Position numbers and translations under genes: made by a program. From Lepidurus packardi (taxonomy: Eukaryota > Arthropoda > Branchiopoda > Notostraca > Triopsidae), in assembly GCA_023053545.1 (NCBI GenBank), contig JAKZAN010000004.1, positions 10,354,001 to 10,418,000 of the forward strand: DNA of 64,000 nt, in the 5' to 3' direction. Of the stretch, positions 1 through 64,000 are shown piece after piece. Below the pieces are notes generated by a model. The model saw only the letters and a program-made list of their open reading frames with translations, did not search any database and was not told the DNA's origin. How positions within the stretch are numbered: position 1 is the stretch's first letter; each line of letters begins with the position of its first letter.

Positions 1-3000
1 CGTCTTGAAAACTGACGGGTTTGTCTACGTTGCTCTCCGGCTCTGGTTCGGGATCACTGATACTATTCAACTCATCAATCTGATTGACGTAACTCTTGCT
101 AAAGATTTCGCGCTGCCGATTAATCACATTTTGGAAAGGATGGCTGCCACTGCTGGTTTCGGAAACTGTGCGATTCCGACGCCGTACACATTCCTCTTCA
201 GGGGGTACATGATTACTCACATGCTCCGAGTTGCGCCGCCCGTTATGCCCGTACCTATACGGATGGCCTGGTCGGTTCCGCTCAGCGGTATTCAAATGAT
301 GTGTGTTTGGGCTTTCCAGTAATCCTTCGGCGGCTCTTTTTTCCCTGGCTCGCCTACGCTCGTTTTCCTTTTGGATATGGTTTAGCATAAAATCAATCTG
401 CAAGGGCGTAAAATGGAAATTCGAGAGGCGACGCCAGAGACTTTGTTCATTGACCAGTTTTTGGAACAGCGGAGACGCTTCAGACATGTTGGCTAAATCT
501 TTATCATCGGCCAAACGACGCAGGAGTTCTCGTATGCACTCGGGCGGGAGATCTTTTAATCCCATGCCTGACGCAGGACCCTAAGAGTACAATGATATAA
601 AACGAGTGCTTATAGAGGTTACCGGGTTTGGACTCGAGCTTCCCTTTTCGAATTAACTGACAATGAAAAACAACCCAACAATGAAAGAGAGCTCAATTTT
701 GCCTGTTTAATGCGTATAGGCGGTACTACGCTATTTACTGCTATTGTCCTGTGTAAGCCCACCAATGGGCTGGCAGTCAGCAGCTACAGTACCCAGTCAA
801 AATCGAACGTTTTTGGCGTCCTTAAAATATAGCATTGGTAATGCACGGGTAATGATGCCCGTGTTACCGATTTTGCCCTCCGTATACGACTAGCTACGCA
901 AACCGGAGTAACGCTACAAGTCCCGCATGCCGGACCTTGTGTTCCGGCTTCGCTCTTGCTGGCACTAACTTACATCTATGTTGATTTTCCAATTAACTGA
1001 CAATGAATTAACGTTTCGAATTAACTGACAATGAAAAGTAACCCAACAATGAAAGAGAGCTCAATTTTGCCTATTTACTGCGTGTAGGCGGTACTACGCT
1101 ATTTACTGCTACGGAAGCGAAAAACGTTCGAAATATGAGTCTCTGCAGCTAAAGCGTCCTATGTAAGCCCACCAATGGGCTGGCAGACAGCGAACGTTTT
1201 TGGCGTCCTTAAAATATAGCATTGGTAATGCACGGTAATGATGCCCGTGTTACCGATTTTGCCCTCCGTATACGACTAGCTACGCAAACCGGAGTAACGC
1301 TACAAGTCCCGCATGCCGGACCTTGTGTTCCGGCTTCGCTCTTGCTGGCACTAACTTACATCTATGTTGATTTTCCAATTAACTGACAATGAATTAACGT
1401 TTCGAATTAACTGACAATGAAAAGCAACCCAACAATGAAAGAGAGCTCAATTTTGCCTATTTACTGCGTGTAGGCGGTACTACGCTATTTACTGCTACGG
1501 AAGCGAAAAACGTTCGAAATATGAGTCTCTGCAGCTAAAGCGTCCTGTGTAAGCCCACCAATGGGCTGGCAGACAGCGAACGTTTTTGGCGTCCTTAAAA
1601 TATAGCATTGGTAATGCACGGTAATGATGCCCGTGTTACCGATTTTGCCCTCCGTATACGACTAGCTACGCAAACCGGAGTAACGCTACAAGTCCCGCAT
1701 GCCGGACCTTGTGTTCCGGCTTCGCTCTTGCTGGCACTAACTTACATCTATGTTGATATTCGAATTAACTGACAATGAATTAACGTTTCGAATTAACTGA
1801 CAATGAAAAACAACCCAACAATGAAAGAGAGCTCAATTTTGCCTATTTACAGCGTATAGGCGGTACTACGCTATTTACTGCTACGGAAGCGAAAAACGTT
1901 CGAAATATGAGTCTCTGCAGCTAAAGCGTCATGTGTAAGCCCACCAATGGGCTGGCAGTCAGCAGCTACAGTATCCAGTCAAAATCGAACGTTTTTGGCG
2001 TCCTTAAAATATAGCATTGGTAATGCACGGGTAATGATGCCCGTGTTACCGATTTTGTCCTCCGTATACGACTAGCTACGCAAACCGGAGTAACGCTACA
2101 AGTCCCGCATGCCGGACCTTGTGTTCCGGCTTCGCTCTTGCTGGCACTAACTTACATCTATGTTGATTTTCCAATTAACTGACAATGAATTAACGTTTCG
2201 AATTAACTGACAATGAAAAGCAACCCAACAATGAAAGAGAGCTCAATTTTGCCTATTTACTGCGTGTAGGCGGTACTACGCTATTTACTGCTACGGAAGC
2301 GAAAAACGTTCGAAATATGAGTCTCTGCAGCTAAAGCGTCCTGTGTAAGCCCACCAATGGGCTGGCAGTCAGCAGCTACAGTATCCAGTCAAAATCGAAC
2401 GTTTTTGGCGTCCTTAAAATATAGCATTGGTAATGCACGGGTAATGATGCCCGTGTTACCGATTTTGTCCTCCGTATACGACTAGCTACGCAAACCGGAG
2501 TAACGCTACAAGTCCCGCATGCCGGACCTTGTGTTCCGGCTTCGCTCTTGCTGGCACTAACTTACATCTATGTTGATTTTCCAATTAACTGACAATGAAT
2601 TAACGTTTCGAATTAACTGACAATGAAAAGCAACCCAACAATGAAAGAGAGCTCAATTTTGCCTATTTACAGCGTATAGGCGGTACTACGCTATTTACTG
2701 CTACGGAAGCGAAAAACGTTCGAAATATGAGTCTCTGCAGCTAAAGCGTCCTGTGTAAGCCCACCAATGGGCTGGAAGTCAGCAGCTACAGTACCCAGTC
2801 AAAATCGAACGTTTTTGGCGTCCTTAAAATATAGCATTGGAATGCACGGGTAATGCCGCCCGTGTTACCGATTTTGCCCTCCGTATACGACTAGCTATGC
2901 AAACCGGAGTAACGCTACAAGTCCCGCATGCCGGACCTTATGTTCCGGCTTCTCTCTTGCTGGCACTAACTTACATCTATGTTGATAGTCGAGGCAATTG

Positions 3001-3450
3001 CGCTGATCCGGTCAATAGTCTGGACGTGCTGACCCCATAATTGGGATGAACCGAGGATTTGTCCCCACCACGCCTCATCTCGCAAGGTCTGATGGAGCTC
3101 CGCCAGGAGCGTCTTTAAGATTTGGGTGTTTTGCTGGTTGCCTTGCACTAAAAAGACGATAAAAAAGCCCCAAAATAGATGGAATGTTTTTTAGAAATAA
3201 CAGTTTGTGAAGGGGAACCAACCTTGCAAAGCAACTTCTTCAAGCACAGCTAAAAGGCGCTTTTGGGCATTTCCGGAAAGAGTTACAATCCGCTGTTGGG
3301 ATAACAACAAACCCAGCAATTTGGCGATGTACTGGAACCGGCGGGTATCGCGTACCGCGTTCCGGAAATCCAAACGCTGTAAAGCGTCGCTGAATCCGTT
3401 AAAGCCAGCAATCTTTATTAAGGTTTTAAATACACTTTTAAAACTTTAGA
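1..3450 (-). CDS. FBXO32/FBXO25-like: F-box protein, FBXO25/FBXO32 (atrogin-1)-like, partial
   Basis: F-box proteins of this family are substrate adaptors of SCF ubiquitin ligases. Three minus-strand exons are visible: about 3223-3412 (5' boundary uncertain; open up to about 3450), 2975-3147 and 1-580. The splice phases agree: G|TG between the first two, and phase 0 between GAT|GTAAGT at 2975 and CTCTTAG|GGT at 580. The first exon reads LQRLDFRNAVRDTRRFQYIA and then SLSG-like TLSGNAQKRLLAVLEE, matching the family's RLDF..A..D.RRF.Y..RLLEL....LSG.AQK block. The second continues with a QQN...LL..L segment. The third contains the F-box, MGLKDLPPECIRELLRRL...LW..L..FHF. After the F-box comes an Arg/Asn/Glu-rich stretch that runs off the left edge and is longer than in vertebrate members. 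The N-terminal exons were not found. Family assignment is recognition from memory; FBXO25 and FBXO32 cannot be told apart here. Confidence 0.88.
646..2986. repeat. Tandem array, six units of 386-410 bp, inside the F-box gene intron
   Basis: The intron 581-2974 is almost wholly a tandem array. Landmarks recur with regular spacing. The GTTGAT end of each unit falls at 985, 1371, 1757, 2167, 2577 and 2986, giving steps of 386, 386, 410, 410 and 409. The 24 bp length difference is an indel in the segment after GGGCTGGCAG. The leftmost unit lacks an internal block beginning ACGGAAGCGAAAAACG. Units are nearly identical, which implies recent expansion or homogenisation. Each unit contains, on the minus strand, ATCAACATAGATGTAAGT, which is the gene's real exon end plus 5' splice site; the rightmost copy is the exon junction itself. 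Confidence 0.95.
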
Positions 3451-6400
3451 CGAAATTACGCCTTGGCTTTACTTGATTACCTCGCGAGTACACTTGAGCG
3501 TTATATGACAATAGGGTGGCACGGGTGATTCATTTTCTAAAGAACACAAAATACAAAAAGAAAATTACTTAAACATGTAACTTAATTTTTTCTATTTATA
3601 ATGTAATTTTTTTTATTACAATATATACATAGGGGGTTAACTCGCTTACCTTTGTCAACGCTCGACGTTCCTTTTGTCAGCGACCCGGATTCCATTTTAT
3701 TAGCTGACTCATCGTAGCCGCAATGACGTTTCTCGTGCTGTACTGGCACGTTTTGCCTAAATAATAATAATAAAAAAAGAAACAGGATTCCATTGAATCG
3801 TATGGAACGTTCCAGACCTGTACGAAATTCTCATTTAAATTGGACCCCAGGTTTGACATTAAGTGCACTTTTATAGCTATGTTTCCGCCCTTCATTTTCC
3901 CACGTGGATAGGCCTGCTATAAACTATAATTGCGTTAAATTGCGGTCAGCAAGGAAATTGAAAGATTTCTATCGATTCCGGCACAGTGGCAGCTGGCGCA
4001 ACAGTGAATCTTTCCTGCACTTTCCCTTGTTTTGTGGTTTTGGGAAACTTTCCAAAAAGCCCCTTCGCAATTAGGCAAGCGCCAATTTTAGGCCAGAAAG
4101 TTGCGTAATTTTCTTTTTTTTTTGATATGATGTTATTCTGTATGCTACTTTTCGTTCGTTTTTTATATTTAAAGTTGACTCCCGCTTCTGCAACGCAAAA
4201 AGCAGTTCCTGGATTGGCCTTCCAAGGGCACGTACTAATAGACCCTTCGACTTGGACGCTAACTCGGAAATCAACTCTTGTTCACGTGCAAGCTGCAAGA
4301 CTTTTTCATTGAGTTTTTTTTTTTCTTAAGCTTAATACGATTTTCAGGTTGGGTATAGTTAGAATAACTTAAACAAATAGGGTAAGCGACTAAATAAACT
4401 CCGCAGTACCCCGGGTTCACTTGCCCAATACTAAATGAACTTGCAACTAATATAAACGTATAAATAAATACAATAAATTAATATATAAAACAAAGTAATA
4501 AATAAAATAAACTTGCACTAATTAAACTGCGCAGTACCCGGGTACACTTGTCTAGTACAGTACAGCGCCTTTCTTAATTACTCCCCTTAATTAAGGAAAT
4601 TACAGGCCACTTTCTTCTTATTATCTTATTCAAAAATTGACTAACCCTATCAGTATTATCTCGATTACCGGGAAAAAGGGGCCTCGTTTATCTTTTTATC
4701 TTTCTTTTCTTAATACAAATGACTTTACACCTGGCTACCTTTGCCGTGCCTTTGCCTTATTCGACGGCTGCTAATGCAAATGACTTGAAACAATCCAACC
4801 TGTAACGGCTAGATAACGTACACGAAGCTGCAATGCGTTTTGAATGTGGCTCATCCAAGTCAATCGTCATCCCAAAATGGAATAAAAAAAACATGGTGCA
4901 CCTGATCGTGTAAGAGCACGTCGCAATAACCACGCTGTTGGCACAACCCCAGCGTTTATTTTTATGCAAGTTAAAAAGTTGAGTAACGCAACACTGCGAA
5001 TCAACGACGTACGGGCGACGTTGGCTTCCAAGGAAAACAAAGGGCGGTTTATAGAGTACGAAAGAAGTGAAGGCGTTCTTTTGAATAGGTTTATTTGTTT
5101 ATCTTATGTAAGATCTCATCAGCAAACAACGCTAGAGTACTGGCCAATTTCAAAACAAACTAACCGATTACAAAGTAATAAGGCTTACTTACGGGCTGGA
5201 TTTGTAGTGCGAGGCGCAGTCCGACCATCGTCTGCGACACTCGAGGATTTTTTTCATTTCCCAGCCTTCGTCTGTCTTGACCCATTCTTCACCCGGTGAT
5301 CGCCAATCTTTTGAGTAGAATGGCATTTTTTGTGTATATTAAGCTCACGCACTTACAGTTTACACACGGAATTAAAGTAAGATTAGGCCGCTCTTTCTTT
5401 GTTCTATGTGGTAAATCCCGAGCGAAGTTTACCTTCCACGACTGCTTGAAGGAAAAGCTCTCCTTTGTCTGAAAGGGAATGTAGCTGCGCAGTCACAACA
5501 TCAGCCCTTTGGCATGGCTTTGTTGTGTTTCCATCGTCATGGGATCATTCTGACGTACTTGGTGTTAATGAGATACGATTTCTACTTCATTTTCTTGTCC
5601 TAGATGGCGTAGCGTATTTTGAAAACTTGAAGCGGTAAACCATGGGATCATTCTGACGTGGGATCATTCTGACCATGGGATCATTCTAGTAAGTTTTCTA
5701 GTAAGACTAGTACGCGTATCATATTTCAAAAAGTTTAAACTAAAACGATTTCCTAGTAAGTTGTTTATGTCTAGGGTGCGTTTTATTGTGAACGGAACTG
5801 ACTAACTGCGTTGGCGAGTTGGCTCGACTGGCATTTTCGCGTGGACGGGGATCAGCTGTACGGTCGTAGCGTGAACAACTCCAAGTGGATGGCTTGCCGC
5901 GCAGTTCGAAAACCGCCTTCCACTCAAAGTGCATAGCAGAACTCGGGACGATCACCAAAGCACGCCCCTAAGTTTGACGGGCGTTTTACTGTCAAAGCTC
6001 GTTCAGCCAGTTGAACAGCGACCTGCAGAATGAGCTGTCCAACGAAAAGAACTGGCGAACGGATCAATTGATAGTAGAATGCCCCCCGAGATGGCGCTCT
6101 GAACGAAACTTTAAACTAAAAATTATTTTCTAGTAAGTCTTCTTAAGCCTAGATGGCGTGTCGGATTAAAAATGGGACTTTTTCCGTCTTCTATAGCGCG
6201 AAAGAAACACGTGGTCCGTGTTTGGGAGAGTGGGCTTCCTTAGAAGAAGCATCAATTATTCACAATCAAGGAGTACAATTATCAAGCTAGGCTAGCTTGG
6301 CTACTCTAGCTAGAAATATCTAAACAGCCATGAAGAAGAAATGTTGAAGCCTGTGCTCGTGAAGGTAGCAATTTACCTTCTCTTGAAAACAAGTTATTAT

Positions 6401-8630
6401 AAGGTCCGAGCGCCAAAATGGAGCTGGAGAGCTATACTTTGGCTTTTAAGTCTGGACTCTGTCATTTATAAATATTTGTGGCTAAAGGACTAGTAAGTTT
6501 TGATTCCGTTCCAGGCTGGACAAACTCCATGACTTTTCATATTGTTATCGTATTAATTTTGCTTGTCGAAATGACTATTCAGGAACTATATCGACCCCAA
6601 ATTATCACAGACTCATACATACGCATTCTGTATCATTCCCGTGCGTTAGAGGAGAAGTTTTGTAGTATCTGAGTCAGAAACCCGATTTGTTTTTCGAAAT
6701 TTAATAGCTTCTGCCTGGGTACACTTTGGAGCTATTTCATTAGCGAAATGGAAAAGTGGCTGTCGTGTACAGAAACTTTTTCATAAGCGAGAGCGGATCC
6801 AATTCAGTTGACTCACAACTTTTGCTCTCTCTATTTATTTTTTGTAGAATGGGTTGAAAGGCTGGTTGAGGGGTGGCAACTTTGTCAGCTTTCTCGAATT
6901 GCATGCACTGCAATTATTCGGAAGCCTTGGCAAGGCAAGCAATTGGCGACGTAGAAAAACGTACATGTCTGGCTTGGAATGCGAAAGCGTAGGTTGTATT
7001 TTCTGAGCACAAGGCGAACACAAAACAAACACATTTGACTAAAGACAAGACTAAGACGCATCGGGTCAGAAAAGTCTCCCTTGAGAGTCTACAAAGCTAA
7101 TAAGGTGAACTTCCCCTCCCCAAAGAAGCTGAGAGCGCTGAGCCCTACGAGGAAGGAAATAAGCATTAATGGCTCCAGAAACTTTTGCTTCCTCTGCGCC
7201 GAGTCAATATGAAGGGCATATAGGATGTCACGGCCTGGTGCATCATGGAAAGTAATAGAATCTCTCAAAAGGCTGGAAAACTGTCTCGAGCCTTGCTTTT
7301 CGGTCACATATCTATGGCATATATGCTTTTGCTTGTGAGGTCTCTCGAGTTGGTTTGCTGGGTATATCAAGTTTCCTTGAAGACGGAGAAGAAGAAGAAA
7401 AATCCCGAAGAGCAAGCAGGTGAAAGATTTCCCAAGCGGCATTCGGCCAAATCCGACCCCAATGGATAGACAAAACTGAATTACCAACCGCCTTGGAGTA
7501 AAACAAGACATCACGTTTTTCCCCCCAAACTCTCTTTTTAGTTTGCTTCCCACGATATTGACACACTCCAGCTCATCTTCAACTAAGTAGTTCTCCTTTT
7601 AAGCTGGGACTTTTATTTCTCTTTTACTTTTTGCGCCCCTTGATGGAACAAGTGGGTTTGCGGCTCCCGTGGAAACCAATGAGCCGGAAAAAGTGTGATT
7701 ATCGGGAAAGTAATATCTGGTTACAGGCATCCTCTCTTCTATTACAACAACACTACCACACCTTTTTTTTCTCTTCCTCTCTTCCCGGAGAAACTAATGC
7801 AGTTATCTGTTAAGCCACGGCAAATTGGTAAAAAGAGAAGGCGAGGAGAACGAACAAGCGAAAGGTAACCGGTTTAGGCATGTTTTAAAGCGTATATAAG
7901 CAACGACGAGGTTAGCTCGGGTGACACTCGGTTCATTTAGCCGTTCCTATACCGTATATAATAGCTTTTACCACACACAGAGCGGGTTTAGACGTAGGCG
8001 TCCTCCCAACTTAAATGCATCGATTTCATCACAATGGGTCGAGTAGAGCGAAGGCGGTAACCTATTAAGGCATTAAGGCCCAACCGCACTTGAATAATTC
8101 ATTGTTACTGTCCCCTGAGTCGTAGGGACTTGTGTACACCACGTGTTTTTTTTTTTTTTTGTACAGGCAGTGTATATCTTTTGTATACACACTGTACTTT
8201 GTAGGTATACGTTGGCTATACGCTGTATGAGTGGATGAAACAGGGAATTCAATTGGGATGGTTTGTATTCAAATCCTCTAAATGAACGCTGAGTTCCTGC
8301 TGTAGTTTCTCGTCGTTTAATTTAGCGAGAGAAAAGGGTGGCTTTCTAATTATTGTTATTCTATTTTATGACCGGAATGAATTATGATTATGCAAGTGGA
8401 TGAAGTTTTAATTGCCTCGAGCATAATTACAGTGCTTAGATAATCAAGATGTGTTAGTTAATATTCTTTTCAGATGCATCTCTGAGTATTATTATACAGA
8501 ATTTACATTTACATCGTACATAATTTTATAACAAGTGATTATGAGCCAGCATAGTTTTTCTTTTAAAGTTTAAGGAGTATAATAGCCACCAATTTAAAAT
8601 GTGAGATTACAATGTTCTTGTAGTCAATGT
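3450..8630. other. Spacer without recognised gene
   Basis: AT-rich DNA with many short ORFs in all frames and no recognisable domain. Upstream exons of the F-box gene should lie on the minus strand to the right of 3450, but none was identified. Local structure includes four copies of GGGATCATTCTGA near 5540, 5643, 5659 and 5676, and a repeated CTAGTAAGT...CTAGATGGCG-like motif near 5750 and 6130. Nothing else is supported. Confidence 0.6.
5539..5690. repeat. Short direct repeats of GGGATCATTCTGA
   Basis: A 13-14 bp motif GGGATCATTCTGAC occurs at about 5540 and then three times in close succession at 5643-5689 (the last copy ends in TAG). The flanks repeat a CTAGTAAGT motif (5694, 5752 and 6130). 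Function unknown. Confidence 0.7.
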
Positions 8631-8631
8631 T

Positions 8632-9290
8632 TCCCGTATCCCTTAGCTCAGTGTAGCCGGTTAGCATGGGAAGGCTCCCGTATGCCTTAGCTTGGTATAG
8701 GCGGCTAGCATGGAAAGGCTCCCGTATACCTTAGCTTGGTATAGCGGTTAGCGTGGGAAGACTCCCGTATACCTTAGTTTGGCAGAGGCGGTTAGTACGG
8801 GGAATTTCGGAACAACTTTTCGTTAACACCAGTACATTTCAGGAAAAAATTCTTTGTCAATAAGCTTGAGCATAGTATCAGCAAGTGCACAATCAATCCA
8901 CCTTTCTTTCCAATGAATAATAAGTTAGTAACATGTAAAAAAAAGTTTGCAACAATGTGAAATACGCTGCCTAAAAATATGTCCTTTGATTGTGCACTAG
9001 CTGCTAAAAAGAAGAAAATCTATGTTTTTAAATTGCTTTCAAACCTGACAAGTTTGCCGTTCCGAGAAATCTTGTTCCGAAAGTTCGACCACTTGATTCG
9101 AGACATTGTGCTGCTACAGCAAACTGTGGTGACAAGTTGTACTTTCCATAAGCAAAAACAAGAGTACAAACTTTGCCGGCAATTAGCTAATTAGTTTCGT
9201 TTCTTTTTTTTTGCTTTCTTACAAAACAATAAGATACACGAGCGCCATCTGTGAATGTTTCGTATCAATAAGCTAAGGCATACGGGAGCC
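8632..9290. mobile_element. Small nonautonomous element with 21 bp perfect inverted ends and an internal tandem array
   Basis: GGCTCCCGTATGCCTTAGCTT at 8673-8693 is perfectly inverted at 9270-9290. The left end carries four tandem units of 43-45 bp (8632-8805), each with TCCCGTAT..CTTAGCT..G...GCGGTTAGC. A second, inner inverted pair (AGTGCACAATCAA near 8884, TTGATTGTGCACT near 8986) lies inside. There is no coding capacity beyond a 71-codon ORF. A half-match to the end sequence occurs at about 26109. The structure suggests a MITE-like element; no target-site duplication was assigned. Confidence 0.65.
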
Positions 9291-10744
9291 TTAGTAGCTT
9301 AATTTGTACCTGGCGGAAAGTAAAATACCACTGAGAAGTAGTCAGGCTTGTTCACTACAGTCCAGAGCTACCAGAGGATCACTGAGAAGTAGATTTTTGC
9401 TCTATTTCTTATGATAAACGTTGTTCGCTGTTCATAGATGGCTATCATACCTTCTCAAACACGAAGAAACTATTACTTTCTTTCTTTGCCAGTACCGCGT
9501 GTCTTTCTACTATTCAGTCGTGGAAAATCTGTTGGAAAATCGATTTACTCTAGCAAGCATTACCAAAAATATCAAAACACTTTGGACTTCTCAGAAATAA
9601 TTCTCTTTTTTAAGAAATACATATAACCCTGGTCACAATCGCTGTTCAGCGAGCCCGAAAAGGTCGACGTGGGCGGGAGGATCTGTTTGCTAGAAATCGT
9701 GGTAGTGTCGATGTGGTTGCCTGATATGTGGCGGTGATGGGGAGAGGGAGGGAAAGTCTGGGAAGTGGCAAAGCGTTTAAACGATTTGCGTGAACGGCTA
9801 AAGAAAGGGGCTTAAGAGTTCAGGGCCCGGGAGCAGATTTGTAGCCATTTGCTCGTAAGAGATGTTGCGGAAAAGATCTGGATTGCGGGTTAGAGGACAG
9901 CCCCAAAAAAGACGAGGGCTATCAAACAAAGGCTTACGAGGCATTTGTTGCCACCCTGAAAAAGGCGTGGAAAAGCTTTCGTCTGGCTTTTGGAATTTTT
10001 ATGCCATGTCATACATATTGTCATGCATACGCAATACCATTTTTTTTCTCCATTGGACCGCCGTATACCGTTTCGCTCTATTAGAATCTCACGTCTTGGG
10101 GATATACGAGCCAATATGCTGCATTTTTTATGACTCCGAGTCGTTAATTTTATGAGGGAAAATGTGCTATTGAACTTTGCCAAAACCATCCGAAAAAAAT
10201 GAGCCCGTAATTTGGTCTCACTTTACTCCCTGCCACAAGGTGTGCTCATGTCGCCACCTACGGACATGACAGAGACATAGGACATTTATTGCCATAGCAG
10301 TTGACGGGGAGAAAAAGTGGAAAACTAAAAAAAAAAAAAAAAATGTCTAAGAAAAAAAAGGAAGTTTTCCAGGGAAAGGCCCTCTTGTTTCGGGTCGAAG
10401 CTCGTCTATGTTTTATACGCCTTCAACCCCATTGCAAGGTTTATATACCTCCTATAAAAATTCCACTTCTGTCTGCCTTCCACTTCCACATCAAAGTTCC
10501 CGGGTTTCGAGCGCATACTCTCGCGCTTGGAATTGTTTACACGGGTTAATTTTTGCTTATAATTCAAACACAGTTCTCACAGCCGTGAAATTGTATTCAT
10601 TCAGACAAGATTTATGGCTGTTCAGAGACTCCATTGTACCAGTCTTTATCTGCTTTCTCTTTCCTGTCCTCAAGTTATTTTATTTCTTACATTTTACGGA
10701 AGATTTATTCGTCCTCCGTTGGCAAGAAGTTACTATGATTGTTT

Positions 10745-11303
10745 CTTGTGATTCTATAAAGAAATGCCAGTAATTGGAGGGGTTTAATTTGAGATTTGAA
10801 TCGAGTGGATTTACCGGGACGTCGACATAAGGACGACTCGACAGAAGAATTACGGTGCACCCGACTTAAGGACTACAACCCCGAACCTTGTCCTGACCTA
10901 ACCTAACTTAAGTTCCTTAAGTCGGGGTTCGTAGTCCTTATGTCGAGGTTTGTAGTCCTTAAGTCGGGAGCACCGTAGTTGTTTTTGTCAAGTCGTCCTT
11001 ATGTCGCGTTGCCGGTTTCCCTCTATGATTCTGTGAAGAAGTGTCAGTAATTGGAGGGTTTTAATTTGAAATTTGAATCGAGTGGATTTACCGGGACGTC
11101 GACATAAGGACGACTCGACAGAAGAATTACGGTGCACCCGACTTAAGGACTACAAACCCCGAACCTTGTCCTGACCTAACCTAACTTAAGTTCTTTAAGT
11201 CGGGGTTCGTAGTCCTTATGTCGAGGTTTGTAGTCCTTAAGTCGGGTGCACCGTAGTTGTTTTGTCAAGTCGTCCTTATGTTGCGTTACCGATTTCCCTC
11301 CCT
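10745..11303. repeat. Tandemly duplicated foldback element with telomere-like core
   Basis: Two adjacent copies (about 10745-11028 and 11029-11303), each made of about 70 bp of flank plus a foldback. The left arm has CGACATAAGGACGACTCGAC...CACCCGACTTAAGGACTAC, and the right arm has the inverse, GTAGTCCTTAAGTCGGG...GTCCTTATG. The centre is CCTGACCTAACCTAACTTAAG. Because the flank is duplicated with the element, segmental duplication explains the pair better than two insertions. Related copies lie at 38190-38371 and 46490-46800. Confidence 0.8.
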
Positions 11304-12019
11304 GCCACAGTGAATCACGGACACCCGATCAACAAAATTGCCAAGTAATCTACTTGTTGCCATTAGCTCTCCCCACACCCCAGCAATTTCGCAATAGGTC
11401 ACAGTGAGTTAAAGCTCCTCTTCCCTGTAAGCAGCTGACATGTAGTTAGCTACGTCTTGCACGTTTCCAATATATTTTGTGTGGGTGGGGGAGAAATGGC
11501 TCTCGGCGGAGTTTACGGGAGTACCGGGGAAGAAGTACGAGCAAGCGTCCGCAGTCCCAGAGTCATGTCTCGTATGCCCCAACCATAAGCGAATTCATAA
11601 CTCTACTTTTCCTTCGAAGAAATTAAATTGCCCTTTTGTTGATTTGTCGTTCAAGCAAAGACGAACACAAAAAATACGGTTTGTGGGGGTGTACCAGCGC
11701 TGCTGTTTTCGGAAAGAAAACCGCGAACGCCAGAAAGGTTGTATACCATTCCCTTTTTTCGAACAACTGTTATATACCTTTCTTTATCGAACAGCGGAAA
11801 GCGAAGAAATAATAAAGAATTATTAAAGTGGAGAGTGAACTTGTTCAAGACGTTTGAAGGAGGTTGCCTCAGTTTTGCTCGCTCTCATGTCTTAAAGGGG
11901 CAACAGCCAACGAAAAGGAACTGGCTTAAAAAGTCGAACAAAGTTCCTAGTTAACCATATTTTTCTTTCAACTTGCACGGAATAGTAATTAAACTATAAA
12001 CAGTTAAACTTTCTGGAGC

Positions 12020-12185
12020 TTTGTTTACTGTGTGAAGTATGGAGGTAAGCAGTAACCATGGTAACAAGCACCATTGGCGTGTTGTGGCCACGCCACGCCA
12101 CGGGCGTGACGTCATACTCGGAAGTTTTCATGCCAATAAGTCGCGAATGGGTCATCAAAAAATCTTTAAAAAAATCCATCGTTTT
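12020..12185. repeat. Dispersed repeat with TGACGTCA core, copy 1
   Basis: Contains AACCATGGTAACAAGC, then GGGCGTGACGTCATA and ATGCCAATAAGTCGCGAATGG. The same order is seen at 60825-60950. In the opposite orientation, GCCGTTCAC...GCATGCAAACTTTGG.TC.TGACGTCA occurs at 18358-18405 and 29050-29095. It contains a CRE-like TGACGTCA palindrome. Confidence 0.6.
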
Positions 12186-13551
12186 TAAAACAACGTGAAC
12201 TATATGAGTCTATAGAAATCTCAACATGTAATGTCTATTGCTTTTGCCTCTTCAAATTCTTGGTTCGCGTCTCTGTGTATGTAGTGCGACCCGTGACGCT
12301 CGCATCCGGACGTATCGACCACTTTTGCGTTTGATCTTCACAAGATCACAAGGTAGGTCCCCATTCAATAACCAGTTCCTTGGTCGGTACCTTTCCTCCC
12401 ATCATCTTGTGTTGTTTGACGAGATGTGTCGTCTTGTCATGCATTGATGGCTTGATTTTCCAAAAGCACTCAAGCAGACAAGGGGAAAAAGTCAACTAGA
12501 TTCCTCCCACTGCTTTTCTTCCATGTTTATTTTTTATTTTTTAGCATCCCTTCTCTCTCTCGTGACTTTTTGTTTTGGTGTCGTGTTCCCTTGATGGGTC
12601 TCGGGCTCCCTGTCGCGTTTTGCAATCGTCGCGTAATAAGAGGAGGAAAGGGAGGGGAATAAAAAGGAAAAGTAACAATGGCGTCCTTGGTAGTGCTGCA
12701 GCAATCATGCTTGTTGCTTTTGCCGTGCTCATTAATTTTACTAATGCACTCGTACATGCTCTTCACCCGGGCATATATCACATATATATCCAAGAGACCA
12801 CGGAAAAAGAGAAGGGAAAGCTCCTTTGTCCTTTAGTTTGGTCTTTTGGGCGTCACCAATTCGTGCTGAAAACTTGCAACATTCGCATTAGGAAAAAAAA
12901 AACTTGGGAAGTTTGCTCAATTTTTTCCGGTCATTTATTCTCGTAGTTTCTTAGAACTTTCACACAGAAAAGGATATTATCGGTTATCGGATGATTCACG
13001 CTGGGAAAGAGGGCGGTTGCAAGATGGCAGCAGTGAATTAGAACGGTTCCACGCGACAAGTGTTCGCATGACAACATGCCAAGGGGTAAGGTGGTGTCGG
13101 GGACTATCCTAGGGATTACAGTGAAGTCATCTCTCGCTCGGGGCACGGGTTAAGTGGCCGGCTGTGTCGTCTATCTCCGGCCAAAAGGTTAAGCCAATTG
13201 GTGGGTGTCGATCCCTTGGGGGTGAACGGGAAAGGGAGAGATGGATGGGCAACTCCCTGGTCCGATCTTATCGTTCGAGGAAGATGGCTTATAAACCTCG
13301 CTTGTTGATCATGCTTAAGCTCAAAGCGTCTTTGCTAATTGGTATAGCGACAGCCAAATTGCAACAACTGGGATATAACTTCGTTTTAGCGGATATCTGT
13401 ATCCTTTCTTAAAAAAATAAAATATATTTGTATCTTGAAGGGCAGTAGCCACCAAAAATTTAACCTAACCCAACCTAATCTTCATCTTAGAAAATGCACA
13501 AGTATGCACAAGTATTCTTAAAAAATTAGCATGGTTTGTGTTTTCTTCAGG

Positions 13552-13811
13552 CTTAAAACAGTAAACTTAACTCTCTGCTCCCGGGTAAGTCATTGCATAT
13601 TGAGTTTTTATTTCTTATTTTTCAGATTTGAATGTCAATAGAAATATTTCCAGACAATTCGAAAAGCTGTCAGAAAGTTTTCTTAAAACAGTAAACTTAA
13701 CTCTCTGCTCTCGGGTAAGTCATTGCATATTGAGTTTTCATTATTTGTTTTTCATATTTGAATATCAGTAGAAATATTTCCAAACAATTGGAAGAGCTGT
13801 CAGAAAGTTTT
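13552..13811. repeat. 130 bp tandem duplication containing an intron-like segment
   Basis: Units 13552-13681 and 13682-13811 are about 90% identical by eye. Each runs from CTTAAAACAGTAAACTTAAC through CGGGTAAGT to a T-rich tract and then GCTGTCAGAAAGTTTTC. The first unit has TTATTTTTCAG after GGGTAAGT, so it looks like a 5' and 3' splice-site pair about 40 bp apart; the second unit has TTTTTCAT at the acceptor position. Confidence 0.75.
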
Positions 13812-16424
13812 CGGGCTAAACCCTGTGTAAACTAATTTACCATTAGTCGCGAGCTTGTCATGTTTGTCGTGTATTAGTGTTAGATCTGCGTTTCATTTAC
13901 GTAAAGTGTGAAGTTGTAGCAAAGCAAGTTTTTGGTATTGTTGGGGTAAGGTTTTGAACTCGAGCGAAGGTGGGTGAGTTAGAAAAAGTTCACCGGAGTC
14001 GTCGCTCATTTGGCCTTACAACTTCCGCTGTGATCCTGCTGAATTGACGTCATACTTTGGCAACCGGTTATCATTAGCAGAAAAGGAGGGGGAAAGCCGA
14101 GATTCCGGGCTTAAGACCACGCTTATCTGCAGCGGGAGTATAACGAGCGTCTCATTAATTAGAAGCAAAAGGTAAAAGGGTAGGTTTAAAGACAGCAGGA
14201 ACACAAAAGCGAAGAACACCACTACTATAGTTCATAAAATAAAAAAAAATGAAAAATAATGATATAGAAGTCTAGAAAAAAAGGAATAGTGAAATTTTTT
14301 AAGAATACTAATTGAGAAGATCCCTCTCTTCCCCCCCAAAAAAGGAAAAGAAAAGAAAATGTCTTATTATGATCTCATTTGAAGCGAAACCTGGACTTTT
14401 TTTTAAGGAATCGTTAAGCTTTTGAGGTCTCATTAACCTGCTGGGCAAATTAATGTAAAGCGTAAAATGAAAGCGAAACTTCAGCTATGCGGGGTTGCAG
14501 AATTTCATTTGCCATCTACTGGCTAACGAGAGTTACAGCACGTGCAGGAGAGTAGAGTCGGGAGACAGATTCATAGAGAATAACATAAGAGAAGCCGAGC
14601 GCACGCTTCACCTCCAATTGAGCTTCCGCCTCGCTTTAATTGCTTTGCGGGGGTTAGAATCCCCCAGCGTAAAAGACATAATGTATGCCCTGACAAGCCG
14701 TGACAAAAACCCAAGGAGCGAAAGCGAAGGCTCCGTCTATTCTTTTCCTTTAGCTCCTTCGCGCTCTTGGAGACTGCAAACAAGCTTTGCATCTTCCAAT
14801 CCTATTTTTCCTTCTTTTCTTTTTAGAGACCCATTTCCAATTTCTTTCAACATTTTTTGTGGGTGCTGTCTCGCAACATGGATGTGGAAACCATGCATGG
14901 GCTTTTTCATTTTTCTTTTCCTTTTCTCAAGCTACGACACCAAGCAATTGTGTATTCCCCAGAAAAATAGGAAAGGAATTCGTACTTTTCTCTCTGTTTT
15001 CTTTTAGTTTTGTCCTCGATAAAAACAACTCCGCTCTTGACGAATGATAGATACGCTTCCAAAGGAAAAGCATAGCTGAGTAGAATCATACGCTTCTTGA
15101 AGATTATTGTTTTCGCGTTTCGCGTTTCAGGAATCGAAGTTTCGATGTTGACATCAACCTGGAGAATCCGCTGGATTGTTTACGACAAGTAATATTTTTG
15201 GACAGACCGCCTAGAAATGTCGCAGAATGCTCATGTGACAACTTGACAACCAGTATATCACTCCATATGTCGTCTATACGAGCATATAAAGCGTATTACT
15301 AGCGCTTGTGCAACTAATCCGCGCACCGCTAATGGAAAACAAGCCTCCATTCCACCAGCTTTGCATTTCTGCAGTGTAATTAGTATGAGAGTAATATAGA
15401 AAAATATAAACTATAGAAATAAAAATAAAGTACAATTTATAACAGTTAAAAATATTACATTGAATGACTGATTTCTTACTTCTGAAATATTATGGTTTAG
15501 TATAATATATCTTGTGATGTACTATTTTAGAAAATAATCTGATGTCAATGATTTTATAAATACCATTAATGTTTGATCTTTTATTTTGTTTTATGATGTT
15601 TATTATATTTATTTTATAATTGATTTTGATTTTATATTGATTTTATAAATATCATGAATATGGAAATAAACGAATAATAGTCCCTATAGGTTTCGTCGAA
15701 ACTTTTTTAAAGAGACTCTTTTTCTGTCACGGCACAAAGGATCGGTTATGCAGTTCATTGTGGCATGTTGTTGTTATCCCTACTGAGTAAACATGTAGTT
15801 ACACGTCCTGGACACTACACGGTCTCTCTGTTAAGGAGTTAAGCAGCTTTCACGGTTTCGCGGCGCTTGACTGCCACTGCCGGCCCACTCTGCTCTGTTT
15901 TCGTCCTCTTGCATCCAAATCTTCTTCTTCCCATGAAAGAAAAATAAAAGGGGGTATATAGAGACGTTGGAAGGGGTGTTTGCATAAGTGGCAAGAAGTG
16001 TACTTGGCTTGCTCGGCACGTCGGTTTGGAGCATCCCATCGACCGACCTCCGTTATAAAACAACAATGGCTCGGGCTGCTCCCCAGGAAAGACACACATT
16101 TACAATAGCGTTCTATACGACATTTCCCCCCCTGTTTTCTGTTTTTATTTTTTTTCACTCCCATCATTCTGGCAGCCGTGCTGAGTATGTAGACAGTGTA
16201 AGAGCTAAACACATATCTATTATTCCTGTAGCTTTCATCCGGTACTCCAGTACACGTTGAAGCACTTACTTGTGACAACGTCCGGTTGGGCGGAATTAAA
16301 GAAAAAATCCAAATGGAGTGTTCTACAGACGCTTCGAGTTTCGACCGTCCCAGCGTAGCCGATCTTGTTCATTATGTACGAAAAAAAATGCGGTACAGTA
16401 TAGTACAGTACAGTACTATTCCAT

Positions 16425-16815
16425 CCCAAATAGAGGCCACCGGCAATTTTCCAGAAGGTCAGGCGGGAACTCGTAGCGTTACTACGGCTTGCTCTTACCG
16501 GTAACACAGCATTACAATAATGAATACTGAAATGTAACAGTTGAACAATGTTGCTCCTAACCGGGCCCCATCCAGCTTCTCCGGCTTGATGTTGCCTTGA
16601 TCGGTAACTTCTTTTCGGAACGATTCTGTGTTCTGTACGAAAAGGAGTCTAGAAAGCGAAGTAACAACCAAGCCGGAATACCACGACGAGTGCGCGGTTC
16701 GAAGCACAAATTTGTTCGGTAACTGTTTACTATTCGCTATTGATCTTTCTTGCTCCAATAACAGGCAGGCCGAACTAACGCTACGAGTCCCGGCCTGACC
16801 TTCTGTACTTCTATG
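16425..16815. mobile_element. MITE-like inverted-repeat element, copy 1
   Basis: The left end has ATAGAGGCCACCGGCAATTT followed by GGTCAGGCGGGAACTCGTAGCGTT. The right end has the inverse, AACGCTACGAGTCCCGGCCTGACC. The interior shares GCTCCTAACCGG.CCC.(G)TCCAGCT.CTCCGGCTTGATGTTGCCTT with the copy at 21285-21712. No transposase is present. Confidence 0.8.
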
Positions 16816-18339
16816 TACTAAAAAGCTAAAATGGCAAAAGTGGTTACAATGAAAATAAAGGTTATTTAATTTCTACTTATTATTGTATTAGTTTACCTGT
16901 TTATTCGTTTAATTTTATAATATTAATGCAGTTTTTCTATTATTATTAGCACATTTTGTATTTAAATAAGCGAAGTACTTTCTATTAATATTATTATTAA
17001 TATAATTAAGGGAGTATGAAAGATCGGAATTTTTGTAGGAATTGCATGGAATCCAGAGCAGCTGTGGGTTCGGAACGACGCCGACTGATGCCACTTGTTG
17101 TTGCCGGAATTTTTAGGAAGCCAAAGACAAAAGCGCCGTGCGGAGCTGTTGTTTTATGTTCTATCAACTCCCACTGGCTAGTGTGTCATTCTATAGCTGC
17201 ATTTTAGCTTGAAGAGATAGCAGTTTAGGCATTGTTTAGGAGGTCTTAAGTAACGACGTCCATTAATGTTGGCGCCTTTATGTTGCGACATGAAAGAGCT
17301 GATGACATGGAGAGCCCCATGTTTGACATATTGCAAAAAGCTCATCGTTTTCCTCTATGACTGCATTCTCCTCGAACTGCATGAAGCAACAATGATTTAA
17401 TGCAAGAAGGGATTTAAGGTGGAGTTTAGTCTATTGATTAAAAAGCAAGAGGGACTGCTGTGTGGATAAGTGAACTTGGCGACTGGAAAATACGCTTTCC
17501 AGGTCGCGTGAGACATTTTGACCGTGTCGCCGGTGTGTGTGATATGCTTGTACGGAAGTTCTTTTCCTTCTTGTTGCACTGCACTTGGTTACGAAAGGTC
17601 GTAGTTTGCAAGGAGCCAAGTTTTCCAATCAGTTTCGGAAAATAATAGGAATCCTTGCACAGGCCATCACCGTGCCATGTTGCCTTTTGTGTCACACATC
17701 CTGACATCAAGCTGTGGAATCTCATCATTGTCCGCCAGTACGTTCCCCTCTGCCAACTCCACCCGCCACAAAAACAGGACTATATTAGGATATCTCGTGA
17801 CGTAAAACTTGGGTAATTAATGAGAAACTAGCCGTGTCTTCGGGTCGCTTGCCTGCTCTATCCTCGTGACCAGTGTTTTTAGTTTGGACTTGTTCTTTTT
17901 CGCGTTTACCGGAGCACTATTACTTCAGTTCAAGGGAAGCCTACCAGAAAGTGTGACGTCATGAAAGTAGCCACTACTTGGTCAGGTCGTGCCACTTTGG
18001 CACAGTAAAAACCTTGGCAAAAAAGAGAAGCCAGGCGATAAAATCCTATGAAGGGAATTACCATCGACCTTTCGAGACCTGTTGGGGGATTCATTGTTGC
18101 CCTACAATGAACATCGGCTAGAGAAAGGAGGTATTTTCTTTTCATTGTTGTGCTTAAATGGAAGGATTTGAGCCTTCGAAGCCAGGGAAGCCACGTTTGT
18201 GTGCTTTGTTAGGATTCTAAGCTGGAAGCAATCACACATTTGAAATCAGACAAATTGTTGCAAAAGGGTAATGGCGTTCCAAAATCACACGTTGAGCTTT
18301 TGATGGGTGTTTGTTGTTCTCGGAACGATGAGCTTAGTT

Positions 18340-18560
18340 TCAATTTTTTGCGTTTAGCCGTTCACAAGTTTTTCGCATGCAAACTTTGGATCATGACGTC
18401 AGGGACGTGTCGTGTGGAGGCCTTGCTTTCGTTGCTCGGCTAAGATTTCTATCTCTCATAACTTGGTTAATATTCCTCGCATGATGGAAAGGAAAATACC
18501 ACCAGAAACTAGATTATGTGCTCTATTTTTTGTACGACAAAGTATTTTGTTTACCTTTTT
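18340..18560. repeat. Dispersed repeat with TGACGTCA core, copy 2
   Basis: GCCGTTCACAAG, GCATGCAAACTTTGGATCATGACGTCA and, further on, GGAAAGGAAAATACCACCAGAAACTAGATT are paralleled at 29045-29330 by GCCGTTCACGAG, the same core, and GGAAAGAAAATATCACTAGAAAGTAGATT. Orientation is opposite to the copies at 12020 and 60820. Confidence 0.6.
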
Positions 18561-21284
18561 AATTAGCAATTTTAAAATGCCATCAAATTCAGAAGATGCA
18601 GTAACTCTGAAGCTGTCAATTTGTTCCTAGATAAAAAGCGTGGGAGTGGGGGTGTTTCTTGGGGAATTGTTGAAGTCCAAAACGTTAAAATAGGAAGGCG
18701 TAGGTGTTTCACAAATCTTCCGAGCTTATTTCACAAGAGGGAAATCAGGTTGAGCCGTTTCGTTGGGCGTTTGGTTACGAGTCATTTGCTTGGGCATTCC
18801 ACTTGTTATCTATCAATCTCAACCTAAAGCAGGCTTCAAGTTGTGTAACTGCGGCCATGACAACTTTCGTATGCACGTACTGTACGTCGGACCGAAATTT
18901 GAAACTAAACGACGTTTCTGAACGTAGGGGAATATCGTTGGCCACTGGGAACGCGTCTATTACCGGGCTTGCCTGTAAAAGCCCCATAGCCCGTCACCTG
19001 TCACTAGCTAAACTTGGACGTCGTTCAGCCATCCAATTTCTTTCTCATTTTGGGAATTTACAGCGCCATTTATGTTTGCCATATCGACGGAGTTTAAAAG
19101 TCCCGTAAGTGGGAATTTGTCTCAACATTTTGGGAATTTGTCTCACTTTTTGCCCGCCGACACTCCCATACGTTCCTTTCTATGAAGCGGTGTAATACTT
19201 CAGGAGTTTATCAATTTATTGGCTTGGGCAGCTCATAGTTTTGAAAACTCCCACTTACGTGTGTGGGAAAAGGCCATTTGTTATCCAGTAACCTTTTTAC
19301 TATTCTTTGTATTTTTTATAACTGAAGGGAAAGCAATGAAAAGTTCTACCCTTCCCCCCCTTTTTTTCTGCTTTAATGTAAAGTTCTAGCCAGAAAGGAT
19401 GCTTCATCTTCCGTTCATCCTAAACTAAGTGGAAAGAATAGGAGTTGGAAAACGCGGATGAACTCAAATAAGCAAAAGAAGAAAGCCGTCATGTGCACAA
19501 TACATGCTTCTTCTAAGTCCGAAGTTGCATTTGTCTTATGTTCTTGCATGATGGGTACCTTGGGACGTACACCCCGCTCAACCCAGTATTATTCCCCAAG
19601 ACTGGTCATATCTTTCCGTGTTGGCATAGCAACCTTCCTTTTTCCGCAGGAGGGCGAAGAAGCGAAGGAAGGAAGTACCGGTGGCATGGTCAGAAACTCC
19701 CGAGAACAAACTGGCAAACGCGGCGTGGTCTTCCCGGACTTGACTTTCGCCACCCGTCCACTCGCCCCTTGTTGGAGTCCGTAGGGACCCTTGCCCTCGA
19801 CGAAAAAGGTAACCTTCATTTGTAATGCGACATGAAACGCAACACAAGTCTGTATTGCAACGTAATAGACGAGCAGCCGAGAAGACAAATCACTCCCGGC
19901 TCCTCAATCGACCCGCCTTTACCAAATTTGCTACGGATCTTACCAAATTACCTCAGGTTTCTTTTCCTCCCCTATTCTCTATGCCCTTCCCTACTTGTTT
20001 ACTTGGCTCCTGCGAAGAGTTGTGGTACTATTATGTACCCTCACTCGCAGCCCTCCAACCCACCACGACCCGCAGCCCTCGGCCCCTAAAGCAACGCTTC
20101 TTTTCGGATAATAAAGAGCGTAGTCTCATCATGTGGAAATGTAGAGTAATTCGCTTAATGAGCTCCTATCGTGTAGTTATAATGGGTATAGTCCCCCGCA
20201 TATTCCACGTTAAAACCTTCATTTCAGCCTCGGTGAGCCGCTACAGGCTAGACGCAACTTTGGCCCTTCCTTGCAGTTTGAGCTGACTTGGTCTCATGCT
20301 CCTTCACAAGAACTTCCCCAACAAGCGTTGTTTCTCCCCTGGCTCCCCTTAATCCGGAAAGAAATTTTACTTCAAGCGCGCGTAGTTTTTCCTTCCTTTC
20401 CCTTAGGTCTGGCTATTTTTTGGGGTTCCTCCAAGGCTAAAATTTAAAGGGGGTTTGGTGAAGCTCAGTGGATGATTAATGATAACATTCCATTTACTTT
20501 GCCTTCGCGTTCCTTTTCCTAACGAGGGTGGGAGGGGTTGCATATGCATAAACCGTTATTATGTAGTATTTAGCCTATAAACCCTCTGGGGTGAGTGTAT
20601 CGGGGCGGAGTTCATCCTCGTTAGTGTATGGATGTGTGTGTATATGTTTACGGTCCCCGTTGCCAAGGCCAATGTAGCGTACTATGATTGTCGTCGTTAC
20701 CTTGAGTGACCAAACCTATTTGGGGTGCCCGGAGCACCGGAGTTGACTTTGACCCCCAGGTGTAGCATGTAGATCCACAATGGTGTGTTGGTACTCTAGT
20801 ACATTCGGAAGCTCAACCCTGGATTCTGTCCGCGACTCTTGTTGTGTATAGTATATATGCTTTATATATAGCACCTTTCCACGCAGGATCGATGAATCGG
20901 GTGAGGCAAACGTACGGAAAGTAAAACCGGAAGACTTACTCGATGATGGGACGCCTCGGGGGACAGCCAAAAGGGTGGCAGAAGGGGACAAAAGAAATAC
21001 GGAATACGGTGTGCAACGACGTGTCATTGCCATGAAAGATGATTATGTTTTCTGTCCATTCAATATGCCCTCGTCAACAACACTGCATCTCTTTGGTCCC
21101 CTGTTTTTCGTGAAAACTATGAGCTACGACCGCCCATTGCGTTTCTTGCATTCTCCCGTCAAGATGACATGACCCATCACTGGCAACATCAACAGTTTAC
21201 GTAGAATACTGGACAGTTTCTATGGGCCTGTCCTTTCCTCTGTCACGCAGCTTCACTGGCGAGGTACCAAACTTGCGTGCATAA

Positions 21285-21712
21285 CAGTCCAGTGCTATTC
21301 CATCGCAAATAGAGGCTACCGGCAATCTTCCATAAGGTCAGGCGCGAACTCGTAGCGTTGCTACGGCTTGCCCTTACCAATAGCACGGTGACGCAATAAT
21401 TAATAATGAAATATAACGGTTAAAAATTGTGCTCCTAACCGGACCCTGTCCAGCTGCTCCGGCTTGATGTTGCCTTAATCGGTAACTTCTTTTCGGGACG
21501 ACTCTATGTTCTATCTGAATAGAATAGAGCTAAATAACAACGAAGTCTTAGTATCACGATGAGTCCCGGCTTGTAACAAAAATTTGTTCGGTCAACTGTT
21601 AACTATTCGTTATTGCATATTTTGCTCCATTAGCAAGCAGGCCGACCTAACGCGACGAGTTCGGCCTGACCTTATGGAAAACGTCGGTAGCTTCTATTTG
21701 GAAGGGAATGGT
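21285..21712. mobile_element. MITE-like inverted-repeat element, copy 2
   Basis: Same family as 16425-16815. The ends CTATTCCATCGCAAATAGAG...ACC and CGGTAGCTTCTATTTGGAAG are imperfect inverted repeats of about 27 bp, followed inward by GGTCAGGCGCGAACTCGTAG and its inverse. The interior is about 350 bp. Confidence 0.8.
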
Positions 21713-21955
21713 GCAAATAATCTCTGATTCCTTTTTTTCGCTCCAGGACGATTCTATATTCTATCCTAAAAGGAGACTAGAGAACAAAGTAACACCAAGC
21801 CGGACTATCACGGTTTGAAGCAAAAATTTGTTCGGTCAACTATTAACTTATTCCGTCTTGCTTTTTTGTGTTCCATCAATAAGCAGGCCGAACTAACGCT
21901 ATGAGTCCCGGCCTGACCTTATGGAAACTTCGGTAGCTTCTATTTAGGAAGGAAG
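21713..21955. mobile_element. MITE-like inverted-repeat element, partial copy 3
   Basis: Directly abuts copy 2. It repeats the interior and right end (GGACGATTCTATATTCTATC to GGTAGCTTCTATTTAGGAAGG) but lacks the left arm, so it is a truncated tandem copy. Confidence 0.7.
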
Positions 21956-24954
21956 GGGAATTGTGACGATGTCTGATTCCTTTTGTATGATTTTCAAACT
22001 GCGAGGATGTAAACTAGGTTAGAGTGCTAGTAACGTGGAAAGGAACAACAGCAGCAGTACATCTAAAATTGCATAAATTCGTACCGCTGTGTAGTTCCGT
22101 GTCGTTGCATTCCAGGTTGTTGAAGTAAATTCGTTCCTGGTGACAGATTTATACGTCGAGTGAAAGGTAAGAAAAAGGAAAACCAAAAAAAAGGAAAAAA
22201 GTGCAAAAAATTGGGGGGGTTTCTCCTTTACTGCATGCCAGTATCCGTAAAGAACTAGGGCTGTACGCAAAAAGTGCTAAAAACATTTAACGGGATTCTC
22301 ATCGTATCCGCCCACTCTAACCCGTAGTACAAGCCTATATGTCGTCATTACTAGTTCCAAGTCCTCGAATTCGTTTTTTTCCTTCCGCTGCGAGACAAAA
22401 ATACGTGGAAAGCGCAAGCCGCGTCAACCATGATACGATGACGTCGACAGCTGGCGGAGTGCATAGGAAATCCTGTCTGGTGGTCGCCTCAGGTTCCGGA
22501 AGCCTGGGCCCACCCCCACAATATTACACACACACATATCTCACCCGTTTTCCAACCTGGGAACCTCCGCAGACGGTTAGGGCCACCGCCCCTGCGCCCT
22601 GCTTGGCGCCTTGGCCGCTTTACGTGCAACACACGCGGAATTTTGGTCCTTTTTTCTTTCTTCCTTCCCCCGCTTCTCTTTTTCACTTCTTTGCATCCCG
22701 CCTGCTGTTAGCTTACCTCCTTTAAAGAGACGGCGAACAAACCGCTTCTCCGGAGTTGTACCGGGCGCTGTTGGGCGAGAACGTCAAAATATTCCTTCAC
22801 CCCTGCCACGGAAGATTCCACTTTACCTTCCCCCGCACGCTCCGCAATGCGCTCCCAGGCAGCCCCAAACGTTCTTCATTCGTAGTCTCACCCCGTTTCA
22901 GTTGACTAGCGGAGTCCGGCTTCAGTACACCTGTCTGCGTAAGCTTTGGGCTGGACACTCGACAAATTATCCTGTACTGTGCTATCATTATTCAAGTCAA
23001 CGATCCGTGGTGGGTTCATAGTGTGATAACCGTTGGAATCTTTTAAATATCAATTCTCAACACAAAACCGACAGGTATTAAGCTGTCAGCTTTCATTTGC
23101 AAAATCTTTCTACCCCAGTCTTTTTCTCCCCGTCATTCTGTCAACCTCTCGTGTGTGCACAGAGTTCCGTCTTCGGAGCTTGCAGGAATTCCAAGCTCAA
23201 GCTACCTTTACCTGGGGTGAGCTCGAAGTGAAACGATGACAGGCTCAAGCTTGTCTACGAACCCGAATCCTGAATTTATGTCTTTACTCAGTAAGGTAAT
23301 ACCGGGAGGGAAAAGCGTGCGCTGCCATTGCAATCGGGCTTAATGGCGTGAATTCCGCAAGCAAGTCATAAAAAATAAACATTGGTTTTGGTGGGGATCA
23401 TCAAAGAAGATAGCGATAAAGATCGTATGCTGGGTCCGTAGCGCTTTGCTAACCGTTTTGCTTCAGCGCCTCATTGCTACATATAAAAACGCCCCTTTTG
23501 CTTTTACTTTGCGTTTCCGCTTCGCGTAATCTCTATGGGAAACTTATATGGTCGTAGCGTTCACAATTATGCGCTTTTTACGACCCACGCCCAACTTGAT
23601 CGAGAACTCGAAAGGACTTTTAAACTTTGATAGAAATGAACATCCCTCTCCCCTCCCCAAATAAAAAATAAATAAAAAATAAAATTCAATAAAACCCTGA
23701 CCTTGGATTCACAATTCGCATTTTTAAGCTCCTCTACCGGTAAGGGGTTTTATCCTCTCGTAACGAGTATCGTAAGTACTCTTTGAATAGCAACGACACG
23801 CCATCTGCAGCTCTATTACTGTGTGTTCGATACGTACAGCTCGGGCCCAAACTATCCCACAAAAGTTCTACCCCAACAAGAAAAGCCTTGGAAACGGGAT
23901 CGGTTGTGTGCCTGTGTGTGTAACCTTGTAAGTGGCATAGGTGTCGAGTGTCAATGAAGACGAACGATACTTGAGCATGGCTAATGAAGACTGGCTCGGT
24001 ATCAATCGCTCGACCTAGTTTTGGAGTAAATTATATTTCTTCGGATGCAGCTCACCGAAGGATAGAAGGGAGTGGGGACGGTAAGGGGTGTGAGCTTCAA
24101 GGTTATGGATACTATGCTATTCAATTGTTGTAGCTTGCATACGGAACGCCTTGTAATACGGGCAAAATAAGGAAAATAAAGGTCCCTGCTCTGGTTGGCC
24201 CTTATGTGGAGGAGGGCGCCCTTCGCGTCTCTCTCCACATATGGATTTTGAAATGGGTCGATAATGCGTGCCACCAGGTTAACTCCATACCTGCACTGCG
24301 ATGAACCTTGAACTGCACACATGGGAACCTAGCAAGCGACGGAGAAATGTAGCGCACCACGAGGTCACGAGCACGAAGCTCTTTATTCTGGGTCTCGATC
24401 CCCCCCGCCAGTCGAAGACTCACTAAAACTACAGCAGCTATCTCTCTAAATGTATTTTTCCAAGGAGGGCTTAAAAAACGTTTGTTGGAACAAAAGGTGT
24501 GAGTAGTAAAGCTGGATGGATATATACCCATATCCAATCAGTTATTTCATGTTGAAAAGTGATCGTGGTCTAGTAAAGACCAAAACGTCAAAAACTGGGT
24601 CGTTAACGTTGGTGTTTAGTGTGTTGGGGTCGTTCTTTACACCTAAAAAGAAAGTTAGAAGACAGATAGTTAGAGGTCTCATGTTCTTGATATGTTTGTT
24701 TCATTTGTAGGAATTTGGGACGAGGATTTGGGGTCCATCCGCGCAGACGGTCATTTGACACGATATGTGACCACTAGAACAAGCGACTTGCCGAGCGAAA
24801 AAGAGAGAACAAAGAGACGTGGAGCATGGTTTCCCTGGCTTATCTTCCGTCGTCGCGACCATTAGGGTAGGTTCGGCCCCCATTTGGTCGCCGCTGTGGC
24901 CACGCCGTAACGAGAGGTGCGGGAAGAGGAGGGAGGACGCCCGTTACCGTCGAA

Positions 24955-26061
24955 ATGGTGTTGGGACGGTCCCGCCGTCGTCAAGCGGCAACGGTGCTCT
25001 TGATGGTCGCTTTTTGTGTGTCCATCTCGTACGTGCACTTCCTCACGGATCTCCAGTGGTGGCTTTCAACGTGTCAGTCCTCGCCCAATACGACTTTGTG
25101 CATGATGAGTGCCATGCGACGCGGCTACCGACGCAACCTAATGGCTGCCGCTGACGTGGATTACTTTGGTGAATGGAATGCGTCCAATCTTTGGCCCGCT
25201 GGTCCCGTCCTCAGCAGCCCCCCTAACAGCAACAGCAATGGCAGCAGAAACATGTTGTCTGCTAACAAGACGCTTTCTCAACAAATGCCGCAAGTGCTCA
25301 TTATTGGAGTGAGAAAAGGAGGCACAAGAGCGTTACTCGAAATGCTAGACCTCCATCCGCACGTACGGAAAGCCTCCACAGAAGTTCATTTCTTTGATCG
25401 TGACGAACACTACCACATGGGATTGGAGTGGTACCGACAACAAATGCCCTGGACTCCGCCGGGTTCCTTAACGGTGGAAAAAAGTCCGAGTTATTTCATC
25501 ACGCCCGAGGCTCCTGAAAGGATCTGGTTTATGAATAACAGCATCAAACTAGTCCTCATCGTCCGCGACCCGGTGACGCGACTCTTGTCGGATTTCGCGC
25601 AGATTGAAGAAACACGGACTAGTCGTGGTCGCCCGCGGCGTCGCTTTGAGCAAGTGGCCCTGACCAAAGACAACCAAGTGAATACACAGTATCGCGCTCT
25701 GCATGTGTCCCTGTACGCCAAATTCCTGAATCGATGGCTGAACGTGTTCCCGCGAAGACAATTGCACGTCGTAGACGGCGACCTACTTATTCGAGACCCT
25801 TGGAGTCAAGTGCAAAGCGTGGAGAAATTCCTCGGTCTCGAACCACTGATCACACAAGACCAATTCTATTTTAATGATACCAAAGGCTTTTATTGTCTGC
25901 GGACCGGCGCTGCCCAACATAAGTGCTTGGCCGATTCCAAAGGGAGACGCCATCCGGTCGTGGAAACGAAGGTGATTTCTCAACTCAGGCAGTTCTTTGC
26001 CTCCCATAATCGAAAGTTTTATGCGATGGTGGGTCAGAATCTGGGCTGGCCAGAAACCTAA
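24955..26061 (+). CDS. HS3ST: Heparan sulfate glucosamine 3-O-sulfotransferase, HS3ST1/5-like, intronless
   Basis: A 368-residue type II Golgi enzyme that transfers sulfate from PAPS to the 3-OH of glucosamine in heparan sulfate. After a basic N-terminus, a hydrophobic segment (about 12-30) is the signal anchor, followed by a short stem with possible N-glycosylation sites (45, 75, 95, 104). The sulfotransferase domain starts near 112. It has the 5'-phosphosulfate loop RKGGTRALL (120-128), the EVHFFD block with the catalytic-base Glu at 143, VEKSPSYF (174-181), the 3'-phosphate motif VRDPVTRLLSD (203-213) and the Cys pair 314/324 in the GFYCLR...KC loop. EVHFFD, VDGD.LIRDP and GFYCLR resemble the 3-OST-1/5 subgroup more than 3-OST-2/3/4. 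Length is typical. It is a single exon with no frame breaks. The ATG is chosen because it directly precedes the anchor. Confidence 0.97.
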   Translation: MVLGRSRRRQAATVLLMVAFCVSISYVHFLTDLQWWLSTCQSSPNTTLCMMSAMRRGYRRNLMAAADVDYFGEWNASNLWPAGPVLSSPPNSNSNGSRNMLSANKTLSQQMPQVLIIGVRKGGTRALLEMLDLHPHVRKASTEVHFFDRDEHYHMGLEWYRQQMPWTPPGSLTVEKSPSYFITPEAPERIWFMNNSIKLVLIVRDPVTRLLSDFAQIEETRTSRGRPRRRFEQVALTKDNQVNTQYRALHVSLYAKFLNRWLNVFPRRQLHVVDGDLLIRDPWSQVQSVEKFLGLEPLITQDQFYFNDTKGFYCLRTGAAQHKCLADSKGRRHPVVETKVISQLRQFFASHNRKFYAMVGQNLGWPET

Positions 26062-26581
26062 CCTTACTGACAAACTGAAAGTCCTTTGATTCCCTATGTA
26101 ACTTTTAAGGCTCCCGCATACGCTTAGCACTGCTACGGCACGATTGCATGGGAGAAATGTTAAAAGTACTCTTGCGTAAAAGAACGCGTCAGATTTTTTC
26201 CAAAAATCTTTTGACAGTATTCTAGCCCATACAAATAGGGACGTCGTGATAGTTTTAATTTCCTTATTTTCGCCTTAACTAATTGGTAAACTGCACATTA
26301 ATTTCCTACCTCTGCGAAAAAATGAAGCAGCAGATTTGGAAACTGTCCCTCTCTAGACATTACCTTTTTAAAAGAAGAACTTCATGCCAATTGGGTACAT
26401 GGTACATGGTCATAGACTTACCGTGCCCTCCATTTATGCGCTGAAGAAATGCGCGTTCGTGCAAACCCCATACAAAACACATGCGCCTCCTGCGGGGAAC
26501 CTAGAGTGTCACAAGCTAAGCTATCCGGGAGCCTTGAGAGCATCGTGCGATGGATGGCTATGCAATTGAATCATTGCAAAA

Positions 26582-26587
26582 AATAAA
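26582..26587 (+). terminator. Possible polyadenylation signal of the sulfotransferase gene
   Basis: The first AATAAA of an A-rich AATAAAATAAAAATAAAA cluster, about 520 nt after the stop codon. The distance and low complexity make this tentative. Confidence 0.35.
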
Positions 26588-29019
26588 ATAAAAATAAAAC
26601 ACAAAGAAAAAGAAAATGACGTGACAGCAAAGAACAACCTGCAAATCCAACGAGCCAAGCTTTCTCTGTGATCTCTTTAATCGTTTGCATTGTGTTAATT
26701 TTGTCCAAAGATTTTAACCAAAAAAACATCCTTCATTGTACAATGTTATCACTCATGGGCCTTTGGGGTGTATGAAAAACGGGGAAAGGGAGTATAGTAC
26801 GTGTCTGGGCTAGGTACGGCGATGAAATGGATTTTTTTTTCAAATTTCATTATTCGGTGGAAAAAGTTTCCTCTTTAATTGCGGTTTCGATTTCCTTTTC
26901 TTCCCCAGCTTCATGTCGAGAGGTGATCACTGTCTCGTTTACTCTCCATTAACGTCATTCTTTGTAGAAAATTACAAGCCGGGGGTCGAAACAGTAACGT
27001 TTTCAAACCAAAACGAACGAAGAGCAAATTGTGATGGTTCTCATTCCCCCTTTCAACTCAAAACTTGTCGTGTCCATTCACCCAACGGTTTCTCGGTCCT
27101 ATTCCTTCCAAAAAATCTCTTCTGTCTTGTGTCTGTCCGAAGAAGAAAGCGTCTTAACTAATTTTCGAATGTTACTAAATGTCTGAATTCTTAAAAAAAA
27201 AACTGACGTTCATTTTCTTCTAATCTTCTAATTTTTCTTTCCCAATCCTGAAAATCCCCATCATTTTCTTATTTCCATCCAGCAGGGTTTAAGAAGAGCG
27301 ACCGGACTTTGAGGTAAAAAAAAAAATAATGGGGCAAAGCAGCCCAACCAGTCAGCAATTTCATTTCTTCCACACGGAAGTGGAGAAAGGGCACAAAGGG
27401 GTTTACTTTGGGGTTCTCGTGTGTGAGGTCCACTTTCTTGCCAATACGATACTTGTACTAAAGAGAGGGAACTCTATATTTTGTAACCTTGGCCATTGAA
27501 GCAAGAGAGACGGGTGTGCGAGGGGCAAAGCGAACGTTGAGTGCGCGTATTGTTCGAGAGAGCCAGCCATTGTCGGTAGAGGATATTGTTGCATCTCAGG
27601 GCAACCCGCTTAAAATGTGCCGTTAAACACCTTTCGCTATGCCGGAGCTCCCCATGGGTTTCAGCATAACCCGCACGGAACGTGTCGTTACCCAAAAAGG
27701 AGCCTCCGCCAACGGCAATACTCTTCGTCAACACGCTCTTAGCTCAGTCTATATGGAGAGTAACTCCTGTATACTGTATGCGTGGGAAGATCGCACGTGT
27801 AAATAATGGGAAAGCTAGAGCTGAAGTAATGCGAGAAGAATCTCCACTAACGCAGTCTAGTGTGGGTTGGTTAATCCACTAAAAAAAAAGAGAGAGAAGG
27901 ATAAGGAAAGGAAAGGAAGCCACTTTGTAGTCCGCGGAGATCCAGAAGCAGAACAAATTAAAGAAAAAAAGAGACTGGGGACTTGGTTGTATAAGATTCA
28001 TTTATTTTAAAGTGGACAGTAGTGGATGGGTAACGTTGGAACGATCTGTTCATTGTAGTTTTGAGACACTTTTAGGTTCTCTTGCATGCAGTGTCCCCAG
28101 AGTCGTCACGCAAGACTCGGAGACAGGAAAACACGCAAAATTAATGATTGACGGTGAACCAAGCCAGGGATTTTCTTGTCTAAAAGCAGTCAACACGCCA
28201 AGATGCATGATGCCGACCCAGCGAACCCGAAAGGAATGAAGGTGAGTACAAGTATTGCGTATGTTCTTGGTTAAGTGCTAACAGAACGCCCCCATTTCTT
28301 AATAGCATTAAGAGCTGAAATGTGAATTGTACCTTGTATGCACCGTCGTTTTGGACGAAGGGAGTTGCGATTATTTGGGGCTTTCCATTTTGCTTTATTA
28401 TGTCACTGGAAGGTTTGGGAAAGGAAAACGTGGAGACAAGGATAGATTAAGTGCCTTACTTAATGTCAACTTGAGTAGGGCTTGCAGCACAGAGCTCCTG
28501 CTGAAAAGAACTTTGTTCAAGTTAGTTGGTTCGACATTTATACGAAAGCAAGATTGCCTATTCCTTGGGCTTTTCCACAAACTTTTCCCCGAAGCTTGCA
28601 TTTCCAAGTTAGTGGCTGGACGTCAGGGTCCAGTACCTGAGCTGCAATTTTCATTGGCTTGCAACTTTAAATCGTGGATTTCCTAGGAAGAATGAAAGGT
28701 AAAGTATTACAAAACGAGGATTTGCCTTTCTTGTTTACTTGTCAACTTGTTTTCTTTGCAACTTGTTGGCCTTTAATAGTGTAATTTAGAATTAAATCGT
28801 TCCTTCTTTGATCTTCTGAGCTTTGATCAATCGGGGAATTGTTGTAGGATTTGATTGTGTATTGTGTGGATTTGGTTGTGTAAAGACAGCAACCCAACTT
28901 CCTCGAGCAAAACAACCTTTCCAAGTTCACCATGAGAATATTTCGTCATTATAGGGCAATAGCTACCAAAATTACATGCTGCGATTATTAAAAATCTTAC
29001 TAGTTTACATTATTTTAAG

Positions 29020-29340
29020 AAGGCTAAATTTTTTTCGATTTTTTATGCATAGCCGTTCACGAGGTAGCATGCAAACTTTGGGTCGTGACGTCACGTTAGA
29101 CTCATGGCGTGGCCTAGACCGCTGGTTAGCATGGTTGGTGCTTACGCCCGTGCTTAAACCAATGAGCAAAGCTCTCGCGTACCATGCATACGGATACGTT
29201 TGCGACTTGAGAAAGCCCACCTTATCCTGTGCTTGCAAAATTTCTTTCGTTTAACAGCTTAATTACTATTTTGCACATGCTGGAAAGAAAATATCACTAG
29301 AAAGTAGATTTTTAGCATTATTTTCCTACGATTTTTATCT
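29020..29340. repeat. Dispersed repeat with TGACGTCA core, copy 3
   Basis: Shares GCCGTTCAC, GCATGCAAACTTTGG.TC.TGACGTCA and AAAATA(T/C)CAC(T/C)AGAAA(G/C)TAGATT with 18340-18560, in the same orientation. Confidence 0.6.
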
Positions 29341-32300
29341 TTTTACGACTGGTGCCCTTTAACAATCCTGGAACTTGGAACACTTCTGACTACGCCTGGA
29401 GGATAACTACAAGTCAAAAGCCAGAGATGAAAGGCATGAACAAAGAAGAATAGGATTGGCCTTTGATCTCATTTAAACAGCACAAGCTCTTCTTCTAGAC
29501 CCTTAACCAACCTCCACCCACACATACCAAAAGAATGTAGAACAATCAGTTTAGTTTTGGGGGGGGAAGTAGACTTGTCTGTTTTTTTGGAACCAAAGCT
29601 TTTCATCCTGCTCAGACCACTGTTAATCACATGCAATCTGCTCATCCTAGAATTTTTTGCACGTCTGGGTCTATTCAGCAAATTTTTTTCCCCATCCTTC
29701 GTGACTTTGTTGTGAGTGTGCTGACTTGTATTGGACGACACATTTAGCGACCAAATTGCATCATTACGCCCTTAACAATGCCCCCCCCCCCCAGGTATAG
29801 CTCCAATTTAGCCACGATACAATTGGAGACGCTTTATTTCCCTCACTTATAAACAATTTTTACCTACCATACTCATTCGGTCATTTAACCAAGATGTCCA
29901 AGCCAACAACAAGCTAAAATTCTTTTATTTTTTAAAAAAAATTTTTAGCGAGTACTTTATCGCTTTATCTTCATTCTCTCTCGGGTCACATGATGAACGT
30001 GATGACAGACTTGGGTAGAATAGTTGTATATAGGAAGCACGTGATGCCATTCCTTAACTCTGCGTTATGACTACTATCATAACAGCAATGTCTCAAATTG
30101 CTCTCTCGTTTATGAGGGGTTAAAAGACCGCCGTATTCTTTCCCCTCACAAGTAGATCGACTCCCAGATGCTTCGAGTCACGGCACGTTAAGAAACTTTA
30201 CCAAGCATGAGAGCCTAAAGGAACCCAGAGCCATCGAAAGGCAAGTTAAAAGAGTCAGAGAAAGAGAGAAAAAAAGGCAAGTGTTGTAACCTAAAAAGGA
30301 AAAGTGATGGCGACTTGCGAAGAAAACTTGTCTCTTTTCTTGTGTATTCGGGGACGGAGCAATGATTCCACACGTTCCTGTACGAGAAGTTTTGGTGGTC
30401 CAAAGCGAAAGGTGCGGTCCTAGCCGGGAAAAAGGATGCCGCGCGCGGGTAGGAAACAAAGAAAAAGACGCCATCCCCAAGACAAACTTATCTTATAGCT
30501 TCTCCTGATTTGCTCGAGATTGCCTGCGATACTTTCGGGAGCTTTTTCCCCCTTTTTCCTATGTGGAGGAAAAGGAGAGGGACAGAGAGCCCATGCAGTG
30601 ATTTCCCGTAAGGAACAAAGAGCCTTTTCCCCTCCCAAACCTTGAGTTGGTTATCTGAAAAAGAAATCTAGTGGAACGCGAAAAACTCTTCAGAAAGTGA
30701 AGGGGTTTACTGAATACGGCATATGCATATTCAACAATGTTAGCAATTGGGGATATTCCCCATCAAAGTGCAGACCTCTAACCAACCTTTCACATCTCTC
30801 AACATCTCAAGATGGCCGCCGGATGTTCAAAGCAAATGTACTACTTTAGTCAAATGCCAGGCAGCCGTTTTTTTTTTTTTTAAATTCTTTGACTTGGGCC
30901 TTTGCCATTTTCCCTAATATTTCGCCGATTCTGTTGGCAAGATGGCAAGATTTATGCGTTCTCGAAGCGTATTGCTTTATTCAGTTATATGGAGCCTCTC
31001 CCTGTGGGATGCTACCAGTATTATTTATGGTTTAACCTTTAATGCTTGGTTCCTGCGAAGGCAAAAGTGTTTGGTCATTTTTACTTGCAAAAAAGCCCCC
31101 AAATTTATACCATTAGGTAAAGTACCTCAAACGCCTCGATAAAAGATAGCGGAAGCTCTGCCTGGGAAAACATTGCTTCGTCTGACCTTTCAGTTATTCC
31201 TGTCACGTTCGTCCTCCCAATCGACGGAATGCTGGCAAAGACGTGCCGCTTTATGTTGACTCCTTGATGCTGTTTCCATAGGCGAATTGGGAAAAATGTT
31301 AAAAGTTTACATGCTTGACATGTATCTTGAAGACAGCGACAACTTAAAGAAATGTTTGAAACGTGACGATAAAAGCGTTAGGGTTATATGCAGTCTTTTC
31401 CTACTCCCACCGTAGCCTCCGGCGGCATTGCTAGAAAATTCTCCTTCATCTCCGGAATAACGAGTTTATTTTTCGGATTAGAAGAACCCCACCTCCGCAC
31501 CCTTAAAAAACGAAATCTTTCGCTCCATTTTTATTTCCAAATAAATATATTTTTTTTAAACAACTGACGTCAATAGTGGAGTATAAAGCCGCATATCTCA
31601 TTTGCATTGTAAATTGTGAGACCAAGGAAACAGAGCGCTAGAATAAGAATAATAAAAAGAAAAGGAACAAGAAAAAATGCCTTTTTTATATTTTTTTGCC
31701 GAATGCAAGGCGGCGTAACCTGGGGGAAATGTCAAGTTCTATTGCTCTTGTTTCGCCATGCAAACGAAGGCAAAGTGTGGGCGGAAAGGACGCCGTTGTG
31801 CGAACCCAACATCAAGTCAAGTCTTGCCTCTTCTGCGATGTCAGTTAGCGAGCCAGTTTGGGGGGGAGGGGGTTATCTAGCCATCCATCTTGACTATATG
31901 GATAACGAAGTTTGAGTTTAAGAACGTCCCAGCGTCCACGTAAATGCTATTCGGCATGCAAATTTCCCGGGTGAAAAAGAAGCTTGAGGAAGAGGGGTGT
32001 TACAATAGCTCCGTCCCTTTTACTCGTTTACGTGAATCGTAAGTCAAGTAGGGATAATTAAAGTCAGTGTTCCAAGACATGCATTAGCTAATGCCCCAAC
32101 CCAAGTTCCATTAATAGCCTGGCCTTTAATACACACGCACCTCGCTATGGTCGGTTTTCCAAACGCTTTTGCCATAGAAACTAGGGCAATTACGCGTTCT
32201 GCAGTCGTCAATTCGGCTTCTCTTGAGCTCTCCTTTATGAATTCCCCACAGTTTTCTTCATCCTGGGCTGCTCTATGCGACTAGTAAGTAGCAATCATCC

Positions 32301-34576
32301 TTACACGTGAAAAGGGAAACCTTGTTTATTGAATTAATAACAGGAGCAAGTACACATTGTCCATGTTTTTGATCGTATTCCTTCCGTGCGTAGTAAGCTT
32401 GCCGGACTTTGGCTCATTTGATGGGCTTCTTAGATTGATATGCCACGCCCGCAGCTCCGGTCCTTTGCAACGCTTGATATATGTGAGCTATCCCTCCGCT
32501 GGTCTCTCTGGGGGCACAAACTGACCCCCACAAAAACACAAGTTAATCAAATAGCCTTTTCCCAAAAGCAAGCTAATAGAACGTCTTTTGGTCCCTGGCT
32601 GAAAACAAAAGAAGTTTCTGGAAGTAATGGATGGCCTCGTCGCTGCCTTGGCAAGTTTCTACCAACCAAACTAACTTATTTATGGCAAATGCAAGCTGTT
32701 ACGCAAATCCTCCTTTTATTTACCAGCCCTGGCTGCTCTCCGTATCCAAGCGAATCCTGACAGAACATGTGTTTTACTGCAAATTAAAAAAGAATTCGAG
32801 AAAAGAAAAAAGAAATTTTAGAATCCAGGATGTTTAGAATCCATGATGTCGAGCGTGGCGATTACATGGTCAAGTTGGTGAACCAAATGGACCGCTTATG
32901 AAACGGTATTGTGTCTCTGCAAAGTATTGCTGCCGAAGCCAGGTGTTTTGATCGTACGAGGGAACTAGACCGTTGTTCTATTGTTTATTGACCAAAACAG
33001 CAAGGTCAGTGACTAAAATGGCCTCTTGTCAATGGGCTACATACGACACATGGCACATTCATTGTTGATCCGGGTATGCGCGGCGCCTTCTGTGGGTCCT
33101 GCCGTCATACACGGTAATCCATGTGTAATGGACAATACATTGGTGTTTCGTATTTCTGCTAGATTCATTTAACCGCTGGAAATGTGAGGAGCTTGTCAAC
33201 ATAGGAACAACGGAGTCATTTGGTCCCTCAGCATTGCCACTTACTGCGGTATTTACTAGTCGCCTGGCTCATACCAAGGGGTGTAGTCTACAGTACATCA
33301 TAGTCAAGCTCGGTCATGTAGCCTTATAGCGAAGCTTAATTACTCCCGTGTAACAAGAAAGTACCATTATACCATTTACCCCGCATTAGGACAGTTACAT
33401 ACTTCGCTTTTTACTGGTTGGGAAATGGGTTATGATAGGAGGTACAAGGACATTGAACGTGGAACATTTAGGTCGGTTAGTATAAAAGCAAGTTAGCCGC
33501 AAATAGTTTCAGAATAGATAAATTATTAGAAAAGGCTTTTTATACGCTTAGGGTCTTTCAAATTGCCCTGCTATTCTTGGAAGCCATTGGGTATTGTCGA
33601 CTTTGGGTCCAGCATTGCGAAGCAAATTGAGGTAAAGTGCTGCATGGGGAGGGTCGCCGAAATGCTCCTACAAAGGCAAGTTAATCATGTTTCCTCAATG
33701 GATGGCTGTCATTATGCTTTAAAAAGCCATGAAACATTTTCCTGAGGACACGTGCCTGGGGCACCAAAAAGAATAGGAGGTGTACAGCGTCTTCTTTTTA
33801 CTTCGTAATCAATTTGAGAAAATGATGGACGCCTAGAAAAGCGCTACCAAATTGCTGCAAATAGAGACCAAAAGAAGTCGGGATGGATCAGCACAGAGCC
33901 TGATTATCTTAGCTTGCCCACACTGGGGTAGAGAATTTATCTCCGTGCGATAAGATGGACAGTAAGTTTTGCAGGAGACTGCAAATTGTGGCGAAGAGTC
34001 AGTTAAAGCTTGTCAGACGGGGATGGCGAGGCACGAAGCACTGCGAAAAGCTGTTTTTCTGGGTTGAAACCTCATTGGGGATGCATGGAAAGCGTCAAAG
34101 TCCACGTCTATCTGCAGAAACTTTAGCCTTGCTTTCCAGCGCTTCCTAACAACAGACGTAAAGTGGCTGGGGCAACATTTGGAAGTTGAATTAAAGGAGG
34201 CGACCCCCTTGGGATTCCGAGGTAATCTTCGTTAACTAGACAACACTAGTCCCTCCTGGGTTATGAAAGAAAGCTACCGGTTTTCCTCGTTTCAGATGCT
34301 CTAAGGACTTAAGCACAACAAGCTGGCACAAGTGTTTGAAGAAAACCGTCTTTTACGACCTCTTTTTCCCTATTCTTTCTTGCAATCCTTATCGTTTTGG
34401 CGTATTAGCCAAACGGCGTTGCGAAATGGTACTTGGGCGTTCTTTTGGCTCGAATTTGCATAAGACGCTAGTGATGTTGAGGTTCCTTGTTATTTGAAAG
34501 ACAAACAGGTTTAAAAATGTAAAAAAAAGTCATGCAAATTGAAGAAGGTAAGAATCTTATTGGTTGAAACGTAAAC

Positions 34577-34582
34577 TTTATT
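34577..34582 (-). terminator. Polyadenylation signal of the THAP gene
   Basis: AATAAA on the minus strand about 40 nt after the THAP-gene stop codon at 34622. The close, canonical spacing supports a real transcript end and argues that the gene ends here without a DDE transposase domain. Confidence 0.6.
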
Positions 34583-34621
34583 ACATAGCAATTTCAAAAC
34601 TTTGACCCCGAAACATAAATA

Positions 34622-35769
34622 TCAAGTAATTTCGATCTCATTTGCTTTTGAATGCGTGGAAACCAAGGTACACGGTTCTTTGGCCAGCCATTTACGAAGA
34701 TTGCCAGGGTGTGGCAACAAGAAGCGCTTCTGCCAATCCAAGTATGATTTCTTGCCGGTCAGATATAAGGCCACTGCCGTGTCTCGATCGGTGGGGGAAT
34801 ACCTTCGACGCGTGGGGTGAATATTTGCGTTGTTGACCGCACATTTGAGAAGGCTCACTGTTTCGGCTGGTAGATAATTAGCCAATACTTCCAAGGCATA
34901 TTCTTTAGTGACAGGGGGTGGAATCTTGTTAGCTGCCTTAAGCCTAACAACTTTGGCTCTACAGGTGGCAAGTTGGCCTTGCAGACATCTGGCTTTTCGA
35001 CGCGCTTGTCTCAATTTCTTGACCGTTTGAACGCATTTTCTTGTACACCGCGAAGTGTCTTTCGGACTTCCATCTCCTATTTTTTTCTTTGGCAAAGTCT
35101 GCTCGCCAATCAAACCAGTGTCGGTGATTGGTGGGGGCAGGGCATACGAGTGGTCAATCGGATTCTGAGGTATCACATAAATGTCCGAATCTGACTCCAA
35201 GTTGTAATCATCTTCGTCAAAAGTAGAAACGTGATCGCGCAACGCAGGAATAGTTGCGGACCTAGCACGTATTACGGCTTCAACTTCATACTCCGCAGCT
35301 AGCGTGAGATCTTCTTTCAGATTCACAATTGTGGAAATGTTGCTGTAATCGTCATAATTAAAACCTAAGGACCATGTTATATTATTTGACATATTCATTA
35401 AGGTAGCTAGGACGTAATACCATTCTTCAATTGGTAACGCGTAACAAACGGGAGTGCATTGCTGGATATTCTTCTTTTGAGCAAGTCTGCCGGGTTAAAG
35501 TGCATACTGCACACCCTGTACGAGTTATGACGCTGCTGCTTTGTTTTTTTGAGCAAATCTAATCGGTCGATACGTCTGGCCCACTCCTCTGACCTGAAAT
35601 TAGAGACAATGTACTTAACCTCCACTATTATTATAGTTTTTGAAGTTATTTACCTGTCATCCATAGGGAATTTGAAAAATCGAAGCGGTTTATTAGCTGA
35701 CGTGTTGGTACATTTGTGTACGGCGCAACGGTACGAATATTTTCCTACAACGCCAGTTGGTACTGCCAT
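34622..35769 (-). CDS. THAP-domain, P-element-transposase-like protein, truncated, one frame break
   Basis: THAP domains are zinc-coordinating DNA-binding modules shared by P-element transposases and their domesticated relatives. Exon 1 (35769-35654) has C-X4-C (CAVHKC) and FKFP. A 60 nt intron ends TTTCAG. Exon 2 (from 35593) has the invariant Trp in SEEWARRI, then CSMHF (the second zinc pair) and NALPFV at the AVPTIF-box position, so the C2CH module is complete. That frame stops at 35407. A 258-codon ORF then runs 35398-34622, one frame over and open through the junction. It has an acidic stretch, a basic Cys-containing coiled-coil-like segment (CTRKC...RQARRKARCL) and a helix-turn-helix-like block YSPTDRDTAVALYLTGKK...LPHPGNLRKWL typical of P-element/THAP9-type transposases. 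No RNase-H-like DDE domain follows. A single indel near 35410-35440 would join both parts. It could be domesticated, decaying or mis-assembled. Confidence 0.85.
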
Positions 35770-36315
35770 AATGACAGCTAATAATATTGGAAAAAACTAA
35801 CCAAAGAATCTGTGAAATTAATTACAGCACAGCAATGAAAGTGCGAAGAATGAAAACAAGTGAGTGACCGAGATTCCAAAATACACTTAATGTTTGAACC
35901 ACGAACCTCTAAGGCCACTGCGTACTGCAAGTAGTTGATCTTTCTTGTCTTTTGACAAGAAACATATCCCTATATCATGAGAATTATGCAACTTGAAACA
36001 AAAACTTGAAACATAAATTTAAAAGTAGTTTAACATTATAATTGAAAGATTATGTTTCTAAAAGTATTTTTAAAAAAATCTTTAAACGCTGCGTCAAATA
36101 TTTATATATATGTGATTTATTTAAACTTATTTAAGTTATGAAAATTTAAAATAAATCATATATCTAAATCTTTTGAAGCATCGTTTTAGGATATTTGTAT
36201 TAAAATATATCTTAAATAATTTTTTGTTCGCAGTTTTATGGAAATAGTTCGCTGTTCGCTTCTTGATCAAGGGATTCCCCGCTCGCCTTTGAATGATGAT
36301 TAATCCTAAATTTCA
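35770..36315. promoter_or_regulatory. Divergent intergenic gap between the THAP and paracaspase genes
   Basis: About 550 bp separate the two inferred start codons. The gap contains an AT-rich repeat (from about 35915) sharing GTACT.CAAGTAGTTGATCT with the element at 62475, so part of any shared promoter would derive from a repeat. No core promoter element is claimed. Confidence 0.35.
35915..36220. mobile_element. AT-rich MITE-like element, copy 1
   Basis: Begins AAGGCCACTGCGTACTGCAA and continues GTAGTTGATCT, then CTATATCATGA.AAT...GCAACTT, matching 62475-62640 in the PHACTR-like intron. The right inverted end seen in that copy is not evident here, so this one looks truncated. Confidence 0.55.
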
Positions 36316-39300
36316 ATGTCAAAAATAAACGTAAGTTCCTCTTCTTTTTAATAGTACAATATAAAAAAGTAACGATTTTATGTGATCAAAGAGTTACCCA
36401 GAATTAGACGACAATGTCTGCTCCTTATCCGGCCCAATCTTTACTAAAATTGCCAAGTTCCTTGATGAAGGAAAACGTTGGGAAAACCTAGCTACATTAG
36501 CAAGTGATCCTGACTGGTTGTAAGTCAAGGCTAAGGCAGTTTTTAATATCAAATAGTCAAATTTCCTTTCTCTCAGTGATGGTTTCCCTTGCGGAAAGTA
36601 TGCGACATATCCTCAACCCACAAAGCACTTGATCTGCGATTTGGGAGATCGAGGTTGTACTGTGGAGGTGCTGGTTGTGATGTTACAAGAATTGGGCCTC
36701 TATCAAGCCCTTTTAAGTCTTATTCCAGCCGGTATGCTACTCCTATTTCAAGCTGATTATAAATTTTATACTGCGTTGTATCGTTTCAGAGCCTATGCAA
36801 ATTACACAGGAGCCCTTTTATGAGGACAAAGACTGGGTGGTCATTAGAAACGATGCCTTACAGCTTTGCTGTGCAGCAAGTGGGGTTCCACCTCCTACAT
36901 TCCAGTGGATGAAAGATGGCCAGTTGTTAGACATGAAAGTTTCTGAGCTAACAATCCTAAACTTTCAGTAAACCAAACCGTAACTCCCAAACTAGCGCCT
37001 TCTAATCGTGGCCCTGTTTGCTGTAGAGATACCCATGTTGGAACCTATGTTTGTCAGATCAAGCAAGTACTGGATGCTGACACAGATCCCTCGATCTACC
37101 ACACTAAACCTATTTATGTAAGACTTGAGGATGAAGTGCCCTGCATCTTACAGCATCCCAAGCACCAAGATCTGTACCAAGGCGAATCATTGGTCATGGA
37201 ATGTAAAGCAATCGGATATCCAACATTGCAGTACCAATGGTACAGAGATAATGCGGTAATTCCAGACGCTGTTGACGCAATATACAAAGTAATTTTAATT
37301 TCTGACCGCTTCCTATTAAGAATCCACTCTCAAATCGATCAACTATTAAATTGCAGGTTAACGAAGTCAATTTTAAGGATTCAGGAGAGTACCGGTGCTG
37401 CGTGTGGAATGCTCTTGCTACAGTTGTATCTGATACCGCCGTCCTGAACGTAGGAGTTGATTCTTTTCACCATAAACATAGTACTTGTGAGTTTTGACTA
37501 GGTAACCGCGACGTTTTACAACAATAACGGTCCACCCTGCATCATCGAAGAGCCTGCTTTGCCCGTCCGTGGTGACGAATGCATGGTATGGGGTGCCAAA
37601 ATCTTCTTAGAGTGCAAAGCCAAGGGAAAACTGCCTTTAAGTTACCAGTGGTACAAAGACGGGAAGTCTGTCGCGTGTAGGTTCCCAAGAAAGCTTTATT
37701 AAGCAAATCTGGCTCTGTGATTAACCTTTGGGAACCCTTAGGTGCTGAAAAGCCCGAGTTAATAGCCGTTTTGGAACCAGGGCGGAACAACAACGTGGTC
37801 GAATTCCGCTGCGTAGTTTCAAACAGCTTAGGAAGCGTGGAATCCCAAACTGTTCGTGTAGTATTAACTGCTCCTCTTCGTTCTGGCCTGCACTACGGTA
37901 TTCGAATATCCTTAAGTTTTTTTTTTTTTTTTTTTTAATTTAAGCGTTATTGACGTTATTTTTGCGTTTGGCAGCCACTGGGAAGTTCGCATTGGTCATA
38001 GCCAATTACGATTACGAGTACCTGCAACCTCTGAAGTGTCCTTTGGAAGACGCGCGTTGCCTGACAGAATCCTTGCAAGAATTGGACTTTAAAGTATTGG
38101 CTTTGACCAACCTCAACTTGACAGAGATGAGAAACGCCATTTACTACTTTTCTCGCTTGATTCTAAAAGGATCTTATGGTAATCTGGGAAGTAGACACAA
38201 GGACGACTCACAAAAGCACGCCGGCCCCGACAGAAGGACGCCAAGTCCATAATCTTTGAAACGACCCATAGAATTTCTAGTTTTAAAAGTCGTCTCTAGT
38301 TTTAAAAGATACTTGTCGTCCTTCTGTCGGGGCCCGGCGTCCTTGTGTCGGGGCCCGGCGTCCTTGTGTCGCGTTGTTCCAGTAATGTGTTCTTTCTGTA
38401 ACTCTGTTCACTCAATGTTCGCCTTTTCTTGTGTTTGCCAGCTGTGGTATATTACGTGGGACATGGATATGGGATATATGGCAAAGATTATTTGCTACCT
38501 ATTGATGCACCGCCCACTACCCACTTTATGCGTGCGGATAGCATCGACAAGGAAGAGATAGTGGCTCGTTTGCAACAAAAGAACCCTGCGTTAATCCTCG
38601 TTTTACTAGATATGTGCAGAAAACAGCCTTCCAAGTCAGTACATCTAAGTAGTTCAAAATTCAAAATTAAATTCAACTAAATTTAGTTAAAAAAAAAAGC
38701 AAAAGTAAATAAAAAAGTAAACGCAAAAAATTCAAGTAATTTTAGTGAATTCAAATAATTCCAAGTGCAGATAATTTTTTGTCTTTTAGGACCAAAAACC
38801 CGAATATTTACGAGGAAAAGCCTAGAATGTTTAATTATATCCAACGAGGAAACACCGCATTTGGCTACGCCACCTCCGAACATTTGGACTCGTACGAGCT
38901 GTCAGATGAAACGAATGGAATCTATATGAAGTACCTTATCCCCCATATTAAAAAACGTGTACCTGTCCGTGACCTATTGGCGTGGGTACAGAAAGGTACA
39001 AAGTAACGTCGAATTGTAACAATTGTGAACTGTCAACTAATTTCATTTGCTGGTCCATAGATCTGTCTCAAGAGCGAAGTGAAGCTGTATATTTGCAAAA
39101 ACCCATGTCCTCAGACAACTTAGCCAACGTTTTGTCACTAACAGATAAAATCCATCGAGGTATAGTATAATTTTCAAATGTGCTCGTAACATTTTAACGA
39201 GTATGTCATTTAGATGATGAGGACTGGACTAATTATGATCAAGCTTGGCTGGGCATCATAGAACTACCCCAACTTTCGCAGCGTGTGTTCTATCTGGGTG

Positions 39301-39780
39301 ACAGCGTGTCTTGCGAGATAAGTTTTGCACCTCTGATGAACTACTTCGTCAATAATCTCGTCATTACCATCGTGGTCCGTAATTTACCGCCTCAGAACTT
39401 TCTCAAGTTAGAGTGTCACCCAAAAGTAAGACTGTCAGTTTAGTCTTTGGTTAATAGCCCTAAATATTAATTATAATTAGATGTTACAACCTGAACCGGA
39501 ATATTGTGATAGCTACAAGAACGTGGTTTGTATTTACGGTCTGCAACGACTAACGGTAAGGCTAATTAGCTAGTCCTAAACAATAACTCTTAATCCTAAG
39601 CTCATTTGGAATATCTTGTGACAGAGTTGTGCCGCCTTGTTGCTGTACTTGGTAGACCGTAGAGGAACATGCTCTGTTGATCCCCTTTGCATAGAGTTGG
39701 GCGTTCCCTTAATTGCCAAGGCACTCTTGTGCGTCAATAACCCTCAGTTGCCAAGTTTAGATGAAACAGCTGACGATTAA
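36316..39780 (+). CDS. MALT1: Type-1 paracaspase, MALT1-like: death domain, three Ig domains, caspase-like domain, C-terminal Ig
   Basis: MALT1 is a scaffold and Arg-specific protease of CARD-BCL10-MALT1 NF-kB signalling. Exons: 36316-36330 (tentative start), 36392-36519, 36577-36731, 36790-36967, 37027-37288, 37357-37449, 37502-37897, 37975-38178, 38442-38634, 38790-38995, 39061-39159, 39214-39425, 39481-39555, 39625-39780. All junction phases agree except one frame break inside 37502-37897. Domains in order: a death domain (KRWENLATLA ... DRGCTVEVLVVML); Ig1 with Cys, FQWMKDG and GTYVC; Ig2 with QYQWYRD and GEYRC; a third Ig with YQWYKDG and VEFRC; then the caspase-like domain from KFALVIANYDYEYLQPLKCP. 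The catalytic His is in YYVGHGYG (codon 38462-38464) and the Cys in LLDMCRKQ (38615-38617), followed by FGYATSEH. A C-terminal Ig-like region follows. About 786 residues, against 824 in human. Most introns are 52-77 nt. Confidence 0.94.
37664..37684 (+). other. Frame break in the paracaspase third Ig domain
   Basis: The frame from 37502 reads through YQWYKDGKS and would stop at 37702. The frame that gives VPKKALLSKSG and the rest of the domain begins at 37681. The 11 nt between 37669 and 37681 start with GT, end with AG, and their removal restores frame exactly, but 11 nt is far below normal spliceosomal intron size. A one-base deletion in the assembly or genome is the simpler reading. Confidence 0.8.
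38190..38371. mobile_element. Degenerate foldback element inside a paracaspase intron
   Basis: Intron 38179-38441 is 263 nt where most neighbours are 52-77. The extra length is an inverted repeat: GACACAAGGACG and GCCCCGACAGAAGGACG on the left, CGTCCTTCTGTCGGGGC and CGTCCTTGTGTCG (twice) on the right. It belongs to the family at 10745-11303 and 46490-46800, here lacking the TTAGG-like core. Confidence 0.7.
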
Positions 39781-39992
39781 CGACTTGGAAAAAAAAACAC
39801 GCTACTGCTCTATTCAATGATTCAAATGAGTCGTCTCTTTCGATACAAGCCAGTGCAATATTGACACTTCATGTAACCAACTTATGTCTAATCGTATTTA
39901 GTTTGCTTTTTTTTTACAAATACAAATTCAAATATGTTATCCAACTATTTTGTGTTTTTGTGTGCATGGTTTTTCTTTGACTAAAATCCGTT

Positions 39993-39998
39993 TTTATT
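39993..39998 (-). terminator. Polyadenylation signal of the CIB gene
   Basis: AATAAA on the minus strand, about 62 nt past the stop codon at 40060. The stop codons of the convergent CIB and paracaspase genes are only 280 bp apart. Confidence 0.6.
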
Positions 39999-40059
39999 CT
40001 AAGAATTCTTAGTATTGGATAATTCGCAAATTTGGAAACCAATGTCTGCAACTCTTTGT

Positions 40060-41395
40060 TTACATCCTGATGTGGAATGTGGACAAGAAATCAGGAGCTC
40101 GGGCAACCACGTGACTAAATTCCATATACGAGAGCTTGCCATCGCAATCTGCGTCAGCTTCCTCCAGCACTTTTTCTTGGATCTGAGTAATTTCATCTGG
40201 CGCTAGCGTCTTTTCCGTAACTTTGCGGATCGTCTCTTCCAGATCGCTCGGCCCGATATAGCCGTCATTATCGAAGTCTAGACGAGCAAAAGGAGAGATA
40301 AAAAGGTTAAGAAAAGGAGGCTTATGGAGATAAATGTTGGCGGCAAACCTACCGTAAATCCGGAATGCGTAGTGAAGCTTGAGATCGCGAGGGACTTGCT
40401 CGCTAAAGCTGGACAGGAGATCCAAGAACTCTTCAAAAGATAAATCTCCCGTTCCATTATCCGAGAAAACGGCGCATATTCGTTCCCTTAACGGATTTTC
40501 CTGTTGGAGTTTGGAAGCATTAGTTACTATTAGAAAAGCAAAACAAAAAGATCTTATTGAGGACGTGGCCGTATAAATGGAAAGATAACAAAAGCTTTGT
40601 TATCGTTACAAAGAAAAGTAAAGAGGACCGCGCCCTAAACTTCCCCAAAAGCATGCATATAATGAAATGATGGAACATTCAAGTTTTCTTGGATCGATGG
40701 CATTCAGGCGTTTGAGGAAATCAAAGACAAGCATTATATCCTAATTAAAAAGTGGTTTTGTTCTACCTTAAATTCTGTTAGCGAGGTAATCGTACTGCAA
40801 GGGAGGCGGATTTCTCGACTCTGTTCGACTGATAACGTTTTAGGGACCTCATCCGGTGCTAATTCTCGGAATTTCCGGTGAACTCTGTACCTCATGATAC
40901 ATATACAGTGGTTTGAGGTTTCCTTATTTAGGAACTATATCCAATATACAGCAATAACTTACCGTAAAATATCTTTGCGGGTGAAAAAGGTGGCGTCCTG
41001 TGATAAAAGAAAAACGTGGCTTTTTAGAAGCGAAATAGCTGCGGGGAACTTAACAAAATATGAGACGTGCAATCAAGTGCGGCAAAGTCCACTTTTTGAT
41101 AGCGCAATTTCAATGGGACTAGTTTTTATATAATCTTATATAGCTGGGCGATAAGAAAGATGACTCTCTTGATCTGAATGGTGCTGTAGCTATAGGACGT
41201 TATTTTGTACTGCAACAAGTCGGTGCAAAGGTGATCGGAGGTCTCTAGTTATTGTAGAGGCACTAGTTTCACTTGCCGGGTTTGAGCAGAATTTAGTGCG
41301 TTAATTCTGTAGTAGACAGCGAGTGGAAACATTGTGGGACTTACCTGGTAGTCCTCTAGTTGTTGCTCACTGAACGTGGCCACTTTATTACCCAT
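40060..41395 (-). CDS. CIB2: Calcium- and integrin-binding protein, CIB2/3-like
   Basis: A small EF-hand calcium/magnesium sensor that binds integrin tails and, for CIB2/3, the hair-cell mechanotransduction complex in vertebrates. Five minus-strand coding exons with matching phases: 41395-41345, 40997-40963, 40884-40767, 40500-40353, 40277-40060, giving 189 residues (human CIB2 has 187). The start MGNKVATFSEQQLEDYQ has Gly2 for N-myristoylation and is followed by DATFFTRKDILR, the family signature. Then come VHRKFRELAP, ENPLRERICAVFS and LKLHYAFRIY. EF-hand 3 is DFDNDGYIGPSDL (Asp at position 12, as usual in the family) and EF-hand 4 is DADCDGKLSYMEF (Glu at 12). The C-terminus is APDFLSTFHIRM, nearly identical to vertebrate CIB2/3. 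No lesions. It is convergent with the paracaspase gene and divergent from the PHACTR-like gene. Confidence 0.96.
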
Positions 41396-42010
41396 TGTGC
41401 ATGACGTTTTTGTTAACAAGGTAAATACCCTTCCACACCCTGGTTGATTCACTCGTGCTATGCGGTAACATCGAAGGCCTAAGTTCGGATCACAGTGACA
41501 AATAGTAACCTATCTGCGCTCGCGACTTGCGAGTTTTTGTTGCTTGGGCGTGTCTCGGTTCTCTACTATCGACAACCAAAGACTCGGAAGAAACGTTTTT
41601 CACCTGTGACCTCCATCCTACGGCTGCGTTAATTACCGGAGTGGTTTTTTGTTACTTTGGTTCATCTGGCCGACCTACAAAATATTGGGCGGAAAAAAAG
41701 ACAATCTAAGAGGTTTGGTGTTACACTGCAAAGCGTTCGTTCGTGCAGAACAATGTGAAAGGGAAAATAGCTTTCAAGCCTTTTACTATGAATTTATAAA
41801 TACGTTAAGCGTTGAAGAATAACTGTGTTGAAGCCTTTTCCGGTGGAGTTACAATGAAGTATTTAAAGTAGCTTTTGTTTAATATATTTTCCTGTTGGTG
41901 ACTTTTTTTCAAGCGTTTGAAAGACGCGCTTGAGTAAACGGTACCGTAAAGCAGCGCTATTATTTGAGCGGCAAGGCTCGAACTTGATCTTGGTGGCGTC
42001 CTTGTTCAAA
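41396..42010. promoter_or_regulatory. Divergent intergenic gap between the CIB and PHACTR-like genes
   Basis: 615 bp between the CIB start codon (minus) and the upstream PHACTR-like start codon (plus). It must hold both 5' UTRs and at least the CIB promoter. No defined core element was recognised. Confidence 0.4.
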
Positions 42011-42580
42011 ATGGCCGAGAGGGCCGTACCTTCTGTAGATATGTGTGACCAAGATCCAAAAATGGGTGCTGATGTAGTGAATTGTGGGACGACAACAGCA
42101 CCTTCAACCATTCAGAGTGTAGAAAGTAAGTTGCAATTATTTAACTGACACGTTGTTTGTCTAGGACAAATGGCTCTCTGCTTTACGATGATTCACAATG
42201 TTTGGAATGCTGGGTCAGTTGGCAACTTGGGTGACGGCCAAAATAACAAAACGGACATTCCTTGGCATCTGATTGGCTTGCCTAAGCTTTCTACTCACTT
42301 GAAAATGAGCTAGGAATTCACTGTAAACTGTACTATTCGACCCAGGTTAGCATTAGCTAGCATCTTCCAGTCAAATCATAACTTCTTACTCCCTATTGTG
42401 TATTGTCATAATAACAACGGCTCAAAAAAAGCGCCAGAAATGAACTAACGTCTTTGTTGTTCTTGTTATTAGGTGGTGACTTAGACTTTCCTGTAGGCAA
42501 CATGGAATCCATTAATGAAGAAGAGGAAGAAGTGCCTTCATCAGAAGAGATTTCGTATAAAAAACATTCCCGGAAATCTG
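42011..42580 (+). CDS. PHACTR: PHACTR-like alternative 5' end A (two exons)
   Basis: ATG at 42011 opens an acidic/neutral leader (MAERAVPSVDMCDQDPKMG...). It splices at GAA(A)|GTAAGT (42125) to 42473, where an acceptor TTGTTATTAG leads into an acidic Glu-rich segment (INEEEEEVPSSEE) and KKHSRKS, ending CTG|GTAAGT at 42580. Both donors are strong. The resulting phase-1 end fits the common exon 14 kb downstream. This end shares the short divergent gap with CIB. Confidence 0.8.
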
Positions 42581-45500
42581 GTAAGTTATCAAAGTTGGTT
42601 ATTTATCTCCTTTTCACAGTCAAGGTTGTTATTTGCTAGCTGTTGGCAGCTGTTTTACGACGATTAGTTAGAATAACTGTAATTAAAGTAAAAACAATAC
42701 TTAAAAATTCTCTTATCTTTTAAGCGTAGACAAAACCTAGACGACTCTAGCTACCTTTTAGACTTGAGGTTGAACTTGGCAGAAGCTCGGCCTTCACATC
42801 CCATTTCCAGACCGTTTAGTTAAACGAGTCCCGTTGCCTGTCTTATCTCCTTACCTGAAAGATAAACCCTGGGCAATTTTAAAACGTGTCGTACACTTTT
42901 GTAAGTTCCATAGCTTCGTTACCAGAGTCCTCTCTTGGCTTGCATACTCGAGCCCACTTGCCCACTTTGGCTCTCGATGGTTCTGTAGAATGTCATCTCA
43001 GATTCGGCAAGCCCATCTTGTGGGTCCATTTTGCGTGCAGGCCCATCGATTGAGTTGGAAGTTGTGAGGAATCTTGGGATCCTTTAAAGACTCCCCTTTT
43101 CCCTTTCCAGTTTGGAAAGTTGAGAATTGTTGAGCAGTTACGTGGGCATTATCCATAGGGACGTTTTAGCGAGTTCCATTTGCCAAATAGAACCGATTAT
43201 TCCGTGCTCTACATGTCTAGCATATCAGAGAAAGCTCCCCGGTTATGAATGAGATAGAGAACTTATCTCTGGCGAAACGGGACATTTTTTCTTCCCATTT
43301 AAAAGGCGGTTCTTTATTGATACCTCCTTTAGCCATGCTTTAAGCCAAAAACCCGCACAATAGACAAAGTTTTCTACGTTTATTAACTTGGAAAGCAATA
43401 GCTTTTATAGTGCATCTTTTAGGGGTCTATATCACGACTGCCGTTTCCATTTGGGAGGGAGGCTTGGAATTAAGTGGACTTTCGTTGAGCCAGTGGCCGT
43501 CTTATGGCCCAAATGCAAGTTTTCCCTCTTACCTGAAGGCAACTTTTGCTTTCCATGGGAAACGGCAAGATTTACACGACGCTTAAGAAGTTGGGAGTTG
43601 CTCCCGGCTTTAAATAACAGTTCTTTAGGCCCTGTAAGTGTACGAGCGTAGGCTGTCACATCCCCACACCTCCCCGCAAGAAAAAGAGCAAGAGTTAAAC
43701 ATTCATTTGTACCAACTGTCCTTTTGTTATCAAAATACCTCTCTAATTAAACAACCAAGATAAAAATAAAAGCAACGGGACAGCCTACGGTGTTGTTCTT
43801 GTTCTTATTCCCGTGCCGGAAATGACGCTACCGAGAAAGGGATCGACAAACAAGGTTTTTGCAACGCAGTTTTCCAAATTCGGTGGGAAGAAAACAAACT
43901 GGAAGATTACACCTAGATCCCATACGCTTACGGGAGAAAATTTCCCCTCGTTGAAATTGTTCACAGGGTGGAGTCTTGGCATAGGCGAGGATGTTCATTG
44001 TTGCTGACTGGCTTTACTCCGTGGGTACATTTCATTCTTGGACCAGTTGGTAGTCGGACTGCAGTCCAGTGTTACTTGTACCCATCCGTCAGTGTCGTCC
44101 TTTTACTTAAAATCGCGGGTCTCGCTTTCATTATTGGAGTTTTTCAGTTTTCATTATTCGGATAGAACTTGTTCCGATTAGAAAAGGATGTTCAGGGCTT
44201 TTTTGGGGGAGGATCGTAAAAAAGGGTGAATTAATGATTCTGTGAGCCAAACTCGAGTGCGTGTCAAGAATACAAAACCTGTAGCAGGGTCACTTAACGG
44301 TTAATGGATGCGCTTCGATGCAAAAACTTCCCACGTATTGAAAGAATACATTGGTCTCCTATACCGAACTGCTGTATTGGGTTGGTCAGTTGCTTTTGGG
44401 ATTCCAGTCCAGTTCGGGCGAGCAATAGCCCTAGTAACTTTTGACAGAAGTGATAGATGCACGTTGGGTGAACACACGGTGCAGTGACCAAACTTGAGCG
44501 AGAGCTTGACAGGAGAAAAAATGCCACCTTTATTGCTTTTATCGACAAGACCTCAGCGTCACTTGAAGAAGTCCAAGTATGTCAAGTCGCCGCACGTCCC
44601 GGTATTGCCACGTGTCACCAAAGGTGCCACGACCAGCCGACGCGGATCAGTCGATAGTGTGGTTGACATGGAGAATCTGGAGAGAAAGAAAACGATCATC
44701 GGCCATCCGAAAAGTGCTCTGGCCGCATCTGCAACCAGAGCTCGAGCCAGCTATGGGAATTCGTTAATGTTCGCTGGGCCGGCTTATCAGTACGTTCGCA
44801 ATGACCTCGCGAGGGCGGTTGAGCGACCTGGGACCCTTAGAACCCTTGAAACCCCTGCAAGAATGATTCTAGTGTCGAGCTACGGCACGAAAATGTATGC
44901 TAACAGTGTTCCGAGCCGCAAATCGTGGGCATTACGCAAGAACAGGATGGTTTGTGGGTTACCAAGACGCTGGAGCCGCGCCAATGAGTCATTACGACAA
45001 GTGGAATATGGTCCCGAGAGGATGTGCACTGAACCACAGCGGGTGACGGGCGTGCAGCACCAGAGTAGGTCAAATAGTCGCTTTTCCGTGCGATCGCGTA
45101 CAGATGCTGCCGCACCGAGAGTGTTTAATGCGTCACCGTCACGCTTTCGGGATGAGGAAGGAGGAACAGAAGCAGATGACGAGACAAATACGAGGTGGAG
45201 GAGGATTTCGCATGCGGGGCGTCTTTTGCAGTGTCCCTCGTATGCTCAATGGACGGCTGCCTGGGATTGTTGGAAACGGGACGAGGTTGCTTTATCTCCG
45301 CTCAAGTTTGGGCACCATAGCTATGGTGAGTCGCTACCTGACCCCGTTGCACGACAGATTTGTTCCTCGTACAGTACGTGGAACGTTAAAGGCACTTCTT
45401 TCGTTTTGGTTTCTGGGGATGGGATGGGGGAAAGAAGTAATGGTATACATCGTATGAATCCCAGAGCTTCGCGGCAAGGCGTTCGGTCGGAATTATTGAT

Positions 45501-48500
45501 GTGAAACACCCGTACCCCCCCTTAGTTGAGGGTTGCTAGGTCTGTCTTCTGTTTCTATTTCGGGGCAATGGCTAGGAATTCATAAATATGTTTCAAGGTT
45601 CGGTAGGAGACGTGCGGTACTCGGTTGGGAATAACCATTAGCCAGATTGCTGAGATGTTAAAATGTTGGTTGTCTTGAAGGAGCAGCGGGAGTCGGAAAA
45701 AGTTTTAAAGTTAGTATATAATTACAGGGAAATGCATATTTTAGGCGAAGGAAAGGGTCTTTTAGGCGAAGGAAATGAATCTTGAGGCTTTTGGGACACT
45801 TGTATTTCTTGGCTTGAGGTTCTCTAGAATACTAAAATTTTCTGTATTTTCCTAAAGAAGTCTTATTATTTTTGAGGGAAGCTACCAGAAGGGAAGTTGA
45901 AGCTAATGTTGGGAATGTTTATGTGCGGTTGCAATGGACTGGGCAGTCCCGGACAGTCCTGGGAAGTTGGCCAGTCGGTGGTATCGGGAAAAGAGTCGTA
46001 ATTTGGGTGGATTAGGTAGCCTATTATGGTGCGACTCCCAGTGGGTTATTAGGAGCACAGGTGGTTTTGTTTGCGATATACAGGCGGATAGGTTTACTGG
46101 CTAGGTGGGTTGAGTTCAGAAATTGGGTGCTCTCCCACGCCTGTCTCATGTGTTGTGAGTGTAAGATTCCTCGGTGTGCTGTGTGGTTATACCGAAAGGC
46201 AAGCCGAAAGGTCACCTTGCTTCGGGAGCGAAATGGAAAGCGCGAGAATTGTACTCTAGGCTAGGATTTTTAGTTAGAGAAGCGTTTTCGGGAGCTTAAT
46301 CATTTGTGTCGTGATTTAAGTTAGTTAGATCTTAACGACCCCAAACACGCACGGGTGCTCGGCGGTATTTTATTATTATTAGAACATTTATTGGTCGCCA
46401 GGCTTAATTATGACGACATAGCAGAGGGTTAGTCTAGCCACCGAGTGTAGGCCTGGGATTCTCAAGATTGCTAGACGTGGAATGGAAGGGCAACGCGACA
46501 TAAGAACTACGATGCACCCGACTTAAGAACTAAGTTAGGTTAGGTTCGGAAAAGGTTAGGTTAAGTGGCAACGCGACATAAGGACGATTCGACAAAATGA
46601 CTACGGGCCCGACTTAGGACTACAAACGCCGACTTAGGAACTTTGAACCCCGACTTAAGGACTAGATTGTAGGTTAGGGCTAGGATAGGTTAGGTTAGGG
46701 TTTTGTAGTCTTTAAGTCGGGTGCATCGTAGCCCTTATGTCGAGTCGTCCTTGTGTCGAGTCGTCCTTATGTCCAGTCCTTGAGTCGCTTCCCGGATGGA
46801 AGTGATTAGTTTCGGTTCGGACATTGAGTTCACAAATCCAAGTAAGAACTGGAGTGAAAGATGAAAAAAATCTTAAATATTAGATAATCAATAGTAAAAA
46901 CAGGGAAAATGCAGAAATCGCGCTTAAAGCAGGCAGTGGACCGATTCAGTTTACAGGTTTAACGCGTAAATTGTTGCCAATCGTTACGGTATGAATTTAG
47001 AGGTCAAGATAAGAAGCCATCCCGTGAAATTGCGATAGTGTGATACTGTGAGACATTGAATAAAAATCCGATGGTTCAAATTGACAACTTCCTCGAAGTT
47101 ATCTTTTATAGACTTGTACCTTGTCTTTCTCTTTTCCGTTTGATTTGTTTGTCCACGGGTTGATCTAAGGTCGCGAAGTTGGGTTGTTTGGGCAGCAACC
47201 AAACTTGTAGTCAGTTCTGTCTCTCATCCGTCAGGCCTGCTTGTTATAGTGGTGATATAACAGTTTTTTTTTTGTTTTTTTTTTAAGAGGAAAATTTTGG
47301 TAGAAGTATTTTAAGGGAAATGTAAAAGGCATAGAAAATCAGTCGTATTATCATGAGCGAAGGAGCTCATTTGCATTGCTTGTTCCTCTGTTGTAAGTGT
47401 CAAATCGTTTCTTGGTTTTGAAAATAAACGCTGAAAGAGAAGATGGACCCTGTCCGAGGTCAAAGATCAAGGCATGTAATCTAGACGAGTCTAATCAAGG
47501 GGGGGGGGGGGGGGCAAACTTGAGAGTTGGAAGCAGAGAATACGAACAAAGGGGTCTTAATGAACCATGCAACAAATTGTGGGTGGGAACAGACGAACCT
47601 TTTCAAACGCGTGGGTTCTCCATCGGTAGCGATAGTTTTAAACGAAAAGAAAAGGCAGGTTATGAGGAAAACATGTATTTAGACAGTTTTGGGGACATTG
47701 TAGTCGCTAAAGTGTTGGCATAAATTGCTAGTAAAAACCCTTCTTTACTAAAGAGCAAGCTAACGAGTTGTTGGGAAACCAGTCAGTGTTTAAATGGAGT
47801 AGATTGATGAGTTTTCCGCCAGCACGATATGTTGGATGAAAACGAAACTGCTGGAAGACTCTGAACCTCTCTCCATGAAAATCTCCGAGCCATTATTGAT
47901 CGCATAGGTCGCGCACTTTGAGACTTGCCAAACGCAGAAGTGATTTGAATGTAAAAAACGGTGTTTTGGAGCTCTGGTTTATGAACAAAAGACACTGTAC
48001 TATACCTTGTTTTGGGGAATAGGGAATGTTCAAGTCAAAAAGTTCGAAAATTCTGGGTTTTAGGTACTGGCAACTGTGGCAAGGAAGAAAGGAAGAGTTT
48101 ATTTGAGGATTCAATGATAGGCTTCAGCTGCAATGCAGTGGGTTCTCCATCATGCAGGACCCGAGCACCATCATTAGAATTGCTCTGCCTTCAATGAAGG
48201 AAAACATCTACAACTGGCAAGGTTCGGACGTTTTGAAGTTTGGATGCTAAATTACGGTTTCCTTTTCATTGCCCTTCGCATTTCACGGTGAAATGGTGCC
48301 TAACAGATCTGGACTGGTCTTGCCCCTCTTCCTGGTGGTCTCTGGTTCTCTGGTTCGTCTGCTAGCCCATCAAAGTGATAGCTGGCAAGCGTCTATCTTG
48401 CCTTTCTCGCCTGCTTGTTCATCGATTCTCGTAATTGTAACTTTATCATTAGGATTTGGTGGTGTCGCAGCTAAAGGCTCTGGTGACGTCATCGATTAGG

Positions 48501-51500
48501 TGATGGGGGGAACCAATTGTCGGCTCAGGGATCACAATCAAAGGACGTTTACGCGTCCAAGGATCGTTAGGCTTTGAATGCGTAATGTGTTCAAGGCTTG
48601 AGGGATGAAACTATTTTCAATTTATTCTTTTTCCGATCGTTCTTTTTCATGTTAAGAGAGCACTGAAGAGTTCATCCCGACCCTGTTCATCGTACACTCA
48701 TGGAATGGCAGTATTTTTTTTATGGTAAAAGGGCCTAATCTCGTGTTACAATCTACTTGTAACGCATTTTCCGATCGTATTAAAAAAATTTCCAGCTTTT
48801 GAAAAAAAAAAGTGGAAAAATTTGAAAAGCGTTCCTTGTGGCAGTTCGGAATGAGTTAGTTTGTCCTGGTTGCTTTGTTTTACGTGTGGAAAGCTACTTT
48901 GGCTAATTGCGTCAGTCTAGATGAATTCCTCAAGAGCTTTTTAGAAGTTTCGGGGTTTTTGGTGCGAAAAGCGAATGCAACGAAAACATGGCTGCAAGGT
49001 CGAGCATGACGCCGGATTGACAAAAGGCCAAGAAGCTAAAGCACGCTAAAGAATCCTTTTGGGTGTTTTACTTTCCCGCTGCGTCTTTTTTCGAGTTAGA
49101 TTATAAGAGAGAACCCAAAGTAGCGCGCCCGGGTCGCTATTGTTGAGACCGTTTCTGGGATCAGGGAATCAGACATAGCGTTTTATTGATTGATGGAGTG
49201 AGCCTCTGCTCTGGAAAGTCTTTCAAAGATAACGCATTGGGGAGAGTCTAGAAAGCAGAAGAAAATGGGAGGAGAGACTCGACGTCTACAGATTTGTGGT
49301 CGAGGCTGTAATTGAGAAGACTGATGGATTATTAGATAATTTTTCCGACTGTTTCTTCCACTTTTCTTTTCCTTTCTCTTTTTTCTTCGAAAATCAAGTA
49401 AAAACCGTTCAGAATCTATGGGGGAAGAGTCCAAGAAGAGGATGCTAGATGTTGTTGATCTTTGAGCCTGTTTCCCCACCCCCTCAAACGCTTCTTTCTT
49501 CTTCGGATCTTGAGATGTTAGGATGTTAAGGAAGAAGAAAAGGCCAAGGTTTGAAACAGCCCCGAGCCAAAGCGAAAAGAAAAAAAAATGTCCGTCTTTT
49601 AACATATCGTTTCGTGTGCACGTGGATAATGGTGATGAAGAAGCTGGCTCCTCTCCTTGGGAGGAGGAATGCGAGATACCTGGCTACAAATGGCCTTGTG
49701 GCCCATCTTAACCAGGCCTTACGGGGCAAGGGATGAGGAGCCAGCAAAAAAAAGAACAAAAGGAAAAAGTAGTTTGCATTTTTGAGGGAAATTGCAAGAG
49801 GAAGTCGGAATTAATAGAAGTTAAGAGAAGCACTTAAAATGAGGGAAAAAGAGGGTTCATTTAGATACGGGTTGTAAGGGCGTTTGCGCTGCCGAGGTTG
49901 CGGTACAGCTTTGGGAGATACACACTACGCGCTACGGAAAATAGGTTTCCGCGGGCGTGCGGGAACCGTTTTCTATTCGAAAGAGAGTGAGGGAGAGAGA
50001 GAGAGGTTTCCAAGCACTTCAGTCCTTCAGTGAGATGCAGCAGAGGCGGAAGTATCATTGGAGCGTTGAATGTTTTCGACCATTCGAGTAGGCTACTACA
50101 AGACCGTTTGTAGGAACTGCGTCCTGAACATTGGATTACTATTTGGATAAACTTGTTTACACTTTTTCAAAGTTTGGGCAGTTAGCATTTAGTCCAACGG
50201 TATTTGGTGTTCGGTTATTTGCGAAAGAGAAGTAGGAAACGGACCGGAATTTCATATCTTTATCGGAAAAGAGTTTTGTGGTGCTGTGCATTTTTCTGGG
50301 AATTCCAATTCAGAGTGTGCGAGGTGATAATCGCAGTTGTTAAGCGACAAAAAGCTACTTCATTTGGTGAAAGGAGTTTCCACGCTTCACTTTCCACGTT
50401 TCGGTAAAACTGCTGCAAAGTGTTATTATACACGGTCCGAAAGTGTTCTTCTGTCTTACGTTTTTAGTGCTCCCGTCTCCATTAGATGAGGTTCAGTGAC
50501 TCGGTGACATGGTCCATGGCCGAGCAGCTATGCTAAGGCTAGTGTACTAGTCCTTAGTACTGTTAAAAAACGCCGAGTTCAGTTTGGGACGCATGTGAAA
50601 GACGACTATCGCGGATTTTTTTCTACACACCAAGCGAAGGGAAGTTGCTTGTTTGGAATTATTTGGGGGCGATCAGATTCGAGACGGTGGGGTTTTTATC
50701 GGTTCAAGAGTGGAGTGGAAGTGGTATTCAGGGCCAACAGCCTTGCGCTATGCCTTAACCCAACTCGATGCGGATAATCAGGATCACACATCCTCCCCCG
50801 TGCAGTCTGACGAAGAACAGGAGCGTCTTATGGCTGTGAAAGTGAACGGCGTGTACTTTTCGGCCTCTTCGGCTGGGCCGGGCCCCGGTAAAATGAAGGC
50901 GGCGATCCGGAGTCCCATGAATGGAATGGGCCACCATCACGCGAGTCACCATCAGGGTCGGAATAGCGGTGGTACGCCGCATTCCCAGAGTTGGGATTCA
51001 CTCAACTTGAATTTCGAGGAAAAACGGCATATCATCGCGTCTTCCTTGTCCTTGGTGGATTTTCTGCATCCACCAGCCAAAATTACCAAAGGTTCGTGGT
51101 TTCTACTCGAGCCCACTCGGGAATCTTAAAGATTTGTGGGTTGTTCTGCAGATTCTTACATTTGACCTTTGGCTCTCGACGCGTGTAAAAAAAGACCGAC
51201 AGCAGGCGTGGTTACAATAGTTAACAGTTTGAGGAGGAAAAAATCGAGTCCAAGGCCTGCATTTTCAGTTTCTTTGGTCGTTTTATGACAAGAATAACAA
51301 ACCAAAAGAGGTTAATTTACGAGGTTAGAATGGTTGAAGTGGCGCAGGATGTTTCTCTGCAGAGATCCTGACTGTATTTGTAAGCTTTTCCATCGACAGC
51401 AGGAATGTTGAAGGCTAACATACACATGTCTTTGCAATATGTATATTTGGGTGCGAAAATGGGGGAAGCCTTGTTTTTGCTGGACTGAAACGAGTTTTAG

Positions 51501-54500
51501 TTCGAGGAAAAACCCTTCAGACCAAAATACTTTGCTCCAAAGTACCCCTTGCTTTGGCGGAGGAATGTTGAGACTGGGCTTGAAACCCACTTGAGAAAAT
51601 CGCTCAAACTTGATGACATTACCCTTTCACTACCTGACGTTTTCCCTGTGCAACATTTGACTTTCCTAGCCAGTTCTAAACATGGGACTTGGAAGTTTTG
51701 ACGAGATTTTCATTAGCCTAAGAGTCGTCCTAATTAACCTGGGCGTTTTTCTTTCCTTGTTTTATTACGAACGAACGCATTCCCTATTGCATAAGAGTTA
51801 TATACACAGTATTGCTACGGGTCGATCTGCCGGTAGGATTAGATTGACGTTGATATAGCTGTATCGTCAACGTCTGGCTCTTGGAAATATAAAATCGATA
51901 AGCCTGGAGAGGCAGAGAGAAATAGAGCATAGGGGAAGTGCGTTAGATGTTGGGTATGTGTAAATCCCTTGATTTGATGAACATGTTGCTCACGGAGTAT
52001 AGCAAGTACTCCGAGCACTTCGGAGGGGGAAGGAACATACTATTCTACTATTCGTGTTTTTTGGTGCCATTACAGAACAAGAACTGAGGGGTAGTAGTAC
52101 TAGGGGGAGATGATGCTAGTTTGCATAACAAATGCGTTTCCGGGATGGAAAAAAGCCAAACCCTGGCTTTTTTCACTGTTTCAAGTCCAGAACGAAAGGG
52201 AACACGTAGGCCTGAAGGTTATCCGTTTATGTATTTTGCGTAGGGTCTAGAAAAAACGCGAGCGAAGATAAAACCGGTTTCGAGATTAACTTAGGAACTT
52301 CCACTCTCCGTCTCACGTTCACAAGAAAAAAATAAACACCAACCAACCTCTTGTCTAACGAGTTTATCTGCCTGCCTTACTTGGTAGTCGACGTTTTTGT
52401 TCTTGTTCTTGTTTGCTGAAACGCACTATCTATCTCGTACAGTTGAAAGCAACTGATCGTAGGAAGAATAAGCGATGAGTTTCCAGGCAGGAAACATCAG
52501 TTTGGTTACGCTGCTGTGTGTTAATCATTGATTTGAGATCATTACAAAGGCAGGATCCAATACACCAATGCGAATTCATTCTAGCGTCGTTGCCAACGCA
52601 GGACCGAGGAACGCTCAGCGTATGAGAAACGTTCAAACAGTACTGGGAGTTCATTGTTGCGTCGTTGCCAATGCAGGATCGCCAGGAAGCATCAAGTATC
52701 AGTTCGGTTATTGTTTATTAGTCATTATTGCGCTCATTACAGAGGAATTCTTTTGTAAAAAGTTCCATCGTACTACAGCAACTTCTGCAGCGTGTTGGGG
52801 AGATTACCAAGGATTCATTACCAACGGACGTAGACAGCATTTGTAGACAGTGCACATGAGTCTTGCATTACAAGCGAGAACCATAAAAGGAAGTAATGGA
52901 TACTAGCTATGGTTGAACGTCGATCTTGATCCTCGATTTCGCCGCTAAAAATTCCAAAAAATTCCAGAATGGTCCCTGTAGGACTATTTCGTGGCAAGTT
53001 GAGCACGAAATTGAATGCGATCATCCCAACACACCAATGGGAATTCGTTGTTGCGTAGTTGGCAACGCAGTATCGAGGAAAGCTGAGCGTATGAGTAAAC
53101 GTTCAATCGGTACTGAGAATTCATTCTTGCATCGTTGCCAACACAGAATCGTCAGGAAGAAGCCTCAGTTCGGTTACTGTTTATTAATCATTGTTGCGTC
53201 GTTGCCAGCGCAGGATCGAGGACGGTCGAGCGTACGAGAAAGGTTCAATCGATGAGAGTCTTTAATTTTTTTAAATTAAAGTAAACCTAAATTGTAATTT
53301 AAACTTTAGTGGGAGACTTGAACCCATGGAAATGTAATTCTGGTTAACGAAGGTGTCGTTAGTGTCTGCTCACGCGCTAAATCAAGCGTTGTGAAAGGGA
53401 ACTTGATAGAATTTGAGACCTGTGAGAATTGTAGGAGCATAATAAACGCGTGGGACTATGGGGGAGGCATGGTGGGAATGAAAGAGGAAACGTGAGAAAT
53501 TTTTTTTTTTTTTTTTTTTTAATAGAATAGAGTCAAAAGGACTGTCGATTGCAGAGGTTCTTGGGGCGTGGCAACTGGCAAGCCATTCTCCGTCCATCAG
53601 GATTTTTTTGTTCTTGATTTTCCTCTCCTTAAGTACTCGGAGCACTAAAGGTAGTTCTGTTTGAGAGGCTGGGCAAAGGAAAACATTGTTGTCAGTATGT
53701 GTGGAACCAGGAAACGTTAAATAAACCTAGGGTGTGGCCAAAAACAAGCCAAAAAGTCCACTTGGAGGGCTTGGAGGGTTGGAAAAAGGTCCGTTTGGGC
53801 TGAATACGCTGAAAGGAAAGAAAAGACAAAACGTTTTTTGACTTGTAAGGAAGCGATGTGGACTTGTCGTGCAAAAAATAATGAAGAGGAAAGGGAATTA
53901 TAGTGGTATGTAGAATAGAGTACTCGAATAGCTTAAAAGTAATAGCTTAAAGAATAATGGAGTGAGGCTATTGTCAACTTTTTGTACAGTTTATTTGGAA
54001 TAATTTGGCCCTTATGGCAAGACATTAGTGGAAGTTGGGGCGTCGAAGGTGTTCCAATTCGTTCCAACATCGCTTTCACTGCATCCTCTTGGCTGCATTT
54101 TGAGTGAAACGTTCAAAAGAGAAGGTTTTGGGTGCAGCTTCACTAGAAGTTGAACACACTATTAGCGCTGGAAGCGAACTGGAGCTTGAACGTTCGTGAG
54201 TAATTTGACACTGGGTAACTCGGTGTGAAAAGCATGACATTTCTCGGTTTCGTTTCCTTTCTCCTACGCTGAAACTGCGGCCAACTAGTCGTCCGTTGTT
54301 TTGCTCCAAGCGTCGTATTCTAAGTCTAGATGAAGAAATGATCAGGTTACACATGGCATCAGCGTGTGTCACAGTCATGTGTGACGGAAATAACATTTAA
54401 GAAATCATTTGGAGAGAGGGGAAAAAACGATAAAAGAATTACGTAATAAGATATGAAGAATCCTTTGTTACTTGGCTTTTAGCTTTTAGGACCCTTCTTC

Positions 54501-57500
54501 CTTCTGCTAATGACTTTGGAATGAGATTTCAATCAAAGTAACGGATACTGGCTATGGTTGAACGTCGATTCTGATCTTCGATTTCGTCGTTAAAAAATAG
54601 CAAAATATTCTAAAACGGTCCCTGTACGCCTATTTCGTTGCAAGTAGAGCAGGAAATTGAATGCAATCATCCCCAAAGGCTTTTTAAGGTCTACTGAATT
54701 TCCCACACATGATAAGGTTTTCAAATTATGAGGGTTTGGGGTTCTAATTTGACTAGTCGAAGGGTTATAAGCTTTTGGCGTGCGGCGGTCAACTACGCGT
54801 TGAATTGCTCGTTGGATTGTTATCACACAGGCATGTATTTATTGAAAATGCGCCACAGTTGCGTGTTGGAAGAAGATTAGGAAGTTTAAACAGTTGACGG
54901 GGGTGTAAACAGAAAGGAAACGCATGATAGAGCTTGAATGCATGCCAGTTTTGCTCAGAATGCCGCTTAGATGGCCCAGGAACAAGGAATCTCGTGAAGC
55001 GATAGCAGTGTTGTGGCAGCAAGCCATATTAACTTCTTTGGATCCCACACACGGCTTTGGACAGTAACACGGTACTTCCCGAGTCCGGAAATGACAGGGA
55101 AGGGTAAACTGTAGACGCTAAACCGTATAGGGTGTTTGAGTATTTAGTGTGTGTTTCTCCTCTTCGAGGGTTTTCCATGAATACTCGTTGGGGGGTGCGA
55201 AAGGGAGTTACTGCCATTTGAAAAAGGAGCAATTAAAGCGTCGGTTTGATTACGGCTTTGGGGACAATTCAGCGGAGGATCAGTGCACAGTATACCAAGG
55301 ATTGGCGAATGGGGAAGAGTTGGTACACCGTGCAACGAACTCATATCGACCGTGTTGAGACCATGAGAGGTCTGACGCACATATGCTCGGGTAAAAAGAA
55401 AGAAAAAGAGTATTAGAAGTTGAAGTCGTGGCGAGTCAGCGGCGAACAATCTCATCGCCAAGTCATTAAGCCGTAAAATGTACGGTCCAATTTCGGTAAC
55501 ATAGCGTTTTGACCCTTGTCTCTTCCGTGCAGAGTGCAGAGCTAAGACGATTTTTATGTGCATTTCTCCACTGGGGAATTCCTAAAGCTTTACAAACTGT
55601 CCTAGATTAAAAATTCTTGTAAAGCATCGAGTGTAAAAAGATTTTATATTGAACTACTTAAAATATCCAAGTTTTTAAATGATAGTAAATGTAGTTAAGT
55701 GTAATAGTATGCTAATCTACTAGTATAATTACTAGTATACTAATTTAAACAAGAGTAGAACTTACTAATAAGAATGCGTGACATAAAGAATAGCAAATAT
55801 AAATAGGAAACAAACAAACAAAAATCTAAATTTAAGTAAAAATTATGCTTATATATGGTTAAAATCTTTAAGATTATAGCAGATTAGTGAAAATGGAAAA
55901 CAGTTCGAGCTTTTGTAATGTGTTTTGAATTATGGTTACGCTATGTGTGACCAAAATTCATTCCAGTTATGACACGTTGGTAAACCAGGTAGTTATTCAT
56001 TGTTGCGTCGTTGCCAGAGCAATCCAGAGGAGATTATTTGAGTTGGTTTGGTGTTATAAAATACTAGTATGCTAATATAAACTAAAGCATAATGTATAAG
56101 TAAGAATTGTGAACATAAGCAAATATAGATTGGCAAATATAAACATAAACATTAAATAACAATGTAAACATAAACACAAATCTAACTAGAAATTTTGTTG
56201 TCATTATTCATTATTGGGTCGTTGCTAAAGCAATTCGGAGTGGTTTACTTGAGTTGATTTCTTTGCAGAGTTATTGATTTACCTTGGATTTGGATTTTGC
56301 CTTGTTGGCGAAGGTTTTTTGACGTGTCTAAGACTTGTTTGGGAGTAAAAAGGACTGGCGTCGGGGCAGTGAATAGTCGTGAAAGGGAGTATGCACAATA
56401 GACGCCAGACGGGCAGCGGAAGGTTTAGATAGAGGCTAATAATATGCCAAGAATGTAGATTCCTTAAGTTGATTTTTGGCAGGAACAGCCTCAGCGCAGG
56501 TCTGGGCTGGAACGTTTGGACTGTTTGAAATTCTTGGACGTGTTCCTAGTTTTATTTCAGATGGCCGTGACGAACACTCAGATACCTTGCGAATGAGCTA
56601 ATAGAAGTCTTAAGATTCAAGGAAAGGAATGTTAATTCGTTTTTTCAAGCTGCAATCTCCAACAAAATTTACTATTGTTTTGTTTATCTAATTGTTGTTT
56701 ATTTTTTTGTTTTTTCAGGTCGTCACCAAAGCAATGGACCCAATGGCCAGACCCTGGGCTCGCCATTAGGCACATGGACGGAGCGAAAAAGCAAATTTGC
56801 TTCCATCGCCCGGTTGTTTAAGCCATGGAAATGGAGGATTAAGAAGAAATCGGATAAGCTGGAAGCTGTCTCGCGCTGTAAGTGGCAGTTCGTGTTCTGC
56901 CTTGGTTGGGACTTTTTTTTAATGATCTAACTTTTGTTTAGCAAAGGCTTTTGTCAGCTTAATTTAACATTGGACAGGAAATTTTTCCTTATTATTTTTT
57001 TCTCATTTTCATTTTTTACATTTATTTCTATTTGGTTTCGTTATTGTTCTGTCTACTTTTTTCTTCTCCGTAACGAAGGACTTCATATGTCTGCTTGAAG
57101 GAAAAATCAGAGCACTTAAAAGAACGAGATTCCGTAAAGAACCATGTTTCCTGGTCATGTTTCCCTTTCGCAGCTATCCCATTCGTATGCAAACGTGGTG
57201 TAGGATCGCTTCCGGGCTTATTTTCTGAATGGCTGAGATCAATTTGGGTAGAATTATGCGAATCGAGGGAAATGTCGATTTTCTGAGCGTGGGGGAGACC
57301 CTTTTGGGGTAAAACATGGTATTTTCATTACTGTTTTATATTTTTCGCTTTTTTTACAGCTTTGGAACGGAAGATCTCAGTACGAGCCCAGCGGGAAGAA
57401 TTGATCCAGAAAGGAATCCTGCTGCCAGACACGCCCACTCCTGCCACCACGCCCACATCCTCTATATCGCCACTACCTCACACCGTACCTGTCCTCCCAC

Positions 57501-60500
57501 CACTCCCAGGTACGCATATTTTTAGTAATATTGTATTATGACCAATATTATATCATATAAGGACGCTTATTGTATTATACCGCCTATTGTTATATAATAC
57601 CGCTTATGGATGCCACCGCTTATGGTGATCACTGGTTTTTAAAATCAGCCGCTTTTATGGAAGCAGATGTTACAAGATCGATTCAAAATGATACAATTCG
57701 TAGCATTTTAGTTGGTTAGTACAAGCACACTTTCGGATATTAGAATCGATTTCGAAAGAATCTTAACAGTGCAATAACGAAACTACAGAAGTGATTACAT
57801 TGAATTTACATAGTGACCAATGACATTGCTTTTACGTCTTTTTGACCTATCCTGTCATTTCAAGCCTACTACTACGCTTAGGAGAAATCCCTTCTAAACT
57901 CCCAGTCAATTAAATGAGCAGGCTATTCAATTGAATGACCAGTTCCTTTAATTGACTGTGAAAATTAGAAGGGACATCGTGTTGAGAACCCTATCTAAGC
58001 GAAGGAGTAGGCTTCAAAGGCGCAGTGTTGATCGGGTTTTAGACGTGCGGTTATAGAAAAATGGCGACGAACAAGAAAAGAGGTTTGGTTAACCTAGCCT
58101 AACCTAACTTTCATGGGTGACTCTAGAGTAATACTGCCATTCATAGTGCAGAGGCTTTCGTGGGTGACTCTTTAGGATGCACACTGTAGAGGGTTAGGTT
58201 GAGTAAGGTTAGTTTAGAAGCCAGGCTAAGTTAAGCTAACCTAGCCTAGCTTCTACCCTAACCTAACTCAACCTAACCTAACCCTCTACAGTGTGCATCC
58301 TAAAGAGTCACCCACGAAAGCCTCTGCACTATGAATGGCAGTATAACTCTAGATTCGTGGGTTAGTATTTAGAATATGGGAGGGAGTGGGGGGAAACGAA
58401 CGAGTTCCATTTTATGACCAAACTATGATCATTTTTAACATTTTTATTGTATTGAAGAAAGGTTGTTGGCACTTTGCGCGATGTTTGGATTGTCAAATAA
58501 ACACTAACTGTGGTAGAGCACCAGACCAGGATTAAAAGCGACCAAAAAGAAGGAAACAGAAGAAAAACAAACAAACGAGGTTCGGAAACTTGGCGTGCAT
58601 TAGGCCAGCATAGCGTAACGTATGGCAAATGGCACGCGTCTGACGTTTTCTTATTTCCTTTCAAGTTTTCGTCATCGAGTTTTGCAATTAGGTTGACATT
58701 CTGAGTGAGTTAAATTGCTTACGCTGTTCAATCCGCTTTGAGGAATCCACGGAATTGCTGAAACGTGGGGAAAAGAGGTGGGGGCGGGAGTAAGAGAAGC
58801 CTTGACGCAAACGTGTCCATTTAGACACGCCTTCGTGCCATTTCGAGTTGCAGAATACCACTTCAGGAACGACGTATGTCTTGAAGAGTTTAGTCTGCAT
58901 TCGCCTGTGGAAGGGGCGTGGTTGGGGCACCAATTTTGTTCCATTGCTGAAGAAAGAGAAAGAAAACTCATCCCGATACCAGCGTGTTTTCTGTTCTGCT
59001 TTTCGCCTCTTTCTTTCTCCCTCGCACGCTCTCGTGCCTAGTTATAGATTAGTCTCAAAACTGTAGTCTGGCACACACACACACGCCAGAGACCGTTCAC
59101 ACTCTCAGTTTTGCTGGCCGCTTGGCCGAGAGCACATGCTTTATGCGGTCAATCCTGGTTGGTTTCAACAGAAAGCTGCACAAACCCAAAATGAGTTCCG
59201 ACACCTCCCTAAGCGTGATGGTGCGTGCTAATTACCGGGCTGATTACAGATTAGCAAGTTAAGCGTAGAAAAGGGAGGTTTTCCTTGTCTGGTAATGGAG
59301 GTTTTCGCGGGTGACACCGAGATTTTGCGATGTTCAAGCTCGGGCGCCGAGTTATCCAAATGCGGAAGTGGTCGTGTGACTTCTTGGGCCGTGAGTGGCA
59401 ATGTGGGAAAAAGTCCAAGAAAACAATGGATTAGCGCATTGGAAACGAATAATAACACGAAGCGCAGTCATAGCCAGCGTTGGCAGCGTCATCACTCTCA
59501 TTATGAGCTTGATGAGGCTTCAACGACGTCAAACACCAGCTTGTCATGGGCTTTGGCCCCGCCAAGAAGGCGACATCGATGGTGTTGTTGGAGAGAAGTC
59601 TTGAGATTGGTAGGAACTTGCTTTGCCAACGGTGAGCCACGTCCATTCAATCGAATTTCTTCATTTGTTGTAGCGTTTCTGAAGAGTCTCAAGTTTTCTC
59701 TTTCTTGATTTCTGGAGTTTTTCCCTTTTTGGCACGGGAAAAGCTATTGAAAAGCTGCCTGGTACGTTGATTGGGGGGTTGCTATAAGTATTGACTCAAG
59801 ATATAGACGTTGGGGTACTGGCGCTGTCAGGTTCTAAATTGCACATTTGTCTTTATTTTTATTCAGTGTATATATTCCGTGGTTTCCGTTTGGCTAGTGT
59901 TTTCCTTTTTCCCCTTGGACGGAGACATTATTGCGTCGATGTATTCCAGTCAGTTATCCTTCGTCTTTTTCCTTCTGGAACAGCTCGGCTGGGTAAAGGC
60001 ATCGATTCGCATTAGTGTATAGAAGATCTTGTTCTATAAAAAAACATATAAAAAGGAAGAAAAAAGGGAATGTTGTGGTGATTTATAGTGCGGCGTAGGC
60101 TGGGATACGTCAAATTACGGTACCAGGACTCTATTGAGGGACTATTTGGGTAGTACAGTATTGGCGGGGGTTCTGTGCTAGTACATGCTTCGCAATGTCC
60201 GGGAAATGAGAACGCAAACTTGATACTAAGGCAAGGAGTAGAATGTTGTGCAGTAAAGTGTTGGTTGAGTGTTGGCGATGACGAAAGTTTGTTGGCTATT
60301 TTAGCTAGATGACGTTGGATGAGAATGCTGGCAGCTTTAGCTGAGCTAATTAGCACAGGAAAAGCAGCTACTCGTTGTCTTGCAAGATGCTAGCTTAATT
60401 TTGCACCCGGTTGTTTTTAAGCAGGCGGGAATTTATGGTACTACTCAATTGTTCGCTTCATTCCTTAATTTTCTTGAACGTTTCTGGAATCTACGCTTTG

Positions 60501-63500
60501 AAGCCTGTGAGCTCAACAATGAATCCTGATACATGTGACAGGAACCTGGCACATTTCATTGTAGAGTAACGTAAAGCAAATGCAACAATGAAGTGTTAGT
60601 GGTTCTAGTTGAACGGCAATAGCTTAAAAAAAGTACTAAAAAATAAAACATACACTGTAGTTTGTAACAAAATTTTTCTCTCCATCGTGTCTGAAGTACT
60701 ATTTTGACTGTTTAAGGAATACATTTAGGAAAATAGGAATTTAGGATCATGTGGTGGTCTGACGTAACAGAAGCAGTATCGAAAGTACACAAGAGTTTTG
60801 TTTACTTCTTAAAGCGTGCAAGTAAATAGTAACCATGGTAACAAGCTACCGTAAAACCGTTAACCACGCTATGACTCATCAGTGGCATCACGATCTAAAG
60901 TTTAATGCCAATAACTCGTGAACGGCTATTAACATAAATTTGAAGCAAAACTTACCGTTCTTAGAATAATGTATCTTAATAAATGTAAAAATCTGAGAAT
61001 ACGTAGTCGAAATTCCAAGATCTGATTTGAACGAGTACTGTCTTTCAGTGTTAGTTTTTCTGGATCTTTCCAAGTTTCGAATGACAGGATCCCTGCCAAG
61101 TGTTGGCGGAAAATAACATCCTGAATTTTGGTGTAGGCTGTTCCGGTTGGAGATTACTTAATTTAAACAAAAATGTGATATCACCTTTACAAATCGAATG
61201 TCAACAACTTAGCAAGGGATTTTTTTTAAAAATATATTATCATGTATCACTGGGTTTTCCAGGTTTGGCTCATGTTAAAATGCTTAAGCCTAGCGTGATG
61301 TGCCAACGCATAATTATGAGTCACGCGAGTTTACCAGAACGCTTCACAGCTCGCACTAGTTTCGTTATTTTTTTTTTGGTGTGTTTTCGGATTTTTCCTG
61401 TCTTTTGTTACGGTTTGGGCATACATTCTGATTTGTAAGGACAGGCCCAAAAAAATGAAGCTTTGTATGTTAATTTTTCGTTTGTCTATTGTTATGTTTA
61501 CAGACTCGAGACGCCACGACGCCAAAGAGTCGAGTGAAAATGATGCGTCCTCTCAACACCCACAGAGAACAGGTCATCATCCACAACTCAACGGGTCAGC
61601 CGCTTCCGGAGGATCCAAGAGACGGGCGGAAGCCGAGGACGAACCTGACGCAGATCGAGGTTTGCCCCTCTCTAGCGAGTCAGCTAGCATTGCTTATGAA
61701 GCCCTTGCCCTTGCCAATGCCAATGCACTTGTGCCTAAACCTCCCAAAACGTTTTTGCGTCCCTTGTCTTTGCACGTCGCTTGGGCTAAGCATAAACCCC
61801 CCGCCCCTTTACCCCTATCCTTGCTTAATCCTTCCGAGCCCGCTAATTTACCCTCCCGTCCTGCACGATGGTTACGTTCTTATCATCAGCCGCCTGTTCA
61901 GTCCACATTATCCCATCCTGTTCCTCCCGCACCGCCCACTCCTCCCACCAGAAACGGAGTGGGCGTGGCCTCTGGGCAGCCTGCCCCTCTGTCGGGGCTT
62001 TTGGCTTCAGTCCTTGCCCCTCCCACCTCCACGCCCAGCTCGCAGCCTGATCCTGACCCTAGTGTTGCTTGTTCAGTTGTTTTGTCACCCTTTGACCCTG
62101 CCACCAGCACGGACGGGAATGTAGATGGGGAAACAACCCATACTGAAAGTCAGGCTTCTCTTTCGTCGACAGCCGTGGTGAATACGACGGGCAATCATGG
62201 AACATTGTCATCCATGGTGCGGCCCATTAGTATGCCTCCCATGGCGCCTGGATTAGGACTCTTGTCAGCCATGATGAATTCCGGCACCATGCCCACTTTA
62301 AGGCACACAGGACTCGCTGCTTCTCGAATAGACAATCAATCTTCGACACCTGCAGGTAAGGTGACGTTTCTGGCGAGCTTTGCATGCTGCTCGTGGCTTG
62401 AAAAATATATAGATATGGATATAAAAGTGAGTCTCTCACGTTATTCGGCAGTATTATGTAATATAAGTATTAAAGCCACGGTGTACTACAAGTAGTTGAT
62501 CTGGTCAAGAGATGACACTGGCGTCAAATTCCTGTTCTTTTTTGTCAACAGATGGCATTGCTGTCATACCCTATATCTGTATCATGTTCCCTATATCATG
62601 AAAATGCAGCAACTTTAAACACAAATTTTAAAGAAATTTAACAATATAATTGAAAAATCATTTAACAAACATACTGAAAAAATTCAATTAATAATAAATC
62701 CTACATCTAAATCTTTTGACGCAGCTGAAAGTATTTTTATTAAGGTATTTAAAAAATAATTTTTCAATTATATCGTTTAATTTCTTTTTAAGTTCTTGTT
62801 TAAAGTTTTATTAAAGTTGCTGCACTTTGGATAATATAGAGGTAGACATCAGTGCCTTCTTGTGACAAAAAAGATCCACTACATGCAGTTCACTTTGGTT
62901 TTAAAACTTAGAAAGGGATCAGTTTGAAGTGCTGGAGATTATTTTTGTTTTTAATGTAGATTCGCCCACGTTACGAGGAGCCAGGAATGCGGAAAACACC
63001 TCCCAACCTCCACATGAGCGTTTGGCAGCCATGAGTTTATCAGATTTGCCCGAACCGCCTATGGCAGTGAGCGAAATCGGACCGATTCCACCTCCTCCCA
63101 TGTTCAGCTCGCCCAGTCCAGTTCCGCCAGCTGTTGCGTCCGCTTCAGGCCATCCACCCCCTCCCTACAGTAATAGTAGTAATAGCGGAGGCGTGGGATT
63201 GCACAATGCAGTGACCCATGATCTGTCGGATTTGCAGGAGGACGAAGAAGCACCCATAAGTAACTATCTAAAAACTATAGCAACTACGACAGTATTCGGC
63301 AAAACACATAATTGACGTAGTTTCTGGTTCTCGTTTGCTAGAAGAGTGGGTGCGAGCCACGGGACCTAAAGAACCGCCCATTTTGAATGCCAGACCTCTA
63401 AAATCGGCCCTCAAGAAAAGCGGTTTGGGCTCCAATACGTCCACACCTACACAAACGCCCACGCAAGATGGAGTTAGTAGCGGAATCCAGTGGCAGGACC

Positions 63501-64000
63501 CACCCGCGAATCCTCCAAGTCGGTAAGGCTATCTGTACCTTCTTTTTTACACCAATTCTTAATGGAAGTTGGAAGAAAAAGAAGTAAAAGATGCGAAAAA
63601 AAAGTCCATCCGAGTGATGTCGGTTTTGTTTATCCGGTTTTATTGACCTGAGCTATCATATTATTACAAGCAGGCGGCTGTCCATCAAGCAAAGGATTAG
63701 AGTCAGGTACTTGACTTCTTGGAGCATGCGAAATCCTTTTTTTTTTATTTATTTATTTACAATGTGCTGCACCAAAACACACGGAAACGTTCAAAAAGCG
63801 CTGTTCACCTTATTTATGGCCGTCGTTTATTTGTATTCCTTTATTTATTCATTGTTGTCAAACTTTCAGTGTTGTGGTTATGTTATTAACTTATTTCATT
63901 CTTGTATTATTTATTTTATTTGAGGTTAAAAAGGCAGAAAGACCGTGAATAGTAACTTTTTGTGCCGCTTTTCTTAGGTTTGGGCTGTCGGCAGGCGGGC
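42011..64000 (+). CDS. PHACTR: Phosphatase and actin regulator (PHACTR-like), 3' end beyond window
   Basis: PHACTR proteins bind G-actin through RPEL motifs and PP1 through the C-terminus. Exons: 5' set A 42011-42125 and 42473-42580; 5' set B 50830-51091; then common 56719-56877, 57360-57509, 61504-62355, 62960-63259, 63342-63522, 63674-63706 and 63978 onward. Both 5' sets end in phase 1 with G and join the common exon as G|GTCGTCACC. The common exons encode RKSKFASIARLFKPWKWR, a basic KKK stretch, then the first RPEL motif SLERKISVRAQREELIQKG. This is the PHACTR N-terminal signature. Exons 61504-62355 and 62960-63259 are Pro/Ser-rich and low in conservation; 63342-63522 has PLKSALKKSG. Exons from 56719 to 62960 are all phase 1-1. 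The 33 nt exon 63674-63706 is less certain. The C-terminal RPEL repeats and the PP1 site should lie to the right. Confidence 0.93.
44521..45504 (+). CDS. Unrecognised 327-codon ORF within the PHACTR-like intron
   Basis: ATG at 44521 to TGA at 45502-45504. The frame is open a little further upstream, from 44494, with a non-ATG start. The product is rich in Arg and Ser (for example KGATTSRRGSVDSVV, RSNSRFSVRSR) with no signal peptide, membrane segment or known domain that I recognise. Its length is unusual for chance in this window, though the segment is GC-richer and other frames are also open for 60-120 codons. Its 5' 103 nt end in ACCAAAG|GTGCCA in phase 1, the same phase and last codons as exon B (ACCAAAG|GTTCGT). 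It could therefore serve as a third PHACTR-like 5' exon, a separate gene, or noise. Confidence 0.35.
   Translation: MPPLLLLSTRPQRHLKKSKYVKSPHVPVLPRVTKGATTSRRGSVDSVVDMENLERKKTIIGHPKSALAASATRARASYGNSLMFAGPAYQYVRNDLARAVERPGTLRTLETPARMILVSSYGTKMYANSVPSRKSWALRKNRMVCGLPRRWSRANESLRQVEYGPERMCTEPQRVTGVQHQSRSNSRFSVRSRTDAAAPRVFNASPSRFRDEEGGTEADDETNTRWRRISHAGRLLQCPSYAQWTAAWDCWKRDEVALSPLKFGHHSYGESLPDPVARQICSSYSTWNVKGTSFVLVSGDGMGERSNGIHRMNPRASRQGVRSELLM
46490..46800. mobile_element. Foldback element with two TTAGG-rich tracts
   Basis: Carries GCAACGCGACATAAG(G/A)AC twice on the left and CTTATGTCGAGTCGTCCTTG...CCTTATGTC on the right, with CACCCGACTTAAG and its inverse CTTTAAGTCGGGTGCA between. The inner tracts GTTAGGTTAGGTTCGG and GGATAGGTTAGGTTAGGG are short runs of the TTAGG pentamer (with interruptions). 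Same family as 10745-11303. Confidence 0.75.
50830..51091 (+). CDS. PHACTR: PHACTR-like alternative 5' exon B
   Basis: The first in-frame ATG is at 50830 (MAVKVNGVYFSASSAGPGPG). The 87 codons include a His/Gly-rich segment, SWDSLNLNFEEKRHIIASS and HPPAKITK, ending in AAAG|GTTCGT with phase 1, exactly compatible with 56719. The frame is open upstream to about 50596 without ATG, and LTQLDADNQDHTSSPVQSDE looks protein-like, so an additional upstream exon is possible. The donor is weaker than those of set A. Confidence 0.7.
52540..53255. repeat. Duplicated repeat unit iterating a GTTGCGTCGTTGCCA motif
   Basis: A block from CACCAATG(C/G)GAATTC through GTTGCGTCGTTGCCAA.GCAGGATCG to TCAGTTCGGTTA.TGTTTATTA occurs at 52562-52722 and again at 53031-53187. 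The CGTCGTTGCCA-type motif appears at about 52584, 52660, 53049, 53130 and 53194, and further out at 55995 and 56207. A linked upstream piece (CTATGGTTGAACGTCGAT...GGTCCCTGTA) is at 52908-53025 and 54550-54680. Non-coding repeat family; origin unknown. Confidence 0.7.
54530..54690. repeat. Second copy of the repeat-family left part
   Basis: GGCTATGGTTGAACGTCGAT, then ATTTCGTCGTTAAAAA, ACGGTCCCTGTA, CTATTTCGTTGCAAG and GAAATTGAATGCAATCATCCC match 52908-53025 in the same order. The GTTGCC-bearing part is missing. Confidence 0.7.
57873..58017. mobile_element. Short hairpin (MITE-like) element
   Basis: AAGCCTACTACTACGCTTAG at the left is inverted as CTAAGCGAAGGAGTAGGCTT at the right, and CCCTTCTAA is inverted as TTAGAAGGG further in. 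About 145 bp, non-coding. Confidence 0.75.
58082..58345. repeat. Long palindrome with CCTAA/TTAGG-containing arms
   Basis: The arm CATAGTGCAGAGGCTTTCGT...GGGTGACTCTTTAGGATGCACACTGTAGAGGGTTAGGTTGAG (58143-58204) is repeated inverted at 58267-58333. The outer segment GGGTGACTCTAGAGTAATACTGCCATT is paired more weakly with AATGGCAGTATAACTCTAGATTCGTGGG. The central 60 bp is rich in CTAACC/GGTTAG-type words. Arms are about 65 bp and near-perfect. Confidence 0.85.
60815..60990. repeat. Dispersed repeat related to the TGACGTCA family, copy 4
   Basis: AGTAACCATGGTAACAAGC and AATGCCAATAACTCGTGAACGGC match the order at 12050-12150. The TGACGTCA core is degenerate here (GGCATCACGATC). Confidence 0.5.
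62475..62905. mobile_element. AT-rich MITE-like element, copy 2, in a PHACTR-like intron
   Basis: The left end AAAGCCACGGTGTACTACAA...GTAGTTGATCT and right end AGATCCACTACATGCAGTTC...ACTTTGGTTTT are imperfect inverted repeats of about 28 bp. The interior is AT-rich and shares CCCTATATCATGA with 35915-36220. It occupies most of the intron 62356-62959. Confidence 0.7.

What the first reader, a model, noticed from the sequence alone, without database searches (positions are those of the whole stretch)
581..2986. Intron-filling tandem array in which every unit copies the host gene's 5' splice site
The F-box gene intron (581-2974) consists of six near-identical 386-410 bp units. Each ends with the 18 bp that, at the rightmost copy, is the exon end plus donor (ATCAACATAGAT|GTAAGT on the minus strand). 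The gene therefore offers six identical donors in a row, five of them intronic. Transcription runs from right to left, so the functional donor is the first met and the decoys follow. Either the array arose by duplication that included the exon edge, or an element inserted at the splice site. Copy number could affect splicing.
Basis: partly seen in the sequence, partly recalled or inferred. Interest (0 to 1): 0.75.

Follow-up and report, generated by a model that had tools for sequence, protein, structure and literature searches.

The report
Intron multiplied with its splice donor
In a crustacean-like animal's F-box gene, one intron together with the last dozen bases of the exon before it has been copied about five extra times in a row, leaving a chain of identical splice starts that may form small in-frame extra exons; this looks like a known kind of duplication taken unusually far, and RNA data are needed to see what it does.

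Summary
The minus-strand FBXO25/32 (atrogin-like) gene has a 2,394-nt intron (2974-581) filled by a tandem array: five full units (386-410 bp) and one truncated unit. The 18-mer ATCAACATAGAT|GTAAGT occurs six times exactly and was found nowhere else in the 108.6-Mb assembly with up to one mismatch. This supports duplication of an intron together with its exon edge (12-13 exonic nt, breakpoint at a TCGA microhomology), not an element ending in the 18-mer. The donor word is no better conserved than the rest of the unit, and unit variants suggest recombination between units. In every full unit the highest-scoring acceptor of the intron (on a rough, recalled matrix) lies 51 nt upstream of a copied donor, so each of the five intronic donors closes a 51-nt, phase-0, stop-free exon-like module. 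The intron can be read as one intron or as six introns with five mini-exons. Most likely the exon-adjacent donor is used and the array is removed whole; direct use of an intronic donor would read VS-stop before the F-box. Whether modules are spliced in was not testable (no RNA). It is a new variant of intron growth or gain by tandem duplication.

The parts
5193..5326 (-). First coding exon of the FBXO25/32 gene (MPFYSKDWRSPGEEWVKTDEGWE...)
   Evidence: its MPF start aligns with all 13 homologues placed in the alignment
3224..3412 (-). Internal exon (IAGFNGFSDALQRLDF...VALQ); exact upstream edge uncertain (acceptor scores only -0.6)
2975..3147 (-). Exon before the array, 173 nt, ends phase 0 at ..ATCAACATAGAT; its acceptor could instead be at 3141
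581..2974 (-). The 2,394-nt intron (GTAAGT...TTAG) that holds the array
2578..2986 (-). Unit U6 (409 bp), includes the exon edge and the exon-adjacent donor 2969-2974
2168..2577 (-). Unit U5 (410 bp), duplicated donor at 2560-2565
1758..2167 (-). Unit U4 (410 bp), duplicated donor at 2150-2155
1372..1757 (-). Unit U3 (386 bp), duplicated donor at 1740-1745; the U3/U4 junction keeps the least altered breakpoint (13 exonic nt, TTCGAATATC)
986..1371 (-). Unit U2 (386 bp), duplicated donor at 1354-1359
646..985 (-). Truncated unit U1 (42-bp deletion, first 28 bp of the unit missing), duplicated donor at 968-973
581..645 (-). Intron tail outside the array, with the acceptor that keeps the coding frame (..TCATTGTACTCTTAG|GGT)
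2566..2616 (-). Exon-like module 1: 51 nt, phase 0, open (LIRNVNSLSVNWKINID), preceded by TTTTCATTGTCAG and followed by GTAAGT
2156..2206 (-). Exon-like module 2, identical to module 1
1746..1796 (-). Exon-like module 3 (LIRNVNSLSVNSNINID)
1360..1410 (-). Exon-like module 4, identical to module 1
974..1024 (-). Exon-like module 5, identical to module 1
2..580 (-). Exon after the array, begins GPASGMGLKDLPPEC..., carries the F-box-like domain; the open frame runs on 176 bases beyond the window's left end

Best explanation
A local tandem duplication, not an inserted element. An ancestral intron of roughly 440 nt (an estimate), together with the last 12-13 nt of the upstream exon and its donor, was duplicated when the exon edge was joined to a point near the 3' end of the intron at a TCGA microhomology. 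Recombination between units (unequal crossing-over or conversion) then expanded and homogenised the array to five full copies plus one truncated copy. Shown: the array, the 12-13-nt exonic edge in every unit, uniqueness of the 18-mer in the assembly, a four-gamete conflict between units, and no second gene copy found. Inferred: the functional donor is the exon-adjacent one at 2974. It is first transcribed, defines the normal 173-nt exon, and fits the upstream preference reported for competing equal donors with a short upstream and a long downstream intron. The array is therefore mostly removed as one 2,394-nt intron. Direct use of any intronic donor from the upstream exon would retain GTA AGT TAG and stop before the F-box. 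Because each copied donor is paired with a good acceptor 51 nt upstream, the copies can also act as incipient in-frame mini-exons, spliced in rarely if at all.
For: 18-mer exact six times and not found elsewhere in 108.6 Mb with up to 1 mismatch. Intronic copies match the exon for only 12 nt (13 at one junction) upstream of the donor and then turn into sequence shared with the 3' end of the intron. The two outer parts of the unit hit only the array, 6 of 6 matches each at E<=1; the whole unit and its middle have one diverged relative, about 147 bp at 82%, two copies 28 kb away. Four-gamete conflict between unit variants in 2 of 10 pairs of characters tested; the two share one partner and lie 5 columns apart, so they may be one event. 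Edge units carry most private substitutions: U6 6 and U1 4 of 13 in all. Frame continuity with 13 homologues, 8 named arthropods and 5 unnamed. In-frame stop directly after the donor. The only protein matches at E<=1 in the assembly, 3 of 3, are this gene's own exons. Upstream preference for near-equal donors, heightened in class SL (short upstream, long downstream intron), in human data: PMC9225289, section 6 and passages.
Against: No RNA evidence for any junction. The splicing outcome is inferred from human data and minigenes. On my rough matrix the module acceptors score above the acceptor at 580, which speaks against the modules being fully silent. No relative without the array was available, so the single-copy ancestral state is inferred. 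The genome DNA search skips very common words and scores only the best candidates, so its absences are not proof.
Confidence: 0.72

Rival explanations
1. Intron multiplication in progress: the modules are real cassette mini-exons. The region is spliced at least partly as six introns (358, 359, 359, 335, 335, 393 nt) with up to five 51-nt in-frame exons, adding 17 residues per exon to the variable linker before the F-box.
For: The best-scoring acceptors of the intron lie exactly 51 nt upstream of all five intronic donors; modules are phase 0 and open in 5 of 5 copies; these acceptors score 7.87-8.49, against 6.26 and 6.63 for the gene's acceptors at 580 and 3147. Control: of 50 other GTRAGT words in the window (both strands), 8 have an acceptor this good 25-150 nt upstream and 0 make a phase-0 open module; at the lower threshold 6.26 the numbers are 22 and 1. 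The linker at this position varies in length among homologues. A potato gene gained an intron by a duplication crossing an intron-exon boundary (PMC4974935).
Against: The five copies stem from one event, so the coincidence counts once, and the threshold was chosen after seeing it; the bare chance of frame and openness is 1/3 x 0.456. Five other sites in the array (TTCCGTAG, 7.45) also outscore the acceptors at 580 and 3147, and the gene's acceptor at 3536 (8.44) scores like the modules while that at 3412 scores -0.6, so the matrix separates poorly. No constraint: 2 variable columns in 51, both changing amino acids, against 16 variable ungapped columns in the whole unit. None of the 13 aligned homologues shows a similar peptide.
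Confidence: 0.18
2. A mobile element carrying its own splice-donor-like end (introner-like) inserted at the splice site and then amplified in tandem.
For: The unit holds a 24-bp motif akin to the inverted termini of a dispersed transposon-like family and 22-nt inverted arms, 81 nt apart in U4-U6.
Against: The 18-mer was not found elsewhere in the assembly; its exonic 12 nt are in-frame coding sequence; the terminus-like motif ends 41 bp from the donor word; pattern TGTGTAAGCCCACC hits only this array (5 of 7) and one paired repeat 28 kb away (2 of 7).
Confidence: 0.03
3. The extra donors are a regulatory device: use of intronic donors yields stop-containing, decay-prone transcripts, or the donors hold U1 snRNP on the nascent RNA, tuning FBXO25/32 output with copy number.
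For: The six donors are the only GTRAG words in the intron and all are followed in frame by TAG; the first such stop lies about 400 nt before the nearest intronic donor.
Against: No sign that the donor word is held more constant than its surroundings. The intron has no AATAAA and one ATTAAA, though nine AGTAAA, so there is little sign of strong polyadenylation signals to guard against.
Confidence: 0.05
4. Assembly error: the number of units is inflated or collapsed.
For: Near-identical units are a classic source of misassembly; no read depth was available.
Against: Units differ in length and in substitutions, and both edge units carry private changes; U3 and U5, however, have no private substitution.
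Confidence: 0.04

Closest known systems
[quoted passage not shown] abstract and section 5 read)
   Same: Local tandem duplication that carries an exon edge and intron with native splice signals; a new exon-intron structure arises from inherited signals
   Different: Potato: two copies, the 3' side (acceptor plus start of next exon), the new intron shown by RNA-seq. Here: the 5' side (exon end plus donor) with nearly the whole intron, six donors, no RNA proof
Novel intron positions by tandem duplication of proto-splice sites in Drosophila (PMC2891723; passages read)
   Same: Duplication as source of splice sites
   Different: There a coding segment with a proto-splice site becomes an intron; here the duplicated segment is mostly intron and lies inside an existing intron
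Intronic minisatellites/VNTRs affecting splicing (e.g. TERT VNTR6-1, PMC11830802; search listing with start of abstract only)
   Same: Tandem array in an intron; copy number may vary
   Different: The unit is about ten times longer (38 bp there) and contains the host gene's own donor and exon edge
Competing identical donors in minigenes (PMC9225289; section 6 and passages read; it cites Reed and Maniatis)
   Same: Several equal-strength donors compete for one acceptor
   Different: Engineered pairs there; a natural row of six here
Tandem alternative-exon arrays (Dscam, myosin heavy chain; recalled, no call)
   Same: Row of similar in-frame exon-like modules
   Different: Those are copies of a true coding exon; here only 12-13 nt of each module come from an exon

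Membership tests
Tandem genomic duplication including a splice junction | Direct repeats that include exon edge plus splice site | tested here: met
Tandem genomic duplication including a splice junction | Local origin, sequence not found elsewhere in the genome | tested here: met
   18-mer only in the array with up to 1 mismatch; outer parts of the unit found only in the array; the middle has one diverged relative 28 kb away. The search skips very common words
Intron gain by tandem duplication | New intron(s) removed from mature RNA | not testable with these tools
   No RNA reads
Intron gain by tandem duplication | Structure absent in sister species | not testable with these tools
   The own-genome search states that this genome has no relatives held
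Introner or other intron-generating transposable element | Many near-identical copies at unrelated genes | tested here: not met
Introner or other intron-generating transposable element | Element termini at the splice site | tested here: not met
   Terminus-like motif ends 41 bp from the donor word; the word at the splice site is host coding sequence. Target-site duplication was not tested
Tandem duplication of an alternative exon | Copies homologous to a coding exon | tested here: not met
   Only 12-13 nt of the exon copied
Intronic VNTR | Copy number varies among individuals | not testable with these tools
   One assembly only
FBXO25/32 (host gene) | N-terminal MPF..DWRSPG, central region, F-box, homologues of that name | tested here: met
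   PF12937 at 2.2e-06, 27.8 bits vs cut-off 24.3; 134 proteins at E<=0.001 of 6118 candidates, best named Daphnia pulicaria F-box only protein 25-like at 8.3e-84. No Pfam match for the three upstream exon pieces

The most novel reading that the evidence does not exclude
A natural case of intron multiplication caught in the act: duplicating an intron with 12-13 nt of the exon before it turns the join between copies into an exon-like module (native acceptor-like site, 51-nt open phase-0 body, native donor), so one intron can be spliced as six introns with five new 17-residue mini-exons whose number follows array copy number.
Probability: 0.18. Interest if true: 0.72.

Novelty: new variant of a known kind. 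Interest (0 to 1): 0.47.

Why it matters
Six donors with the same first 20 intron bases and the same last 12 exonic-type bases, but different longer upstream context, stand in a row in one native gene. That is a natural version of the minigene tests on how the spliceosome chooses among equal donors. If the 51-nt modules are used even rarely, the locus shows a simple route to new introns and exons at once: duplicate an intron plus a few exon bases. Copy-number variants, if they exist, would then give a natural dose series. If the modules are never used, the locus shows how well exon context protects a gene against five extra strong donors.

Tried and rejected
Element inserted at the splice site: rejected because the 18-mer was found only in the array and the outer parts of the unit hit nothing else.

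Special conservation of the donor word: rejected. 45% of 18-nt windows are invariant in U2-U6, and 40% over the 315 columns gapless in all six units. One search gave 36% for six units, but that alignment included the U1 tail that is not part of the array.

A nematode host was my first guess. The SL1 leader pattern gave 0 hits, and an SL1 family search was uninformative because its 14 controls also stayed silent. Protein hits then pointed to crustaceans.

A known RNA family in window 1-6000: 0 matches at gathering thresholds. PDB sequence search with one exon: one irrelevant hit at E 0.85. A protein search with the F-box exon alone: none of 144 candidates at E<=0.001; the joined exons worked.

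Papers: nine searches were answered. I saw no report of a six-fold tandem copy of a 5' splice site in their listings. That is a statement about those listings only, which show at most 20 papers each; subscription journals and preprints are largely not held.

Base rate of donor-containing arrays in this genome: planned with larger samples, not obtained. The control uses the 64-kb window only. The acceptor matrix uses generic frequencies recalled from memory, and its threshold was set after seeing the modules.

Full report
What is there. The window lies at C3:10354001-10418000 of a 108.6-Mb, 344-contig assembly. On the minus strand a gene runs from an ATG at 5326 past the window's left end. Its joined exons match F-box only protein 25/32 (atrogin-1 family): 134 proteins at E<=0.001, the best named being Daphnia pulicaria (52% identity), and the exon at 2-580 holds an F-box-like domain above Pfam's cut-off. 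A second gene in the window, a heparan sulfate 3-O-sulfotransferase, also has Daphnia proteins as its best named hits. The host is thus probably a branchiopod-like crustacean; the species is unknown. A protein search of the assembly found only this gene's own exons, 3 of 3 matches at E<=1.

The array. Between the exon ending at 2975 and the exon starting at 580 lies an intron of 2,394 nt. TRF gives one array at 804-2986, period 410, 5.5 copies. Five full units (U2 386, U3 386, U4 410, U5 410, U6 409 bp) and one truncated unit (U1) end in the same 18 bp, exact in 6 of 6. The leftmost copy was over-described: 581-645 is intron tail outside the array, and U1 has a 42-bp deletion and lacks the first 28 bp of the unit.

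Is the exon edge right? The reading frame is phase 0 on both sides..AIASTINID | GPASGMGLKDLPPEC... In an alignment with 13 homologues (8 named arthropods, 5 unnamed) the frame continues on both sides of a linker that varies in length. The junction falls inside that linker, so the alignment supports the frame but not the exact base. The donor is GAT|GTAAGT, the acceptor ATTGTACTCTTAG|GGT. The six GTAAGT words are the only GTRAG words in the intron.

How the array arose. Upstream of the donor, each intronic copy agrees with the exon for 12 nt (13 nt at the U3/U4 junction) and then becomes sequence that also occurs near the intron's 3' end. The U3/U4 junction reads TTAATTCGAATATCAACATAGAT. The exon reads CCTCGACTATCAACATAGAT and the intron's 3' end reads GTCAGTTAATTCGAAAAGG. 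The join thus sits at a shared TCGA. I infer duplication of nearly the whole ancestral intron (about 440 nt) with the exon edge. The 18-mer with up to one mismatch was found nowhere else in the assembly. Two outer parts of the unit (158 and 133 bp) hit only the array. The middle has one diverged relative (82% over about 147 bp), two tandem copies 28 kb to the left. The DNA search skips very common words and scores only the best candidates, so these counts are lower bounds.

Among U2-U6, four informative sites and the shared deletion give 10 pairs of characters; 2 pairs show all four combinations, columns 130 and 135 each against 337. The two columns lie close together, so this may be one event, but it is a sign that units have recombined. 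Private substitutions sit mostly in the edge units: U6 6, U1 4, U2 2, U4 1, U3 0, U5 0 over 315 columns gapless in all six. That is the pattern expected if the interior is homogenised more than the edges.

Is the donor word specially preserved? No. 45% of all 18-nt windows are invariant in U2-U6, and 40% over the 315 six-way columns. Its identity across copies follows from the young age or homogenisation of the array.

Scoring the AG sites of the intron with a rough acceptor matrix (generic frequencies recalled from memory), the best are TTTTCATTGTCAG at 2616, 2206, 1796, 1410, 1024 and 656 (7.87-8.49). Next come five sites at 7.45. The gene's own proposed acceptors score 8.44 (3536), 6.63 (3147), 6.26 (580) and -0.6 (3412), so the matrix separates poorly. 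Five of the six best sites lie exactly 51 nt upstream of the five intronic donors. The 51 nt are a multiple of three, in phase 0, and open in 5 of 5 (LIRNVNSLSVNWKINID in four copies, LIRNVNSLSVNSNINID in one). The chance of frame and openness alone is about 1/3 x 0.456. As a control, 50 other GTRAGT words in the window (both strands) were examined: 8 have an acceptor of at least 7.87 within 25-150 nt upstream and 0 give a phase-0 open module; at the lower threshold 6.26 the numbers are 22 and 1. About 2% of the AG sites outside the array (145 of 7,398) reach 7.87. The five copies are one ancestral event, the test was made after seeing the pattern, and the modules show no constraint: 2 of 51 columns vary, both changing the amino acid. 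The evidence for use is therefore weak, but the anatomy is real. Read this way, the intron could also be removed as six introns of 358, 359, 359, 335, 335 and 393 nt.

How it probably works. If an intronic donor is used directly from the upstream exon, the frame meets GTA AGT TAG at once, so the product lacks the F-box and should be prone to decay. In human data on competing donors of near-equal strength, the upstream donor is preferred where exon definition applies, and more so in class SL, defined as short upstream and long downstream intron with a limit of 250 nt (PMC9225289, section 6 and passages). That paper also reports a preference for smaller exons. Here the upstream intron is 76 nt, the downstream one 2,394 nt and the normal exon 173 nt, so the exon-adjacent donor should win. 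This is inference across phyla. The extra donors may matter mainly through the modules, where each has an acceptor-like site of its own. Nothing here measures RNA.

Place among known things. A potato gene gained an intron by a tandem duplication across an intron-exon boundary, with signals inherited from the parent intron (PMC4974935, abstract and section 5). Drosophila introns thought to be gained from duplicated proto-splice sites are another case (PMC2891723, passages). The present locus is on the other side of the intron, has six donors instead of two, and is not shown to be spliced in new ways. I call it a new variant of a known kind.

Noticed in passing
window 16450-16810, 21329-21676 and 21748-21923: Transposon-like elements with inverted termini (GGTCAGGC...CTCGTAGCGTT / AACGCTACGAGT...GCCTGACC). 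The search listed 30 matches genome-wide, itself and some inverted-terminus matches included, 25 of them 67-80% identical.
   Followed up: partly
window 899-915 and its repeats; loci L031-L037: Motif CAAACCGGAGTAACGCT inside every unit also occurs at 8 other sites on C1, C2, C3 and C5, at some of them as local clusters in both orientations; it resembles the termini of the family above.
   Followed up: partly
L010:2268-2695 (C3:10326268-10326695), 28 kb left of the window: Two tandem copies (264 bp apart) holding a diverged (82%) relative of the array's middle part: a second small tandem duplication of the same material.
   Followed up: partly
window 1882-1903 and 1985-2006, and the same places in other units: 22-nt inverted arms TACGGAAGCGAAAAACGTTCGA / TCGAACGTTTTTGGCGTCCTTA, 81 nt apart in U4-U6; similar arms can be read in the L010 relative.
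   Followed up: no
window 10749-11300, 8632-8795, 13552-13812: Other tandem repeats (277 bp x2, 44 bp x3.8, 130 bp x2) in the same window; relation to genes not examined.
   Followed up: no
window 34625-35494 (-): Open frame with a marginal P-element-transposase-like HTH match (PF12017, 23.1 bits vs cut-off 23).
   Followed up: no
window 580 to 1 (-) and 176 bases beyond: The exon after the array has a long stretch after the F-box; rows P0121-P0126 of the alignment also have a long insert there, while P0130, P0133, P0146, P0159 and P0187 do not.
   Followed up: no
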